Source: Sphingomonas glaciei (lineage in GTDB: Bacteria > Pseudomonadota > Alphaproteobacteria > Sphingomonadales > Sphingomonadaceae). Taken from it: a stretch of 64,000 nt of DNA. How positions within the stretch are numbered: the first letter of the stretch is position 1; every line of letters starts with the position of its first letter. The position numbers and the translations under genes were made by a program. The stretch covers positions 2,513,001-2,577,000 of the forward strand of contig NZ_CP097253.1 of the NCBI RefSeq assembly GCF_023380025.1, read 5' to 3'. Below the pieces are notes generated by a model. It did not search any database and had not been told where the DNA came from. It was given only the letters and a program-made list of their open reading frames with translations. Positions 1-64,000 of the stretch are shown piece after piece.

Positions 1-2
1 CG

Positions 3-2123
3 CAGACCGCTCCGGCCGCGAGCCAGCCGCAGCCGGCCCCGCCGGCGCGCGAGCGGGGCCAGACGGTGACGGTCACCGGCAGCCGCCCGCAGGTGATCGA
101 CGCTCCTGACCGGCTGAGCTTCAACGTCGCCAACGACCTTGGCGCACAGACGGGCAGCCTGGCTGACGCGCTGCGCAACGTGCCCGGGGTCGAAGTCGAT
201 CTGGAGGGCCGGGTCAGCCTGCGCGGCGATCCGGGGGTGACCATTTTGGTCGACGGTCGCCCGTCGGGACAGCTGCGCGGCGAGGGTCGCGGCGACGCCC
301 TGCTGGCGATGCCGGCCAATAACATCGAGCGGGTCGAGGTCATCACCAATCCCTCGGCGGCGATGAGCCCGGAAGGGTCGGGCGGGGTGATCAACCTCGT
401 CACCAAGAAGCAGCGCCAGGCGGGCACCACCGGCACCGTCCGCGCCAACGCCGGGCTGGAAGGGCGGGGCAGCGTGTCGCTCAACATGGCGCGCACCCGG
501 CCGGGGCTGACCGTGTCCGGCGATGCCTCCTATCGCCGCTTCACCAACGAGATCGTCGTCACACAGGACCGCGAGCGGTTCGTCACCGGCGGAGCGAGCC
601 TGCTCAGCCGGCAGGAGCAGTTTCACGACAATGTCGCGCAGGGCGGCAACGGGCGGTTCGGGGTGGAATACGACCTCGACAAGACCAACCGCCTGACCGG
701 CGAGATCAGCTATCGCCGCAACCAGCTGGATAGCGACCGCGACGAGCGTTTCATCGGCAATGCGGTCGAGCCCGGTTTCACCCGCTTCAGCGACCAGGAA
801 ATGAGCCAGCGGATCCTCGGCCTGCGCTCGTCGTGGCGCAAGACGCTGCCGGGTAAGGAGCACAGCTTCTCGGTCGACCTGCAGCACGACAGGGGCGGCA
901 TGAACCGCCTGCTCGACGGACGGATCACCCCCGCGACGGGCGCGGTCCTGTTCGAGCGGATCGAGAACGACATCGATCGCGACGAGACTCGGCTCAAGGC
1001 CGACTACAAGAAGCCGCTGGGCGAGAATCGTTCGCTCAATCTTGGTTACGAGTTCGAAGGCCAAAATGCGGACTTCGATTTCATCGGTGCGCGCGGAACG
1101 GCCCTCAATGCGCTGGTGCCCCAGGCCAATCTCACCAATGCCTTCGATTTCTCGCAGGACGTCCACGCGCTGTACGGCACGGCGCAGTTCAACAGCGGCA
1201 AGTGGGAGTTCCAGCCGGGCCTGCGGCTCGAGCAGGTCGGGCTCGACCTGTTCCAGCGCACCGACAATGCCCGCTATGAGCAGGATTATTTCCGGGTCTA
1301 TCCGACGCTGCATGTCGGGCGGGCGCTGAGCGAGCGGACCAAGCTGCGGGCGAGCTACAGCCGCCGCATCCAGCGGCCGGGCCCGTTCGAGCTCAACCCC
1401 TACATCTTCTATGCCGACGCCCGGAACATCCAGCGCGGCAACCCCAACCTCAAGCCCGAGGTGACCGACGCGTTCGAGACCTCCTTGCAATATCGCAAGG
1501 ACGCGACCTTCCTGTCGCTGACCGGCTTCTATCGCCGCTCGCGCGACATGTTCACCGAGATCCTGCAGACGCTGCCCGACGGGGTGCTGCTGACCACCCG
1601 CGTTAACCTTGGCCGGGGCAGTCGAATGGGCGCCGACGCGATCATCAACGGGCGGCTCTCGAAGACGCTCAACTACCAGCTGTCGGGGACGGTACAGCGG
1701 ATGGAACTCGATCCGCGCGGGATTGCCGGCACGTCCGGCAAGGTGTCGGGCGTCGTCGCGTCGGTCCGGGGCAGCGTCAACTGGCAGCCGAGCCCGAAAG
1801 ATTTCCTTCAGATCAGCGGCAATTACAGTGGAAAGCAGTTGATCCCGCAGGGCTATCGGCTGGGCGGCGGGATCGTCAACGTCGGCTATCGGCGCAAGAT
1901 CAACGACCAATTGTCGCTGCTGGTCACCGGGCAGAACATCCTCGACAGCGCCCGGCAGGAGATCGTAATCCGCACCCCGTCCTTCCGCGACCGGCTGAAG
2001 TTCAAGGTGCGCGGGCGGGCGGTGCTGCTCGGCCTCGCCTACAACTTCGGGCAGGGCAACGGCCGCAAGCGCCAGGATGACCGGTTCGACTTCGATCCCA
2101 GCGCGGGAAGCGTCGGGCAGTAA
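3..2123 (+). CDS. TonB-dependent outer membrane receptor (5' end cut by window)
   Basis: The reading frame is already open at base 3, so the true start, signal peptide and any N-terminal domain lie outside the window. A GTG at 66 is only an internal codon. What remains is at least 706 residues. It begins with a Pro/Ala-rich stretch, then a TonB-type plug domain (SLADALRNVPGVEVD, then a SLRG box and ILVDGRP), then a long run of alternating beta strands with aromatic girdles, as in 22-strand barrels of the outer membrane beta-barrel receptor subfamily. Such proteins import a ligand across the outer membrane using TonB-ExbBD energy. No regulator or transporter is visible beside it, so the substrate is unknown. 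A hairpin follows the stop. Confidence 0.88.
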   Translation, partial: QTAPAASQPQPAPPARERGQTVTVTGSRPQVIDAPDRLSFNVANDLGAQTGSLADALRNVPGVEVDLEGRVSLRGDPGVTILVDGRPSGQLRGEGRGDALLAMPANNIERVEVITNPSAAMSPEGSGGVINLVTKKQRQAGTTGTVRANAGLEGRGSVSLNMARTRPGLTVSGDASYRRFTNEIVVTQDRERFVTGGASLLSRQEQFHDNVAQGGNGRFGVEYDLDKTNRLTGEISYRRNQLDSDRDERFIGNAVEPGFTRFSDQEMSQRILGLRSSWRKTLPGKEHSFSVDLQHDRGGMNRLLDGRITPATGAVLFERIENDIDRDETRLKADYKKPLGENRSLNLGYEFEGQNADFDFIGARGTALNALVPQANLTNAFDFSQDVHALYGTAQFNSGKWEFQPGLRLEQVGLDLFQRTDNARYEQDYFRVYPTLHVGRALSERTKLRASYSRRIQRPGPFELNPYIFYADARNIQRGNPNLKPEVTDAFETSLQYRKDATFLSLTGFYRRSRDMFTEILQTLPDGVLLTTRVNLGRGSRMGADAIINGRLSKTLNYQLSGTVQRMELDPRGIAGTSGKVSGVVASVRGSVNWQPSPKDFLQISGNYSGKQLIPQGYRLGGGIVNVGYRRKINDQLSLLVTGQNILDSARQEIVIRTPSFRDRLKFKVRGRAVLLGLAYNFGQGNGRKRQDDRFDFDPSAGSVGQ

Positions 2124-2132
2124 GCACTGAAA

Positions 2133-2158
2133 GGGGCCTCCCTATGTCGGGAGGTTCC
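2133..2158. terminator. Hairpin between convergent receptor and purA genes
   Basis: Bases 2133-2142 (GGGGCCTCCC) pair with 2149-2158 (GGGAGGTTCC) around a six-base loop, giving a ten-pair stem with two G-T pairs. It lies between two stop codons that face each other, so it may end both transcripts. There is no strong T run on either side (only three T on the minus side), so efficiency is uncertain. Confidence 0.5.
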
Positions 2159-2160
2159 AC

Positions 2161-3450
2161 TCAGCCGGTGAACGGGTCGCGCACGAGGATAGTGTCGTCG
2201 CGATCGGGCGAGGTGCTGACCAGCGCCACCGGGCAGCGGATCAGCTCCTCCACGCGGCGGATGTACTTGATCGCCTGGGCCGGCAGGTCGGCCCAGCTGC
2301 GCGCGCCGACCGTGCTGTCGGACCAGCCGGGCATTTCCTCGTAGATCGGCTTCACCCGGGCCTGGTCAGCGGCGTGGGGTGGGAGATAGTCGAAGCGCTT
2401 GCCGCCGATCTCGTAGCCGACGCAGATCTTGACCGTGTCGAGCCCGTCGAGCACGTCGATCTTGGTCAGCGCGATGCCGGTGATCCCGCTGACCGCCGCG
2501 CTCTGGCGGACCAGCACCGCGTCGAACCAGCCGCAGCGGCGCTGGCGCCCGGTGACGGTGCCGAACTCACGGCCTCGCTCGCCTAGGCGCTGCCCGATTT
2601 CGTCCGAAAGTTCGGTCGGAAAGGGACCGGAGCCGACGCGGGTGGTGTAGGCCTTGACGATACCGAGCACGAAGCCCGCCGCGCCCGGTCCCATGCCGCT
2701 GCCGCTGCCGGTGGTTCCGGCGACGGTGTTGGACGAGGTGACGAAGGGGTAGGTGCCATGGTCGACGTCGAGCAGCACGCCCTGCGCGCCTTCGAACAGG
2801 ATCCGGCGGCCGCGTTGCTTGGCCTCGTCGAGGTCGAGCCAGACCGGACGCGCGAATTGCAGCACGAAATCGGCGATCTCCGACAGGTCGCGCTTGAGCC
2901 GCTCGCGATCGACCGGCGGGTGGCCGAAGCCGGCGCGCAGGGCGTCGTGGTGCGCCGACACGCGGTCGAGCAACGGGTCGAGCTCATCGAGATGGGCGAG
3001 GTCGCAGACGCGGATGGCGCGGCGGCCGACCTTGTCCTCATAGGCCGGGCCGATGCCGCGGCGGGTGGTGCCGATCTTGCCCGCGCCGCTGGCGTCCTCG
3101 CGCAGCGCGTCGAGATCGCGGTGGATGGGGAGGATCAGAGGGCAGGTCTCGGCGATGCGCAGGACGTCGGGCTCGATCCGGATGCCCTGGCCGCGCAGTT
3201 TCTCGACCTCCTCGCGCAGCCACCAGGGGTCGAGCACCACCCCGTTGCCGATGATCGACAGGGTGCCGGTGACGATCCCGCTCGGCAGCAGGGACAGTTT
3301 GTAGACGTTTTCGCCCACCACCAGCGTGTGGCCGGCATTGTGCCCGCCCTGGAAGCGGACAACGCAGTCGGCGCGGCTGGCGAGCCAGTCGACGATCTTG
3401 CCCTTGCCCTCGTCGCCCCATTGGGCGCCGATCACGGTAACGTTACCCAT
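2161..3450 (-). CDS. purA: Adenylosuccinate synthetase
   Basis: A 429-residue protein, close to the usual length of about 430. It joins IMP and aspartate at the cost of GTP, the first committed step from IMP to AMP, in the cytosol. The N-terminal GDEGKGK loop is at residues 12-18 with the catalytic Asp14, and NAGHT with His41 follows; both match the family signature. The start at 3450 has an AGGA about ten bases upstream. It is divergent from the hydrolase gene at 3544 with 93 bases between them, and no other purine gene is adjacent (purL is 30 kb away). It probably forms a single-gene transcript. Confidence 0.96.
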
Positions 3451-3543
3451 GCGTAATCATTCCTGCTGCTGCATGAACGGCCGGCAAAGGCGTCGTTCAG
3501 GCGCGCTCCTATTGATTGTCGGGGGTGAGGTCCAGAACAGGGG

Positions 3544-4548
3544 ATGATGATGGGCAGGACGCGGATCGGTCTGGCGATGCTGTCGGTGACAGCGCTGATC
3601 GCGGGAAGCGGGGCGTGGGGGCGGCGCGGCGGGACGGCTCCGGAGTGTGGGACGCTTGCGTTGCGGCAGTGCCTGCTGGCCGGCGCGAATCGCGGCAATT
3701 GCCTGGCATCGGTAATACAGTCGCTTCCGGACAGCTGCCGCAAGGCGATGAGCGAGCGGGCGGCGGCGCGGGCGGGCGGTCTTCCGGTTGGCTGGCGTGA
3801 GGAAGCCTATGGCAGCGATCCGCGCCAGAAGCTCGACTGGGCGCGGCCGGCGAACACGATTGGCAAGGCGCCGCTGCTGCTGTTCGTGCACGGCGGCGGC
3901 TGGTCGATCGGCGACAAGCGCATTTGCGCCGGGCAGAAGGGTGTGCATTATCTTGGCCAGGGCTGGGCCTTCGCCAGCACCAACTACCGGCTAGTGCCGC
4001 AGGCGCGGGTCGAGGAACAGGCGGCTGATGTGGCGGCGGCGATCGCCTTCCTGCGCCGCCAGCCAGGGATAGACCCCGACCGGATCGTGGTGATGGGGCA
4101 TAGCGCCGGCGCGCATCTGGCGGCGCTGGTGGCGACCGATCCGGCCTATCTCAAGGCTGCCGGCGTGCCGATGAGCGCGGTGCGCGGCGTGGTGCTGCTG
4201 GACGGTGCCGGTTATGACGTCGGCGAACAGATGGCCGAGGCGCGCAATGCCGTGCAGTCGATGTACACCCAGGCGTTCGGGACCGACCCAAAGCGGCAAG
4301 CGGCGTTGTCACCCGCCCGCCATGCCGCCGCGCCCAATGCCGCCGAGTGGCTGATCCTGCCGGTCTCCTCCCGCCGCGATTCGACCGCGCAGAGCGAGAA
4401 ACTGGCGCAACTGCTGCGCAAGGGTGGCAGCCGCGCCGCCGTGCTTGCGCAAGCGGGCAAGACTCACGCCAGCCTCAATCGCGAATTGGGAACGGACGGC
4501 GACCCGAGCACAGCGGCGGTCGACGCGTTCCTGGCCAGGCTGAAGTGA
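3544..4548 (+). CDS. Secreted alpha/beta hydrolase (esterase-like)
   Basis: A 334-residue protein with an N-terminal hydrophobic segment (residues about 7-26) that looks like a signal peptide, so it is probably periplasmic. The HGGGW oxyanion motif, the GHSAG nucleophile elbow with Ser187, and a candidate catalytic His308 (KTHAS) place it with hormone-sensitive-lipase/feruloyl-esterase-like carboxylesterases. The acid residue is not certain. Four Cys residues follow the signal segment, allowing disulphides. Three ATG codons in a row (3544, 3547, 3550) leave the exact start open. The substrate cannot be told from sequence, and its neighbours (purA, a PilZ protein) give no hint. Confidence 0.8.
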   Translation: MMMGRTRIGLAMLSVTALIAGSGAWGRRGGTAPECGTLALRQCLLAGANRGNCLASVIQSLPDSCRKAMSERAAARAGGLPVGWREEAYGSDPRQKLDWARPANTIGKAPLLLFVHGGGWSIGDKRICAGQKGVHYLGQGWAFASTNYRLVPQARVEEQAADVAAAIAFLRRQPGIDPDRIVVMGHSAGAHLAALVATDPAYLKAAGVPMSAVRGVVLLDGAGYDVGEQMAEARNAVQSMYTQAFGTDPKRQAALSPARHAAAPNAAEWLILPVSSRRDSTAQSEKLAQLLRKGGSRAAVLAQAGKTHASLNRELGTDGDPSTAAVDAFLARLK

Positions 4549-4564
4549 CTTCAGCGCGCGACGG

Positions 4565-5065
4565 CTACAGCAGGGCGGAGATCGCCCAGCCGATCGAGCC
4601 CCAGCTCAGCGCCAGCAGTCCGCCCAGGACCAGGCCGCGGGTGCGCAGCGAATAGCGCTCGTCGATCGGGTCGACGGCAACCAGTTCGGTCGTCAACGTC
4701 TGCAGGCGACCGATGTCGAGGCCGGCGTCGGCATTTTCCGGCGGTGCGGCGACCGGGCTTTTGAGCAAGGCCGCACTGATGACGGCTGCCGGGATGCTGA
4801 GCTCGAACGCGCAGCCGTGGAAGTTGCCGCTGCTCCACACCACCGACGCCGCCGTCGGGCCGCGCTCGGGCAGGTCGACGAACAGCGTCTCGCCGCTGCA
4901 CAGCGCCTGCGTGGTTTCGATCAGCAGTCCGGTCGGCGACAGGTCGTGGATCACCACCTCGATCCCGCTGTCGGACAGTACCGCCCCCAGCCGCAAGGCA
5001 CGGCGCGAGGTGTAGCGGCGGTTGGCGGCGTCCAGCGGCGAGGCGGCTTGAACTGCAATCGACAT
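4565..5065 (-). CDS. PilZ-domain protein with C-terminal membrane anchor
   Basis: A 166-residue protein. The PilZ motif pair is intact: Arg17-x3-Arg21 and Asp41-x-Ser43-x2-Gly46 (DLSPTG), the two clusters that hold cyclic di-GMP in known PilZ domains. After a linker, a single hydrophobic segment at about residues 146-166 ends the protein, so the sensor domain should sit on the inner face of the cytoplasmic membrane. It is a single gene between a convergent hydrolase and serA. A role as a c-di-GMP receptor is inferred from the motifs; the output is unknown. Confidence 0.75.
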   Translation of the reverse strand: MSIAVQAASPLDAANRRYTSRRALRLGAVLSDSGIEVVIHDLSPTGLLIETTQALCSGETLFVDLPERGPTAASVVWSSGNFHGCAFELSIPAAVISAALLKSPVAAPPENADAGLDIGRLQTLTTELVAVDPIDERYSLRTRGLVLGGLLALSWGSIGWAISALL

Positions 5066-5130
5066 AGGTGGCCCCGTGATGGTGTCCGGGGACCGTGGCG
5101 GTGAGGTGTTAACAGATCATCAAGCCGGAG

Positions 5131-5161
5131 GCGCGGGTGGTCGAATTAACTCCACCCGCGC
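5131..5161. terminator. Stable hairpin downstream of serA
   Basis: GCGCGGGTGG (5131-5140) and CCACCCGCGC (5152-5161) form a perfect ten-pair stem with an eleven-base AT-rich loop. It follows the serA stop on the minus strand and precedes the PilZ gene on the same strand. There is no T run, so it may stabilise the serA mRNA end rather than terminate by itself. Confidence 0.45.
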
Positions 5162-5190
5162 TGCCTGCCGAGGGCCGTGGATGGCCGTCC

Positions 5191-6771
5191 CTAGAAGCTC
5201 AACGGCACAACCTCGCGCACGCCTTCCAGCGCGCACAATTTGGCGACGACGTCGGGTGTCACCGGATCGTCGACCGCGACCAGCGCCACCGCTTCGCCGC
5301 CGGCGGCGCGGCGGCCGAGGTTGAAGGTGGCGATGTTGATCCAGGCCTGGCCCAGCGCAGTGCCGAGCTTGCCGATGAAGCCCGGCGCATCGTTGTTGAC
5401 GATGTACAGCATGTGGCCGGCAAGGTCAGCCTCCACCGCCACGCCGAAGATGTCGACCAGCCGCGGCGCCGAATTGCCGAACAGGGTTCCGGCGACGCAG
5501 CGCTCACCGCCCGGGGTCGAGGCGGTGACGCGGACGAGGGTGTGATAGTCGCCCTCGCGTTCGTGGCGGACTTCCTTGACGTCGAGCCCGCGTTCCTTGG
5601 CCAGGATCGGGGCGTTCACCATGTTCACGGTCTGGCTGTAGGTGCCCATCAGGCCGGCCAGCACGGCTCCCGTGATCGGCTTCTGGTTGAGCGCCGCGGC
5701 CGCGCCCTCGACCTCGATCGAGACGGCGCGGACCTGGTCGCCCAGCACCTGCCCGGCAAGCCGGCCGAGCTTTTCGGCCAGTGCCATGTAGGGCTTCAGC
5801 CGCGGCGCTTCCTCGGCCGACAGCGAGGGCATGTTGATGGCGTTGGTGACCCCGCCGAGCAGCAGGAAGTCGCTCATCTGCTCGGCGACCTGGATCGCGA
5901 CATTGACCTGAGCCTCGGTGGTCGACGCGCCGAGGTGTGGGGTGGAAATGAAGCCCGGGGTGCCGAACAGCGGGCTGTCGGTGACAGGCTCGGTCTCGAA
6001 CACGTCGAGCGCCGCGCCGGCGACTTGGCCGCTGTCGAGCGCATCCTTGAGCGCCGCCTCGTCGATCAGTCCGCCGCGGGCGCAATTGATGATCCGCACG
6101 CCCTTCTTGGTCTTGGCCAACGCCTCGCTGCTGAGGATGCCGCGGGTCTGGTCGGTCAGTGGGGTGTGGAGCGTGATGAAATCGGCCCGGGCGAGTAACT
6201 GGTCGAGCTCGACCTTCTCGATCCCCAGCTCCAGCGCGCGTTCGGGCGAGAGGAAGGGGTCGAAGGCGACCACTTTCATCTTGAGGCCGAGGGCACGCGA
6301 CGCAACGATCGAACCGATATTGCCCGCGCCGATCAGGCCGAGAGTCTTGGCAGTCAGTTCGACCCCCATGAAGCGGTTCTTCTCCCACTTGCCGGCTTGC
6401 GTCGAGGCGTCGGCCTCGGGCAGCTGGCGGGCGAGGGCGAACATGAGGGCGATGGCATGTTCGGCGGTGGTGATCGAATTGCCGAACGGCGTGTTCATCA
6501 CCACGATGCCGCGCTGGGTGGCGGCGGGAATGTCGACATTGTCGACCCCGATGCCGGCGCGGCCGATCACCTTCAGATTCTTGGCATGGTCGAGCAGCTT
6601 GGCCGTTGCCTTTGTCGAGGAGCGGATCGCGAGGCCGTGATAGTCGCCAATGATCTCGGCGAGTTCGTCCGGGGTCTTGCCGGTAATCTCGTCCACCTCG
6701 ATCCCGCGTTCACGGAAGATGGCGGCGGCGCGGGGGTCCATCTTGTCGGAAATCAGTACGCGCGGAGTCAT
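5191..6771 (-). CDS. serA: D-3-phosphoglycerate dehydrogenase, long form
   Basis: A 526-residue long-form (type I) enzyme. It oxidises 3-phosphoglycerate to phosphohydroxypyruvate with NAD, the first step of serine synthesis. The Rossmann motif GAGNIG is at 148-153, and the catalytic residues are Arg232 (ARGG), Glu261 and His279 (TPHLG). An allosteric substrate-binding region follows at about 330-440 and an ACT domain from about 450, which in relatives senses serine. The start overlaps the serC stop by four bases (ATGA), so it is translated by coupling with serC. The serC leader should control both. Confidence 0.96.
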   Translation of the reverse strand: MTPRVLISDKMDPRAAAIFRERGIEVDEITGKTPDELAEIIGDYHGLAIRSSTKATAKLLDHAKNLKVIGRAGIGVDNVDIPAATQRGIVVMNTPFGNSITTAEHAIALMFALARQLPEADASTQAGKWEKNRFMGVELTAKTLGLIGAGNIGSIVASRALGLKMKVVAFDPFLSPERALELGIEKVELDQLLARADFITLHTPLTDQTRGILSSEALAKTKKGVRIINCARGGLIDEAALKDALDSGQVAGAALDVFETEPVTDSPLFGTPGFISTPHLGASTTEAQVNVAIQVAEQMSDFLLLGGVTNAINMPSLSAEEAPRLKPYMALAEKLGRLAGQVLGDQVRAVSIEVEGAAAALNQKPITGAVLAGLMGTYSQTVNMVNAPILAKERGLDVKEVRHEREGDYHTLVRVTASTPGGERCVAGTLFGNSAPRLVDIFGVAVEADLAGHMLYIVNNDAPGFIGKLGTALGQAWINIATFNLGRRAAGGEAVALVAVDDPVTPDVVAKLCALEGVREVVPLSF

Positions 6772-7892
6772 GCCCGGGTCTCCTCATAGGCCCAGTCGAG
6801 CCATGGCCCGAGGGCCTCGATGTCGGCGGAGTCGACGGTCGCGCCGCACCAGATGCGCAGCCCCGGCGGGGCGTCGCGGTAGCCGGCGATGTCGAAGGCG
6901 GCGCCCTGCTCCTCGAGGAGGGCGGCCATTTTCTTGATGCGGGCTTCGTCGGCGCCTTCGACGGTCAGGCAGACGCTGGTCTTCGAGCGCGAGGTCGGGT
7001 CGGCAGCGAGGTGGCCGAGCCAGTCGCGCGCCTCGACGATGCGGTTCAGCGCGGCAGCATTGGCATCACAGCGCGCGATGGCGCCGTCGAGGCCGCCGAC
7101 GCTCTCGACCCATTCAAGCGCGGCGATCGCATCTTCGACCGCCAGCATCGAAGGAGTGTTGATCGTCTCGCCCGAGAAGACGCCTTCGATCAGCTTGCCC
7201 TTGGAGGTCAGGCGGAAGACCTTGGGCAGTGGCCAGGCGGGGACATAGCTTTCCAGCCGCTCAACCGCGCGGGGGCCGAGGATCAGGACGCCGTGCGCGC
7301 CTTCGCCGCCGAGCACTTTCTGCCAGGAGAAGGTGGCGACATCGATCTTGTCCCACGGAATGTCGTAGGCGAACACCGCACTGGTGGCGTCGGCGAAGCT
7401 AAGGCCTTCGCGGTCGGCGGCGATCCACTCGCCATTGGGAACGCGGACGCCCGAGGTGGTGCCGTTCCAAGTGAACAGGACGTCGCTCGACCAATCGACC
7501 TGCGCGAGGTCGGGCAGCGCGCCATAGTCGGCGCGGATCACGGTCGGATCGATCTTCAATTGCTTGACCGCATCGGTGACCCAGCCTTCGCCGAAGCTTT
7601 CCCACGCCAGTGCTGTGACGGGGCGCTGCCCGAGCATGGTCCACATCGCCATCTCGTAAGCGCCGGTGTCGGAGCCCGGGACGATGCCGATGCGGTGGGT
7701 GTCGGGAAGCCGCAGGTTCGCGCGCATTAGGTCGATGCAGCGCTTCAACCGCGCCTTGCCGATCTTGCTGCGATGGGAACGACCGAGGCTGTCGGTGGCG
7801 AGTGCGGATGCGGTCCAGCCGGGAGGCTTGGCGCACGGCCCTGAAGAGAAATAGGGGCGTTCCGGACGCACGTCCGGGGTAGGGTTCGTCAT
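6768..7892 (-). CDS. serC: Phosphoserine aminotransferase, alphaproteobacterial type
   Basis: Converts phosphohydroxypyruvate and glutamate to phosphoserine, using PLP. I place the start at 7892 (374 residues) because AAGGAG lies nine bases upstream; an in-frame extension to 7961 has no support and runs through the leader structure. The N-terminal RPYFSSGPCAKPPGW is typical of the SerC subgroup of alphaproteobacteria and archaea-like forms. Lys192 in SWQKVLGGEG is the PLP lysine. It is the first gene of serC-serA. No serB is in the window. Confidence 0.94.
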   Translation of the reverse strand: MTNPTPDVRPERPYFSSGPCAKPPGWTASALATDSLGRSHRSKIGKARLKRCIDLMRANLRLPDTHRIGIVPGSDTGAYEMAMWTMLGQRPVTALAWESFGEGWVTDAVKQLKIDPTVIRADYGALPDLAQVDWSSDVLFTWNGTTSGVRVPNGEWIAADREGLSFADATSAVFAYDIPWDKIDVATFSWQKVLGGEGAHGVLILGPRAVERLESYVPAWPLPKVFRLTSKGKLIEGVFSGETINTPSMLAVEDAIAALEWVESVGGLDGAIARCDANAAALNRIVEARDWLGHLAADPTSRSKTSVCLTVEGADEARIKKMAALLEEQGAAFDIAGYRDAPPGLRIWCGATVDSADIEALGPWLDWAYEETRA

Positions 7893-7975
7893 GTTCAAAC
7901 TCTCCTTACAGAGAGCACGCGCCGCGTTGGGACGGCGTGGCCCGCGACCGCTGTACAGCATCGGGGCACCTGCGC
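7893..7975 (-). promoter_or_regulatory. Candidate structured leader of serC-serA (serC-type RNA)
   Basis: On the minus strand the serC 5' region holds three possible structures. One is an eight-pair stem with one mismatch around the perfect palindrome GCTGTACAGC (7950-7959). The second is a CGCCG/CGGCG hairpin (7933-7937 with 7920-7924). The third is a CTCTC/GAGAG hairpin (7911-7915 with 7900-7904) that holds the Shine-Dalgarno AAGGAG in its loop and stem. A conserved RNA element upstream of serC is known in alphaproteobacteria (Rfam serC leader). I cannot confirm a covariance match here, but hiding the ribosome site would fit control of translation. Confidence 0.45.
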
Positions 7976-8259
7976 AACCGCGATCCCGATTCTGTGGAGA
8001 AGTTCCCGATTTTCAGTCTGAAGCGTCTTGTTCCGGCTCAACTCATCGCTGTTCGGTCGCGACTCGTCCCGACGGGGGAACGAAAAGGTTGTGTTTGTTA
8101 ACCGTAGCGGGTCTCTGAATGGTGTCCGGAGCGGCGGCGGGCACCGCTGCACCGGTCGGGGCTGGGGAGCTCCTGACCAGAAACGAAGTCGAGCACGCTG
8201 CTCCTTGAGCCAGCGCGAACGGACTTCATCGATGTGAACGAGCTAGGAGCTTCAGTTCT
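7976..8259. other. Divergent intergenic region between serC and the M23 peptidase
   Basis: With the serC leader this makes a 367-base gap that must hold both divergent promoters. A GTTAAC hexamer is near 8096-8101, a perfect GGAGCTCC palindrome at 8166-8173, and one GANTC site at 7988-7992. A short minus-strand frame (7895-8152) has no coding character. I see no tRNA or small gene. An AGGAG lies about ten bases before the peptidase start. Confidence 0.4.
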
Positions 8260-9327
8260 ATGACGCATGCTATTCGAACAACGGGACTGCTCCGCAGCCG
8301 CGACCTGTTCGTGCATGACGGCTCCAAGCTCCGTCGCATTCGCCTCTCCGCCACCACCCAATTCGCTTTCTTCATCGCCGCTGCGCTGATGCTGGCCTGG
8401 TCCGCGTTCGCAGCCGCTCACTTCCTCGGCGGCGACAAGGCCGCCGTCGTATCGGGCGACACCGCCCAGCTGCAGCAGCTGGCCGTCGCGACCGAGCAGC
8501 GCGCCCGCCTGATCGAACAACGCCAGAAGGTGCTTGCGACCATGCTCGCCGGCGGCGACGTCGATCCTTCCGCCCTTCCCGAGACCAGCGACGCCTCGTC
8601 GCTTCCGGCCGCGATCGCCGCGCCGCTCGCCCGCGCCGAAACCCGGCTTGCGGCCGAAGAAGCCGCTGCTGCCGAGCGTCTCGAGCAGCGTTATCGCACC
8701 GCTACCCGCGAATTGAAGAAGCTCGGCCTGTCGCCCAAGCGTCTCGCTGTCGGCGGCCCGTTCGAACCGGCGACCAAGAGCGACCCGACCTTCAGGGCTT
8801 TGTTCAACAGCTGGAAGAAGCTCGACTCGCTGCAGGACGGCGTGATCGCGGTTCCGTCGGACAAGCCGGTAAAGACCGCCGAATTCACCTCCAGCTTCGG
8901 AGTCCGCAACGATCCGTTCGGCCGCGGCGCCGCGATGCACGCCGGGATCGACCTCGCCGGTCCGCACGGCACCCCGATCTACGCCACCGCCGACGGCACG
9001 GTCACCGACGCCGGCTTCAACAGCGGCGGTTACGGCAACCTCGTCAAGCTCGACCACGGACGCGGGATCGAGACCCGCTACGGCCACCTCGCGGCATTCA
9101 GCGTCCGTGCCGGCGACCGGGTCAAGCGCGGCCAGCTGATCGGCCGCATGGGCTCGACCGGCCGTTCGACCGGCAGCCACCTCCATTACGAAGTCCGGAT
9201 CGACGGCCGTGCGGTCAATCCGATCCCGTTCATGCGCTCGACCGACTATCTGGCCTCGATCAAGAGCCGCAACGGCCACAGCATGGACCAGATCGCACTC
9301 GGCGGTCCGGGCCGCAGCAAGCGCTGA
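8260..9327 (+). CDS. M23 (LytM-fold) zinc endopeptidase with coiled coil
   Basis: A 355-residue inner-membrane-anchored or secreted peptidase that should cut peptide cross-links in peptidoglycan. One membrane segment is at about residues 33-55, followed by an Ala/Glu/Gln-rich coiled coil (about 65-165) and the LytM domain. Zinc ligands His227, Asp231 and His309 and catalytic His276 and His307 are all present, so this looks like an active enzyme, unlike EnvC/NlpD-type activators. The coiled-coil plus LytM layout resembles periplasmic division and envelope factors. It is monocistronic or leads into the Fe-S carrier gene 34 bases on. Confidence 0.87.
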   Translation: MTHAIRTTGLLRSRDLFVHDGSKLRRIRLSATTQFAFFIAAALMLAWSAFAAAHFLGGDKAAVVSGDTAQLQQLAVATEQRARLIEQRQKVLATMLAGGDVDPSALPETSDASSLPAAIAAPLARAETRLAAEEAAAAERLEQRYRTATRELKKLGLSPKRLAVGGPFEPATKSDPTFRALFNSWKKLDSLQDGVIAVPSDKPVKTAEFTSSFGVRNDPFGRGAAMHAGIDLAGPHGTPIYATADGTVTDAGFNSGGYGNLVKLDHGRGIETRYGHLAAFSVRAGDRVKRGQLIGRMGSTGRSTGSHLHYEVRIDGRAVNPIPFMRSTDYLASIKSRNGHSMDQIALGGPGRSKR

Positions 9328-9361
9328 CCCTGCGCTTGAGGGTGCCGGTCCCGCGCCCTAC

Positions 9362-9694
9362 ATGGGTCTTGTGACCAACCTCATCCTCACCGAATCCGCG
9401 GCGCGCCGCGTGGCGTTGATCGCCGACAAGCAGGCCAGGCCCCCCGTGCTTCGGCTGGCGGTCGACGGCGGTGGCTGCGCTGGCTTCACTTATCGCTTCG
9501 CGCTGGGCGAGCCAGAGGAAGGCGACACCGTCGCGGAGACCGCCGGTGTGCGGCTGGTAGTCGACCCGGTCAGCCTCGACCTCCTCGACGGCAGCGAGAT
9601 CGATTATGTCGAGGATCTGGGCGGTTCGGCCTTCAAGGTCCGTAATCCCAATGCGGCCAGCGGCTGCGGCTGCGGCTCCAGCTTCGGAATCTGA
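9362..9694 (+). CDS. erpA: A-type iron-sulphur cluster carrier (ErpA/IscA family)
   Basis: A 110-residue protein with the three cluster cysteines Cys39 (GGGCAGF), Cys102 and Cys104 (GCGCGSSF) in the family spacing. It takes a [2Fe-2S] or [4Fe-4S] cluster from the assembly scaffold and passes it to target enzymes in the cytosol. I take the ATG at 9362; a longer in-frame form from 9209 would overlap the peptidase gene. The C-x-C-x2-F end and lack of an isc operon around it favour ErpA over IscA, but the two are hard to separate by eye. Confidence 0.85.
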   Translation: MGLVTNLILTESAARRVALIADKQARPPVLRLAVDGGGCAGFTYRFALGEPEEGDTVAETAGVRLVVDPVSLDLLDGSEIDYVEDLGGSAFKVRNPNAASGCGCGSSFGI

Positions 9695-9733
9695 CGGCTC
9701 GCCTTGGGGCGTGAGGCTGGCTAAGTCCGGCCG

Positions 9734-10507
9734 ATGAAGATCGCCACCTTCAACATCAACGGAATCCGCGCCCGCTTACCCCGCCTGCTCGAATGGCTGG
9801 AACGCGAGCAGCCCGACGTCGCCTGCCTGCAGGAACTGAAATGCGCCGACGAGTCGCTGCCGGTGCTCGACATCGAGGGCGCCGGCTATCGCGCGGTGTG
9901 GCACGGGCAGAAGGGCTTCAACGGCGTCGCCATCTTGGTCCGCGGGGAAAGCCCCAACCTGCGGCGGGTCGGACTGCCGGGCGACCCCGACGATACGCAT
10001 TCGCGCTACATCGAGGCGGAGGTGAACGGCATCGTCATCGCGTCGATCTACCTGCCCAATGGCAATCCGGTGGGGACCGAGAAATTTCCCTACAAGTTGC
10101 GCTGGATGGAGCGGCTGCGCGAGCATGCGGCGGGGCTGCTGGCCGAAGAGCGACCGGTGATCCTGGCCGGCGACTGGAACGTGGTGACCGAGGACCGCGA
10201 CGTCTTCTCGCCCGCGGCGATGAAGCATGACGCGTTGATGCAGCCCGAGACCCGCGCGGCATGGCGCCGGATCCTCAACCAGGGCTGGACCGACGCGTTG
10301 CGCGCGCTGCACCCTAAGGAAGAGCGGCTCTACACCTTCTGGGACTATACCGCCGGCTGCTGGCAGCGTGACGCGGGCTTTCGCATTGACCACCTGTTGC
10401 TCAGCCCGCAGGTTACCGACCGGCTGGTTGCGGCCGGGGTCGATCGCTGGGCTCGAGGCCAGGAGAAAGCCAGCGATCACGCTCCTACGTGGGTGACCCT
10501 GACCTAA
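9734..10507 (+). CDS. xth: Exodeoxyribonuclease III
   Basis: A 257-residue AP endonuclease and 3'-5' exonuclease of the EEP fold, used in base-excision repair. MKIATFNINGIR carries the metal-coordinating Asn7, CLQELKC the catalytic Glu34, GDWNV the active-site Asp/Asn pair, and SDHAPTW near the end the general-base Asp-His. The length is standard. It lies 39 bases after the Fe-S carrier gene on the same strand. Confidence 0.95.
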   Translation: MKIATFNINGIRARLPRLLEWLEREQPDVACLQELKCADESLPVLDIEGAGYRAVWHGQKGFNGVAILVRGESPNLRRVGLPGDPDDTHSRYIEAEVNGIVIASIYLPNGNPVGTEKFPYKLRWMERLREHAAGLLAEERPVILAGDWNVVTEDRDVFSPAAMKHDALMQPETRAAWRRILNQGWTDALRALHPKEERLYTFWDYTAGCWQRDAGFRIDHLLLSPQVTDRLVAAGVDRWARGQEKASDHAPTWVTLT

Positions 10508-10599
10508 AGGCTAAGTTAGCATTGTGCGGGACAGGATTTGGTTAACGGCAGTTAATGCGGGTAGGGCGAGGCCGCCGATTCCCTGCAGAGGACTGTTGC

Positions 10600-10869
10600 G
10601 TGAAGAATGAGGAGGACTGGCCCGAGCGGCGTCACCGGCATGACGTCGAAATCGGCGCCGAAGTCCATTATCCCGACGGGCACCAGCGCCAGGTGCTGAT
10701 CTCAAACCTTTCGCTCGACGGCTGTCGTATCCACGGCTGGTTCCGCATCGGCGAGGTGCTGGAATTGACCATCCCCAAGATCGGCCGGGTGCGCGGACAG
10801 GTGCGCTGGGCGCTGGCGGGCAAGGCCGGCATCCGCTTCCTTCCGGCGACCGAAGCCAACGCGGACTAG
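10600..10869 (+). CDS. Small PilZ-domain protein
   Basis: An 89-residue single-domain PilZ protein. I choose the GTG at 10600 because AGAGGA stands seven bases upstream; an ATG at 10555 would add 15 basic residues with no good ribosome site. The NLSLDG motif (N-x-S-x2-G) is present, but the N-terminal Arg cluster reads RRHRHD and does not give a clean RxxxR, so c-di-GMP binding is less certain than for the PilZ protein at 4565. Its stop overlaps the end of the convergent GNAT-like gene by four bases. Confidence 0.7.
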   Translation: MKNEEDWPERRHRHDVEIGAEVHYPDGHQRQVLISNLSLDGCRIHGWFRIGEVLELTIPKIGRVRGQVRWALAGKAGIRFLPATEANAD

Positions 10870-12008
10870 AGCGCCTTTTCGTAGATCCGGTAGATCTTGC
10901 TGAGGTCCGATCCGCGCAGGTCGGCGATCGCCAGCATCCCGCCATTGTCCTCCAGTACCCAGCCGAACTCGCCGTGGCTGGCGCCGTAATTGCCGACCGA
11001 ACTCAGGCGGCAATGTTCGATCATCATGAACGCCAATTGCCCTGCCAGGCGCCCGCCCTGGTGCTTCTTGGCGACGCCCATCAGCGGTACCCGCACCCGC
11101 TGTACCCTCGGCTTGCGCAGACGCCACAACAGCTTGGCCCAGCCGAACGGAAACAGCCTGCCGTCGAGATCGCGGGTCAGTTCGTTGATGTCGGGGAGGG
11201 TGATCATGAAACCGGCCGGCTCGCCGTCGACCTCGGCCACCACCACCAGATCCTCGAAAATGATCGGCTTCAGCTTCTTGCCGGCATAGGCGATCTCGGA
11301 TTCGGTCAGGGGCACGAAGCCCCAATTGTCCGACCAGGCATCGTTGAGGAGGTTGAGAATGATCGCCGCCTCCTCGTCGAAACGCGACTTGTCGACCTCG
11401 CGGATGCGGATGCGGCTGGAGCGATTGCCGGCCTGGATCAGGCGCTGGGCCAGCGGCTCGAGCGGCACGCGGATGTCGAGCGCGTAGCAGTAGAGGTCCT
11501 TGGCCTTGGCATAGCCCGCCGCCTCGACCTGAGCTTCATAGGCCGGGCGGTGATGGCCCATCATCGCGGTCGGCGGGTCGGTGAAACCCTTGATCTCCAA
11601 TCCGGGCTCGTCCCAGATCGACAGGCTGATCGGACCCAGCGCGCGGGTCATCTTGCGCTCGCGCAGCCAGTCCTCGGCAGTGGCGATCAGGGCCGGCCCG
11701 GCTTCCTTTTCGCTGTCGAGCACCTCGAACATGCCCCAATTGCCGGTGCCCGTACCCATATGCTCGAGCACCAACCGGTCGATCTGTGCCGAGATGCGGC
11801 CAACGGGCTTGCCGTCGCGCGTCGCCAGCCACAGCGCGGCCTCGCCATGCTCGAACCACGGATTTTCGCCGGGGGTGAGCAAACCCATGACTTCCGACTT
11901 CAGGGGCGGGACCCAGGCGTGATCGTCCTTGTAGACGTCCCACACGAGGTCGACGAAGCGCTTCTTGTCGGCCTTGGTGGTGACCGGCCGGATGACGAGT
12001 GCGGACAT
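10866..12008 (-). CDS. GNAT-like acyltransferase-fold protein
   Basis: A 380-residue cytosolic protein. A first segment (LATRDGKPVGRISAQID, about residues 62-78) and a second (VVAEVDGEPAGFMITLPD) look like the core strands of GNAT N-acetyltransferase folds, so this is probably a tandem or extended GNAT protein. Acetyl-CoA loop residues are not clear enough to assert activity. It starts nine bases after the HerA-like gene on the same strand, and the two are probably cotranscribed. The substrate is unknown. Confidence 0.65.
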   Translation of the reverse strand: MSALVIRPVTTKADKKRFVDLVWDVYKDDHAWVPPLKSEVMGLLTPGENPWFEHGEAALWLATRDGKPVGRISAQIDRLVLEHMGTGTGNWGMFEVLDSEKEAGPALIATAEDWLRERKMTRALGPISLSIWDEPGLEIKGFTDPPTAMMGHHRPAYEAQVEAAGYAKAKDLYCYALDIRVPLEPLAQRLIQAGNRSSRIRIREVDKSRFDEEAAIILNLLNDAWSDNWGFVPLTESEIAYAGKKLKPIIFEDLVVVAEVDGEPAGFMITLPDINELTRDLDGRLFPFGWAKLLWRLRKPRVQRVRVPLMGVAKKHQGGRLAGQLAFMMIEHCRLSSVGNYGASHGEFGWVLEDNGGMLAIADLRGSDLSKIYRIYEKAL

Positions 12009-12016
12009 GAAACGCC

Positions 12017-13648
12017 TTACTTGAGGAGGCCGCCGAGGATCCCGCGCAGCAGCCGTCCACCGAGCTGACGGCCGACCGAGGAAGCGGCAGAGCGGGCGGC
12101 GGACTGGACGGCCTTGTCGAACATGGTCGGACGCGCCGCCTCACGCGCCTGGCGTGCAGCCTCGCGCTCGGCGGCGACCCGTTCACGCTCGGCCTGGCGT
12201 TCGCTTTCGCGCTGCTGGCGATCGGCCTCGCGCTGGGCTGCCAAGTCGGCGCGGGCCTGTTCCTTGGCGAGCCGGGCGTCTTCCTTGGCCTGCAGCGCGG
12301 CCGCCTTGGCCGCTTCCTTGTCGGCGCGCGCGGCATCGGCCGCGGCGGCGGCCTCGCCGGCCTTGGCGTGAAGGATCTCCTCGGCGCTGTCGCGGTCGAT
12401 GCGCTCGTCATACTTGCTGCCGATCGCGTCGGTGCCGACGAAGATCGCGCGTTCCTGGGCGCTTAGCGGGCCGACCCGGGTCGAAGGCGGGCGGATCAGT
12501 GCGCGTTCGACCGGCGAGGGGCTGCCATCAGGCAACAGCAACGAGACCAGGGCTTCGCCGACCTTAAGCTGGGTGATCGCGGTAGCGACGTCGACGTCGG
12601 GATTGGCGCGGAAGGTCTCGGCGGCGCTCTTCACCGCGGCCTGGTCGCGCGGGGTAAAGGCGCGCAGCGCGTGCTGGACGCGGTTGCCGAGTTGCCCGGC
12701 GACCTTGTCGGGAATGTCGATCGGGTTCTGGGTGATGAAATAGACCCCGACCCCCTTGGAGCGGATCAGCCGGACCACCTGCTCGACCTTCTCGAGAAGC
12801 GCGGGCGGGGCGTCGTCGAACAGCAGGTGAGCCTCGTCGAAGAAGAAGCACAGCTTGGGCTTGTCGCTGTCGCCGATCTCCGGAAGCAGCTCGAACAGTT
12901 CGCTCAGCAGCCAAAGCAGGAAGGTGGAGTAAAGCCGCGGCGACGCCATCAACTTGTCGGCGGCGAGGATGTTGACGATCCCGCGGCCGTCCTCGCCGAG
13001 CTTGAGGAAGTCCTCGAGGTCGAGCGCAGGCTCGCCGAAAAAATGGTCGCCGCCCTGGCTACGGAGCTGAAGCAGGCTGCGCTGGATCGCGCCGACCGTG
13101 GACTTGGCGACATTGCCATATTCGAGGGTCAGTTCGTCGGCCCGCTCACCGCAGGCGACGAGCATCGCCTGCAGGTCGTCGAGGTCGAGGAGGAGTAGGC
13201 CTTCCTTGTCCGCGACGTGGAAGGCGATGCTCATCACGCCTTCCTGCACGTCGTTGAGGTTCATCAGCCGGGCGAGAAGCAGCGGGCCCATCTCGCTGAC
13301 GGTGGTGCGGATCGGGTGGCCCTGTTCGCCGAACAGATCCCAGAACTGCACCGGGCAATCGCGATACTGCCAGTCTGTGATTCCGAGTTCGGCGGCGCGC
13401 GCAGCGAAGACCTCGTGGGTCTTGGTCATCGGCGAGCCGGCCATGGCGAGACCGGCGAGATCGCCCTTCACGTCGGCGACGAAGGTCGGGACGCCGGCGG
13501 CGCTGAAGCCTTCGACAAGCCCCTGCAGGGTCACGGTCTTGCCCGTGCCGGTCGCGCCGGCGATCAGGCCGTGGCGATTGGCGCGCGCCAGTTCGAGCTG
13601 TTGCGGCTGGGTCCCGCCACTCCGCGCGCCGATGAAGATGCTCGCCAT
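12017..13648 (-). CDS. HerA-like AAA+ ATPase (DUF853 family)
   Basis: A 543-residue protein. Walker A GATGTGKT is at residues 31-38, and a Walker B-type segment (LCFFFDEAHLLF) lies in the middle. The last 120 residues are a highly charged Glu/Arg/Ala coiled coil followed by a Gly-rich tail. The family is a relative of the HerA/FtsK DNA-translocating ATPases, but its cellular role is not established; no NurA partner is here. The start at 13648 has GGGAGGG a few bases upstream, and that sequence is also one arm of a large hairpin. Confidence 0.82.
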   Translation of the reverse strand: MASIFIGARSGGTQPQQLELARANRHGLIAGATGTGKTVTLQGLVEGFSAAGVPTFVADVKGDLAGLAMAGSPMTKTHEVFAARAAELGITDWQYRDCPVQFWDLFGEQGHPIRTTVSEMGPLLLARLMNLNDVQEGVMSIAFHVADKEGLLLLDLDDLQAMLVACGERADELTLEYGNVAKSTVGAIQRSLLQLRSQGGDHFFGEPALDLEDFLKLGEDGRGIVNILAADKLMASPRLYSTFLLWLLSELFELLPEIGDSDKPKLCFFFDEAHLLFDDAPPALLEKVEQVVRLIRSKGVGVYFITQNPIDIPDKVAGQLGNRVQHALRAFTPRDQAAVKSAAETFRANPDVDVATAITQLKVGEALVSLLLPDGSPSPVERALIRPPSTRVGPLSAQERAIFVGTDAIGSKYDERIDRDSAEEILHAKAGEAAAAADAARADKEAAKAAALQAKEDARLAKEQARADLAAQREADRQQRESERQAERERVAAEREAARQAREAARPTMFDKAVQSAARSAASSVGRQLGGRLLRGILGGLLK

Positions 13649-13650
13649 AT

Positions 13651-13697
13651 TCCCTCCCGTCCCTCGCTGGCCGAAAGCCTAGCGAGGGAGGGAGGGA
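13651..13697 (-). promoter_or_regulatory. Large hairpin containing the HerA-like gene's ribosome site
   Basis: Bases 13651-13668 pair with 13681-13697 through 17 pairs with one bulged base, around a twelve-base loop. On the minus strand it lies 12 bases after the degP stop and ends two bases before the HerA-like start codon, so its 3' arm includes the GGGAGGG Shine-Dalgarno region. It could be the degP terminator, a translational lock on the next gene, or both. There is no T run. Confidence 0.5.
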
Positions 13698-13709
13698 TAG
13701 GCGAGAGGC

Positions 13710-15275
13710 TTAGCGGGCGATGTCGACGCCGATGAAGCCTTCGGGCGCCTGTCCGCGCTTGACCAGCAGGAGGACGGCGGTGCGACCCGCGCGGCGGGCA
13801 GCCTCGACCGCGGCGCCGACCTGCGCCGTGCTGGTGACCGCCTGGCGATTGACCGAAAGGATCACGTCGCCGCGGCGAAGACCCTTTTCGGCCGCATCGC
13901 TGTTCGCATCGACGTTGGTGACCACCAGGCCGCGAGTGTCGGCGGGGACGTTGATCGCGCGCGCAATGTCCGCGGTCAGCGGTTGCAGCGACAGGCCGAG
14001 CGCCTGGCCAGCCGGGACTGCGGGGGCGTTCTGGTCGTTGGGATCGAACGCCTGGCCTTCGGGCGTGCCGCCGCTGATCCGCGCCAGTTCCTCGTCGGTC
14101 GGGCGCTGGGCCACGGTGGCGTTGATGGTGGTCCGGCGGCCGTCGCGGACCACCTCGATCGGAACCCGCTGCCCCGGAGTGACCAGCGAGATCAGGTAGG
14201 AAGCGGTCTCGTCGGGAGTGACCTCGCGGCCCGACACCCGGACGATGACGTCGCCCTGCTGGATTCCGGCGCGAGCGGCAGGCTGCCCGGGAACGACCGA
14301 GCGAACCAGTTCGCCCTGGTTCCTTGGAATGCCGAGCGCGGCGGCTTCGCTTTCGCCGATCGGCAGCAGGCTGATGCCGAGGTAGCCACGCTGCGGACGC
14401 TGGCCGCGGCGCAGGCTGTCGATCACCGGACGGGCAAGCTCGGCCGGGATCGCGAGGCCGATGCCGACGCTTGCGCCGGTCGGGCTGATCAGCGCCGAGT
14501 TCACGCCGATGACGTTGCCATTGAGGTCGAACATCGGGCCGCCACTGTTGCCCATGTTGATGCTGGCGTCGGTCTGGATGTAGCGGTCATAGGCGCCGGC
14601 GCCGGTGATCCCGCGATGGAGGGCCGAGATGATGCCGGCGGTAACGGTGCCGCCGAGGCCGTAGGGATTGCCGATCGCCATCACCCAGTCGCCGACCCGG
14701 GCGCGGTTGCTGTCGCCCCAGTTGACGAACGGGAAGTTGCTGCCCTCGATCTTGAGCAGGGCGAGGTCGCTGGCAGCGTCGCGGCCGATGATCCGAGCCG
14801 GAAGCTCACGGCGGTCGGTCAGGATGACCGTGACGCTGTCGACCGTGCCGGTACCGCCGGCGCCCTGGATCAGATGATTGTTGGTGACGACATAGCCATC
14901 GGCCGAGATGATGAAGCCCGAGCCGAGCGAGCCGGACTCGCGGCTCTGCGGGGCTTGGCCCTGGCCCTGGCCCTGGCCGCCGCCCTGTCCGGGCTGGCCG
15001 AAGCGGCGCAGGAATTCGGCTAGCGGATCAGTCTGGCCCTGGCGGACCGGGACGCGCTGCTTGGTCTGGATGTTGACCACTGCCGGCTGAAGCCGGGCGG
15101 CGAGATCGGCAAAGGAGCCGGGTGCCCCGCGCGGCGGCAAGGCGGCGGGCGCATTCTGGGCGACCTGCGCGCCGACCGGTCCGGTGGCGATCGAGAAAGC
15201 GCTCCCGCCGATCAGCAGGGCCGCGGCGAGACCATAGGCGTAGCGCACTCTGGGAAACTCCTTGGCGAATTTCAT
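13710..15275 (-). CDS. degP: DegP/HtrA-family periplasmic serine protease
   Basis: A protein of 521 residues from the ATG at 15275; a further in-frame ATG at 15308 is possible. A signal peptide covers about residues 1-37. The trypsin-like domain has His134 (TNNHLI), Asp170 (DLALLKI) and Ser244 (GNSGGP), and two PDZ domains follow. It degrades and refolds damaged envelope proteins in the periplasm. A Gly/Gln-rich insert (about residues 75-90) precedes the protease core. It lies 78 bases downstream of hflK-hflC on the same strand, a common alphaproteobacterial order that groups membrane and periplasmic protein quality control. Confidence 0.93.
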   Translation of the reverse strand: MKFAKEFPRVRYAYGLAAALLIGGSAFSIATGPVGAQVAQNAPAALPPRGAPGSFADLAARLQPAVVNIQTKQRVPVRQGQTDPLAEFLRRFGQPGQGGGQGQGQGQAPQSRESGSLGSGFIISADGYVVTNNHLIQGAGGTGTVDSVTVILTDRRELPARIIGRDAASDLALLKIEGSNFPFVNWGDSNRARVGDWVMAIGNPYGLGGTVTAGIISALHRGITGAGAYDRYIQTDASINMGNSGGPMFDLNGNVIGVNSALISPTGASVGIGLAIPAELARPVIDSLRRGQRPQRGYLGISLLPIGESEAAALGIPRNQGELVRSVVPGQPAARAGIQQGDVIVRVSGREVTPDETASYLISLVTPGQRVPIEVVRDGRRTTINATVAQRPTDEELARISGGTPEGQAFDPNDQNAPAVPAGQALGLSLQPLTADIARAINVPADTRGLVVTNVDANSDAAEKGLRRGDVILSVNRQAVTSTAQVGAAVEAARRAGRTAVLLLVKRGQAPEGFIGVDIAR

Positions 15276-15353
15276 ACGATCATCAACTTCCCTTGAGAGT
15301 AGAGGCATCGGCTGTTGTGCTAGGTCAAGCGCCTGAACGCGCGATTGACAGCA

Positions 15354-16217
15354 TCACCGCTCACCCCCCCGGGTGAACTCCCGCAGGAAATCATTCTGCG
15401 GAGAGAGGATTACGTTCGTCGGACGGGCTTTGCCGTCTTCGCCGACGAAGGTCCGCTGATAGGCCTGCATCGCGCGGTAGAAATCGTAGAAGGCCGGATC
15501 CTTGCCGAAGCTGGCGGCATAGGTGCTGGCGGCCTGGGCGTCGGCTTCGGCCCGGATGACCTGCGCCTGGCGGGCGCCGGTGGCGCGGATCGAGCGGGCT
15601 TCCTGCTCGCGCGCGGTCTTCATCCGGTCATAGGCCGACTGCAGCGGGGTGCCGTCGGGAAGATCGGCGCGCTTGATCCGGACGTCTATGATCTGCACGC
15701 CATACTGGCGCGCGATGGTGTCGAGGTTGCGGCGGATGCTGTCCATCGCGCCCTGGCGTTCGGGGCTGAGCAGGTCGGCGAAGGGCCGGCGGCCAAGCTC
15801 GTTCCGGAGCACCGAACCGAGGATCGGGCGAAGCGCGTCGCTGACCCGTTCTTCCGAACGGGCGCGGATGTACATGCGCAGGGGATCGACCACGCGGTAG
15901 CGGGCAAACGCATCGACCTCGAGCCGCAGCTGGTCGGTCGACAGCACCATCTGGCGCTCCATGTCGACGTCGCGGACGCGCTTGTCGATCCACACGATGT
16001 CCTCAAAGAACGGAACCTTGAAGGCAAGGCCGGCGCCGTCGCCGCCGATCACCTGCCCCGAGGTGGTGCGGTTGAGGATCCGGTCGGGCTTCCCAAACTG
16101 GACGATCAGCGCCTGCCGGGTCTCGGGCACGATCACCACGCTCGACAGCAGTGTGATCAGCAGGGCGAGGAGGATGAAGCCGGCGAGCATCGGCCGGCGC
16201 AGCAGGGTGTTGATCAT
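15354..16217 (-). CDS. hflC: HflC, regulator of FtsH protease
   Basis: A 287-residue SPFH/Band 7 protein with one N-terminal membrane segment (about residues 10-30) and the bulk in the periplasm. With HflK it forms the cage around FtsH in the inner membrane and limits degradation of membrane proteins. It shows the family's VIVPETRQALIVQFGKP opening and the conserved ARSIRATGARQAQVIRA coiled-coil part. Its start overlaps the hflK stop by four bases. Confidence 0.95.
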   Translation of the reverse strand: MINTLLRRPMLAGFILLALLITLLSSVVIVPETRQALIVQFGKPDRILNRTTSGQVIGGDGAGLAFKVPFFEDIVWIDKRVRDVDMERQMVLSTDQLRLEVDAFARYRVVDPLRMYIRARSEERVSDALRPILGSVLRNELGRRPFADLLSPERQGAMDSIRRNLDTIARQYGVQIIDVRIKRADLPDGTPLQSAYDRMKTAREQEARSIRATGARQAQVIRAEADAQAASTYAASFGKDPAFYDFYRAMQAYQRTFVGEDGKARPTNVILSPQNDFLREFTRGGER

Positions 16218-17332
16218 CGACCGGCTCCCGCGGCAGGCGCCTGTGCCCCGGGCTCGGCGATCGCCGCGGCGGGAGGACGGGTCTGGTTCAATGGCAGGTA
16301 GGGCGTCACGCCGGGCGCCTCGACGATGGTCTTGTCGACGTTCTGCAGCACACGCTCCATGGTCTCGTAATACATACGGCGACGGGTCACCTCGGGGGCG
16401 AGGCGATATTGTTCGTAGACCTTGTCGAAGGCGGTCGCCTCACCTTGGCTGAGCTGGGCGAGCTGGAGCGCATAGGCACGGGCCTGGTTGATGTCGGACT
16501 GCGCCGCCTGCTGCGACGCGCTGACCGCCTTGAAGGCGTCGTTGACGGCGGCGGGCGGATCGGCCTGCTTGACCGCAACGCCCTGGATCAGGACCCCCGA
16601 CTTATAACTGTCGAGGATTCGCTGCATGTTTTCCTGCACCTGGTTCTCGATCTGGCCGCGGCCCTCGCCGATCGCCTGGTCGAGCGTGACGGCCGACAGC
16701 GCCGCGCGCATCGCGCTTTCGGCGACCTGTTGGATGGTCTCCTCGGGGTTCTGGATCTCGAACAGGAAGAGCTCGGGGTCGCGGACGTTCCAGCGCACCG
16801 AATAAGCGATGTCGATGATGTTCTGGTCACCGGTCAGCATCAGCGTCTCGGTCGAGGTCGAGCCGAGGTCGACGTTTCGGATATTCTCGACGTCGACCTT
16901 CTGCACCCGCTCGAGCGGGCTGGGCAGGGTGAAGCCGATGCCGGGACCGAGCGTCCGGCTGTAGCGGCCGACCTGGGTGACGACGCCGCGTTCTTCGGGG
17001 GCGATGCGGTGGAAGCTGGTGAACACCAGCCACAGCAGGACGACCGCGAGCAGGCCCCAGCCGATCATCGACTTGCTGGGCGGCGTGGTGCCGCCACGGC
17101 CACCGCCGAAGCGGGCACGGCCACGGGCGAGGAAATCGTCGAGGCTGGTGACGCTGGCGCCCGGTCCGCGCGGGCGGTTCGGGCCGGGCGTTCCCCACGG
17201 GCTTGCGGGCCCGGGATTATCAGGTCCGCCACTGCCTGGCGGCGGGGTCGAGCCGGTGCTCGATCCCCAAGGACCCTTGTTATCGGCAAAAAGGCCGCGC
17301 GCGCGTGCTGCCCACCCCGGTGTCATGTTCAT
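16214..17332 (-). CDS. hflK: HflK, regulator of FtsH protease
   Basis: About 372 residues from the ATG at 17332 (a second ATG is at 17326). The frame is open up to 17443, but that would cross the mrp start on the other strand, so the longer form is unlikely. The N-terminus is Gly/Pro-rich and cytosolic, followed by one membrane segment (GWGLLAVVLLWLVFTSF), the SPFH domain, and a Pro-rich end. It pairs with HflC. No clear Shine-Dalgarno sequence is seen. A TATATC lies just upstream and may be part of the -10 box. Confidence 0.92.
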   Translation of the reverse strand: MNMTPGWAARARGLFADNKGPWGSSTGSTPPPGSGGPDNPGPASPWGTPGPNRPRGPGASVTSLDDFLARGRARFGGGRGGTTPPSKSMIGWGLLAVVLLWLVFTSFHRIAPEERGVVTQVGRYSRTLGPGIGFTLPSPLERVQKVDVENIRNVDLGSTSTETLMLTGDQNIIDIAYSVRWNVRDPELFLFEIQNPEETIQQVAESAMRAALSAVTLDQAIGEGRGQIENQVQENMQRILDSYKSGVLIQGVAVKQADPPAAVNDAFKAVSASQQAAQSDINQARAYALQLAQLSQGEATAFDKVYEQYRLAPEVTRRRMYYETMERVLQNVDKTIVEAPGVTPYLPLNQTRPPAAAIAEPGAQAPAAGAGR

Positions 17333-17419
17333 GCGCACAGATATAGATGCAGGCCACGCTTTTAACAGTGGGGTCCGAACAATGGCTCTTGTGCCGGGTC
17401 GGGGGAGGCCTAATCGCCC
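17333..17419. promoter_or_regulatory. Divergent promoter region hflK / mrp
   Basis: This 87-base gap separates two divergent genes and must hold both promoters. A TATATC-type -10 candidate for hflK reads on the minus strand around 17340-17346. I could not settle a matching -35, nor a mrp promoter. Confidence 0.35.
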
Positions 17420-18367
17420 ATGGCCATGACCCTTGATCAACAATCGTTCGGCCCCGACGTGGCGCGCCTTCGTTCGGTCCGCCTTCTCGACGGCGTCGCG
17501 ACGCTGGTCGCAGATGCCACCGGCCTCGGCGAGGGAGAACGGACCGAGCTCGAAGCGCGGCTAAAGGCGGCGGCCCTCGCGCAGCCCGGCGTGACCGAGG
17601 TGCGGGTGGCGATGACGGCGAGCAAGGCGGCAGGGCCGAAGCTGATAGCGGTCGGGTCCGGCAAGGGCGGGGTCGGCAAGTCGACCGTCTCGGTCAACCT
17701 GGCGATCGCGCTGGCGCGCTTGGGGCACAAGGTCGGAATCATCGACGCCGACATCTACGGCCCCTCGCAGCCGACTTTGCTGGGCACCAGCGAGCGGCCC
17801 GAAGCGCGCGACAAGCAGCTGATCCCGGTCGAAGCGCAGGGGGTGAAACTGCTGTCGGTCGGGCAGCTGGTCAGCCCCGGCCATGCGCTGGCCTGGCGCG
17901 GGCCGATGGCGTCGGGCGCGCTGGCGCAGCTGGTCGAGGGCGACTGGTCGGGCACCGAGCTGATCATCGTCGACCTGCCGCCCGGCACCGGCGACGTGCA
18001 ATTGTCCTTAATCCAGAAGTCGCGGCCGGTCGGGGCGGTGGTGGTATCCACCCCGCAGGACTTGGCGCTGATCGATGCGCGCCGCGCGATCGACCTGTTC
18101 GGCAAGACCAGCGTGCCGGTGCTGGGGATCATCGAGAATATGGCGGGCTACCAATGCCCCCATTGCGGCGAAACGTCGGACCCGTTCGGAAGCGGCGGGG
18201 CCGAAGCGGCGGCGGCGGAGCTGGGCGTGCCGTTCCTCGGGCGCTTGCCGCTATCGGCCAGCCTGCGCGCGGAAAGCGATGCCGGGCGGCCTCCGGCGGC
18301 GGGTGACGGACCCGCGGCGGCGGCATTCCGGACGCTGGCTGAGGCCGTGCTGGCGCAGCTCGCCTAG
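17420..18367 (+). CDS. mrp: Mrp/NBP35-family Fe-S cluster carrier ATPase
   Basis: A 315-residue P-loop protein. The deviant Walker A GSGKGGVGKST follows a short N-terminal domain, with a DADIYGPSQPT switch region and a CPHC motif (YQCPHCGE) that in relatives bridges an Fe-S cluster across the dimer. It acts in cytosolic Fe-S cluster trafficking. The N-terminal DUF59-like domain is shortened to about 60 residues. The last four bases overlap the convergent pmbA gene. Confidence 0.92.
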   Translation: MAMTLDQQSFGPDVARLRSVRLLDGVATLVADATGLGEGERTELEARLKAAALAQPGVTEVRVAMTASKAAGPKLIAVGSGKGGVGKSTVSVNLAIALARLGHKVGIIDADIYGPSQPTLLGTSERPEARDKQLIPVEAQGVKLLSVGQLVSPGHALAWRGPMASGALAQLVEGDWSGTELIIVDLPPGTGDVQLSLIQKSRPVGAVVVSTPQDLALIDARRAIDLFGKTSVPVLGIIENMAGYQCPHCGETSDPFGSGGAEAAAAELGVPFLGRLPLSASLRAESDAGRPPAAGDGPAAAAFRTLAEAVLAQLA

Positions 18368-19710
18368 GCGCTCGCCACCGTCATTTCGGGCACCAGCAGG
18401 GTCGGCGCGTCGATCCCGCGGCGAAGCTCGAGGTCGCTCGCAGGCTCCAGCGTGGCGAACATCTGCTTGAGATTGCCGGCAATGGTTATCTCGGCGACGG
18501 CCCGGCCGATCACGCCGCCTTCGACCACGAAACCGGCCGCGCCGCGGCTAAAGTCGCCAGTGACCGGGTTCACGCCCTGGCCGATCAACTCTGTCACGAG
18601 GATTGCCCGGGGGACGGAGGCGAGCAGCTCGTCGCGCGATTTGGCGCCGGGCAGCAACGCCAGATTCGACGGTCCTGCCCCCGGACTGCCGCCGACCGAA
18701 CGCCCGGCGTGGCCGGTCGGCGCAATGCCGAGCTGGCGGGCGTCGGCGCTGGTGGCGAGCCAGCTGGTCAGGATCCCGTCGGCAACGAGGTCGAGCGGAC
18801 GGCAGGGCAGCCCTTCGCCGTCGAACGCACGGCTGCGCAGCCCGCGGGGGCGCAGGGGATCGTCGCGGATGACGATGCCCGGGCCGAACAGCTGGGTGCC
18901 GAGTGCGTCGAGCAGGAAGCTGGTCTTGCGCGCAATCGCGCTGCCGGTGACAGCGGCGACGAAGTGGCCGAGCAGCGAGGAGGACACGCGCGGATCGAAG
19001 AAGACCGGGCAGGCGCCGGAGCTCGGACGTATCGGGTTCAGCCGCGCCGCCGCCCGCTCCCCGGCCTTGCGGCCGATCTCTTCCGGGTCATCGAGGTGAG
19101 CGAGGAAGCGGCTGCTGTGCGAGGCGTAGTCGCGCTGCAGAGCGCCGGCGTCTCCCGCGATCACGCTCGCCGAGCAGCTGAAGAAGCTGCTGCGGGTGGC
19201 GCGGGCGAAACCGGTCGAGGTGGCGAGCGCGACGAGGTTCTGCCCCGAGCCCGATGATGCGCCGTTGCTGTTGCTGACCCCGGCCACCGCGCGGGCTGCC
19301 TGCTCGGCCTGCCGGGCGCGGGCTTCGAGGTCGGACAGGGCGGCCACGGTGGGGTCGAACAGGCCAAGATCGTCGCTCACACCGCTGCCCAGCAGGGCAG
19401 GATCGGCGAGGCCGGCGAAGGGGTCCTCGGGTGCCTGGCGGGCCATGGCCATCGCGCGTTCCGCCAATTCGGCGAAGCCGGCCGGGTCGAGGCTGGCGGA
19501 GGAGACGGTGGCCGAGCGCTCGCCGTCGAAGGAGCGCAGCGACACCTCGAAGGATTCGCTATGATCGATGTCTTCCAGTTCGCCGAGGCGGACCGAAATG
19601 CCGCTCGAGCGGCTGATCCCGATCATCGCGTCGGCGGCGCTGGCGCCGGCCTTGCGGGCGGCCTCGACCAGGGAGGCGGCAAGATCGGCGGCTTGGGGTT
19701 CGCTCAACAT
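18364..19710 (-). CDS. pmbA: PmbA/TldD-family metalloprotease subunit
   Basis: A 448-residue protein of the TldD/PmbA family. In enterobacteria the TldD-PmbA pair processes peptides such as microcin B17 and CcdA. The HExxxH zinc motif of TldD is absent, which fits the PmbA (TldE) subunit. A C-terminal GNLKQMFATLEPASDLELR segment is typical. tldD itself is not in the window. It lies 16 bases downstream of ubiA on the same strand. Confidence 0.88.
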   Translation of the reverse strand: MLSEPQAADLAASLVEAARKAGASAADAMIGISRSSGISVRLGELEDIDHSESFEVSLRSFDGERSATVSSASLDPAGFAELAERAMAMARQAPEDPFAGLADPALLGSGVSDDLGLFDPTVAALSDLEARARQAEQAARAVAGVSNSNGASSGSGQNLVALATSTGFARATRSSFFSCSASVIAGDAGALQRDYASHSSRFLAHLDDPEEIGRKAGERAAARLNPIRPSSGACPVFFDPRVSSSLLGHFVAAVTGSAIARKTSFLLDALGTQLFGPGIVIRDDPLRPRGLRSRAFDGEGLPCRPLDLVADGILTSWLATSADARQLGIAPTGHAGRSVGGSPGAGPSNLALLPGAKSRDELLASVPRAILVTELIGQGVNPVTGDFSRGAAGFVVEGGVIGRAVAEITIAGNLKQMFATLEPASDLELRRGIDAPTLLVPEMTVASA

Positions 19711-19726
19711 CGACGCGATGTAGCGT

Positions 19727-20641
19727 TTAAGCGGCGCTGCTCAAGCCTACGGCTGCGAAACCCATTGCCAGCAGCAGCCCAGTGAAGCGGTTGGAGCGGA
19801 ACAGGGCGAGCGCCTTGTCGCCGTCGTCGGGATCGGCGCGAAGCACCTGGCCGCCGAGGTGGAGCGCGGCGGGGACGAGCGCGAGGAGGGCGAGAGGTTC
19901 GGGCCGGACCAGCCAGATCGCGATCCCCCAGCTGCCGAGCGCGACGAGATAGAAGATACCTACGCCGAGCGCCGCATTGCGGCCGAGCCGGCGGGCGGAG
20001 GAGCGGACGCCGACCAAAGCGTCATCCTCCTTGTCCTGGATAGCGTAGAGCGTGTCGTAGCCGACCACCCAGAACACGCTTCCGACCCACAGCCACCAGC
20101 CGGCCGGATCGAGGCCCCCGGCGATGCTCGCCCAGCCGACCAGCGCGCCCCAGCTGAACACCAGGCCGAGCCACGCCTGCGGCCACCAGGTGATCCGCTT
20201 CATGAACGGGTAGGCCGCGACCAGCGCGACACTGGCGAGCGCGGTGACCTGGGCGATTGGCGGGAGTCGGAACAGGACGACCAGCCCGAGGAGGCAGAGC
20301 AGGGCGATCAGTATCCAGGCCGAGCGCGCGCTGACCCGTCCGCTAGCGAGCGGGCGCAGGCGGGTGCGGGCAACCCGCGAGTCGAGGTCGCGATCGACCA
20401 GGTCGTTGTAGACGCAGCCGGCCGAGCGGGTGGCGAAGGCGCCGAGCAGGAACCAGGCAAGCAGGCTCCAGCGGCCGTCGACCCCGGCGAGCAGCATTCC
20501 CCAGGCGCAGGGCCAATAGAGCAGCCAGGTGCCGATCGGGCGATCGAGCCGCATCAGGCTGGCAAACGGCCGGACCCAAGCGGGAAGGCCGCCGATCAGG
20601 CCGGTGCGCTCACTGTCGGGAACGAGGTCGAGTTCAGTCAC
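19727..20641 (-). CDS. ubiA: 4-hydroxybenzoate polyprenyltransferase
   Basis: A 304-residue integral membrane enzyme with eight to nine predicted membrane helices. It attaches the polyprenyl tail to 4-hydroxybenzoate in ubiquinone synthesis. The two Asp-rich motifs that hold Mg-diphosphate are visible: NDLVDRDLD at 79-87 and YAIQDKEDD in the second half. The length is as expected. It sits in a minus-strand run with the hydroxylase upstream (51 bases) and pmbA downstream. Confidence 0.93.
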   Translation of the reverse strand: MTELDLVPDSERTGLIGGLPAWVRPFASLMRLDRPIGTWLLYWPCAWGMLLAGVDGRWSLLAWFLLGAFATRSAGCVYNDLVDRDLDSRVARTRLRPLASGRVSARSAWILIALLCLLGLVVLFRLPPIAQVTALASVALVAAYPFMKRITWWPQAWLGLVFSWGALVGWASIAGGLDPAGWWLWVGSVFWVVGYDTLYAIQDKEDDALVGVRSSARRLGRNAALGVGIFYLVALGSWGIAIWLVRPEPLALLALVPAALHLGGQVLRADPDDGDKALALFRSNRFTGLLLAMGFAAVGLSSAA

Positions 20642-20692
20642 CCGGCGGCGCTTAGCCGCTCTCGCGCCCGAGCAGGAGCCCCGATCGCGGGA

Positions 20693-21529
20693 TCAGGCCG
20701 CTTCACGCTCCGAAGCATGGTTATCGCCTCGCTTGCGCGGATGGCCGGTGGCGACGATGCCGCCCGACAGCTTCTTCACCCACGGATAGCGGGTCGCGAC
20801 TTCCTCGGTGTAGCCGAGGTTGAACACGGTCGGGCTCTTGGCCGGGCGCTCGGGCCGGTCGTAGAAGGTGCCGAGCAGGCGGTCCCAGAAGTAGCTGGTG
20901 ATGCCGTAATTGCCGCTTTCGTCGTGGAAGTGATGCGCCATGTGGCGCTTCTTCATCTCGGCGATCAGCTTCGACTTCGGCTTGTAGGCGAGGTGCTGGA
21001 TGCAGTGGACGAATTCGTACACGCAAGTCGTCAGCAGGCCGGTTGCAAGCGCCGCCGCAGCGCCGCCGACGCCGCCGATCGCATAGCCGACCGGCGCCGT
21101 CACCAGCGCGATGGTCGGAAGCGTGGTGTGGAGCGCGCCGAACAGCACTTCGAGATGGTTCGGGTCCTGGTGATGGTCGTAGTGGATCCGCTTCCAGGTC
21201 GAGGCCAGGAACGGCACCTTGAACATCCAGTTGCTGTGCAGCACCCAGCGGTGCAGGCAGTACCAGACCAGCGGATAGAGGACGACGACGACCGCCGCCG
21301 ACAGGGCGGTCTGAGCCAGGGTAGCGGGATAGCGCAGCCACACGGCCACGCTCACCGCGGTGAGGGCGAGATAGCCGATGATCGCGGGATACTGGAAATA
21401 AGCGACCCACAGGTCCTTGAGGGTCATCCGGTCGAGGTAATGCGACCGCCTCCAGATTCCGGGCTTAACCTTACTGCTCACGTGGCCTGACCTTGTTCGT
21501 GCTTGAAAGCGACTGCCCGCAAGGGACAT
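20693..21529 (-). CDS. Sterol desaturase / fatty acid hydroxylase superfamily protein
   Basis: A membrane-bound di-iron oxygenase of about 278 residues. The eight-His signature is spread over HRWVLH, HYDHHQDPNH, a loop His, and HMAHHFHDE, between four or more membrane helices. I give the start at 21529, where AGGAGG stands 14 bases upstream; 21427 (MTLKDLW) is an alternative. In sphingomonads such enzymes hydroxylate carotenoids, hopanoids or fatty acyl chains. Hydroxylation of a sphingolipid chain is an attractive guess because serine palmitoyltransferase lies 6 kb away, but nothing in the sequence fixes the substrate. Confidence 0.72.
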   Translation of the reverse strand: MSLAGSRFQARTRSGHVSSKVKPGIWRRSHYLDRMTLKDLWVAYFQYPAIIGYLALTAVSVAVWLRYPATLAQTALSAAVVVVLYPLVWYCLHRWVLHSNWMFKVPFLASTWKRIHYDHHQDPNHLEVLFGALHTTLPTIALVTAPVGYAIGGVGGAAAALATGLLTTCVYEFVHCIQHLAYKPKSKLIAEMKKRHMAHHFHDESGNYGITSYFWDRLLGTFYDRPERPAKSPTVFNLGYTEEVATRYPWVKKLSGGIVATGHPRKRGDNHASEREAA

Positions 21530-21584
21530 GCCGACCAGTTTTTCCTCCTGCCCTTTCAATGCGGCGACAATGGGACGAATGGTC

Positions 21585-22265
21585 CTATTGCGGCAGCAGG
21601 GCGAGCAGGTCGTCCGGTGTTCCGGTGGGGATCCGCGTCCCCTTCCAGGTGAATGTTGGTGTTCCGGTGACGCCATTCAAGCGGGCGGTCTGGTCGGCGT
21701 TGGTCACCCACTGGTGATGGGCGCCGCTCGACAGGCAGGCGCCTGCCTGCGTAGGGGAGAGCCCGTGCTTCTGCGCCAGCGGCAGGAGCCCGGAGGCCTT
21801 GGCCACCGCTCCGGCGTAGCTGATCGGGCCGGCCAGCTCGGCTTCGTAGAGCGCGGCGCGCGAGGTTTCATTCTCGTCGGCGGCCTTGAGCGCGGCCTTG
21901 ATCTCGTCCTGCCGGGCCATCAGCGCCTCAATGAAGGCGAGCCGCCGGGCAGGCGCCACGCAGCGGGTCAGGACCGCGGCGGCGCGGTCGTGCGGGAAGA
22001 CCAGGAAGGGCCGCCACGCGAAGCGCAGCTTGCCGGCCTTTACCAGCCCGTCGACCCGGGGGAAGATGGCACCGGCGAATTGGCCGCAGTGGGGGCAGCC
22101 ATAGCTGGCATATTCGGCGAGCAGCGGCGCGCCGGCCTTGCCGAACGTCCAGCCCTCGCCGGTTTCGATCACCGTGACGGGAAGCGCCCTGGCGGCCGGC
22201 TTGGGCGCTGCGGCGGCCACGGGGGCGGCGAGGAAGACGGCGAAACCTGCCAGGAGTGCTTTCAT
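21585..22265 (-). CDS. DsbA-family thiol:disulphide oxidoreductase
   Basis: A periplasmic thioredoxin-fold protein of 226 residues from the ATG at 22265, which begins a clean signal peptide (MKALLAGFAVFLAAPVAAAA). The redox motif is CPHC (YGCPHCGQF), as in DsbA, and a helical insertion and cis-Pro region (TGTPTF) follow. The frame stays open to an ATG at 22307 that overlaps the lptG stop as ATGA, so a start there, coupled to lptG, is also possible. It may introduce disulphides in periplasmic proteins, conceivably including LptD. Confidence 0.83.
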   Translation of the reverse strand: MKALLAGFAVFLAAPVAAAAPKPAARALPVTVIETGEGWTFGKAGAPLLAEYASYGCPHCGQFAGAIFPRVDGLVKAGKLRFAWRPFLVFPHDRAAAVLTRCVAPARRLAFIEALMARQDEIKAALKAADENETSRAALYEAELAGPISYAGAVAKASGLLPLAQKHGLSPTQAGACLSSGAHHQWVTNADQTARLNGVTGTPTFTWKGTRIPTGTPDDLLALLPQ

Positions 22266-22303
22266 GGCCTGCATTTTCCAGCGTTTGCAAAAGGTTGGCA
22301 AGA

Positions 22304-23401
22304 TCATTCCTCCGACCGGATGAGCACGGTCTCACCGATCAGCAGGAACAGGAGGAACGGCGCCCAGGCGGCAACCAGCGGCGGGTAGGAGCCGATGTTG
22401 CCGAGCGCGACGGCGAAATTGTCGACCACGAAATAGGCAAAGCCGAGCGCCATGCCGACCGCGGCGCGAAGCAGCACCTTGCCCGAGCGCGCGAGGCCGA
22501 ACGCGGCCATGGCTGCGAGGAGTGGCATCAGCACGGTCGACAGCGGCTGCGACAATTTATGGAGGAGGCCGGTCTTGGCCGTGGCGGTATTGACGCCGGC
22601 CTGCTCCATCTCGGCGATATTGTCGCTGAGGGTGGCAAAGTCCTGCGCGTCGGGATCGACCTTGGCGAGGGTGAAGCGCTGCGGCTCGACGCCTTCCATC
22701 ACCCGCAGGGTCGGCCGCTTCAGCACGGCATTCATCGCCGGATCATAGATGCTGACGTCTTCGAGCAGCCAGCCATTGCCGTCGGGGCGGGCGCGCTCGG
22801 CATTGATCAGCCGCGCGACGGTGATGTCCTGCCGCTCGACCAGAAGGAACTTCTGAATCCGGACGCCGGTGCCGCGGCCGGTCACGAGCTGGGCGTGGGC
22901 ATAATCGTCACCGGCGGTGACCCAGATGTCGCTGAGGATTCCGCTGTCGGGCGGCACCGGACGATATTCATTGTCACTCCATGCGCTCAATTGCCGGCTG
23001 CCCTTGACCACAACCAGTTCGTTGAAGGCGAACGACAGGCCGGCGAGCGCGATGCTGGCGCCGATCAGCGGAGTCAGCAGCTGGTGCGCCGACAGGCCCG
23101 CCGCCTTCATCGCCACCACCTCGCTGTTCGAATTGAGCGTGGTGAAGGTGATCAGCGCGCCGAGCAGGAAGGAGAAGGGGAAGGCGAAGGACAGCAACTG
23201 CGGGAAGCGGTAGCCGACATAGCGCCACAGCTCGCTCTCGCCATTGCCGGTCACGGCTAGGATCTTGCCCGATTCCGACAGCAGGTTGAGCATCATCAGC
23301 ACCAGGCTGAGCGCGAGCAGGACCGCCAGGCTGCGCGAGACGTAGAGCCAGACCGTATAGCGGGCGAGCCGCCACGAAGGCACGAAGTTGAGGTTGATCA
23401 T
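22304..23401 (-). CDS. lptG: LPS export ABC transporter permease LptG
   Basis: A 365-residue inner-membrane permease. With LptF and LptB2 it extracts lipopolysaccharide (or glycosphingolipid-type envelope lipid) from the membrane and passes it to LptC/LptA. It has six membrane helices: three at each end around a periplasmic beta-jellyroll. The start at 23401 overlaps the lptF stop by four bases (ATGA), and a long upstream extension of the frame is not real. Many sphingomonads lack normal LPS, so its cargo here is an open point. Confidence 0.92.
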   Translation of the reverse strand: MINLNFVPSWRLARYTVWLYVSRSLAVLLALSLVLMMLNLLSESGKILAVTGNGESELWRYVGYRFPQLLSFAFPFSFLLGALITFTTLNSNSEVVAMKAAGLSAHQLLTPLIGASIALAGLSFAFNELVVVKGSRQLSAWSDNEYRPVPPDSGILSDIWVTAGDDYAHAQLVTGRGTGVRIQKFLLVERQDITVARLINAERARPDGNGWLLEDVSIYDPAMNAVLKRPTLRVMEGVEPQRFTLAKVDPDAQDFATLSDNIAEMEQAGVNTATAKTGLLHKLSQPLSTVLMPLLAAMAAFGLARSGKVLLRAAVGMALGFAYFVVDNFAVALGNIGSYPPLVAAWAPFLLFLLIGETVLIRSEE

Positions 23402-24606
23402 CCCGCGCGGCTCAGGTGGCGGCGGCGGGGATTGGGCAACAGCCGCTTGATGAAGCCCCAAAGCTTGGCCCCACCGCGTTCCAGCGCACCGATCGGCTGG
23501 CCGCCGGGCTTGGTCGCGAGCGTCAGATACATCCACAGGATCAGCCCGGCGAACAGCAGGAAGGGGGCGTACATCACCAATTCGACCGGGAAGTCGCCGC
23601 GCGCACCGGCGTCCTCGGCCCATTGATTGACCTTGTGATAGGCGACCACCATCACGATCCCGATAAAGATTCCGAGGCTCGAACTGGAACGTTTGGGCGG
23701 CACCGCCAGCGCCACCGCCAACATTGGCAGCAAGAGCATCAGGATCACCTCCACCAGCCGGAAGTGGAGGTTGGCCCGGGCGGCGAGATTGGCCTCGCCG
23801 GTCGCTCCGCCGGCATAGCTGGCGCGGACGATCTCGGGCAGGGTCATTTCCTCCGCATCGTTCTGCGCTCGGGCGCGGAAGCTGTCGACGCGGGGCAGCT
23901 TGATCGGCAGGTCGTAGCTCTGGAAGCCGAGCGTGCGCGGGGTGGTGAAGCTGGGGTTCTGCTGGATCAGCCGGCCCTGTTCCAGCCGCAGCAGGATGGT
24001 GTCGGGATCGTCGGTGGCGAGGAACCGGCCGTGCGAGGCGGTGGCGACGATCCCGCCGCCCTTCTGGTCGTCGGCCTGGACGAACAGGCCGTGAAGCTGG
24101 GTCCCGCTCGCCTCGCTGCGGTCGATGCGGATGGTGAAGCGCTTGGACAGGGTGTTGAACTCACCTACCTGCAGGCTGGCGCCGAGTGCGCCCGAGCGGA
24201 GATCGAAGCGCAGCCGTTCGTAGCCGTAATGCGTCCACGGCTGGAGCCAGCCGACCAGGAACAGGTTCAACGCCGCCAACACGATCGCATAGGCCATCGG
24301 CACCCGCAGCAACCGGCCGAAGCTGGTGCCGACCCCGCGCAGGGCGTCAAGCTCGCTCGAGGTGGCAAGGCCGCGGAAGGCAAGCAGGATTCCGAGCAGC
24401 AGCCCGATCGGGATGCCGAGCGCGAAATATTCGGGCAGCAGGTTGGCCAGCATCCGCCATACCACGCTGACCGGACCGCCGAGGTTGATCACGAAGTCGA
24501 CCAGCCGAAGCATCTTGTCGAGCACCAGCAGCATCGCCGCCAGGATCAGCGTGCCGGCAAGCGGAATGGCGATCGCCCTGGCTATGTAACGGTCGATGAG
24601 TGGCAT
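23398..24606 (-). CDS. lptF: LPS export ABC transporter permease LptF
   Basis: A 402-residue permease and partner of LptG. MPLIDRYIARAIAIPLAGTL is a typical N-terminus, with a short GGAAG upstream. It has helices 1-3, a periplasmic jellyroll (about residues 130-270), then helices 4-6. The frame stays open far upstream to 24945, but that part has no membrane or family character and overlaps the divergent lipid kinase gene. It heads a minus-strand run lptF-lptG-DsbA-like-hydroxylase-ubiA-pmbA with gaps of 60 bases or less, likely one operon. Confidence 0.92.
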   Translation of the reverse strand: MPLIDRYIARAIAIPLAGTLILAAMLLVLDKMLRLVDFVINLGGPVSVVWRMLANLLPEYFALGIPIGLLLGILLAFRGLATSSELDALRGVGTSFGRLLRVPMAYAIVLAALNLFLVGWLQPWTHYGYERLRFDLRSGALGASLQVGEFNTLSKRFTIRIDRSEASGTQLHGLFVQADDQKGGGIVATASHGRFLATDDPDTILLRLEQGRLIQQNPSFTTPRTLGFQSYDLPIKLPRVDSFRARAQNDAEEMTLPEIVRASYAGGATGEANLAARANLHFRLVEVILMLLLPMLAVALAVPPKRSSSSLGIFIGIVMVVAYHKVNQWAEDAGARGDFPVELVMYAPFLLFAGLILWMYLTLATKPGGQPIGALERGGAKLWGFIKRLLPNPRRRHLSRAG

Positions 24607-24844
24607 GAGCTTCCGGGTCTGCCCCTCAACACCATGATTTGGCCGCAAAGCAAGCGCAACGACACAATTGTTCGTGTCCCCGGTCTGGCGTTCGCTGCCT
24701 GAAGCGTAGCTGACGAAGGGTAGGGCGAGCGACCTGGATGCCGAGGAAAGTGACAGAGATGCGCAGCCTTCCCCATACAGCCCTGCCGCGAGAGGCAGCT
24801 GCGTTGGCCCGCGCGCAAGCATCCGCCGGAGGCTCCGGCCGCTG
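24607..24844. promoter_or_regulatory. Divergent region lptF / lipid kinase
   Basis: This 238-base gap holds promoters for two divergent envelope-lipid transcription units. A GACAC/GTGTC inverted repeat (24661-24665 with 24674-24678) surrounds ACAATTGT (24664-24671), a plausible operator. I could not assign -35/-10 boxes with confidence. Confidence 0.35.
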
Positions 24845-25813
24845 ATGGGCAAGGCTCGGATCGCACTTCTCAGCAACCCCCGCTCCACTGGCAACATCTC
24901 GCAACTCCCCCGCATCAGGGCGTTCTGCGCCGAGCATCCGGACATCTTCCATTACGAGGTCGAACGGGCCGACCAGGTCGGCGAGGCACTCAAGACCATC
25001 GCGCTGGTCCGGCCCAAGGTGCTGGTCATCAACGGCGGCGACGGGACCGTCCAGGCGGCGCTGACCGAACTGGTCAACGGCAGCCACTTCGGCGACGACC
25101 TGCCGCCGGTCGCGGTCCTGCCCAACGGCAAGACTAACCTCATCGCGCTGGACCTCGGCGCGCAGGGCGACCCGATCGAAGCGCTGCGCCGCCTGCACGA
25201 GCTCGCGTCGGGCGATCTCGAACAACATCTTGTCGCCCGGGAGCTGATCGCGCTGACCAGCAAGAAGCTGCCGATTCCGGCGATCGGCATGTTTCTCGGC
25301 GGCGCGGGCTTGGCCGACACGATGCTCTACTGCCGCGAGAAGATCTATCCGCTCGGCCTGCCCAACGGGGTCAGCCACGTGATCGCGGCGATGGCGGTGC
25401 TTCTGGCGCTGATCGGGCTGACCGGCCGGTTCCTGCCCGCAAGCCCCGAGCATATCGTGGTCAAGGTACGCCGCCACGGGACCCTGCGCGGCCGCTTCGG
25501 CTTGCTGGCGGTGACAACGCTCGAACGGCTGCTGCTCGGCAGCGAGGTCAAGACGGCGCGCACCGGATCGCTCAAGCTTCTGGCGGTCGAGCATCGCTCG
25601 AGCTCGATGCTGCGCGGGCTGTTCGCCGCCATCGGGGGCAAGCTCGGCCACAAGAAGCTGGCCGGTGTCCACCTCGAGGAAGCCGACGAAATCTCGATCG
25701 AGGGCGACCGCTCGTCAGTGTTCCTCGACGGCGAGCTGTTCAAGGCCGGGATCGGCGATCCGATCATGCTGACCCGCGCCGCGCCCTTGTCCTTTGTCCG
25801 GCTCGCTGCCTGA
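24845..25813 (+). CDS. DAGK-domain lipid kinase
   Basis: A 322-residue protein with the diacylglycerol kinase catalytic fold: NPRSTGN at 11-17 and the nucleotide loop GGDGT at 64-68, then a C-terminal beta domain (VHLEEADEISIEGDRSSVFLDGELF) like YegS/DgkB. It phosphorylates a lipid hydroxyl with ATP at the membrane face. Diacylglycerol is the default substrate. However, Caulobacter CpgB, also of this fold, is a ceramide kinase, and here the gene lies beside serine palmitoyltransferase, so ceramide is a serious alternative. It is followed four bases later by the Tam41-like gene, and the two should be cotranscribed. Confidence 0.82.
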   Translation: MGKARIALLSNPRSTGNISQLPRIRAFCAEHPDIFHYEVERADQVGEALKTIALVRPKVLVINGGDGTVQAALTELVNGSHFGDDLPPVAVLPNGKTNLIALDLGAQGDPIEALRRLHELASGDLEQHLVARELIALTSKKLPIPAIGMFLGGAGLADTMLYCREKIYPLGLPNGVSHVIAAMAVLLALIGLTGRFLPASPEHIVVKVRRHGTLRGRFGLLAVTTLERLLLGSEVKTARTGSLKLLAVEHRSSSMLRGLFAAIGGKLGHKKLAGVHLEEADEISIEGDRSSVFLDGELFKAGIGDPIMLTRAAPLSFVRLAA

Positions 25814-25817
25814 GCCT

Positions 25818-26690
25818 ATGGCCGAGCTTCGCGGTCTGGTAGCGGAGGAACTCGGCCGTGCCGTCGATCCGCGGGTCGCCGCCATGGCCGCGGGGATCGC
25901 CGCCGCGCATGGCGCGGCCTCGCGGGCCGTGCTGTTCTACGGGTCGTGCCTGCGCGACGTCGCGCTCGAAGGCGCAATGCTCGATTTCTACCTGATCGTT
26001 TCCGACTATCGCCAGGCCTATCCGGCGCGCTGGATGGCGGCCGCCAACCGGCTGATTCCGCCCAACGTCTTTCCCTTCGCGCAGGGCGAGCTGATCGCCA
26101 AATATGCGGTGCTGAGCGAGGCCGACTTCCACCGCCTCAACGGGCCCGAGACCCGCAGCGTGTCGGTGTGGGCTCGGTTCGCCCAGCCGAGCCGGCTGGT
26201 GTGGGTCGCGGACGAGGCCGCGCGCGAACGGGCGATCGAGGCGGTGTCGCGCGCCGCGCCGACCCTGCTCAGCGCGGCGCTGAGCGCGGTGCCCAACGAC
26301 CAGCCGCCGCTCGACCTGTGGAAGGCCGCCTTTGCGCTGACCTATTCCGCCGAGCTGCGCGCGGAGAAGAAAGAGCGCGGGGTCAATGTCGTCGACCAGG
26401 ACCCGGCGCGCTACCTGCGGTTCTTCGGGCCGGCGATGGCGGCGGCGCGGGCGTGCGGCAAGCGCTGCGGCGGGTCGTGGGGCCGTCGCCGCCTAGAGGG
26501 AAAATTGCTGTCGGTCGCCCGGCTGGCCAAGGCCAGCGCCACCTTTGCCGGCGGCGCCGACTATATCGTGTGGAAGATCAACCGCCACGCGGGCACGAAG
26601 ATCGAGCTCAGCGCCTGGCAGAAGAAGCATCCGCTGGTGACCGCGGTGACCCTGCTGCCGCGGCTGATCCGCAGCGGCGCGATCCGCTAG
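25818..26690 (+). CDS. Tam41-like CTP:phospholipid cytidylyltransferase homologue
   Basis: A 290-residue protein from the ATG at 25818, four bases after the lipid kinase stop. From memory of the Tam41/Mmp37 family (mitochondrial CDP-diacylglycerol synthase), I see the nucleotidyltransferase GS motif (FYGSCLRD) followed by LDFYLIV carrying an acidic residue, KYAVLS, a VWARFAQPSRLVWV strand-turn, the LWKAAFALTYSAELR helix, and a basic C-terminal amphipathic end. All are in the family's order. It should activate a phosphorylated lipid with CTP at the membrane surface. Pairing with a lipid kinase makes phosphatidate, or ceramide phosphate, the likely substrate. Assigned by eye only. Confidence 0.6.
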   Translation: MAELRGLVAEELGRAVDPRVAAMAAGIAAAHGAASRAVLFYGSCLRDVALEGAMLDFYLIVSDYRQAYPARWMAAANRLIPPNVFPFAQGELIAKYAVLSEADFHRLNGPETRSVSVWARFAQPSRLVWVADEAARERAIEAVSRAAPTLLSAALSAVPNDQPPLDLWKAAFALTYSAELRAEKKERGVNVVDQDPARYLRFFGPAMAAARACGKRCGGSWGRRRLEGKLLSVARLAKASATFAGGADYIVWKINRHAGTKIELSAWQKKHPLVTAVTLLPRLIRSGAIR

Positions 26691-26699
26691 GCGCCGGGC

Positions 26700-27086
26700 T
26701 TAATCCGCCGCGAGCAGGAAGTTGATACGCGCGCTGGCGATCGGCGTGGTCCGATCCTTTTGCCAGGCGAACGCCTCGACATTGGCGATCCGCGCCCCCA
26801 GCCGCTCGATGGTGGCGGCGGCAAAGGTGTCGCGGTCCCGCCCGCCAAGCAGGTAATCGACCGTCACCGAGATGGGCTTGGGGCTGAGCTCGCGCCCCTC
26901 GAGCGCCCGCGACAGCTCGCCATAAGCCGCAAATTCCAGCAGGCCGGCGATTGCGCCGCCGTGAAGATAGCCAGGGCGACCGACTACGTCGTCGTGGAAC
27001 GGCATGACGAACAGGCTTTGCCCGTCATCGCCCCGCTCGACACGCAGCTGCAGCAATTCGGCATAAGGCGGGAGGCTGTCGTTCAT
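26700..27086 (-). CDS. PaaI-family hotdog thioesterase
   Basis: A 128-residue single hotdog domain. HGGAIAGLLEFAAYGEL is the central-helix motif of the PaaI/YigI acyl-CoA thioesterases, which hydrolyse acyl-CoA or acyl-ACP. The start at 27086 is chosen because the upstream frame (to 27341) runs antisense to the ACP gene. It is on the opposite strand between the Tam41-like gene and ACP-spt. A link to acyl supply for sphingolipids is possible but not shown. Confidence 0.8.
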   Translation of the reverse strand: MNDSLPPYAELLQLRVERGDDGQSLFVMPFHDDVVGRPGYLHGGAIAGLLEFAAYGELSRALEGRELSPKPISVTVDYLLGGRDRDTFAAATIERLGARIANVEAFAWQKDRTTPIASARINFLLAAD

Positions 27087-27165
27087 CGCCGCAGCCCTAG
27101 CGTGGCCGTGCCCGGATTTCGCCCCCTTGTTGCGCTTAGAGGGGCAAAACCCTAGCGAGATTGCC

Positions 27166-27414
27166 ATGACCGACCGCGACGAACGAAAGACACGGATCCA
27201 CCGCCTCATCGGCGACTTCAACAAGAAGGGCATTGAGGTCGGGGAAGACACGCGCTTCGCCCAGGACCTCGAATGGGACAGCCTGACGGTGATGGATTTC
27301 GTCGCCGCGGTCGAGGACGAGTTCGACATCATCATCACCATGAACCGCGCGGCCGAGATCGAGACCGTGGGGACGTTGATCGACGCAGTCGGCGAGCTCG
27401 AGGGACAGGCATGA
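27166..27414 (+). CDS. Acyl carrier protein dedicated to serine palmitoyltransferase
   Basis: An 82-residue ACP. Ser39 in EWDSLTVMDFV is the phosphopantetheine site (DSL motif), and the surrounding acidic helix II fits the fold. It is not the housekeeping AcpP, since it is coupled by a four-base overlap to the serine palmitoyltransferase gene. In Sphingomonas and Caulobacter the enzyme uses acyl-ACP from such a partner. The start at 27166 is the last ATG before the conserved domain. Confidence 0.88.
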   Translation: MTDRDERKTRIHRLIGDFNKKGIEVGEDTRFAQDLEWDSLTVMDFVAAVEDEFDIIITMNRAAEIETVGTLIDAVGELEGQA

Positions 27415-28688
27415 CCGACCCCGGGATCGCCATGGTCGCGGAGCCGGGAAAGGCCGCGCCTGCCAACATGAAGTCAGGGGGTTGCACCGCCCCCGACCTG
27501 TTCGACAAGTTCCAGCCGCTGATCGACCAGCGCGAGGCCTTGCTGTCGACCGGGCTGACCGACCCGTTCAACCTCGTGATGGAGCGGGTCGAGAGCCCAA
27601 CCGTCGCGATCTGCAACGGCAAGCGGACGATCCTGCTCGGCACCTACAATTACATGGGCCAGACGTTCGACCCGCAGGTGCTTGCGGCGGGTCACAAGGC
27701 GCTCGACGAATATGGCGCGGGAACGACCGGCAGCCGGGTGCTCAACGGCACCTACCAGGGCCACCGCGAGTGCGAGGAAGCGCTCAAACGCTTCTACGGC
27801 ATGGACCATGCGATGGTCTTCTCGACCGGCTACCAGGCCAATCTCGGGATCATCTCCACGATCGCTGGGAAGGACGATTACGTCATCCTCGACATCGACA
27901 GCCATGCCTCGATCTACGACGGCTGCGCGCTGGGCAATGCCCAGATCGTCGCCTTCCGCCACAATGACGTCGAAGCGCTCGAAAAGCGGCTGAAGCGGCT
28001 TCCGGCCGATGCGGGCAAGCTGGTGGTGCTGGAAGGCGTCTACTCGATGCTCGGCGACACCGCGCCGCTGAAGGAGATGGTCGCCATCTCCAAGGCAGCG
28101 GGCGCGATGGTGCTGGTCGACGAGGCGCATTCGATGGGCTTCATCGGCCCAAATGGCCGCGGCGTGGCCGAGGACCAGGGCGTGCTCGACGATGTCGATT
28201 TCGTCATCGGGACCTTCTCCAAGTCGGTCGGCACTGTCGGCGGCTTTTGCGTGTCGAATCATCCCAAGTTCGAGATTCTGCGGCTGGTTTGCCGCCCGTA
28301 CGTCTTCACCGCCTCGCTTCCGCCGAGCGTGGTCGCCACCGCTGCGACCTCGATCGACCTGCTGCGCGGCGCGGCCGACAAGCGGGCGCACCTGTGGGCC
28401 AACAGCCGCCGGCTGCACGGCGGGCTGAAGGAACTCGGCTTCACGCTGGGCACCGAGACGCCGCAGTCGGCGATCATCGCGGTGATCATGCCCGACCTCG
28501 AGCGTGGTGCTGCGATGTGGGAAGCGCTGCTTCACGAAGGGCTGTACGTGAACCTCGCCCGTCCGCCGGCGACCCCGGCCGGCATGACGCTGCTGCGCTG
28601 TTCGCTGTGCGCGCTTCACAGCGAGGAGCAGGTTGGCGAGATCCTCGGCATGTTCGAGGCCGCGGGCAACCGCGTCGGGGTTATCTAG
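27411..28688 (+). CDS. spt: Serine palmitoyltransferase
   Basis: A 425-residue soluble PLP enzyme of the alpha-oxoamine synthase family. It condenses serine with an acyl thioester to give 3-ketosphinganine, the first step of sphingolipid synthesis. Lys271 in GTFSKSVG binds PLP, His165 (DIDSHASIYD) stacks on it, and Asp237/His240 (VDEAHSMG) complete the site. Each is offset by a constant six residues from the well-studied S. paucimobilis enzyme of 420 residues. Only ACP-spt are here; ketosphinganine reductase and ceramide synthase are not in the window. The stop overlaps the end of the convergent protease gene by eight bases. Confidence 0.95.
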   Translation: MTDPGIAMVAEPGKAAPANMKSGGCTAPDLFDKFQPLIDQREALLSTGLTDPFNLVMERVESPTVAICNGKRTILLGTYNYMGQTFDPQVLAAGHKALDEYGAGTTGSRVLNGTYQGHRECEEALKRFYGMDHAMVFSTGYQANLGIISTIAGKDDYVILDIDSHASIYDGCALGNAQIVAFRHNDVEALEKRLKRLPADAGKLVVLEGVYSMLGDTAPLKEMVAISKAAGAMVLVDEAHSMGFIGPNGRGVAEDQGVLDDVDFVIGTFSKSVGTVGGFCVSNHPKFEILRLVCRPYVFTASLPPSVVATAATSIDLLRGAADKRAHLWANSRRLHGGLKELGFTLGTETPQSAIIAVIMPDLERGAAMWEALLHEGLYVNLARPPATPAGMTLLRCSLCALHSEEQVGEILGMFEAAGNRVGVI

Positions 28689-29874
28689 CCGTCAGCAGCC
28701 GCCAACCTTCGGGCAGGTAATCGACGCTTTGATAATAGGAAAAGGCACAGCCGCCGCTCGCGGTATAGGCGCCGCCCTTGAGCGTGCCGTAGGCGACCGA
28801 GCCAAGGAAGATCGGCGCCCCGCTGTCGCCGCGCCGGCATTCGGGACCGCGCATCGTCACCCAGCTCGAGGTGCACAGGCCCCCGCACAGGTCGCCGGGC
28901 GGGGCGAAGTCGGTCAGCTCGACCTCCGAACAGGCATAGCCCGAACTTTCCCCGCGCAGGCACAGCCAGTCGCCGGGCCGGGTCATCGGGCGCGTCGCCC
29001 AGGTGATGATCGGACGCACGACCTTCTTGTCGCGGTCGCTGAATACCAAAGGCTCGGCCGGGCCGATCCGGCCGTGGATCTGGATGTCGTTCTGCGCCGC
29101 GCCCCATGCGCCCAGCATCGGCAGGAGGCGCTCCTCGCCATCGGTCGCGCGCCAGATCAACGTATCCGGGCAGTGGGCGGCGGTGGTGATGCCGAGCTTG
29201 CCCGCGGCGTCGCGAACCACGAAGCCGGTGGTGCAGCGGAAGCGGCGGCCTTCGGCATTGGGACCTTCGACCCGCCCGCCGCCGATCGCCGCGCTGTCGA
29301 CCAGCACCGCATCGAGCCGGCGTACCCGCACCGGAAGGCCGAGCCGCGCCGCAAGCAGGCTCTCGACCTCGCTTGCCGGGCGTTGGTCGCTGGCCGGACG
29401 CTGCATCACCACCAGCCCGCCGGTGCGCGGATCTAGCCCGGCGCCGCGGTAGCCGGGAATCAACAGGGGCAGCAGGTAGCGGCTCTGGTCGAGCAGGCGG
29501 ATTCCGGCCGCGCGGGTGGCAGCGGCATCGGTGGTGAAACGCACCGGGATCGGCAGGTCGCCGGCCGTCTCCACCGTGTTGGCCGGCTGCTCGCCCGGGG
29601 TCAGGCGGACCAGCAGATGCCAGTCGGGCCGGTGGACCACGCTGATCGAGGCCAGCCGCTCGCGATAGCGAACCCGCAGCCTGTCGGTGACTACCGTGCT
29701 GGCGCGCTGCTGGTCGAGCCGGTGCCCGGCTTCTTCCGCGCTGACCCCGAAGGCGGCGGCATAGCGCTCCGCATCGGCCGCAAGCGCCTGCTCGGGCGAG
29801 AGGCGAAGCGGGTGGGCGGCGAGGGCGGGGCTCGCGGCGGACAGGCAAATCAGCAGGGCGGAGCGGAAACGCAT
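28681..29874 (-). CDS. Secreted trypsin-fold (S1-like) serine protease
   Basis: A 397-residue protein starting with a signal peptide (MRFRSALLICLSAASPALA). An N-terminal region of about 200 residues resembles a streptogrisin-type propeptide. The protease domain has the triad His234 (TAAHC), Asp263 (NDIQIH) and Ser351 (GDSGAP), and Cys pairs (CLRG...YACSE, CGGLC, CRRGDSG) suited to an exported protein. The frame continues upstream to 30063, but that part is antisense to the histidine kinase start. It is divergent from the kinase with 73 bases between. The target is unknown. Confidence 0.8.
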   Translation of the reverse strand: MRFRSALLICLSAASPALAAHPLRLSPEQALAADAERYAAAFGVSAEEAGHRLDQQRASTVVTDRLRVRYRERLASISVVHRPDWHLLVRLTPGEQPANTVETAGDLPIPVRFTTDAAATRAAGIRLLDQSRYLLPLLIPGYRGAGLDPRTGGLVVMQRPASDQRPASEVESLLAARLGLPVRVRRLDAVLVDSAAIGGGRVEGPNAEGRRFRCTTGFVVRDAAGKLGITTAAHCPDTLIWRATDGEERLLPMLGAWGAAQNDIQIHGRIGPAEPLVFSDRDKKVVRPIITWATRPMTRPGDWLCLRGESSGYACSEVELTDFAPPGDLCGGLCTSSWVTMRGPECRRGDSGAPIFLGSVAYGTLKGGAYTASGGCAFSYYQSVDYLPEGWRLLTAR

Positions 29875-29947
29875 GAATCCTGATCTGGCATCAGCAACCT
29901 GAACGGATGGTTGTGCCCCGCCCTGTCGGGTTCTAGACTGTTTCCCC

Positions 29948-31909
29948 ATGAGGGCGAGGACCGACGACAACGGGTTCGACGGAGGGCGCTTCGGGGCTGC
30001 TGCCGGGGCGACGGTGGCGGCGCTCATCCTGCTGGGCATGGTGCTTCTGGTCGCGATGAGCAACCGGGCGCGTGATTCCGCGCTGGAGCGCGAGCGCCAC
30101 GCCTATGACGTGACCCTGCTCGTGCGCACCGTCGACGCGACCATCGCACGGTCGGAAGCCGCGCTCGGGCGCTTCGTGCTCGACGAGGATCTGCGCAGTT
30201 CGGGAAGCATCTACATCAACGAGTGGCGGCTGGCCGGAACCCAGTTGCGGCAGCTGGAACGGCTGGTCCGCAACGATCCCGATCAGAAGCAGCGGGTGGC
30301 CGATGCGCGCTCCCTCTATTCCCGCCACGGCGAGAACCTGGGTCGTGTTGCACAGGCCGCGGCGGGCGCGCGGGGCGAGGGCGGGATCGGCCTGTTCTAC
30401 TCCTTCACTCGCGAGGAACAGGACGCCCCAAAGACGCTTGGCTCACAGCTGCGGGCCAAATTGTCGGAGATCGCCTCGTCCGAACGCGCCGTCCTGCGCA
30501 GCAGCATGGAGCAGACGCAATTCTTCTCGGCCCAGGCTGATCGCCTGACCGATTATCTGTCGTGGCTGGGCGTGCTGATCGGGCTGGCGGCGATCGGGCT
30601 CGGCATCCTAGCGCTACAGGCAGTGCGGCAGAACTTCATCGCCCGGCGCGAAGCCGATACGCTCGAGCAGGCGGTCGCGATGCGGACGCAGGAACTGTCC
30701 GCCGCCAACGAAGCGCTGCTGGCCGAGGCCGAGGAACGCGAGGCGGCCGAATCGCAGCTGCGCCAGATCCAGAAGATGGAAGCGGTCGGCCAGTTGACCG
30801 GCGGCATCGCCCATGACTTCAACAACATGCTGGCGGTGGTGGTCGGCGGGATCGACCTTGCCCGGCGGCGGCTCGGCGGACCCAAGCGCGAAGTCATGCA
30901 GCATCTCAACAATGCAATGGACGGGGCGACCCGCGCCGCAGCGCTGACCCGCCGCCTGCTGAGCTTCGCCCGCGCCGAGCCGCTGCTGCCCGAGCGGGTG
31001 TCGCCAGCGGAACTGGTCGAGGGGCTCAAGGACCTGCTCGACCGGACATTGGGCGAGCGGATCACGGTCAAGGTGGCGACCGGCGGCGAGTGGCCGATCT
31101 TCGTCGATCCCCATCAGCTTGAGAACGCGCTGCTCAACCTCGCGGTCAACGGGCGCGACGCGATGGAAGGCGAAGGGGTGATCACCATCGCCACCAGCGA
31201 CATTCCGCTGGCGGAGAGCGAGGTCGGTGACTTGCCGGCCGGCGATTACATCCGGATCGCGGTGGCCGACACCGGCAGCGGCATGAGCGAAGAGGTCAAG
31301 CGGCGCGCGTTCGAGCCCTTCTTCACCACCAAGGAAGTCGGCAAAGGCACCGGGCTCGGCCTCAGCCAGATCTTCGGCTTCGCGCGCCAGTCGGGCGGCG
31401 AGGTGACGATCGACAGCGCGGTGGGCGTGGGCACCGTGGTTAGCCTGTTCCTTCCCCGCTGCCATGCCCAGCCCGCGGAAGTCCGGCTGCACCCGACCTT
31501 CACCGGGCAGATACACAGCGAGTTTGCGGGCGGCCACCGCGGCGCACGAATCCTGCTGGTCGAGGATGATCCGCGGGTTCGCAGCGCGACGATCGAAGCG
31601 CTCGAGGACCTCGACTATCAGCCGGTCGCCTGCGCCAATGCCGAGGAGGCGCTGGCCGCCTTCGAGAGCCACGTGTTCGACCTCGTCATCAGCGACGTCA
31701 TCATGCCCGGCATGACCGGACCCGAGCTGGTGCGGGACCTCAAGCGGCGTTTTCCCGAACTAGGGGTGCTGTTCGTCACCGGCTATGTCGGCGACGGCGA
31801 GGGCGAGGATCTCAAGGGCCACGAACTCCTCCGCAAGCCCTTCACCGTCGGCGCGCTGCAGGATGCGGTGGCGGCGGCGCTGGGGCGGGCCGAGGTCCGC
31901 GCGGCCTGA
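29948..31909 (+). CDS. Hybrid sensor histidine kinase with C-terminal receiver
   Basis: A 653-residue inner-membrane protein. TM1 is at about 14-36, then a CHASE3-like periplasmic four-helix sensor (about 37-200), TM2 (about 201-224), a coiled coil, a HisKA domain with His289 ([11 protein letters not shown], the HWE-like/DFNN subtype), a HATPase domain (DTGSGMS, GTGLGLS), and a receiver domain with phosphorylatable Asp583 (ISDVIMPG). It senses an envelope or periplasmic signal. No separate response regulator or output gene adjoins it, so phosphorelay through a histidine phosphotransferase elsewhere is likely. Confidence 0.88.
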
Positions 31910-31925
31910 GGATCCAGTCCCGGGA

Positions 31926-32662
31926 TCAGGTCCCTAAACGCGCGATAAGCGCCTTCGCAGCGGCCGGATTGCGAACCTTCGCTCCCGAGATGAAGTAGAC
32001 GTACACATCGCGCCCGCCCTTGGCCCACGTTCGAGTCTGCTTTGCCCAGTCGTCGAGGGCCGCTTCGTCATAGCCGGTTTTGACCATTTCCACGCTGCGT
32101 TGAAGTCGGGCGTAGGTGAAGTCGGCGGTCTGCTCGTCGATGCGGGGGAATTCGTCGTGGTCGGCGAAAACCACCGCCATGTTGCGCGCCCGGGCGAGAT
32201 CGAGAAAGGCGGGGTCGGCGAAGCTCGGATGGCGCACCTCGAGCGCGTGGCGCAGCGGCAGACCATCCTGAAAGTCGGGGATCAGGTCGAGGAAACGGGC
32301 GAAGTCGTCGCGCTCGAACCTTTTGGTATCCGCGAACTGCCAATTGATCGGGCCGAGCTTGTCACCGAGCTCGGTGAAGCCCTGGTTCATGAAGGTGTCG
32401 ATCGACCCCACGCTGTCGGCAAGCACCTTGCGGACGGTCGAATAGCGTGACGCCTTGAGGCTGAACTGGAATCCGACAGGCACCGCCTCGCCCCACTTGC
32501 GCCAGCTCGCCGGTTTCTGCCGACCGTAGGATGTGGCGTTGATCTCGATCGCGGTCAGGTGCCGCGCCGCATATTCGAGCTCGCGCCGGTGAGCGAGGCC
32601 GTCAGGATAGAAGGTCCCGCGCCAGGGCTCGAAGGTCCAGCCGCCGACCCCGACGCGGATCG

Positions 32663-32666
<4 letters not shown>
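31926..32666 (-). CDS. DUF72-family protein
   Basis: A 246-residue protein starting at GTG 32666, whose last base pair overlaps the purL stop (GTGA). [16 protein letters not shown], then [13 protein letters not shown] and [10 protein letters not shown], are typical of DUF72, a TIM-barrel-like family of unknown activity found in all domains. The frame extends upstream to 33116, but that part lies antisense in purL. Coupling to purL suggests joint expression, not necessarily joint function. Confidence 0.85.
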
Positions 32667-34888
<2,222 letters not shown>

Positions 34889-34970
34889 GCCCGCGCCTGT
34901 AGCGGGACGGGGCGCTTTGGCCAATCCAGGGGGCGAAGTTGTCGCCGCGGAAGATCCGGAAGATGAAGGG

Positions 34971-34986
34971 GGTCACAAAGGTCACA
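34971..34986 (+). repeat. Tandem GGTCACA motifs
   Basis: GGTCACA occurs at 34971-34977 and again at 34980-34986. The longer unit AAAGGTCACA (34977-34986) recurs at 35048-35057 and, inverted, at 35061-35070. It is therefore part of a local repeat family. Confidence 0.55.
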
Positions 34987-35045
34987 GGTGGCGTGCCATT
35001 GCTGCTCTGACGACAATGGCGGAAAACCCGGGTTCAGGCGCGCGA

Positions 35046-35072
35046 GCAAAGGTCACACGCTGTGACCTTTGC
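35046..35072. repeat. 27-base palindrome built on AAAGGTCACA
   Basis: GCAAAGGTCACA (35046-35057) is followed by a three-base spacer CGC and its exact complement TGTGACCTTTGC (35061-35072). Such perfect twelve-base arms could bind a dimeric regulator or form a cruciform/hairpin. It lies 158 bases upstream of purL on purL's strand. Confidence 0.7.
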
Positions 35073-35179
35073 GCTTCGGCATCCAGGACTGCCGAGCTCG
35101 ACGAGTTGAAAGAGCCTCGCGGAGGACCGCTCGAAAGAGCTGAGCAGGCGAAGTCCTACATTGCAAGGCGGAGGGCAAG

Positions 35180-35206
35180 TGTCCGCAATGGGTGGGAAGC
35201 GGACAT
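35180..35206. repeat. TGTCCGC hairpin repeat, copy A
   Basis: TGTCCGC (35180-35186) and GCGGACA (35199-35205) flank AATGGGTGGGAA. This is the best-preserved of four copies between 35.2 and 38.9 kb, all with a TGGGT-containing loop. Confidence 0.75.
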
Positions 35207-35276
35207 GCGGACGCAAAGAAAAAAAGGGACCGCCGAAGCGATGCCTTTTCCCCCATTCGAGCAAGTAGGAGCAGCG

Positions 35277-35852
35277 CTACGCCAGTTGCGCGATCGCAGC
35301 GCCCATTTGGCGACGGCGACGCATGCTTGCGCCGATTGCGCCAAATCCAAGCAACATCATCGCCCACGTGCCCGGTTCAGGCACAGCCGCTGCAACGTCA
35401 CGACTGGTGGTGAAGTTTATGACGGACGAACCACCGGTAGTGCTCACTCCAGCGAAGTTCGCGAAGAGCGTTCCGTTCTGTACGAACACATTGATGGGTG
35501 AGAACGCCGAAGAAGGGTTCACTGAAGCCGAAAGGATCGACGGGCCAGACAATACCGAAAGGGCAAATCCGTTAAATGCAGTGTCGCCGAAGTTCGTCCC
35601 GACGAGGTTGGTGATCGTCAGGCTGTTCGCCGCAACATCCACCGAGAAGTTCGGATTGTACGTCGGGAAACTTCCCAGGGGGTATTCGACGCCATCGCTA
35701 ACTACAACGCTAGTAAACGGGTCAGAGTAAACCGCGGTGGCGTTGGGGTAACGGGTCGTAAGATCGACGGTGGCACCCATGAGACCTTGCGCAGCGGCTG
35801 GAGCGGTGAACATAGATATTCCCGCACCTAGAATAAGAAGATTTTTCAGCAT
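35277..35852 (-). CDS. PEPxxWA-type C-terminal sorting domain protein
   Basis: A 191-residue exported protein: signal peptide (about 1-21), a Ser/Thr/Asn/Val-rich beta-type body of unknown function, then the sorting signal VPEPGTWAMMLLGFGAIG (about residues 158-175), made of the PEPxxWA motif and a hydrophobic helix, and a basic RRRR tail. An exosortase would cleave this signal and route the protein to the surface; none is in the window. The start at 35852 is the only good ATG. It carries the same C-terminal signal as the protein at 38103. Confidence 0.85.
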   Translation of the reverse strand: MLKNLLILGAGISMFTAPAAAQGLMGATVDLTTRYPNATAVYSDPFTSVVVSDGVEYPLGSFPTYNPNFSVDVAANSLTITNLVGTNFGDTAFNGFALSVLSGPSILSASVNPSSAFSPINVFVQNGTLFANFAGVSTTGGSSVINFTTSRDVAAAVPEPGTWAMMLLGFGAIGASMRRRRQMGAAIAQLA

Positions 35853-35887
35853 GTCGGCCCCTTAAGAACTTTGTCCAGCAACTGGAA

Positions 35888-35906
35888 CGTTAACGCATGT
35901 TTAACG
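35888..35906. promoter_or_regulatory. CGTTAAC/GTTTAACG inverted repeat upstream of PEP-CTERM gene
   Basis: CGTTAAC (35888-35894) and GTTTAACG (35899-35906) form a near-palindrome 36 bases upstream of the start codon of the gene at 35277, in an AT-richer patch. It could be an operator or part of a promoter; no factor can be named. Confidence 0.35.
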
Positions 35907-35977
35907 GGCGTCAACGTCAATGCTGGCTTCGGAATCCTGAAATGAGACGTACGCGAACTCGAAACGATATCCTCAAA

Positions 35978-36003
35978 CGTCCGTGATGGGTGGTAAGCGG
36001 ACC
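35978..36003. repeat. TGTCCGC hairpin repeat, copy B
   Basis: GTCCG (35979-35983) and CGGAC (35998-36002) flank TGATGGGTGGTAAG. It lies just past the stop of the lipoprotein gene on the minus strand, where it might act as a transcript-end hairpin. Confidence 0.65.
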
Positions 36004-36015
36004 TGCGCACTGCCC

Positions 36016-36576
36016 TTAGGGCTGAGCGCGGCATCGCGGAATGTTCGCTGCCATAGCGGGATATACCTTGAGGGTGCGTCTGTCCCAGTAGGTCAGGTCG
36101 AGGGCGATGAAGATCGGCGAGTCCTTGCGCCGGTAGATGGCCTGGCCTTCCCAGCCGCTCCCGAGCGGTGTCAGGCATTCGTCCCAGCCGCCATTGCGGA
36201 GCTCATCGATGATCGCCACCAGCGCGCTCTGATCCGAGGCGTGCCACAGGGTCAGGTGGTCGAAACCGCCCCCACCATCGCCGCCCCCGAGGTCAACGGC
36301 AGCGCTGAAGGGCCCGTGCCGCTGGAAGGACACGCCTTCCTTGCGGCACCGCATCTCGACATTGTGCGACACGCACGCGGTGAAGCCGGCGCGCCGCGCA
36401 TCCGCGAGGCTGCCGGTCACCGGGAGACCGTCGAACAGGAAGGCTGCGGGGGGTTGCGGCGCTTCACCGCAGGACGCCAGAAGCGTCAGGGCAAGCATTG
36501 GCGCAAGGGTTGCAGGCTGGACCCGTGAGGTTGTTGCCTCCTTGCCGTGCGCCGGCGGTTCCATTTGTTCGGACAT
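36016..36576 (-). CDS. Putative lipoprotein of unknown function
   Basis: A 186-residue protein. After a 25-residue N-terminal part there is a hydrophobic stretch ending in the lipobox LLASC, so the mature protein would start at a lipidated Cys. The true start may be the internal ATG giving MLALTLLASC, since the first residues (MSEQMEPPAHGKEATTS) are unlike a signal peptide. The rest shows two further Cys (TACVSH, MRCRK) and a GGGDGGGG turn. I recognise no family. Confidence 0.6.
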   Translation of the reverse strand: MSEQMEPPAHGKEATTSRVQPATLAPMLALTLLASCGEAPQPPAAFLFDGLPVTGSLADARRAGFTACVSHNVEMRCRKEGVSFQRHGPFSAAVDLGGGDGGGGFDHLTLWHASDQSALVAIIDELRNGGWDECLTPLGSGWEGQAIYRRKDSPIFIALDLTYWDRRTLKVYPAMAANIPRCRAQP

Positions 36577-36602
36577 GCAATTGCTTACGGCCCCGCCGCC
36601 AA

Positions 36603-36629
36603 GGTCCGCAATGGGTGGAAACCGGACAT
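36603..36629. repeat. TGTCCGC hairpin repeat, copy C
   Basis: GTCCG (36604-36608) and CGGAC (36623-36627) flank CAATGGGTGGAAAC. It lies just upstream of the lipoprotein start on the minus strand. The loop matches copy A at nearly every base. Confidence 0.7.
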
Positions 36630-36711
36630 TAGACCTGTTGCTTCGTCAACAGTCAGCGATGTCTATACGCTCAGCGGTAGAGTTCAATTACCGCAGGTCC
36701 CTACTCCAAAA

Positions 36712-36748
36712 CCAAAAAAGGCCCGCCCCTGGGCAAGAGGGGCGGGCC
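36712..36748 (-). terminator. Rho-independent terminator, minus strand
   Basis: GGCCCGCCCC (36720-36729) and GGGGCGGGCC (36739-36748) form a perfect ten-pair stem, and on the minus strand it is followed by six T (36714-36719 read as A on the plus strand). It ends the FeeM-like / small ORF transcript. Copy C of the repeat and the lipoprotein gene lie beyond it. Confidence 0.85.
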
Positions 36749-36834
36749 GAGATACCAGGGGACTGATGTCTTCCTAAAACAACAATATCCGGCGCAAGTT
36801 TCGAGCGGTCTGAAAAAGTTTGTCGCAAGCCCGC

Positions 36835-36987
36835 TTAGTAGTGACCGACATCGACACGAAAGGTGCTCAACTCGCGGCTATCGATGGTTGAGGCTAATCC
36901 AGCAAAACCGGCGATGCAGCCAGTAAATGCAAACGACATCACTAGCCAATGCAAGAACGTCCTGCGGATTATTTCGGTCGAAATCAT
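36835..36987 (-). CDS. 50-residue single-span membrane peptide coupled to the FeeM-like gene
   Basis: This small gene starts at the ATG whose last two bases are shared with the TGA of the acyltransferase gene (ATGA overlap, 36984-36987) and ends at TAA 36835-36837. The peptide begins MISTEIIRRTFLHW, has one hydrophobic helix (WLVMSFAFTGCIAGFAGLA, residues 14-32) and a polar end DVGHY. The overlap, the membrane segment and the strong terminator 87 bases downstream all argue for a real cotranslated protein. I know no family. It may anchor or regulate the acyltransferase. Confidence 0.6.
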   Translation of the reverse strand: MISTEIIRRTFLHWLVMSFAFTGCIAGFAGLASTIDSRELSTFRVDVGHY

Positions 36988-37841
36988 GACCTAAGCCTCG
37001 ATCCTATCAACATGCCTAGGAGGCGCTTGGTAGAAGTTTCGCGTGCTTCGTAAGCAGTTAGCACTTCCAAGTCGGGCACGGCTCCGCGACATGGGGCGCC
37101 AGTAAGTCTTCCGTAGAGGCCATCCTCTTCATCGGTTGAGAAGAAATATCGGTAGAGCGAGCGCTGGTTGCTTTCCGGACGCGCGGCGTTTTCGGTGATC
37201 ATTCGCCTGATCGCCCCAACATTTAGCCACATCAGTTGGGAAGGCGCGTTGACGCTTGCATTCGTCCGCACTTCACCGACGCGAACGAAGCCAAGCATTC
37301 GTTCATAAAAGCGCCGATGCCTGGGATTCACCTCGATAAACAGGTCGCTGCATGCAAACTGGCGCGATCCGTAAATGAAGACCAGGTGAAACAACGCTGC
37401 CAGATGCTGGTGCGATGAACCTGTCCAATCGAAAGCGAGCTTCGTCAGTTCGCACAGCTTTGCTCCATGTGCTGCCCGAAACGGAGCAATTTTATCGGCG
37501 AAAGTGGCATCGACAGCCAGCCCTGCTCGGGAATCCACTGTAAGCGTCAGCGTTCCCACCACCTCGTCCTGACAAGCTGCCGTGAAGGTAACGCAGTTGG
37601 GCGAAGTGACGAGGGAGTGGTTCTTCCCATAACCCCGCCACGAATACATTCGGCTTAGCAACATGCTGGCCGCATTGCGCTGGCCTTCCGTGTTCGCCAG
37701 CCGAATGGTGAGGCACTCACCAGTTCGGACATCCGGATCGCAACGACGTGCAGATGCACCATCGCCCAAACCACGATTCAGAAGCATTTTGCTATCGAGC
37801 CGCGACTCGGGGAGGCCAAGGGCCACCCTCTCTTGCTTCAT
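36984..37841 (-). CDS. FeeM-like N-acyl amino acid synthase domain protein
   Basis: A 285-residue cytosolic protein from the ATG at 37841 (GTG 37859 is an alternative). The N-terminal part (RLANTEGQRNAASMLLSRMYSWRGYG) and the core LCELTKLAFDW, FIEVNPRHRRFYERMLGF follow the GNAT/autoinducer-synthase-like fold of FeeM, which joins a long acyl chain from ACP to an amino acid. Its base composition is about 55% GC in places I counted by hand, against about 70% in dcw genes, suggesting transfer. It lies between two PEP-CTERM genes and is coupled to the 50-residue membrane peptide. Confidence 0.7.
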   Translation of the reverse strand: MKQERVALGLPESRLDSKMLLNRGLGDGASARRCDPDVRTGECLTIRLANTEGQRNAASMLLSRMYSWRGYGKNHSLVTSPNCVTFTAACQDEVVGTLTLTVDSRAGLAVDATFADKIAPFRAAHGAKLCELTKLAFDWTGSSHQHLAALFHLVFIYGSRQFACSDLFIEVNPRHRRFYERMLGFVRVGEVRTNASVNAPSQLMWLNVGAIRRMITENAARPESNQRSLYRYFFSTDEEDGLYGRLTGAPCRGAVPDLEVLTAYEARETSTKRLLGMLIGSRLRS

Positions 37842-38102
37842 CTGATTAGCCCCACCCACTTACGTATCAAAGCGGGACACTGTTCGCAGAAATCTTTCAA
37901 CAAGTAACTAAAGCTTCCGAGCGCTGCGCCAGCCTGTTCTGGCAATGCGGTGAACGACTAAGATTGAAGGGACCGCACTCGGAAAGACCGGTAACTTCCG
38001 CGATCGATTGACTTCGCGCTCACCCTTGGGAACTCGTTGCCATATCCAGTGGTTTGGAGTAATCGGTTAACATATCGATAACCACTGCAGGGGAGTCCGA
38101 GT
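37842..38102. promoter_or_regulatory. Divergent region FeeM-like / PEP-CTERM gene, with nested inverted repeats
   Basis: A 261-base gap. Near the plus-strand gene CAGTGGTT (38047-38054) can pair with AACCACTG (38080-38087), while inside it GGTTA (38065-38069) can instead pair with TAACC (38079-38083). The two stems exclude each other and lie 16-60 bases before the start codon, after which GGGGAG serves as ribosome site. This could be a switch or an operator. Confidence 0.4.
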
Positions 38103-38705
38103 ATGAAGCGCTTTTTACGGGTCATCGCAGCCGCTTCGGCGCTTGCACTTGCCAGCACGGCCGATGCGGCAATCATTACTCCCGGCGCGCCCGCTCCAGC
38201 CGTGTTCGTGGTGAGTGGCAACCCATTTACCGGCACGAGCCCAGTAACTGCTACCATTGGCAACACGCCTCAGGTTGGCGGGACGGTTGAGGCCCCGGTC
38301 TCATTCAGCGACTCTTTCTTGTTCACCATCGGGCCGCCGGGCGGCGGTTTGATCGGAACGGGAAGTGGTTCGATCATTACCAGCACGTCGCTGCAGTTCA
38401 GCACGACTGACCTGGATCTCACGTCGGTGATCGTGAACGGAACCGCTCTGACCATCAGTCGGACTGCCGGCGGCTTGATTGAGAGCGCTGGTACTTCGGG
38501 TGTCAGCATCTTCAGTGGCCAGTTGAACAACATCACGGTGACCGGTCTTTCCCGCGGCCTGGGATCGTACGGCGGCAATCTCACCTTTATTCCCTCAGCC
38601 GTTCCCGAGCCGGGAACATGGGCGATGATGCTGCTCGGTTTCGGCGCGATCGGTATGGGTATGCGCCGCCGTCGTAAGGCAAGCGGTGTGTTGCAGACTG
38701 CCTAA
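38103..38705 (+). CDS. FxDxF-type PEP-CTERM protein
   Basis: A 200-residue exported protein. Signal peptide MKRFLRVIAAASALALASTADA, then a FSDSFLFTI segment (FxDxF motif) in a beta-rich Gly/Ser/Thr body, then the sorting signal VPEPGTWAMMLLGFGAIG and an RRRRK tail. The signal is identical in protein to that of the gene at 35277, although the codons differ and the bodies are unrelated. It would be handled by an exosortase encoded elsewhere. A strong terminator follows. Confidence 0.87.
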   Translation: MKRFLRVIAAASALALASTADAAIITPGAPAPAVFVVSGNPFTGTSPVTATIGNTPQVGGTVEAPVSFSDSFLFTIGPPGGGLIGTGSGSIITSTSLQFSTTDLDLTSVIVNGTALTISRTAGGLIESAGTSGVSIFSGQLNNITVTGLSRGLGSYGGNLTFIPSAVPEPGTWAMMLLGFGAIGMGMRRRRKASGVLQTA

Positions 38706-38727
38706 GGTTGTAGCTACGCATCTAGAA

Positions 38728-38760
38728 GGGCTCGCCAGAAATGGCGGGCCCTTTTTATTT
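38728..38760 (+). terminator. Rho-independent terminator
   Basis: GGGCTCGCCA (38728-38737) and TGGCGGGCCC (38742-38751) pair with one G-T, around a GAAA loop, followed by TTTTTATTTAT. It is placed 23 bases after the PEP-CTERM stop. Confidence 0.9.
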
Positions 38761-38860
38761 ATGCTGCGCGGCTTCCGCTGGTCAGCTCAGAACAACCTCG
38801 AACGGCCACGTGTCCAGATAACCGATGCCCTCAAAGGTGTTGTCAGACGCTCGGCCTTGA

Positions 38861-38886
38861 TGTCCGCTTTGGGTCGAAAGCAGCCA
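38861..38886. repeat. TGTCCGC hairpin repeat, degenerate copy D
   Basis: TGTCCGCTTTGGGTCGAAAG keeps the left arm and TGGGT loop, but the right arm is CAGCCA instead of CGGACA, so the hairpin is broken. Confidence 0.5.
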
Positions 38887-38922
38887 TCCCACGTCGCCCC
38901 GCGCGACCGTCGAAGCGCAAAC

Positions 38923-38951
38923 GAAAACCCCGGCCGGTGAGGGCCGGGGTT
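38923..38951 (-). terminator. Rho-independent terminator, minus strand
   Basis: AACCCCGGCC (38926-38935) and GGCCGGGGTT (38942-38951) form a ten-pair stem with a six-base loop, with extra A bases before it that read as TTTT on the minus strand. It follows the lipoprotein gene ending at 38980. Confidence 0.8.
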
Positions 38952-38979
38952 CGATAGGGCGTTCAGAGGGGAAGAGAGA

Positions 38980-39384
38980 TTAGCCGCGGCAGGTGATGGC
39001 GGGGGCGCCGGCGACCGCGACCTGGACGCTGGCGGCGTCCTTGGTGCCGGTGATGCTGCTGCCGTCGGGGCCGGTGTAGGGTCCGGTGCCTTCGGCCGGG
39101 GCGTTGGTGACGGTCGAAGCGACGGTGTCGGCGCCGACGCGATAATTGGCGCCAGCGGGATTGCCGTCACGCTCGGTCCAGTCGATCTCGACCACCTTGT
39201 TGCCGTCGCAACGATAGGTCTTGCTGGCGACGATGGCCGGCGGAAGCTGGACCTCCGGCGCGGCGGCGAGCTCGTTGGCCATGGTGTCGGTGGGGCCCTG
39301 CTGGACGATGGTGTGGCCACCGTCGTTGCAGGCCGAAAGGGTCAAAACGGCGCCAAGCGCCAGGAGGGGGAGGCGGTAGATCAT
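38980..39384 (-). CDS. Small putative lipoprotein
   Basis: A 134-residue protein with a lipoprotein signal (MIYRLPLLALGAVLTLSAC, Cys19 lipidated). The mature part has one Cys near the middle (YRCDG) and one at the end (ITCRG), which may form a disulphide as in small MliC-like inhibitors of lysozyme; YRCDG and the W-x-E pattern fit loosely. AAAGGCG lies before the ATG at 39384. Function is not assigned. Confidence 0.7.
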   Translation of the reverse strand: MIYRLPLLALGAVLTLSACNDGGHTIVQQGPTDTMANELAAAPEVQLPPAIVASKTYRCDGNKVVEIDWTERDGNPAGANYRVGADTVASTVTNAPAEGTGPYTGPDGSSITGTKDAASVQVAVAGAPAITCRG

Positions 39385-39463
39385 GATTCGCCTTTCGCGG
39401 TCGGGAGATGAACGGTCAATGGCGAAGGCTTGCAAAGCCGCGCGATGGGCATAATTTGACCGG

Positions 39464-39694
39464 ATGGGGGTAGGAGGAACCGCGATCCAGCGCATCCGAT
39501 ATGGCCTGACCGGCCTGGCGTTCGTGTTCGTCATGGTCCTCCTTGGCACCGTGATCATCCGCAGTGGCGAGGATCCGGTGAGCAATGCTTCCGCCAATAA
39601 CGTCGTCGAGGCGCCGAGCGATCCGCTGGGCGAGCTTGGCGTCGCGCCGGGCCCCGCGACCGAGAACGAGGCGGGCGCCGCGCCCGCGCGCTGA
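39464..39694 (+). CDS. Small single-span membrane protein
   Basis: A 76-residue protein with one membrane helix (about residues 14-33, LTGLAFVFVMVLLGTVII) and an acidic, Pro/Ala-rich tail. Its TGA overlaps the ATG of the next gene by one base, so both should be made together. The only good ribosome-site sequence (AGGAGG, 39472-39477) lies inside the annotated frame, which makes the start at 39464 doubtful. The helix alone suggests a membrane partner of the next protein. Confidence 0.55.
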   Translation: MGVGGTAIQRIRYGLTGLAFVFVMVLLGTVIIRSGEDPVSNASANNVVEAPSDPLGELGVAPGPATENEAGAAPAR

Positions 39695-40383
39695 TGCGGC
39701 TTGGATTGCTGCTGGCAATAGCGGCGGCGCTCTGTTCCTGCCGCGGGGGGAGCCAGCCGGCGGCGACGACCGAACTGCCCGAGCTTGCCCTGCTGAGCAG
39801 CCTGCCGATCGCGTTCGGCGAAAACTTCGGCCTCGACCAGGGCCGGAGCCCCTTGCTGGGCGACCTCGAGGGCCAATACCGGGTCATTCCGGTCGACGGG
39901 CCCGAGCAACTGAAGCCCGGCGGCCTGCTGTTGGCGGCGCAGCCGCAGGCGCTGACCGCCGAGCGGCTGGTCGCGCTCGACCGGTGGGTGCGGGACGGCG
40001 GGCGACTGGTGCTACTGGCCGACCCGGCCTTGCGGTTCGAGAGCAGCCGCCCGCTCGGCGACCGCTTCCGTCCGCCGCTGCGCTACCCGGACACCGGGTT
40101 GCTCAAGCATTGGGGCGTGGTGCTGGACGACGGCGTGGACGGGCGCGTCGAAGCGTCGGCCACGGACTTGGGGCGCGGAATCCGGCTGGAGGCGAGCGGG
40201 CTTGGGTCGCTGACCCGGGCGGGGGGCGCCTGCACCCTGTCGCCGACCAGGGCGGTGGCGCGGTGCCGGATCGGAAAGGGCTATGCGACGATCGTCGCCG
40301 ACGCCGACTTCGCGCTGTCGGCCGAGCCGGAGCAGCGCGCGGCCGTGGTGGCGCTGCTGAATGAACTGTCGGACGGACGCTAA
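39694..40383 (+). CDS. GldG/DUF4350-like lipoprotein
   Basis: A 229-residue protein with a lipobox (LCSC, Cys16) after a short hydrophobic segment. The body carries ALDRWVRDGGRLVLLADP, like the periplasmic ABC-transporter auxiliary domain of GldG/IFT52 and DUF4350 proteins, where a sliding Rossmann-like strand precedes a Gly-Gly-Arg turn. No ATPase or permease adjoins it. It is the last gene before the dcw cluster. Confidence 0.6.
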   Translation: MRLGLLLAIAAALCSCRGGSQPAATTELPELALLSSLPIAFGENFGLDQGRSPLLGDLEGQYRVIPVDGPEQLKPGGLLLAAQPQALTAERLVALDRWVRDGGRLVLLADPALRFESSRPLGDRFRPPLRYPDTGLLKHWGVVLDDGVDGRVEASATDLGRGIRLEASGLGSLTRAGGACTLSPTRAVARCRIGKGYATIVADADFALSAEPEQRAAVVALLNELSDGR

Positions 40384-40455
40384 ACGCCCTCGGTTCCGTC
40401 AGGCGATGAGCGGGCAGCGGATCGCGACGCATTGCCTGCGGCAACGGAATCACCG

Positions 40456-40480
40456 TGGGACGCCGTGGGATTCGCTGGCT
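40456..40480 (+). promoter_or_regulatory. MraZ-box-like array, plus orientation
   Basis: TGGGA at 40456 and 40466, then TGGCT at 40476, each separated by five bases. This matches the TGGGN-N5 direct repeat bound by MraZ in E. coli, the third unit being imperfect. It overlaps GATTC (40469-40473). Confidence 0.55.
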
Positions 40481-40497
40481 TTTCGCTGCTCACAGAC

Positions 40498-40506
40498 TTA
40501 TCCACA
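40498..40506 (+). promoter_or_regulatory. Consensus DnaA box
   Basis: TTATCCACA is the highest-affinity DnaA 9-mer of E. coli. A second copy, inverted, lies inside ftsL at 42694-42702. No cluster and no AT-rich unwinding region are present, so this is a possible control site rather than an origin. Confidence 0.45.
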
Positions 40507-40598
40507 GCCATCACCGTAGGAACGAGAAGGGAACATCAAGGCTGAACTGATGCAAGAAAGCCGCGGAAATCGGCCATATTCCAGATCCGACCATGTTT

Positions 40599-40623
40599 TC
40601 CCACGATATCCCATTGAGTCCCA
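40599..40623 (-). promoter_or_regulatory. MraZ box, three perfect TGGGA repeats on minus strand
   Basis: TCCCA at 40599, 40609 and 40619 reads on the minus strand as TGGGA-N5-TGGGA-N5-TGGGA. Spacing of exactly ten bases puts all three on one DNA face, as in the known MraZ operator. It lies 135 bases before mraZ. Confidence 0.75.
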
Positions 40624-40757
40624 TGCCTACCCGCGTTACACACAGAGTGTAGCGCGGGGCTGATCCCATTGTTGTTGGGCCGGTCGCCGGCCGCGGTGAC
40701 CCCGCGTTCCGGCGAACGGGAGGAATTTGTCCACCGCGCAAGGGGAGTGGTTGCGCA

Positions 40758-41246
40758 GTGGCATTGGAGCATCTGTTCCAGGGCAGTGCCTTAAACGGGG
40801 TGGACGCGAAGGGTCGCGTTTCCGTGCCCGCCTTCCTGCGCTCCATCATCGAACGCCGTGGCGACGCCCGCACCATCGTTCTGGCCAAGCACGAGACCTT
40901 TCCCTGCCTCAGCGCTTATGATCCCGCTTATGCCGCGCTGAAGCACAGCAAGATCGAGCGCCTGCTGGAGAAGAACGAGCAGGAGGCAGGAGCCCAGCTC
41001 GCCTATCAGCAGAGCAACCTCATGGCCTTCGCGGTCAGCGAGGAGGTGCCCTACGACAGCACCGGCCGGATCCTCGTCCCCACCATGATGCGCCGCAAGG
41101 GCGGCATCGGTGATCTCGCGCTTTTCCTGGGGGTCGGCGAGACCTTCCAGATCTGGAATCCCGAAACGCTCCTCGGCGACGATCGCATTCCCGAGGATCT
41201 CAAGGACGTCTGCCGGTACCGGCTCGAGGAACGGGGGCTCGCATGA
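40758..41246 (+). CDS. mraZ: MraZ transcriptional regulator of the dcw cluster
   Basis: A 162-residue protein from a GTG start, with two SpoVT/AbrB-like half-domains ([13 protein letters not shown] near residue 16 and [13 protein letters not shown] near 100). MraZ rings bind direct TGGGN repeats and repress the dcw promoter; two such arrays lie upstream, so autoregulation is likely. Its stop overlaps the rsmH start by four bases. Confidence 0.95.
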
Positions 41247-42223
41247 GCGGGAATCCCCCCTCCGTTTCTCTGGGTGATTCCGCGCCCAACCGGGGTCACC
41301 TGCCGGTACTGGTGGACGAAGTCGTCGCTGCGCTCGCGATTTCAGAAGGCGAAACGCATGTCGACGGCACGTTCGGAGCGGGCGGCTACACCCGCGCGAT
41401 GCTCCGGGCGGGGGCGGGGCGAGTGATTGCCTTTGATCAAGACCCTGACGCGATCGCCAACGGGCCTTCACTCGTCCCCGATCCCAGGCTGACCCTGGTC
41501 CACGAACGCTTTTCGCGCATGGCCGAGGCGCTGGACGAGCGCGAGCTGTCGCCGGTCGACGGCATCACGCTGGATATCGGGGTCAGCTCGATGCAGCTCG
41601 ACCAGGCCGGGCGCGGATTCTCGTTCGCCAAGGATGGCCCGCTCGACATGCGGATGAGCCAGGACGGTCCGAGCGCCGCCGACTTCCTCAACACCGCCGA
41701 CGAGGCCGAGATCGCGCGGGTGATCCGCGATTATGGCGACGAGCCCAAGGCGAGGGGCCTGGCCCGCGCGATCGTCGCCGCGCGCCCGCTGACCCGCACC
41801 TCCGAGCTGTCGGCGGTGTGCCGCAAGGTGCTCGGCTGGCACGCGGGGATGAAGACCGACCCCGCGACCCGCACCTTTCAGGCGATCCGGATCCACGTGA
41901 ACGCCGAGCTGGCCGAGCTCGAGGCGGGGCTGGAGGCGGCCGAGCGCTCGCTCAAGCCCGGCGGGCGGCTGGCGGTGGTCACCTTCCACAGCCTCGAGGA
42001 CCGGATCGTGAAGCAATTCCTCCGCACTCGCAGCGGCGCCGCGCCGGCGGGTTCGCGCCATCGCCCGATGCCCGAAGCTGGCCCGGCGCCGACCTTTCGC
42101 GCGGTCGCCAAGCCGGTTGCGCCGTCCGAGGCGGAGCTGGCGATCAATCCCCGGGCCCGGTCGGCGCGCCTGCGCAGCGCGGTCCGCACCGATGCTCCCT
42201 GTTTCCCCCGAAAGGCGGCCTGA
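41243..42223 (+). CDS. rsmH: 16S rRNA (cytosine-1402-N4)-methyltransferase
   Basis: A 326-residue AdoMet-dependent enzyme (formerly MraW) that methylates C1402 in the ribosomal P site. [16 protein letters not shown] binds AdoMet and the [18 protein letters not shown] motif is conserved in the family. It is coupled to mraZ; ftsL starts three bases after its stop. Confidence 0.95.
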
Positions 42224-42226
42224 TCC

Positions 42227-42910
42227 ATGCGTGGTTTTCGTGAAGTCGGCTGGGTTGCGGCGGTCGCCGGGACGGCGCTCGGCTGCTACATGGTCAGCTT
42301 GAAGGTCGCGTCCGAGCGCGCCGCGCTCGAACAGGTGGAGAACCGCATCGTGGTGGCGCAGCGCGACATTCGCGTGCTGCAGACCGAGATCGGCACCCGC
42401 GGGCGGCTGGAGCAGCTGGAGAGCTGGAACGTGAAGGTGCTGGCGCTGTCGGCGCCGCAGGCCCACCAGTTCCTCGAAGGCGAATTCCAGTTGGCGACGC
42501 TGGCCGCGCCGAGCAAGAAGGTCGACCCGGCGGCGCCGGTGGTGCTGGCCTCGGCGCCGGACCCCGCTCCGCGTCAGGTCGGCACGCCGCAGCGTGTGGA
42601 GACGTCCGAAAGAGAGAATGGCGGGCCGACCGCTCGCGACCTGATGCAGATCGCGAGCTACAAGCGCGAGCTTCCCTCGGCGCCAGAGAAAACTGTGGAT
42701 AAGGCGCTATCCGCCAAGCCGCAGCCGGTGAAGGTCGCGGCAGTGCCTGCTAAGGCCCCCGCCAAGCCGGTAACGGTGACCAAGGCCAAGCCCGAACCCG
42801 CGGCCAAGGTCGCGGCAAAGCCGGCCTCGGCTGCCAGTGCCAAGGCCGACCAGAAGGTCAAGGCCGTGGCCGCGACTGCGAAACCCAAGGACGTCAAAGC
42901 CCGGCAATGA
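42227..42910 (+). CDS. ftsL: FtsL-type division protein with long Ala/Lys/Pro-rich tail
   Basis: A 227-residue bitopic protein: a short cytosolic end, one membrane helix (about 7-25) and a coiled coil (about 26-65, leucine-zipper-like) that would pair with FtsB and bind FtsQ. It is assigned mainly by position between rsmH and ftsI. Unlike typical FtsL of about 100-120 residues, it has roughly 120 extra C-terminal residues rich in KPA repeats, which might extend across the periplasm or touch peptidoglycan. The stop overlaps ftsI by four bases. Confidence 0.82.
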   Translation: MRGFREVGWVAAVAGTALGCYMVSLKVASERAALEQVENRIVVAQRDIRVLQTEIGTRGRLEQLESWNVKVLALSAPQAHQFLEGEFQLATLAAPSKKVDPAAPVVLASAPDPAPRQVGTPQRVETSERENGGPTARDLMQIASYKRELPSAPEKTVDKALSAKPQPVKVAAVPAKAPAKPVTVTKAKPEPAAKVAAKPASAASAKADQKVKAVAATAKPKDVKARQ

Positions 42911-44622
42911 ACGCTCCGACCCCCGCTCTCGTCGCTGCCCGGCCCGAGCGCCTGAGGCTCGTCGGGCAGCGGCGCCAGCTGCTCGGCATCATGCACCAGC
43001 GGCTGATGGTCGGCATGCTGATCTTCGGCGCCGTGATCCTCGCGATCGTGCTTCGGCTGACCTGGCTGGGGCTGTTCGGTGACCATGCCGGGCGCCAGCT
43101 CACCGCCACCTCCAACGTGCCGTCGCGCGGTGATATCGTCGACCGCGACGGGCAGCCGCTGGCCCGCACCATCGACAGCTGGACGGTGGCGCTTCAGCCG
43201 TCGAAAGTGATCGGCGACAAGAAGGCGCTGAGCGTCGAGCTGTCGCGGCTAATGCCCGAGAAAGATCCGGCCGGCTGGCTGGCCGAGATCAATTCGGGCA
43301 AGAGCTTCGTCTATCTGCGCCGCCGCGCCGCGCCGCGGCTGGTGCAGGCGCTGAACGAATTGGGTGAGCCGGGCATTGCGCTGAGCCGCGAGCCCGACCG
43401 GCTGTATCCGCAGACCGACCTTGCCGCCCACGTACTCGGCTCTACCGACATCGACGGCCATGGCGCGTCGGGGATGGAGCGGGGCATGGACAAATATCTG
43501 TCCAATGCCGCCACCCGCAGCGAGCCGCTGACGCTGTCGATCAGCAGCCGGGTCCAGCAGGCGCTCGAGCATGAGCTGCTGGAAGCCAAGGCGCAATTCA
43601 ACGCGCTGGGCGCGGCTGGCGTGCTGCTCGACATCCACACCGGCGAGGTGCTGGCGATGACCAGCCTGCCGCAGCTCAACCCCAACATCGCCGGCAACAT
43701 GGAGCCCGAAGCGCGCTTCAACCGCGCGACGCTGGGCGTGTTCGAGCTGGGATCGACCTTCAAGCCGTTCACCGTCGCCATGGCGCTCGACACCGGCGAC
43801 GTGAAGTCGATGGGGCAGATCTATCCCTGCTACGACCGCTTCCTCCGCCCCAACGGACGCGCGGTCACCGACACGCATCCGTTCGGACGCCCCTGCTCGG
43901 TCGCCGAGATCATGATGGAAAGCTCCAACATCGGCACCGCGCAGATCGCAGGGCAGGTCGGCACCGACCCGATGCGCGAGTTCCTCAAGGGCATGGGCTT
44001 CCTCGACAAGGTGGAGGTCGAACTGCCCGAACGGGCCCGCTCGCTGACCATTCCCAAGAGCGGCTGGGACATGTCGACCACCATGACGGTCGGCTTCGGC
44101 CACGCCATCGCGGTCACCCCGCTTCACCTCGCACTCGGCTATGCGACGCTGTACAATGGCGGGCTGTATCGCCCGGCCACTCTGCTCAAGGTCGGCAAGG
44201 GGCATCCGGTCGCCAAGGGTCGCCGGGTGTTCAGCGAGGAAACCAGCTACAAGATGCGGGCGCTGCTGCGCCTGGTGGTGACCAAGGGTACCGGCAAGAA
44301 GGCCGACGCGGTCGGCTATCGTGTCGGGGGCAAGACCGGAACGGCCGAGAAGATTATCGGCGGGCGCTATTCCAAGACCGCGAACATCACCTCGTTTGCC
44401 GGCGTTTTCCCGATGGACGAGCCGCGCTATGCGATGGTGGTGATGCTCGACGAACCCAAGGGTACGGCCGATACCTACGGCTTCCGTACCGCCGGTTGGA
44501 ACGCCGCGCCGACCTTCGGCAAGGTGGTGGCGCGGATCGCCCCGATGCTGGGCGTGCGCCCGGACATGAAGCGAGACGCCAACATGAACGAAGTGCTTCC
44601 GTTCGTCCGCGAAGAAAAGTAG
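42907..44622 (+). CDS. ftsI: Septal peptidoglycan transpeptidase (penicillin-binding protein 3)
   Basis: A 571-residue class B PBP: membrane anchor at about 37-57, a pedestal domain, then the transpeptidase with acyl-serine Ser283 (STFK), Ser339-Ser340-Asn341, and Lys476-Thr-Gly-Thr479. It cross-links septal glycan strands with FtsW as partner. Start and end are fixed by the overlap with ftsL and the murE start ten bases on. Confidence 0.96.
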   Translation: MNAPTPALVAARPERLRLVGQRRQLLGIMHQRLMVGMLIFGAVILAIVLRLTWLGLFGDHAGRQLTATSNVPSRGDIVDRDGQPLARTIDSWTVALQPSKVIGDKKALSVELSRLMPEKDPAGWLAEINSGKSFVYLRRRAAPRLVQALNELGEPGIALSREPDRLYPQTDLAAHVLGSTDIDGHGASGMERGMDKYLSNAATRSEPLTLSISSRVQQALEHELLEAKAQFNALGAAGVLLDIHTGEVLAMTSLPQLNPNIAGNMEPEARFNRATLGVFELGSTFKPFTVAMALDTGDVKSMGQIYPCYDRFLRPNGRAVTDTHPFGRPCSVAEIMMESSNIGTAQIAGQVGTDPMREFLKGMGFLDKVEVELPERARSLTIPKSGWDMSTTMTVGFGHAIAVTPLHLALGYATLYNGGLYRPATLLKVGKGHPVAKGRRVFSEETSYKMRALLRLVVTKGTGKKADAVGYRVGGKTGTAEKIIGGRYSKTANITSFAGVFPMDEPRYAMVVMLDEPKGTADTYGFRTAGWNAAPTFGKVVARIAPMLGVRPDMKRDANMNEVLPFVREEK

Positions 44623-44631
44623 CCGCACCCC

Positions 44632-46065
44632 ATGCGACTGACCGACCTCGTCGACGCTTCCGCTCTCGACGCCGCTGCCGCTGACGTTGAGGTGACCGGC
44701 TTTGCCATCGACCATCGCAAGGTCGCGCCCGGCACCGTATTCGGTGCCTTTCGCGGATCGGCGCGTAACGGCGAGGACTATATCGACGCTGCTATCGCGG
44801 CCGGTGCGGTGGCGGTGATCGCGCGGCCCGAAGCCAAGGTAGAGGGCGCGGTGCATATCGCCGATGCCGAGCCGCGCCGCCGCTTCGCCGCTCTCGCCGC
44901 GAAATTCTTCGCGCCTTATCCCGACACGGTGGTCGCGGTGACCGGGACCAACGGCAAGACCTCGACCGTCGAGATGACCCGGCAATTGTGGCGGATGGCC
45001 GGGCACCGCTCGGCCTCGGTCGGAACATTGGGCGTCACCACCGCCGACGAGCAGGTCAAGACCGGGCTGACCACGCCCGACATCGTCACCTTTCTCAGCA
45101 ACCTGTCGGGCCTTAGGACGATGGGCATCAGCCATGTCGCCTATGAGGCGTCGAGCCACGGGCTGGACCAGTATCGCAGCGAGGGACTTCGTGTCTCGGC
45201 CGCCGCCTTCACCAATTTCTCGCGCGATCACCTCGACTATCACGGCACGATGGAGGCCTATTTCGAGGCCAAGATGCGGTTGTTCAACGAGGTGGTGGAG
45301 AGCAGCGGCGCCGCGGTGGTGTGGACCGGCGACCCCAGGAGCGCCGAGGTGATCGAACGCGCTCGCCGCCGCGGCCTCACCGTGCTGACGGTGGGACCGG
45401 GGGGCGAGACCATCGACCTCAAGAGCCGCACCGCAAGCCCGCTCGGCCAGACCCTAGTGCTGGGGCATGGCGGCAAGGACTGGACGCTCAAACTGCCGCT
45501 GATCGGCGCCTATCAGGCCGCCAACGTGCTGGTGTCTGCCGGACTGGCGCTGGCGACCGGCGGCGAGTGGAAGCAGACCTTTGCTGGCATGGGCCGCCTT
45601 TCGCCGGTCCGCGGCCGGCTGGAGCGGGCGGTGATCACCCCCGCTGGCGCGCCGGTCTATATCGATTATGCCCATACCCCCGACGCGCTGGAGGCGGCGA
45701 TCGCCGCGCTGAAGCCGCATGTGCTGGGCCGGCTGATCACTTTGTTCGGCGCCGGCGGCGACCGCGACACGGGCAAACGGCCGGAGATGGGCCGGGTGGC
45801 GGCGGATGGCAGCGACTTGGTGATCGTGACCGACGACAATCCGCGCACCGAGGACCCCGCCGCGATCCGCTGCGCGATCCTCGCCGGGGCGCCGGGCGCC
45901 CGCGAGATCGGCGGCCGCCGCGACGCGATCGCCGCCGCCATCGCCGAAGCGCGCGAGGGCGACATCGTCCTGCTGGCCGGCAAGGGCCATGAAACCGTTC
46001 AGGTCATCGGCGACACTGTGATGCCGTTCGACGATGCGGAAGTCGCGCGGGAGTGCGCGGCGTGA
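44632..46065 (+). CDS. murE: UDP-MurNAc-tripeptide synthetase (meso-DAP adding)
   Basis: A 477-residue Mur ligase with the ATP loop GTNGKTST and the DNPR motif at 402-405, the signature for meso-diaminopimelate rather than lysine. It therefore builds gram-negative type stem peptides. It is followed by a 103-base gap, the largest inside the operon, which holds a palindromic repeat. Confidence 0.96.
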   Translation: MRLTDLVDASALDAAAADVEVTGFAIDHRKVAPGTVFGAFRGSARNGEDYIDAAIAAGAVAVIARPEAKVEGAVHIADAEPRRRFAALAAKFFAPYPDTVVAVTGTNGKTSTVEMTRQLWRMAGHRSASVGTLGVTTADEQVKTGLTTPDIVTFLSNLSGLRTMGISHVAYEASSHGLDQYRSEGLRVSAAAFTNFSRDHLDYHGTMEAYFEAKMRLFNEVVESSGAAVVWTGDPRSAEVIERARRRGLTVLTVGPGGETIDLKSRTASPLGQTLVLGHGGKDWTLKLPLIGAYQAANVLVSAGLALATGGEWKQTFAGMGRLSPVRGRLERAVITPAGAPVYIDYAHTPDALEAAIAALKPHVLGRLITLFGAGGDRDTGKRPEMGRVAADGSDLVIVTDDNPRTEDPAAIRCAILAGAPGAREIGGRRDAIAAAIAEAREGDIVLLAGKGHETVQVIGDTVMPFDDAEVARECAA

Positions 46066-46090
46066 GGGCTTACTCGTCAGCCAAATTCAC

Positions 46091-46156
46091 CGTTCGTGCT
46101 GAGCGAAGTCGAAGCACGGTTGCGCCAACGTCCTTCGACTTCGCTCAGGACGAACG
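46091..46156. repeat. Palindromic repeat element between murE and murF
   Basis: Two 28-base arms (46091-46118 and 46129-46156) are complementary except at two positions, with a ten-base loop. Each arm alone also folds: CGTGCT (46095-46100) with AGCACG (46113-46118), and CGTCCT (46129-46134) with AGGACG (46147-46152). The core GAGCGAAGTCGAAG is a sequence I recall as dispersed in sphingomonads, often near gene ends. Confidence 0.8.
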
Positions 46157-46168
46157 AGGTTTGGCACT

Positions 46169-47548
46169 GTGACCGCCCCCCTGTGGACCTCGGCCGAGAT
46201 TGAGGACGCGACCGGCGGCACCGCCTCCGCTCCGTTCGAGGTCAAGGGTGTCACCTTCGACAGCCGCGAGGTGGAGCCGGGCTGGCTGTTCGTCGCCATG
46301 CCGGGGACGGTCGCCGACGGGCATGATTTCGTCCCCGGGGCCTTTGCCAAGGGCGCCGCGGGCGCGATCGTCAGCCGGCCGGTCGAGGGGCCGCACGTGC
46401 TGGTCGCCGACGTTCCGAAGGCACTCGAGCAACTGGCGCGGGCGAGCCGGACGCGGATGACGGGCAAGGTGTTCGGGGTTACCGGATCGGTCGGCAAGAC
46501 CGGCACCAAGGAAGCGCTCGCCGCGGCGCTCGGCCGGCGCCATCCGGGCCGGGTCCACCGCTCGCTCAAGAGCTACAACAACCATGTCGGCGTGCCGCTG
46601 AGCCTGGCGCGGATGCCGCGCGACAGCGTCTACGGCGTGTTCGAGATGGGTATGAATCACGCGGGCGAGATCCGCACGTTGGTCGCCATGGTCCGCCCGC
46701 ACGTCGCATTGATCACCGCCATCGCCCCCGCCCACATCGAGAACCTCGGCAGCGTCGAGGCGATCGCCGATGCCAAGGCCGAGATCTTCGAAGGGCTGGA
46801 AGCCGGCGGCACCGCGATCATCCCCAACAACAGCCCGTACCGCGACCGCCTGCTGAAAGCCGCGCGGCGCCATGCCGAGACGATGGTCACCTTCGGGTCG
46901 GGGGATGCCGACGTCAGCGCGCTTCACGCGGTGCGCAGCGACAAGGGCGGAAGCCTGGTCACCGCCCGCCTGGGCAGCGCTGACCTGACCTATACCATCG
47001 CGCAGCCGGGCGAGCATTGGGTCGGCAACAGCCTGGCGGTGCTGGCAGCGGTCGAGGCGGTCGGCGCCGACCTTGCCGCCGCGGGGCTGGCGCTGGGCGA
47101 CATGGGCGGGCTCAAGGGCCGGGGCCAGCGCCACCGGGTTGCGGTCGAAGGCGGGCATGCCCTGCTGATCGACGAAAGCTACAACGCCAATCCGGTCAGC
47201 ATGGCCGCGACACTGGGCAGCCTGGCGGGCGAGCGGGTCGACGGGCGACGGCTGGCGGTGCTCGGCACCATGCTCGAACTGGGCGAGTTCAGCGACGAGG
47301 CGCATGCCGGGCTGGCCCCCGCCATCCTCGAGGCAAAGGTCGACGAAGTGATTCTAGTCGGCGAGGCGACCCGCCCGCTGGCCGCCGCGCTCGACGGCAA
47401 GCTGCCGGTGACGCTGGTCGCCACCGCCGCCGAGGCCACCGACGCGCTGGTGGCACGGCTCGGCGCAGGGGATGCCGTGCTGGTCAAGGCGTCCAACGGC
47501 ATCGGCCTTGCCTCCTTAGTCGAACGGGTGGCAGGGGGCTCGGCCTGA
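46169..47548 (+). CDS. murF: UDP-MurNAc-tripeptide:D-Ala-D-Ala ligase
   Basis: A 459-residue Mur ligase that adds D-Ala-D-Ala, completing UDP-MurNAc-pentapeptide. The ATP loop is [10 protein letters not shown], and [13 protein letters not shown] is the conserved substrate motif. It starts at GTG 46169 after the palindromic repeat, so unlike its neighbours it is not directly coupled to the preceding gene. Its TGA shares one base with the mraY ATG. Confidence 0.95.
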
Positions 47549-48618
47549 TGCTGTACCTTATTGCCGAATATCTGGGTTTTCCGGGGCTCCTGAACCTCAT
47601 CCGCTACATCAGCTTCCGGGCCGGTGCGGCGACCGCGACCGCGCTGGCGATCGGGCTGCTGATCGGCCCGTGGTTCATCAACTACCTGCGCGTGCGCCAG
47701 GGCAAGGGCCAGCCGATCCGTGCCGACGGCCCGCAGACCCACCTCGCCAAGCGCGGCACGCCGACCATGGGCGGGCTGCTGATCCTGGTCTCGGTGACGA
47801 TTTCCTGCCTATTGTGGATGGACCTTGCCAGCCCGTTCGTTTGGGCCTGCCTGCTGGTCACCGCCGGGTTCGGCGCGATCGGGTTCATGGACGATTACGA
47901 CAAGGTTAAGAAGGCGCACCATGCCGGAATCCCGGGCAAGGTCCGGCTGCTGCTGGAATTCCTGATCGCGGGCTTCGCGACGTGGCTGATGGTGCGGGTC
48001 TCGGGGACCAACCTCTACCTGCCGTTCGTGCAGGGGCCGGTGATGGACCTCGGCTGGTTCTACGTCATCTTCGGCGCGTTCGTGATCGTCGCCTTCGGCA
48101 ATGCGGTGAACCTGACCGACGGGCTCGACGGGTTGGCGACCATGCCGGTGGTGATCGCCGCGCTGGCCTTCACGCTGATCGTCTATCTGTGCGGCGACGC
48201 GCGCTTCGCGCCCTACCTCGGCATCCCGCATGTGAAGGGGGTCGGCGACCTGACCGTCCTGCTGCTGGCGACGGTCGGGGCGTGCCTTGCGTTCCTGTGG
48301 TTCAATGCGCCCCCGGCGGCGGTGTTCATGGGTGATACGGGCAGCCTGGCGCTGGGCGGGGCGCTGGGTGCGGTGGCGGTCGCGGCGCACCATGAATTCG
48401 TGCTGGCGATCATTGGCGGCCTCTTCGTGGTCGAGGCGATGAGCGTCATCATCCAGGTCGCGGTCTACAAAAGGACCGGGCGGCGGGTGTTCCTGATGGC
48501 GCCGATCCACCACCATTTCGAGCATAAGGGCTGGAGCGAGCCGACCGTCGTGATTCGCTTCTGGATCATCGCCTTCGTGCTGGCGCTGGCCGGGCTGTCG
48601 ACGCTGAAGCTGCGGTGA
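47548..48618 (+). CDS. mraY: Phospho-MurNAc-pentapeptide translocase (lipid I synthase)
   Basis: A 356-residue, ten-helix inner-membrane enzyme that transfers phospho-MurNAc-pentapeptide onto undecaprenyl phosphate. GFMDDYDK holds the Mg-binding Asp pair, [10 protein letters not shown] follows, and the HHHFE motif stands near the end. The frame is open far upstream in murF, but the start is the ATG at 47548 (TGATG overlap). murD begins inside its last four bases. Confidence 0.96.
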
Positions 48619-49883
48619 TCACAGCCGGGGCCTGGGCGGGCAAGCGTTACGCCGTCTACGGCCTCGCCCGCTCCGGCTTGGCGACCGTGCGCGCGCTGGT
48701 GGCGAGCGGGGCGGAGGTGACGGCGTGGGACCGCAGCGAGGACGCGCGAGCCAAGGCAGAAGGCGCGGCACTGCTCGACCTCGACACTGCCGATCTGTCG
48801 CAGTTCGACAGCCTCGTCGTCTCGCCCGGCGTGCCGCTCAATACGCATCCGATCGCGGCCCGGGCGCGGGCGGCGGGGGTGGAGATCATCGGCGACATCG
48901 AATTGTTCGCCCGCGCCCGGCCCGAGCTGCCGCCGCACAAGGTAGTCGGGATCACCGGCACGAACGGCAAGAGCACCACGACCGCGCTGGTCCACCACAT
49001 CCTCGAAACCGCCGGCGTGCCGACGACCATGGGCGGCAACATCGGGCTGCCGATCCTGGCGCAGGATCCGTTGCCCGAAGGCGGGGTCTATGTGCTGGAG
49101 CTGTCGAGCTACCAGATCGACCTGACCCAGAGCCTCGACTGCGATGTCGCGGTGCTGCTCAACATCACGCCGGATCATCTGGATCGGTACGCCAGCTTCG
49201 AGGCCTATGCGGCGAGCAAGGCGCGGTTGTTCGAGATGCAATCGGCAGACCAGACCGCCTTGGTCGACTGGAGCCTGTTTGAGCGCGGACTCGTGGCGCC
49301 GGCCGCCGGGTTTAACGGGCTCACTCTCCCCTCCGGCTATGACCCCGGGGAGTGGCCGGCGCTGCAAGGGCCGCACAATGAGCAGAATGCCGCCGCCGCC
49401 ATCGAGACGACGGCCTGGCTGGGACTGAGCGAGGAGGCGATCGCGGCCGGCCTGCGCAGCTACCCGGGCCTGCCCCACCGCATGGAGCGCGTGCGCGAAA
49501 TCGGCGGTACGCTCTTCGTCAACGACAGCAAGGCGACCAATGCCGAAGCCGCAGCGCCCGCGCTCGCCGCTTACCCGCATATTCGCTGGATCGTCGGCGG
49601 GCAGGCCAAGACCAAGGAGCTGGGCGATACCGCCAAGCACCTCGACCACGTCTTGCGAGCCTACACCATCGGCGAGGCCGGGCCGCTGTTCGCCCGCCTC
49701 CTGCGCGAACGGGGCGTCGACGTGTTCGAGTCGGAAACGCTGGAAAATGCGGTGAAATGTTCCGCTGAGGATTCACAGCCGGGTGAGGTTGTTCTACTCT
49801 CCCCGGCCTGCGCCTCGTTCGACCAGTTCCGGGACTTCGAGGCGCGCGGGGAGGCCTTCAAGGCCTTGGTGGGGGCATTATGA
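48615..49883 (+). CDS. murD: UDP-MurNAc-L-alanine:D-glutamate ligase
   Basis: A 422-residue Mur ligase adding D-Glu. It has a Rossmann-like N-terminus ([16 protein letters not shown]), the ATP loop GTNGKSTTT and a C-terminal ligase domain ([11 protein letters not shown]). It starts at GTG 48615 within the end of mraY and overlaps ftsW by four bases. Confidence 0.95.
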
Positions 49884-51082
49884 ACGGCGTTCTGGCGAAG
49901 GCCTTTCCGATCGACACGAGCAATCGCTACGGCCGCGCCGACCGCTCGGCGGTGGGCCGCTGGTTCTGGGAGATCGACCGGGTCCTCCTCGTGCTGGTCG
50001 CGGTGCTGATCGCGGTCGGGCTGGTCGCGGTCGCCGCAGCCTCGCCCGCCGCCGCGCAGCGCTATTCGGGCGGGAGTGTGACCTTCGCCCCGCTTTACTA
50101 TTTCTACCGCCAGCTGGTGTGGCTGACGCTGTCGATCCCGGTGATGATCGTCATTTCGATGATGCCGCGCGAACGGCTGCGGCAATGGTGCCTGCTTGGC
50201 TGCGCGGGGTGCATCGGGGCGATGTTCTTGGTGCCGCTGATCGGGCCGGAAGTGAACGGCGCGCGGCGCTGGATCGGGTTCGGCTTCGCACAGGTCCAGC
50301 CGTCGGAGTTCCTGAAGCCCTTCTTCATCGTCACCCTGGCCTGGATCCTCAGCCTGAAGGAAAAGGACAAGGGGCTGCCGGTGATGATCCTGTCGGGCGC
50401 GCTGACCGGCCTGGTCGCGGTGCTGCTGATGATCCAGCCCGACTTCGGGTCGACCATCATCTTCGGCACGGTGTTCGTGGTGATGATCGCGCTGGCCGGG
50501 GCCAACGTCCGGATGCTCGGCCTGATGGCGCTGGCCGGCGTGGTCGGGATCGTGCTCGCCTATTTCTTCTACGACGTGGCGCAGGTCCGGATCGACGGCT
50601 TCCTGTTCGGCGAGGGCGACAATTTCCAGGTCGAGAATGCGATGCGCACGCTGACCGCGGGCGGGCTTCTGGGCATGGGTCCGGGCGGCGGTACCCGCAA
50701 GTTCCACCTGCCCGAACCGCACACCGACTACATCTTCTCGGTGATCGGCGAGGAGTTCGGGCTGATCGCCTGCATGGCGATCGCGGTCATCTATTGCGCG
50801 ATCGTGGTTCGGGTGCTGGTCAAGCTGCTCGACGAGGACGAGCCTTTCGCAGTGCTCGCCGCCGCCGGGCTGGCCTGCCAGTTCGGGCTTCAGGCGCTGA
50901 TCAACATGGCGGTCAACGTCCAGCTCGCCCCTTCCAAGGGCATGACCCTGCCGTTCATCTCCTACGGCGGTTCGTCGATGCTGGCCTTGTCGATCGGGAT
51001 GGGGCTGTTGCTCGCCTTCACCCGCGCCAACCCCTATCTCAAAAGGTCGCCCTATGTGGTGAAGTGGAGCGAGGGGCGCTAA
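49880..51082 (+). CDS. ftsW: Septal peptidoglycan glycosyltransferase FtsW
   Basis: A 400-residue SEDS-family membrane protein with about ten helices, the glycan polymerase of the divisome and partner of FtsI. Visible family blocks are GARRWIGFGFAQVQPSEFLK, PHTDYIFSVIGEEFG and LPFISYGGSSM. The 35-residue N-terminal cytosolic part is ordinary for the family. It is followed by murG after nine bases. Confidence 0.96.
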   Translation: MNGVLAKAFPIDTSNRYGRADRSAVGRWFWEIDRVLLVLVAVLIAVGLVAVAAASPAAAQRYSGGSVTFAPLYYFYRQLVWLTLSIPVMIVISMMPRERLRQWCLLGCAGCIGAMFLVPLIGPEVNGARRWIGFGFAQVQPSEFLKPFFIVTLAWILSLKEKDKGLPVMILSGALTGLVAVLLMIQPDFGSTIIFGTVFVVMIALAGANVRMLGLMALAGVVGIVLAYFFYDVAQVRIDGFLFGEGDNFQVENAMRTLTAGGLLGMGPGGGTRKFHLPEPHTDYIFSVIGEEFGLIACMAIAVIYCAIVVRVLVKLLDEDEPFAVLAAAGLACQFGLQALINMAVNVQLAPSKGMTLPFISYGGSSMLALSIGMGLLLAFTRANPYLKRSPYVVKWSEGR

Positions 51083-51091
51083 GCGGAAGGG

Positions 51092-52255
51092 ATGAACTTC
51101 GTCCTCGCGGCCGGCGGAACCGGCGGGCACATGATTCCTGCGCATGCGCTCGCCGCCGAACTCAAGGCGCGCGGGCACGGCGTGCTGCTGATCACCGACG
51201 CCCGCGGCTATCGGATTCCCGGCCTCTTCCAAGGGGTCGAGGTGCGGGTCATCCCCGCCGGGCGACTGAGCAAGACGCCGTGGGGCATGCTCAAGGCGCT
51301 GCGCTCGGTCATGGAAGGGCGGCGTGCGGCCAAGGCGCTGTACCGCGAACACCGACCCGACGCGGTCATCGGCTTCGGCGGCTATCCCGCCTTCCCGGCA
51401 CTGCTCGCGGCGTCGTCGATGAATATCCCGACCGTCCTGCATGAACAGAATGCGGTGCTGGGCCGGGTCAACCGCCTGCTGGCGAACGACGCAGCCGCCA
51501 TCGCCACCGCCTATGAGCGGGTTAACCGGCTGAAGCCCGGACACGAGATCAAGGCCAGCCTGGTCGGCAATCCGGTCCGCGCCAGCATCGTCCGGCTGGG
51601 CGAATTGCCGTTCCCAGCCTTCGACGACACCGCGCCGCTGAAGCTGCTGGTCACCGGCGGCAGCCAGGGCGCGACCGTTCTCGGCGAAGTCGTGCCCGCG
51701 GGTCTCGGCGAGCTCGGCGACACGCTGCGCCACCGCCTGCAGGTCACCCAGCAGTGCCGCCCCGACGACCTCGACCGGGTGCGCGAAACCTATCAAGAGC
51801 TCGGCATTCCGGCCGAACTTGCGACCTACCTTCACGACATGGATTCCAAGCTGGGTGAGTGCCACCTGATGATCGGCCGCGCCGGCGCCTCGACCATCGC
51901 CGAACTGACCGCCGCCGGGCGCCCGTCGATCCTCGTTCCACTGCCGATCGCCACCGACGACCACCAGACCGCCAATGCGCGTGAGCTGGCGCGGGCCGGC
52001 GGCGCGCGGATGATCCCGCAGCCGCAATTCACCCCGCATGAGCTTGCCCGCCAGATCGAGGCGCTCGCCGCCGATCCCGAAGCGCTCAACAATGCCGCCG
52101 CCCGCGCACTGTCGGTCGGCCGTCCTCACGCCGCGCGCGATCTCGCCGACCTGGTCGAGCGGATCGGGCAGGGCGACCGGCCCGCTTTCATCGGTCGGGC
52201 GATCAAGCGTTCGGCGGCGCCCGCCACCATGGCCCCGGCGGGAGCGGCGGCATGA
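51092..52255 (+). CDS. murG: Lipid II synthase (UDP-GlcNAc transferase)
   Basis: A 387-residue GT-B glycosyltransferase on the inner face of the membrane that adds GlcNAc to lipid [11 protein letters not shown] near the N-terminus, [11 protein letters not shown], and [11 protein letters not shown] in the donor domain are family signatures. GGAAGG precedes the ATG. It overlaps murC by four bases. Confidence 0.96.
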
Positions 52256-53715
52256 AGGCGGTCGGCACCGACATCGGCACCATCCATTTCGTCGGCATCG
52301 GCGGGATCGGCATGTCCGGCATCGCCGAGGTGATGCACCACCTCGGTTACACCGTGCAAGGCTCGGACAGCGCTGAAAGCTATGTCACCGAAGGGCTGCG
52401 CAAGGCCGGCATCCCGGTGATGATCGGGCAGAGCGCCGACAATCTTGGCGACGCGGCGGTGGTGGTGACCTCCACCGCCATCCGGCCCGACAACCCCGAG
52501 GTCGAGGAAGCCGCCCGCCGCCGCCTGCCCCGGGTCCGCAGGGCCGAGATGCTGGCCGAGCTGATGCGGATGCAGAATACGGTCGCCGTCGCCGGCACCC
52601 ACGGCAAGACGACCACGACCTCGATGGTCGCGGCGCTGCTCGACGCCGGCGGGCTCGACCCGACGGTGATCAACGGCGGGATCATCAATGCCTATGGTTC
52701 CAACGCCCGGCTCGGCAAGGGCGAGTGGATGGTGGTCGAGGCCGACGAAAGCGACGGCAGCTTCCTGCGCCTGGATGGGACCATCGCGGTGGTCACCAAC
52801 ATCGACCCCGAGCATCTCGACCATTATGGCGACTTCGATCGCGCCCGGGACGCGTTCGTCGAGTTCATCGAGAACGTGCCTTTCTACGGGCTGGCGGTGA
52901 TGTGCATCGACCATCCGGAGGTCGCCAACCTGCTGAGCCGGATCAAGGACCGGCGGGTTGTCACCTACGGCTTCTCCGCCGCGGCCGATCTGCGCGCCGA
53001 CAATGTCGTGACCGAGGGCGGCGTGGCCCGGTTCGACGCCTTGGTGCTGGAGCGGTCGGGCGAGCGGCGGCGGATCGAGGGCGTCAGCCTGCCGATGCCG
53101 GGCCGCCACAACGTCCAGAATGCGCTGGCGGCGATCGCGGTCGGGCTCGAGCTCGGCCTCAGCGACGAATGCATCGCCACCGGCTTCGCCAAGTTCGGCG
53201 GGGTCAAGCGGCGCTTCACCCGGGTCGGCGACGTGGGCGGCACGGTGATCATCGACGATTATGCCCATCACCCGGTGGAGATCCGCGCGGTACTGTCCGC
53301 CGCCCGCGACAGCGCTTCCTCCCAGCCTTGCTCCGAGGCCGGTGCCCCGGGTGGCCGGGTCATCGCGGTGGTCCAGCCGCACCGCTTCACCCGCCTGCGC
53401 GACCTGATGGAGGATTTCGCCAACGCCTTCATCGAGGCCGACGCGGTGCTAGTCGCCCCGGTCTATGCCGCCGGCGAGGAGCCGATCGAGGGCGTCGACG
53501 CCGCTGCGCTGGCCGAGGGCATCCGCGCCCACGGCCACCGGATGGTCCAGACGGTGGACGGGGCCGCCGACCTCGCCCGGACCTTGCGCGACCTGGCCGC
53601 CGAGGGCGACCTGGTGATCTGCATGGGGGCAGGCGACATCACCAAGTGGGCGGCGGGTCTGGCGGAGGCTATCCAGCACGAGCGCAACTGCAAGTCGGCG
53701 CTGGCGGACGCATGA
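52252..53715 (+). CDS. murC: UDP-MurNAc:L-alanine ligase
   Basis: A 487-residue Mur ligase, first in the stem-peptide series. [15 protein letters not shown] binds UDP-MurNAc, GTHGKTTTT is the ATP loop, and [10 protein letters not shown] lies in the C-terminal domain. A short Ser/Cys/Gly-rich insert ([15 protein letters not shown], about residues 352-366) is slightly unusual. It overlaps murB by four bases. Confidence 0.96.
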
Positions 53716-54617
53716 GCGTGGCGCACCTTTTCCACCCGTCCGAGGTACGCGGCCGGCTCACCCCGCAGGCGCCTCTCGCGCCTCTCGTCTGGTTCAAGTC
53801 GGGCGGTGCGGCCGAGACGCTATTCGAGCCGGCCGACGCCGCAGACCTGCAAGCGTTCCTGCGTGATCTCGATCCCGCGACGCCGGTCATGGCGCTCGGG
53901 CTCGGCTCCAACCTCATCGTTCGCGATGGTGGAGTGCCGGGCGTGGTGGTCCGGCTCGGCAAGCCGTTCGCCAGGGTGCGCCGGGTGGACGAAGTGACGC
54001 TGGAGTGCGGCGGCGGGGCGAGCGGGATCCTGGTTTCCTCCTCGGCGCGCGACGCGGGGATCGGCGGGATCGAGTTCCTGCGCTCGATCCCCGGCACGGT
54101 CGGCGGGTTCGTGCGGATGAACGGCGGCGCCTATGGCCGCGAGGTGAAGGACATATTGGTCGAGGCCCAGGTCGTGCTTCGCTCGGGCGAGCTGGTGACG
54201 CTGACCGGCGACGAGCTTGGCTACACCTATCGCCATTCCAATCTGCCCGCGGGCGCCATCGTGGTGTCCGCCATCTTCCGCGGCCAGCCCGCCGAGCCCG
54301 ACGCCGTGCAGGCCGAGATGGACCGTATCGCCGCCGCGCGCGAGGCGTCGCAGCCGCTGCGCAGCAAGACCGGCGGATCGACCTTCAAGAACCCCCTGCC
54401 GAAAAAGGCGTGGGAAGTGATCGACGCCGCCGGATGCCGCGGGCTGACGATCGGCGACGCGCAGGTCAGCGAGAAACATTGCAACTTCCTCCTGAACCTC
54501 GGTACCGCCACCAGCGCGGACATCGAAGCGCTGGGCGAGGAAGTTCGCGCCCTGGTGCGGGCACACAGCGGCACCGAACTTGAATGGGAAATCCAGCGCG
54601 TGGGAGTGGCAAAGTGA
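53712..54617 (+). CDS. murB: UDP-N-acetylenolpyruvoylglucosamine reductase
   Basis: A 301-residue FAD enzyme making UDP-MurNAc with [17 protein letters not shown] and [18 protein letters not shown] bind FAD, and GGSTFKNP holds the catalytic Ser. The frame is open 980 bases upstream in murC, but the start is the overlapping ATG at 53712. Its end overlaps ddl as GTGA. Confidence 0.95.
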
Positions 54618-55564
54618 GCGTGGCGAAAAGGGACCTGCATGTCGTCGTCCTGATGGGCGGCTGGTCCTCCGAGCGCGAAGTGTCGCTGATGAGCGGCAAG
54701 GGCGTCGCCGCCGCGCTGCGGACACGCGGCTGGACCAGTGTCACCGAGGTCGACATGGACCGCAACGTCGCCCGGGTGCTGGAGGAACTGCGCCCCGACA
54801 TCGTGTTCAATGCGCTGCACGGCCATCCGGGCGAAGACGGCACGGTGCAGGGCATGCTAGACCTGATGGGCATTGCCTATACCCACAGCGGGCTCAGCAC
54901 CTCGGCGATCGCGATCGACAAGGAATTGACCAAGCTGCTGCTGGTCCCGGCCGGTGTGCGCATGCCGCAGGGCACGATGGTCCGCTCCGAGTCCTTGTTC
55001 GAGCGCGATCCGATTCCCCGGCCCTATGTGCTGAAGCCGGTCAACGAGGGCTCGTCGGTCGGCGTCGCGATCATCCACGAGGGTGGCAATCATGGCTCGC
55101 CAATCGGGCGCGGCACGCCCGGCCCGTGGAACGACTTCGACGAGCTGCTGGCCGAGCCCTTCATCAAGGGGCGCGAGCTGACGGTCGCAGTGCTGGGCGA
55201 CGAGGCGCTGTGCGTCACCGAGCTGAAGCCCAAGGCCGACTTCTACGACTTTGCCGCCAAATATACCGACGGCCTGACCGAGCATGTCTGCCCGGCCGAA
55301 GTGCCTGAAGATATTACCCAAGCGATGCTCGACATGGCTTTGCTCGCTCACCGCGCGCTTGGCTGCAAGGGCGCCAGCCGGTCGGATTTTCGCTGGGACG
55401 ACGAACAGGGCGAGGCCGGCCTCTACCTGCTCGAGGTCAACACGCAGCCGGGCATGACTCCCTTGAGCCTGGTGCCCGAGCAGGCCAAACAGCGCGGCAT
55501 TCCCTATGGCGAACTGGTCGAGCGGATCATCGCCGAAGCGCTTGCCTCCGGACCGGCCAAGTGA
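54614..55564 (+). CDS. ddl: D-alanine:D-alanine ligase
   Basis: A 316-residue ATP-grasp enzyme supplying D-Ala-D-Ala for MurF. GGWSSEREVSLMSG, HGHPGEDGT, KPVNEGSSVGV and LLEVNTQPGMTPLS are family signatures. The GTG at 54614, four bases inside murB, is preferred to an upstream ATG at 54584. It overlaps ftsQ by four bases. Confidence 0.95.
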   Translation: MSVAKRDLHVVVLMGGWSSEREVSLMSGKGVAAALRTRGWTSVTEVDMDRNVARVLEELRPDIVFNALHGHPGEDGTVQGMLDLMGIAYTHSGLSTSAIAIDKELTKLLLVPAGVRMPQGTMVRSESLFERDPIPRPYVLKPVNEGSSVGVAIIHEGGNHGSPIGRGTPGPWNDFDELLAEPFIKGRELTVAVLGDEALCVTELKPKADFYDFAAKYTDGLTEHVCPAEVPEDITQAMLDMALLAHRALGCKGASRSDFRWDDEQGEAGLYLLEVNTQPGMTPLSLVPEQAKQRGIPYGELVERIIAEALASGPAK

Positions 55565-56475
55565 ACGCACAGACCATCCGGCGCCCGGCGGCGGCCAAGG
55601 GCCGGGGGACGGGCAAGCCCCGTCCTCGCAAGGCTCCGGCCAAGGCCGCACCGTCGCCTTGGCCCGAAGGCAGCGGCAAGCTTGCCCGCTATGCCTTCCT
55701 CGGGCTGGTCGCGGTCATGGCGATCGTCGCGCTGATCGCGCTCGACCTGCCGGGCAAGGCGTTGCGCGCGACCGGCGCCGCGACCGGCGAGGCGGGTTTC
55801 AAGGTCGCCAGCTACCAGATCGTCGGCCTCAAGAACCTCGACCGCCGCAAGGTCGACGCGGTGGTCACCGACGAACTTCGCCGCGCGGCCGAGGAAGCGC
55901 CGATCTCGACCGACGAACCGGCGCAGGCGCTGGTCGACCTCGACCGGATCCGCGAGACCCTGCTGCAGTTCGGCTGGGTCAAGGACGCTCGCGTGTCGCG
56001 CCGCCTGCCCGACAGCCTGGTAATCGACCTCGTCGAACGCACCCCCTCGGCGGTGTGGCAGCATCAGGGACGATTGAACCTGATCGACGGCGAGGGCGTG
56101 GTGCTCGACGCCGTTCCGGTCGACAAGATGCCCGAATTGCCCCTGCTCGTCGGACCCGGCGCCAACCGCCAGGCGGTGTCGCTGCGCCAGATCCTGAACG
56201 GCGTGCCGACGCTCGAGCCGCAGCTCGCCTCGGCGACCTGGATCGGGGATCGCCGCTGGGACTTGAGCTTCGCCACGGGGGAAACGGTGTCGCTGCCCGA
56301 AACCACCGCCGCCGCGACGCGCGCGCTCCAGCGCTTTGCCAAGATGGACCGCTCGGTCGGGCTGCTCGGGCGGGACATGATCCGCTTCGACCTGCGCGTG
56401 CCGGGCAAGATGATCGTCCGGGTACCCCCGGGCGCGACGCCGCCGCCCGCCGGCACGGTGGAGCCCGCAAACTGA
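55561..56475 (+). CDS. ftsQ: Divisome protein FtsQ
   Basis: A 304-residue bitopic protein. A basic Lys/Arg/Pro-rich cytosolic N-terminus (about 1-38), one membrane helix (about 40-60), a POTRA domain (about 78-148, YQIVGLKNLDRRKV) and a beta domain follow. It bridges the cytosolic ring and the FtsL-FtsB/FtsWI complex. It overlaps ddl by four bases and ftsA by one. Confidence 0.93.
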   Translation: MNAQTIRRPAAAKGRGTGKPRPRKAPAKAAPSPWPEGSGKLARYAFLGLVAVMAIVALIALDLPGKALRATGAATGEAGFKVASYQIVGLKNLDRRKVDAVVTDELRRAAEEAPISTDEPAQALVDLDRIRETLLQFGWVKDARVSRRLPDSLVIDLVERTPSAVWQHQGRLNLIDGEGVVLDAVPVDKMPELPLLVGPGANRQAVSLRQILNGVPTLEPQLASATWIGDRRWDLSFATGETVSLPETTAAATRALQRFAKMDRSVGLLGRDMIRFDLRVPGKMIVRVPPGATPPPAGTVEPAN

Positions 56476-57737
56476 TGGCCAACCGTGATGCGCCGCTGTT
56501 GATCGGCGCCCTCGACATCGGCTCCTCCAAGGTGTCCGCCCTCGTCTGCACGCTGGACGAGGAAGGGCGCCCGCGCGTGCTCGGCACCGGCCAGCGGCAA
56601 AGCCGCGGGGTCAAGCGCGGCTTCGTCACCGACATGGAAGCGACCGAGGTCGCGGTCCGCGAAGCGGTCGAGCAGGCCGAGCGGATGAGCGGCCAGACGA
56701 TCGACGACGTGTGGGCGAGCTATGGCGCCGGCGGCCTCAGCAGCGGCCTCGCGATGGTCGAGGTCGAGGTCGGCGGTCATCAGGTCGAAGGCTCGGACGT
56801 CGAGGAGCTGCTGCGCAGCGGCCGCGCCGCGGTCGATCGCGCGGGGCAGGTCGTGCTCCACGCCAATCCGGCGATGTACACCATCGACGACGTCGAAGGC
56901 GTCCGCTCGCCGGTCGGCATGCATGCCAGCCGGCTGGGCGTTGACATCCACGTCATCGCGGCCGACGAGGCGCCATTGCGCAATGTCGACCTCACCATCC
57001 GCCAGGCGCATCTGGGAGTCCGTGCGATCGTCGCCTCGCCGGTCGCGGCCGGGCTCGCCTGCCTCAGCGCCGAGGAGCGCGACCTGGGTGTCGCATTGGT
57101 GGAGCTGGGGGCCGAGGTCACCAACATCTCGCTCCACGCCGGGGGCATGCTGGTCGCGCTGCGCTCGGTCCCGCTGGGCGCCAAGGACATCACCGACGAC
57201 ATTGCCGCCGCCTTCGGAGTTCGGCGCCGCGATGCCGAGCGGATCAAATGCTTCCACGGATCGGCGATGACCTCCCCGCGCGACAATCACGAAGTGGTTG
57301 AAGCGCTTCCGATCGGGTCGGAAGACGGGGCCGAGCCGCTGCGCATCAGCCGTGCGCAATTGATGACCGTCATCCGCCAGCGGGTCGAGCGCATCACCGC
57401 GGCGGTCGACGAGGCGCTCAAGGACATGGGCTTCGTCAAGCCGGTCGGGGGCCAGGTGGTGCTGACTGGCGGCGGCGCGGAATTGAAGAATATCGCCGAC
57501 TATATGCAGGGCGTGCTTGGCCGCGCCGTCCGAGTCGGGCGGCCCAAGGCGATCACCGGGCTTCCCGATGCACACAGCGGACCCGCTTTCAGCAGCCTGG
57601 TCGGCCTGGCGATCCTTGCCAGCCAGGGGCAGGGCGGCGACATCCGCGACCTCGCATTGCCGGTCGCGCGCAACGAAAAGACCAGCGGCGGGCTGTTCAA
57701 TCGCTTTGTTTCCGCCATTCGTGGCAACAAGGGATGA
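56475..57737 (+). CDS. ftsA: Cell division protein FtsA
   Basis: A 420-residue actin-fold ATPase that tethers FtsZ to the membrane. IGALDIGSSKVSALV is the phosphate-1 motif, VVLTGGGAELKN the adenosine motif, and the C-terminus (GGLFNRFVSAIRG) is the amphipathic membrane-targeting helix. The start is fixed by the TGATG overlap with ftsQ. A hairpin follows directly. Confidence 0.95.
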   Translation: MANRDAPLLIGALDIGSSKVSALVCTLDEEGRPRVLGTGQRQSRGVKRGFVTDMEATEVAVREAVEQAERMSGQTIDDVWASYGAGGLSSGLAMVEVEVGGHQVEGSDVEELLRSGRAAVDRAGQVVLHANPAMYTIDDVEGVRSPVGMHASRLGVDIHVIAADEAPLRNVDLTIRQAHLGVRAIVASPVAAGLACLSAEERDLGVALVELGAEVTNISLHAGGMLVALRSVPLGAKDITDDIAAAFGVRRRDAERIKCFHGSAMTSPRDNHEVVEALPIGSEDGAEPLRISRAQLMTVIRQRVERITAAVDEALKDMGFVKPVGGQVVLTGGGAELKNIADYMQGVLGRAVRVGRPKAITGLPDAHSGPAFSSLVGLAILASQGQGGDIRDLALPVARNEKTSGGLFNRFVSAIRGNKG

Positions 57738-57756
57738 GCGTCCCATTGCGGGACGC
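57738..57756 (+). terminator. Hairpin directly after ftsA
   Basis: GCGTCCC (57738-57744) and GGGACGC (57750-57756) form a seven-pair stem starting one base after the ftsA stop. With no T run it may protect the mRNA end or pause polymerase rather than terminate fully. Confidence 0.45.
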
Positions 57757-57889
57757 ATGAGTCCCCGCCGCCACGCTCCGCCCCAAAATCGGCACAAGAG
57801 TTAACATTTTCGCTTGTGCCGCCAAGGTGGGTGAATCATAGATTCACGCTTACTGATTCAACACGTTGCTGAGCGGGGGTCTAAAGGAC
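57757..57889 (+). promoter_or_regulatory. ftsZ promoter/leader with two inverted repeats and three GANTC sites
   Basis: CGGCACAAG (57790-57798) pairs with CTTGTGCCG (57813-57821) around a loop with TTAAC, and GTGAATC (57831-57837) pairs with GATTCAC (57841-57847). GANTC, the CcrM methylation site, occurs at 57833-57837, 57841-57845 and 57855-57859. A weak promoter candidate is TTGTGC (57814-57819), 17 bases, CATAGA. Confidence 0.55.
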
Positions 57890-59257
57890 ATGAGCATTGA
57901 TTTCGTCCGGCCGGCGGTCGACGAGCTGAAGCCGCGGATCACCGTCATCGGCGTCGGCGGAGCGGGCGGAAACGCCATCGCCAACATGATCCGGGCCGAC
58001 GTCCAGGGCGTCGACTTCGCGGTCGCCAACACCGATGCGCAGGCGCTCAACGCGTCGCTCGCCGATCGCCGCATCCAGCTTGGTCACAAGATCACGCAGG
58101 GCCTCGGCGCCGGTGCGCGTCCGGAGATCGGCCGAGCCGCCGCCGAAGAGGCGATGGAAGAGATCGAGCGGGCGCTGGAAGGCGCGCACATGTGCTTCAT
58201 CGCCGCCGGCATGGGCGGCGGCACCGGCACCGGTGCGGCCCCGGTGATGGCCAAGGCGGCTCGTGATAAGGGCATCCTGACCGTCGGCGTGGTGACCAAG
58301 CCATTCGCGTTCGAAGGCAGCCGCCGCACCCGCGCCGCCGACGCCGGCATCGCCGAGCTGCAGCAGCACGTCGACACGTTGATCGTCATCCCGAACCAGA
58401 ACCTGTTCCGGCTCGCCAATTCGGACACGACCTTCAAGGAAGCGTTCCAGATGGCGGACGAGGTCCTCCAGCAGGGCGTCCGCGGCATCACCGACCTGAT
58501 GGTCATGCCGGGCCTGATCAACCTCGACTTCGCCGACGTCCGCTCGGTGATGGGCGAGATGGGCAAGGCGATGATGGGCACCGGCGAGGCGTCGGGCGAC
58601 AACCGCGCCATCGAGGCTGCCGAAAAGGCGATCTCGAACCCGCTCCTCGACGGCGTCAGCATGAAGGGCGCCAAGGGCGTGATCATCTCGATCACCGGCG
58701 GCGAGGACATGCGCCTGATGGAGGTCGACGAGGCCGCCAGCCACATCAAGGAGCTGGTCGACCCCGACGCCAACATCATCTGGGGTTCGGCGTTCAACAA
58801 CGACCTCGACGGCAAGATCCGAGTGTCGGTGGTCGCCACCGGCATCGAGGCGGAGGAAGCCACCAAGGCGACCCCGAGCACCAGCGGCCAGACCGCGGGT
58901 ACCAAGGTGTTTACCTTCCCGACCCGCACCGCGACCGCCACGCCGGCGCCGACCGCAACGGCCACTCCGGCCCCCACCGCTGCCGCTCCGCCGCCGCTCG
59001 ACCTCGGCGACGAGGGTGACGGCGACGAACTGCTGCTCGACAGCGAGGACATCCTGACCAGCCCGGTCGGCACCCCGCCGATCGCGCCGCCCAAGGATGA
59101 GGAAGCGCCTGCGCCGAAGCGCGAGGCCGGCACCCTGTTCGAACGGATGAGCAGCATGGCCCGCGCCGGCGGCAAGATCGAGGACGAGCCCGCTCCCAGC
59201 CTGCGCCGCGAGCCGCTCGACATCCCTCGCTTCCTGAACCGCCAGGGCAATCAGTAA
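57890..59257 (+). CDS. ftsZ: Cell division tubulin FtsZ
   Basis: A 455-residue GTPase that forms the Z-ring. The GTP loop GGGTGTG is at 109-115, with GVGGAGGNA near residue 21 and the T7 loop ([11 protein letters not shown]) downstream. The C-terminal linker is low-complexity with [23 protein letters not shown] repeats, and the conserved tail peptide (DIPRFLNRQ) closes the protein and would bind FtsA. I use the ATG at 57890 with AAAGGA just upstream; an ATG at 57866 lies in the leader. The separate leader suggests its own control. Confidence 0.97.
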
Positions 59258-59410
59258 GCATCACGACCCGTTTTGCGGGTGCGGAGGGGCCGGGCGCTGG
59301 TGTGCTCGGCCCCTTCGTCGTTTCAAGGCTTCAACTCGTCCCCCCGCGCCCTCAGTTCATCGCCCGCGCGGCTATCCGTCAGCCGTGGGTCAGCTAGACC
59401 CGGCAACGGG
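59258..59410 (+). terminator. Gap after ftsZ with terminator-like hairpins
   Basis: A short ACCCG/CGGGT hairpin (about 59268-59282) is followed by AGGGGCCG (59285-59292) pairing with CGGCCCCT (59307-59314), then TCGTCGTTT. The second stem is a plausible end of the ftsZ transcript. No gene is seen in the rest of the gap. Confidence 0.5.
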
Positions 59411-60973
59411 ATGGGGATGACACACAAGGCTTTGTGGCTGGCGGCCGTGTTGCTGCCGCAAGCAGCAGCAGCGCAATATATCGGTGGGCGACCGCCCGAG
59501 CCTCCTCCGGCGCCGCTCGCCGGCACCCTGGAGACGCCCGAGGCCGCGCTGGCGCGCAACGTCCGGCTGATCGCGATCAATCCGCGCAACTATGAGGCGC
59601 TGCTCGGCGCTGGGCGCGCGGCGCTGCGCCTGGGCGATTCGCAGGCGGCGATCGGTTTCTTCGGCCGCGCCGAGGAGATCAACGCCGCGCATTGGGCGCC
59701 CAAGGCCGGACAGGGTTCGGCGATGGCGCAGATGGGCGAGCCGCAGGCCGCGCTCGGGCTGTTCGAGCAGGCCCAGTCGCTTGGCGCCACGCAGGTCCTG
59801 ATCGCGCTCGATCGCGGACTCGCCTTCGACCTTCTGGGGATGCAGGCGCAGGCGCAGAACGATTATCGGGTGGTGCTGATCGGTCTCGACGGCGCCGAGG
59901 CTCGTCGCCGGCTGGCGCTCAGCCTGGCCATTTCCGGTCGCAAGGCCGAGGCGCTGGCGGCGCTCGACCCGCTGCTGGCGCAGCGCGATGCCGGAGCGCG
60001 GCGCGCGCGCGCCTTCATCCTCGCGCTGGGCGGCGACGTCGAGGCCGCGCGGCAGGCGATCGCCGCGATGCTGCCCGGAGCGAGCGGCGGTTTCGATCCC
60101 TTCCTCCGCCGCCTGCCGACACTCGGGCCGGGGCAGAAGGCGGCTGCCGTCCATCTCGGGATCATGCCGGCCGAAGGCGCGGCGCTCGCCGCCGCGCTGG
60201 CCGCCGATCCGCCTGCCCCGGTCGCCTTGCCGCCGGTCCGGCGGGTCGAAGCGCGCCCGGTGCGGGTCGCCGCCGTCGTGCCGGAGCCCGCGCCGGTCAA
60301 GGTCGCCGCCGCCGTGCCGCCGCCCGCTCCGGTCAAGGTCGCCGACGCGATTCCTGTGACGGCACGGAGCGACGGCGACCGCTTGGCGTCGATCGAGAGC
60401 ACGCTGACCAGGCTGCCCGCGCCGCCGCCCGCGCCAAAGCCGATCGTCGAGCGGCCCTCGCGCCGCACGCCGGCCGCTGAATTCTCGCTCGCCAGCCGAC
60501 CGGCGAGTGACGAGCCGGTCAGGAAGACCGGCAAGGCTGCGGCCAAGGCCGAGCCCAAGCCAGTCAAGCTCGCCGCCAAGGACAGCAAGGGAAGCAAGGT
60601 GGCCGTAGAGGCCAAGGACTCGAAGGACGTCAAGGCCAAGGACGCCAAGGCCCGCGGCAAGGCGGTCGAAGAGACCAAGCCGGTCAAGGCGATGGCGTCC
60701 GCCTCGCGCATCTACGTCCAGCTCGCCGGCGGGGCCAACGCCGACCGGATGGGCCGCGAGTATGAGCGTATCCGCAAGACCAAGGCCTCGCTGTTCCGCT
60801 CACGCGCGCCGCTGGTGTCCGACGTGAAGGGCTGGTCGCGGCTGGTGGTCGGGCCGTTCAAGGATGCCGAGGAAGCGCAGGAGTTCGTCAACGACCTCCA
60901 CGCCGCCAAGCTCGAAGGGTTCGTGTGGACCGCGCCGGGCGGCCTCAAGCTCGAGAAGCTCGCGCTAAAGTGA
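59411..60973 (+). CDS. Exported TPR-SPOR protein
   Basis: A 520-residue protein from the ATG at 59411 (59417 is an alternative). A signal peptide (about 1-22) is followed by about five TPR-like repeats (residues 45-250), a Pro/Ala/Val-rich linker (PAPVKVAAAVPPPAPVKV), a Lys/Ala/Asp-rich segment, and a C-terminal SPOR domain (IYVQLAGGANADRM...GWSRLVVGPFKDAEEAQEF). SPOR domains bind denuded glycan at the septum. Placed directly after ftsZ, it is a good candidate for a late division or septal hydrolase-coordination factor. The dgt start overlaps its last four bases. Confidence 0.8.
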   Translation: MGMTHKALWLAAVLLPQAAAAQYIGGRPPEPPPAPLAGTLETPEAALARNVRLIAINPRNYEALLGAGRAALRLGDSQAAIGFFGRAEEINAAHWAPKAGQGSAMAQMGEPQAALGLFEQAQSLGATQVLIALDRGLAFDLLGMQAQAQNDYRVVLIGLDGAEARRRLALSLAISGRKAEALAALDPLLAQRDAGARRARAFILALGGDVEAARQAIAAMLPGASGGFDPFLRRLPTLGPGQKAAAVHLGIMPAEGAALAAALAADPPAPVALPPVRRVEARPVRVAAVVPEPAPVKVAAAVPPPAPVKVADAIPVTARSDGDRLASIESTLTRLPAPPPAPKPIVERPSRRTPAAEFSLASRPASDEPVRKTGKAAAKAEPKPVKLAAKDSKGSKVAVEAKDSKDVKAKDAKARGKAVEETKPVKAMASASRIYVQLAGGANADRMGREYERIRKTKASLFRSRAPLVSDVKGWSRLVVGPFKDAEEAQEFVNDLHAAKLEGFVWTAPGGLKLEKLALK

Positions 60974-62130
60974 CGCTGCCCCCGGGGATCGCCGCGCGCC
61001 CGGCCGACAGTCGCGGGCGGCTCCATGCCGAGCCCGACCAGGGACCACGCGGACCCCGCGACGCCTTCCAGCGCGACCGCGACCGGATCGTTCATTCGAT
61101 CGCCTTTCGCCGCCTGCGCCACAAGACGCAGGTGTTCGTCGCGCCCGACGGCGACCATTACCGGGTCCGTCTGACCCACAGCCTGGAGGTGGCGCAGATC
61201 GGGCGCACCATCGCCCGCGCGCTCGGCCTCAACGAGGATCTGACCGAAGCCCTGTGCCTGGCCCACGACCTTGGCCATCCGCCGTTCGGCCATGCCGGCG
61301 AGGATGCGCTTGACGATGAATTGCGGTTCGCCGGGGGGTTCGACCACAATGGCCATACGCTGCGCCTGGTCTGCGCGCTGGAGACGCCTTACCCCGATTT
61401 CGACGGGCTGAACCTGACCTGGGAAACGCTCGAGGGACTTGCCAAGCATAACGGCCCGGTGGCGGCGCCGGAATGGGCGCTGGCCGGGGTCGATGCCGCG
61501 GTCGGGCTCGAGCTCGGCTCGCACGCCAGTCTGGAGGCGCAGGTCGCAGCGATTGCCGACGACATCGCCTACGACAATCACGACATCGACGATGGGCTTC
61601 GCGCCGGGGTCCTGTCGCTCGACGCCTTGCTCGAACTGCCGTTCGCGGCCCGCCACTGGGACGCAATCGGGCGGCGCTGGCCCGACCTGTCGCTCGACCG
61701 CAAGGTCAAGGCGCTGGTCCGCGACCAGATCGGGACGATGGTCGGCGACCTGCTGACCGAGACCCGCCGGCGGGTCGCCGAGGCGGGGGTCGAGACGCTG
61801 GCCGAGGTGCGTGCCGCCGAACGCCCGCTGGCCGGTTTCTCCGAGGCGCTGGCGGGGGAAGAGCGAGCGCTCAAAAAGTGCCTTTACGCAAACCTCTACA
61901 ACGCCCCGGCGCTGCAGCCGGTGCGGGTCGAGGCGCAGCGCGTCGTCGGTAATCTCGCCCGCGCCTACCTTGCCGATCCGCGCCTGCTGCCCGACGCCTG
62001 GCACCGCAGCGAAGGAGATGAGGCGGTGGCGCGCAACGTCGCCGACTATATCGCCGGGATGACCGACCCCTTCGCCATCACCCGCCACGAAGCGCTAATC
62101 GGCCCGGTCGAGCTGCCCGAGAAGTTCTGA
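60970..62130 (+). CDS. dgt: Deoxyguanosinetriphosphate triphosphohydrolase-like protein
   Basis: A 386-residue HD-domain enzyme that splits dNTPs to nucleoside and triphosphate. The metal site is spread over LTHSLEV, LAHDLGHPPFGHAGE and a distal Asp (IADDIAYDNHD). The start is GTG 60970, coupled by GTGA to the SPOR gene. The roughly 390-residue length places it in the non-enterobacterial subgroup, whose nucleotide preference is broader than Dgt of E. coli. Confidence 0.92.
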   Translation: MTLPPGIAARPADSRGRLHAEPDQGPRGPRDAFQRDRDRIVHSIAFRRLRHKTQVFVAPDGDHYRVRLTHSLEVAQIGRTIARALGLNEDLTEALCLAHDLGHPPFGHAGEDALDDELRFAGGFDHNGHTLRLVCALETPYPDFDGLNLTWETLEGLAKHNGPVAAPEWALAGVDAAVGLELGSHASLEAQVAAIADDIAYDNHDIDDGLRAGVLSLDALLELPFAARHWDAIGRRWPDLSLDRKVKALVRDQIGTMVGDLLTETRRRVAEAGVETLAEVRAAERPLAGFSEALAGEERALKKCLYANLYNAPALQPVRVEAQRVVGNLARAYLADPRLLPDAWHRSEGDEAVARNVADYIAGMTDPFAITRHEALIGPVELPEKF

Positions 62131-62213
62131 TCCGCGACATTTGACGTCCGGCCACTCGCGGCGGCAACATCGGCGCGGGTGCGCGGCCTTGCGCACCGGC
62201 AAGGGAGAATTGC

Positions 62214-62606
62214 ATGAATCTCGACCACCATATGCCCAAGGGTCTTGCGCTGCTGAGGATCATGTCGGGGCTGCTGTTCCTCGAACATGGGACGCAGAAA
62301 CTGCTGTCCTTCCCGGCGGGCGAGCGGGCCGGAAGCGGGCTGGCGTTCGACAATCCAGGCGCGTTTGCCGGGGTGATCGAGCTGGGCTGCGGGCTGCTGA
62401 TCGCGATCGGCCTGTTCACCCGGCCGGCGGCGTTCCTCGCCTCGGGCACCATGGCGGTCGCCTATTTCATGGCCCACGCCCCGCAGAATCTCTTCCCGGT
62501 CAACAACGGCGGCGACGCGGCGATCCTCTATTGCTTCGTGTTCCTCTGCCTCGTCTTCACCGGACCGGGCGCGTGGAGCGTCGACGGCCGCCGCCGCCGG
62601 ACATGA
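62214..62606 (+). CDS. DoxX-family membrane protein
   Basis: A 130-residue protein with four membrane helices. LRIMSGLLFLEHGTQKL, GVIELGCGLLIAIGLFTRPAAFLASG and NNGGDAAILYCFVFLCL match DoxX/SURF4-like proteins, which often work in quinone-linked or thiol stress redox. A ribosome site (GGGAGA) precedes the ATG. Its stop overlaps the next gene. Confidence 0.87.
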   Translation: MNLDHHMPKGLALLRIMSGLLFLEHGTQKLLSFPAGERAGSGLAFDNPGAFAGVIELGCGLLIAIGLFTRPAAFLASGTMAVAYFMAHAPQNLFPVNNGGDAAILYCFVFLCLVFTGPGAWSVDGRRRRT

Positions 62607-63235
62607 AGCTCGCGCTGATCGGCGCGACCGGGCTGATCGGCCGCCAACTGTGGCCCTTGCTCGAGGCCCGGCACGAACTGCTGGTGCTCGGGCGCCGGTC
62701 AAGCGGGGCGGCGCGTGAGAAGCTGGGAGCGATGGAGGACTGGCCGGGGCTGCTCGACGGCGAGCGAGTCGATTGCGCGCTGTCGACACTGGGCACGACC
62801 CGCAGTCAGGCGGGAAGCTGGGCCGCGTTCGAGGCAGTCGATCGCGATGCGGTGCTGGCCTTCGCCCGCGCGGCCAAGGCGGCGGGGGCCCGGCACTTCC
62901 TGGCGGTGTCTTCGTCGGGCGCGGATCCGTCCAGCCGCAATGCCTACCTGCGGCTCAAGGGCGAAGTGGAGGGCGCGCTGGCGGGGATGGGGTTCGCGCG
63001 GGTAGACATCTTGAGGCCCGGCCTGCTGCTCGGTCAGCGCCAGGAGCGGCGCGTGGCCGAGGGCATCGGACAGGCACTGTCGCCCCTGATCAATCTGCTG
63101 CTTCGCGGTCCGCTCGACCGTTATGCCGGGATCGACGCCGGGCTGGTCGCCCGCGCGATGGCGGTGCTGGCCGAGCGCGAAGAGCCCGGCCTGTTCCGGC
63201 ACGGTAATCGTGAGATCAGGGCGCTCGCCGGCTAG
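62603..63235 (+). CDS. NAD(P)-binding Rossmann-fold protein (atypical SDR)
   Basis: A 210-residue protein with GATGLIGRQL (GxxGxxG) at the N-terminus, a STLGTT strand end, AVSSSGADPSSRNAYLRLKGEVE with the Tyr-x3-Lys-like pair, and LRPGLLLGQR. This fits the small atypical SDRs related to HTATIP2/TIP30 and nucleoside-diphosphate-sugar epimerases. It is coupled to the DoxX gene by a four-base overlap, so a shared redox function is possible. Confidence 0.8.
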   Translation: MKLALIGATGLIGRQLWPLLEARHELLVLGRRSSGAAREKLGAMEDWPGLLDGERVDCALSTLGTTRSQAGSWAAFEAVDRDAVLAFARAAKAAGARHFLAVSSSGADPSSRNAYLRLKGEVEGALAGMGFARVDILRPGLLLGQRQERRVAEGIGQALSPLINLLLRGPLDRYAGIDAGLVARAMAVLAEREEPGLFRHGNREIRALAG

Positions 63236-63245
63236 CGGGAAGCGA

Positions 63246-63280
63246 GTGGGCCCCGGCGTTCACCGGGGCCCACATTCTCT
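63246..63280. terminator. Strong hairpin between convergent genes
   Basis: GTGGGCCCCGG (63246-63256) and CCGGGGCCCAC (63263-63273) form a perfect eleven-pair stem with a six-base loop, followed by ATTCTCTTT on the plus strand. It probably ends both the SDR transcript and rne. Confidence 0.8.
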
Positions 63281-64000
63281 TTAGCCGAAGGTGCGCGACC
63301 ACCAGCCCTTGCGGGTCGGCTGTGACGAACCATCGTCATTGGCCTGCTCGGCAGGAGCGGCGGCCGGGGCTTCGGCCTCGGCGCTCACGACCTTAAGCTC
63401 GGGCTCGCGCTCGGGCTCGGGCGCGGCTTCGACCGGCGCTTCGACCTTCTTGGCGCGCGAGCGGCGCTTGGGCTTGGGCTTCTCGTCCGCAGGCGCGGCT
63501 TCCTCGGAGACGATCGCCTCGAGCGCGGGAGCGGGAGCGTCCTGCTCGGCAGCGACCGCATCGGCCTTGCGGGCCCGCGGACGGCGACGCGCCTTGGGCT
63601 TCTCGTCGGCGACCAGCTCGAGTTCCGGCTGCGGCTCGGGCTGAGCCTCGACCTCGACCGGGGCGGGGTCCTGGCTTGGGACCGGCTCGACCATCGGGGC
63701 TTCGCCGGGCTCGGGGGCGAGTTCCTCGTCGCCTCCATCACGACCGCCGTCCTCACGGCTACCATCCTCGCGGCTGCCCTCTTCGCCCTTGCGGCCACGG
63801 CCACCCCTGCGGCGGCCACCGCGGCGACCACGGCGCTTGCGGCGCTCGTCCTCGCTGCCGGCTTCGTCGTCGGGAGCGGGAGCCTCAGCGCCATCGGCCT
63901 CGACGGGCTGCTGCTCGTCCTCGTCCTGCTCACGCTCCTCGGAGCCTTCGCCGCGCTCGCCCTCGGTTTCGCCCTCGCCGGGCTCACCGTCACGGCGACG
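63281..64000 (-). CDS. rne: Ribonuclease E, C-terminal part (cut by window)
   Basis: The frame is open without a stop from 64000 down to the stop at 63281; an ATG at 63694 is internal. The visible 239 residues are the disordered scaffold end of RNase E: an acidic Glu/Asp/Gln-rich part, an RGRRGGRRGG-type Arg-Gly patch that should bind RNA, alternating acidic stretches and KPKARRRPRARK-type basic clusters, and the short end GWWSRTFG seen at the C-terminus of sphingomonad RNase E. The catalytic S1 half is upstream, outside the window. Confidence 0.85.
   Translation of the reverse strand, partial: RRRDGEPGEGETEGERGEGSEEREQDEDEQQPVEADGAEAPAPDDEAGSEDERRKRRGRRGGRRRGGRGRKGEEGSREDGSREDGGRDGGDEELAPEPGEAPMVEPVPSQDPAPVEVEAQPEPQPELELVADEKPKARRRPRARKADAVAAEQDAPAPALEAIVSEEAAPADEKPKPKRRSRAKKVEAPVEAAPEPEREPELKVVSAEAEAPAAAPAEQANDDGSSQPTRKGWWSRTFG

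Follow-up and report, generated by a model that had tools for sequence, protein, structure and literature searches.

In Caulobacter, ceramide is phosphorylated by CpgB, which is a ceramide kinase by assay in passages of PMC10331486 and PMC12275187, and mutant data showed that CpgC is required for the conversion of ceramide-1-phosphate into ceramide phosphoglycerate. A 2025 paper and a 2026 preprint still describe the mechanism of this conversion as unidentified. An NDP-activated ceramide as the product of the Caulobacter enzyme had been proposed in 2024 in a passage of PMC11324152, and the published description of Caulobacter CpgC includes a CDP-diacylglycerol-synthase-type InterPro domain. 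In the literature searched, we found neither the term CDP-ceramide nor an assay of CDP-ceramide formation.

Here we analyzed a 64,000-nucleotide stretch of the Sphingomonas glaciei genome (the window), in which a kinase gene and a gene for a Tam41-like protein lie close to the serine palmitoyltransferase gene spt. We consider it probable that CpgB makes ceramide-1-phosphate and that CpgC, a nucleotidyltransferase of the Tam41 branch, turns ceramide-1-phosphate and CTP into CDP-ceramide.

Gene order of the cpgB-cpgC locus

The following genes of the window were considered.

24845..25813, plus strand, CpgB-type lipid (ceramide) kinase with DAGK fold, 322-aa ORF
25818..26690, plus strand, CpgC-type Tam41-fold nucleotidyltransferase, probable CTP:ceramide-1-phosphate cytidylyltransferase, 290 aa
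about 26700..27086, minus strand, 4HBT-type thioesterase between cpgC and acpR (PF13622, 28.9 bits; PF03061, 25.9 bits)
27166..27414, plus strand, AcpR, acyl carrier protein of sphingolipid synthesis (PF00550, 37.1 bits, run on 27127-27411)
27411..28688, plus strand, Spt, serine palmitoyltransferase (NF047603, 787.6 bits, cut-off 670, run on 27414-28688)
23398..24606, minus strand, LptF-type permease, divergent from cpgB (PF03739, 210.7 bits; inferred start, full ORF 23398-24945)
22304..23401, minus strand, LptG-type permease (PF03739, 228.4 bits; inferred start, full ORF 22304-23623)
20693..21676, minus strand, fatty acid hydroxylase (PF04116, 77.1 bits)
10866..12008, minus strand, CerS-type N-acyltransferase, counterpart of CC_1154 by similarity to a cluster-linked relative (PF00583, 26.6 bits)

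An earlier, sequence-only reading had described a DAGK-fold kinase with GGDGT at residues 64-68, a Tam41-like gene four bases downstream and ACP-spt genes close behind, and all of these were borne out. The Pfam scan placed a DAGK_cat domain (PF00781, 49.5 bits, E 4.1e-13, cut-off 23.6) in the kinase ORF, and the motif was read at that position; in the NCBIfam scan, lipid-kinase matches of the kinase reached at most 28.1 bits, every one under its cut-off. The ATG of the cpgC-type gene is at 25818, 4 bases past the kinase stop. The gene ends at 26690, the acpR ATG follows 476 bases later at 27166, and the spt ATG at 27411 overlaps the acpR stop (read by eye). The cpgC-type gene thus adjoins cpgB in an spt-linked cluster. 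By gene order and family, the kinase would be the counterpart of Caulobacter CpgB, and gene order and the published description suggest that the 25818-26690 protein is the orthologue of Caulobacter CpgC. The thioesterase gene in the gap between cpgC and acpR, which went unmentioned in the earlier reading, probably lies outside the pathway.

When neighborhoods were clustered by conservation over 40 relative loci (L031-L070), the LptF-type and LptG-type permease genes were conserved neighbors of cpgB-cpgC. The hydroxylase shares 55% identity over 247 residues with a protein in the Dongia sphingolipid cluster, and the CerS-type protein shares 45% identity (E 6e-112) with a cluster-linked protein of locus L056. 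Dongia has the same gene order, with cpgA in addition; CpgA of S. glaciei is encoded elsewhere, away from cpgB-cpgC.

The CpgC-type protein has a Tam41 fold

Structural comparison with FbTam41 (7ecd) revealed a Tam41 fold over residues 14-243 of the 290-aa protein, with a nucleotidyltransferase domain followed by a winged helix, at 16% identity to Tam41. The Tam41 blocks K, R and Y..[DE].R are also present. The Tam41/Mmp37 likeness claimed from the sequence is therefore real by fold and blocks, but it did not extend to PF09139 (Tam41), for which the absence of a match had been named beforehand as refuting the claim. The Pfam scan of the 290-aa protein found no match of any kind at E <= 1 (the PF09139 cut-off is 24 bits), nor the CTP_transf_1 domain (PF01148) of CdsA, and the NCBIfam scan gave it no label. 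The PF09139 profile search likewise had 0 matches in the S. glaciei genome and 0 in the control genomes, Caulobacter vibrioides among them.

Across 150 genomes of the phylum, PF09139 had one weak match, below the cut-off, though several of these genomes carry CpgC, and this lone match was a CpgC beside a kinase. A scan of 44 relatives of the 290-aa protein gave scattered weak matches only, PF09139 not being among them. Only part of the CpgC family passes the PF09139 cut-off. Sequence searches of the PDB with the 290-aa protein, A1 or A3 as the query found no Tam41 match, while the search with L154 alone found SpTam41 at E 1.6 and a profile weighted to the L154 group found it at 0.0013.

The fold alone does not give the substrate. 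It is highly improbable that the substrate activated by CpgC is the headgroup or some other soluble phosphate, with another enzyme joining the product to ceramide-1-phosphate. The maker of CDP-glycerate is CpgD, an unrelated COG1213 enzyme (PMC12275187), and the substrate of Tam41 is a phospholipid. The C-terminus of CpgC is moreover conserved and appears to be basic, as would be expected for membrane binding.

CpgC is paired with the kinase and co-occurs with Spt

A relative of the 290-aa protein was present in 117 of 149 related genomes and absent from 32. A same-strand kinase lay directly upstream of cpgC at 70 of the 70 loci fetched from those relatives, the kinase profile having been built from those same 70 loci. 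The kinase was directly upstream of cpgC at 26/29 class loci and at 41/49 named loci; the named-relatives scan yielded Dongia, Sphingomonas and others, with no Caulobacter record among the loci. The kinase profile found no kinase beside CpgC in L092, L093, L098, L129, L133 and L149. A kinase match lay nearby, outside the set limits, in L117, L140 and L141, and L109 and L147 begin at contig ends. Judged from the loci of the relatives, the pairing of kinase and CpgC exceeds chance. Four Clostridia loci (L150-L153), which had no CpgC-profile match and an unrelated-looking enzyme, were dropped.

CpgC was found in 42 of 385 alphaproteobacterial genomes, and 41 of the 42 also carry Spt, the exception being G481. 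Spt was counted at >= 430 bits, a gap in the score list, which excluded a fragment in G393 (362.7 bits, no CpgC match). The 42 genomes span 22 families, and the Fisher tests of co-occurrence take no account of relatedness. CpgA was counted at >= 363 bits, with one partial match (G228) included; 7 genomes have paralogues scoring 185-229 bits, which were excluded. On this count CpgA was found in 24 of the 385 genomes, all 24 with CpgC. The nesting of CpgA within CpgC and of CpgC within Spt fits the pathway order from the Caulobacter mutants.

These results bear on the alternative raised by the sequence-only reading, in which CpgC is a true Tam41 that provides a second CDP-diacylglycerol synthase acting on phosphatidate, and the kinase phosphorylates diacylglycerol. 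The Tam41 fold and motifs would suit such an enzyme, but we consider this route improbable because the genome has a CdsA (PF01148, 154 bits, the one match in the genome, at 614401-614841). CpgC also tracks Spt, and in Caulobacter the corresponding pair consists of a ceramide kinase and a gene required for ceramide phosphoglycerate. The Tam41 fold and family links of CpgC, its mostly kinase-paired genes and its co-occurrence with Spt instead point to one reaction, with CTP and ceramide-1-phosphate as the likely substrates.

Proposed route and possible users of CDP-ceramide

In the CDP-ceramide route, Spt/AcpR/AasR, CerS and CerR would make ceramide, CpgB would use ATP to convert ceramide into ceramide-1-phosphate, and, at the inner membrane, CpgC would convert ceramide-1-phosphate and CTP into CDP-ceramide and pyrophosphate. 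A transferase would replace CMP by a headgroup (glycerate in Caulobacter) to give ceramide phosphoglycerate, which CpgA would extend to the di-phosphoglycerate lipid. S. glaciei itself presumably makes the phosphosphingolipid. The earlier guess of ceramide to ceramide-1-phosphate to CDP-ceramide remains the best-supported reading, given the fold, the Spt association and the Caulobacter counterparts, despite the missing PF09139 match. Its claim of a new step does not stand, because the passage of PMC11324152 had already proposed an NDP-activated ceramide; what is added here is the evidence from the fold, the nested occurrence of the genes and a more pointed question as to which enzyme uses CDP-ceramide.

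Only two PF01066 CDP-alcohol phosphotransferases were found in 7 of 18 CpgC-positive, CpgA-negative genomes, these seven being listed as 100% complete, a count that can overlook divergent enzymes. Among the conserved neighbors at the 40 relative loci, where some families are unannotated, there was no dedicated CDP-ceramide user or further phosphotransferase family. The lack of such a user weighs against the CDP-ceramide route. Both observations would suit a bifunctional CpgC, a ceramide phosphoglycerate synthase that combines CTP activation with direct transfer to an acceptor, glycerate or a related compound, in one protein, with no free CDP-ceramide and no separate transferase. PMC12275187 assigns the Caulobacter step from ceramide-1-phosphate to ceramide phosphoglycerate to CpgC alone, and a passage of PMC7018664 describes CdsA as a CDP-diacylglycerol synthase with a second transfer activity. 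Tam41, however, is described solely as a maker of CDP-diacylglycerol, and the second step could fall to a non-PF01066 transferase, to one too divergent, or to housekeeping PssA/PgsA. We regard the bifunctional enzyme as rather unlikely.

Tentatively, CDP-ceramide may play the part of CDP-diacylglycerol for bacterial sphingolipids in general, as an activated intermediate used by housekeeping PssA/PgsA in CpgB-CpgC genomes without CpgA and with only two CDP-alcohol phosphotransferases, and by a dedicated CpgA paralogue in the Dongia cluster. If so, PssA/PgsA would yield ceramide phosphoserine/phosphoethanolamine or ceramide phosphoglycerol, and the mitochondrial Tam41 fold would serve two lipid nucleotides. 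The CpgC reaction itself, if true, would establish a bacterial CDP-ceramide branch parallel to CDP-diacylglycerol and would bear on the building of anionic sphingolipids able to replace LPS and on polymyxin sensitivity. The S. glaciei genome, with three CDP-alcohol phosphotransferases in all, is a simple setting for finding the missing transferase.

Comparison with known systems

The CpgC-type protein resembles the Tam41/Mmp37 CDP-diacylglycerol synthases (FbTam41, 7ecd; SpTam41, 6ig2/6ig4) in fold and in its conserved blocks, but differs in its low identity, which is below Pfam detection, in having sphingolipid genes as genomic partners and in its last 47 residues, which fall outside the match to 7ecd. 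CpgD (CCNA_01210, CC_1152), the phosphoglycerate cytidylyltransferase, likewise uses CTP and acts in this lipid pathway, but it belongs to COG1213 and not to Tam41, and its product is not a lipid nucleotide. Caulobacter crescentus CpgB (CCNA_01218, CC_1160) is, like the kinase described here, a DAGK-fold kinase that adjoins CpgC near Spt at the same cluster position, whereas cpgA does not adjoin the kinase in S. glaciei; this match is one of gene order and published description. Caulobacter crescentus CpgC (CCNA_01219, CC_1161) occupies the same slot, between cpgB and spt, as the CpgC-type gene of S. glaciei.

The cpgB-cpgC locus in the window

The cpgC gene encodes a CpgC-type protein of 290 amino acids (P0001) and lies in the single-contig, 2.88-Mb genome G000, directly downstream of the DAGK-fold kinase gene cpgB. 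The bacterium is Sphingomonas-like, judging by the names attached to the nearest relatives of the protein.

lptG and lptF, minus strand, preceding cpgB along the plus strand
24845-25813, plus strand, cpgB
25818-26690, plus strand, cpgC
between cpgC and acpR, minus strand, small 4HBT thioesterase gene
27166-27414, plus strand, acpR (acyl carrier protein)
27411-28688, plus strand, spt (serine palmitoyltransferase)

The coordinates in the sequence-only reading were confirmed, as were its four-base gap between the kinase gene and cpgC, the GGDGT motif at 64-68 of the kinase, and the distance of about 475 bases to acpR-spt. The kinase matched DAGK_cat at 49.5 bits, and its scores against the NCBIfam lipid-kinase models were all at or below 28.1 bits, far under their cut-offs. 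These low scores fit the description of the Caulobacter ceramide kinase in PMC10331486 as evolutionarily distinct.

Near lptG, at 20693-21676 on the minus strand, the window also encodes a PF04116 fatty acid hydroxylase, a candidate ceramide hydroxylase with 55% identity to the hydroxylase of the Dongia sphingolipid cluster. Homologues occur in many fetched loci, with 47-58% identity to the Dongia protein outside the genus of Dongia itself.

Conservation of the pair and its neighbours

Using a profile made from the kinases of the relative loci L001-L070, we found a same-strand kinase directly upstream of cpgC in all 70 relative loci, in 26 of the 29 class loci, in 41 of the 49 named loci and in L154. 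Some organisms, Dongia among them, are counted twice. No kinase was recognisable within the fetched stretches of L092, L093, L098, L129, L133 and L149; the place upstream of cpgC is occupied by an exonuclease III-like gene (by eye) in L133 and L149.

Among the 40 longer relative stretches (L031-L070), lptF or lptG was found in 28 and spt in 26. Nine stretches that lack those neighbours but keep the kinase pair belong to the same family, as a divergent subgroup. This subgroup (L032, L033, L035 and L039-L044) has 33-36% identity to P0001 and no spt, lptF or lptG in the fetched stretch; in L039, cpgA and a CC_1153-like gene are also close by.

When neighbours in the 40 stretches were grouped and families present in at least 8 loci were kept, the conserved families were lptF, lptG, spt, acpR, cerR, aasR and cerS, together with a MatE-like flippase, a DUF2141 protein, the hydroxylase and flanking genes. 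No additional phosphotransferase was apparent among these conserved neighbours, some flanking genes being without individual annotation. The DUF2141 gene lies between lptF and cpgB (L051, 7810-8382, plus strand, and similar; grouped in 32 of 81 loci); in the window, the 238 bases from the inferred lptF start to cpgB leave no room for it.

Distribution across alphaproteobacteria

The sequence-only reading had linked the pair to spt, and a survey of 385 alphaproteobacterial genomes bore this out: 41 of the 42 genomes positive for CpgC by profile carry Spt. Spt (at least 430 bits) was found in 48 genomes and CpgA, a CDP-alcohol phosphotransferase (at least 363 bits), in 24. One genome (G481) had CpgC alone, seven had Spt alone (two of them from the window's own family) and 336 had neither. 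Of the 41 genomes with both, 28 have CpgC and Spt on one contig no more than 3 kb apart, and 13 do not. All CpgA-positive genomes had CpgC, and 18 CpgC genomes were without CpgA.

The rest of the pathway in G000

G000 also has AasR (54% identity, E 2.6e-193), CerR (41%, E 3.5e-60) and, in the window at 10866-12008, CerS; their genes are scattered, as already reported for Sphingomonadales. The cpgA gene is at 2343759-2344835, and its product, 41% identical to Dongia CpgA, has an intact CDP-alcohol motif. It is followed by a nucleotidyltransferase gene resembling the gene next to cerS in Dongia (33%, E 6e-36), which from position and family appears to be CC_1153-like, and then by a HAD-IB phosphatase gene. 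In L158 (own genome, outside the window; 7288-9863), cpgA, the nucleotidyltransferase (MobA-like) and the phosphatase are consecutive genes; divergent from them is an MlaE-like permease gene followed by ABC ATPase and MlaD-like genes (the last three by eye).

CdsA is present in G000. At E <= 1, three proteins of the CDP-alcohol phosphotransferase family PF01066 were found: PgsA (TIGR00560 above cut-off), a PssA-like protein (TIGR00473 at 92.1 bits, cut-off 107, in a reading possibly without its start) and CpgA.

Possible route through CDP-ceramide

The chemistry is likely modelled on the CDP-DAG route and would run from kinase to cytidylyltransferase to phosphotransferase. The sequence-only reading had put forward CDP-ceramide formation as a possible new step. 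The available sections of PMC11324152 give CC_1161 an InterPro domain suggesting a CDP-DAG synthase, propose that it might make NDP-activated ceramide, and ascribe glycerate addition to another, so-far unknown enzyme; the central idea was therefore already in print as a proposal. No experimental test of it was found in the literature searched, and the CpgC mechanism is still termed unidentified in the available parts of PMC12275187 and of the 2026 preprint PMC13228409. The term "CDP-ceramide" was found in no paper by an open-access search, most subscription journals being outside its reach.

Exactly two PF01066 matches, presumably PgsA and PssA, were found in 7 of the 18 CpgC-positive, CpgA-negative genomes (G174, G306, G307, G315, G403, G411 and G472, each listed as 100% complete). 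In those seven, the user of CDP-ceramide must be a housekeeping enzyme, a protein that either lies outside PF01066 or has diverged too far from it to match, or CpgC itself.

Seven of the 385 genomes, including four from genus g86 (the Dongia loci), have one or more CpgA paralogues scoring 185-229 bits. The paralogue in L105 (3192-4400, minus strand; 29-32% identity to two CpgA proteins) is part of the sphingolipid cluster, where it stands between lptG and the hydroxylase gene, and is a good candidate for the missing transferase that would form ceramide phosphoglycerate (CPG). A second CDP-alcohol phosphotransferase gene of this kind, likewise a CpgA paralogue and a candidate for that role, also stands between lptG and cerS in L101, L103, L104, L106 and L108.

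Comparison with Caulobacter

The cluster of Dongia and close relatives (L103, L105) begins with a CC_1153-like nucleotidyltransferase, cerS, the hydroxylase, the CDP-alcohol phosphotransferase, lptG and lptF, and continues with a phosphoesterase, cpgA, cpgB, cpgC, a small extra gene, spt, acpR, cerR and aasR. As described in the available sections of PMC11324152, Caulobacter CC_1165-CC_1162 are aasR, cerR, acpR and spt; CC_1161, CC_1160 and CC_1159 are CpgC, CpgB and CpgA; CC_1158 is the phosphoesterase, CC_1156/CC_1155 are lptF2/lptG2, and CC_1154 is cerS. On that description the two orders match except for CC_1157 and the extra genes of Dongia. Because the cluster order agrees with that of Caulobacter, whose genes were compared by published description and order rather than sequence, we call the window pair CpgB and CpgC. 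The pair is real and conserved and adds a member to the CpgB-CpgC kind, its central hypothesis having been published previously. In the Caulobacter mutants described in the same sections of PMC11324152, CC_1160 and CC_1161 are needed for CPG and CC_1159 acts later; the nested occurrence of Spt, CpgC and CpgA agrees with this order.
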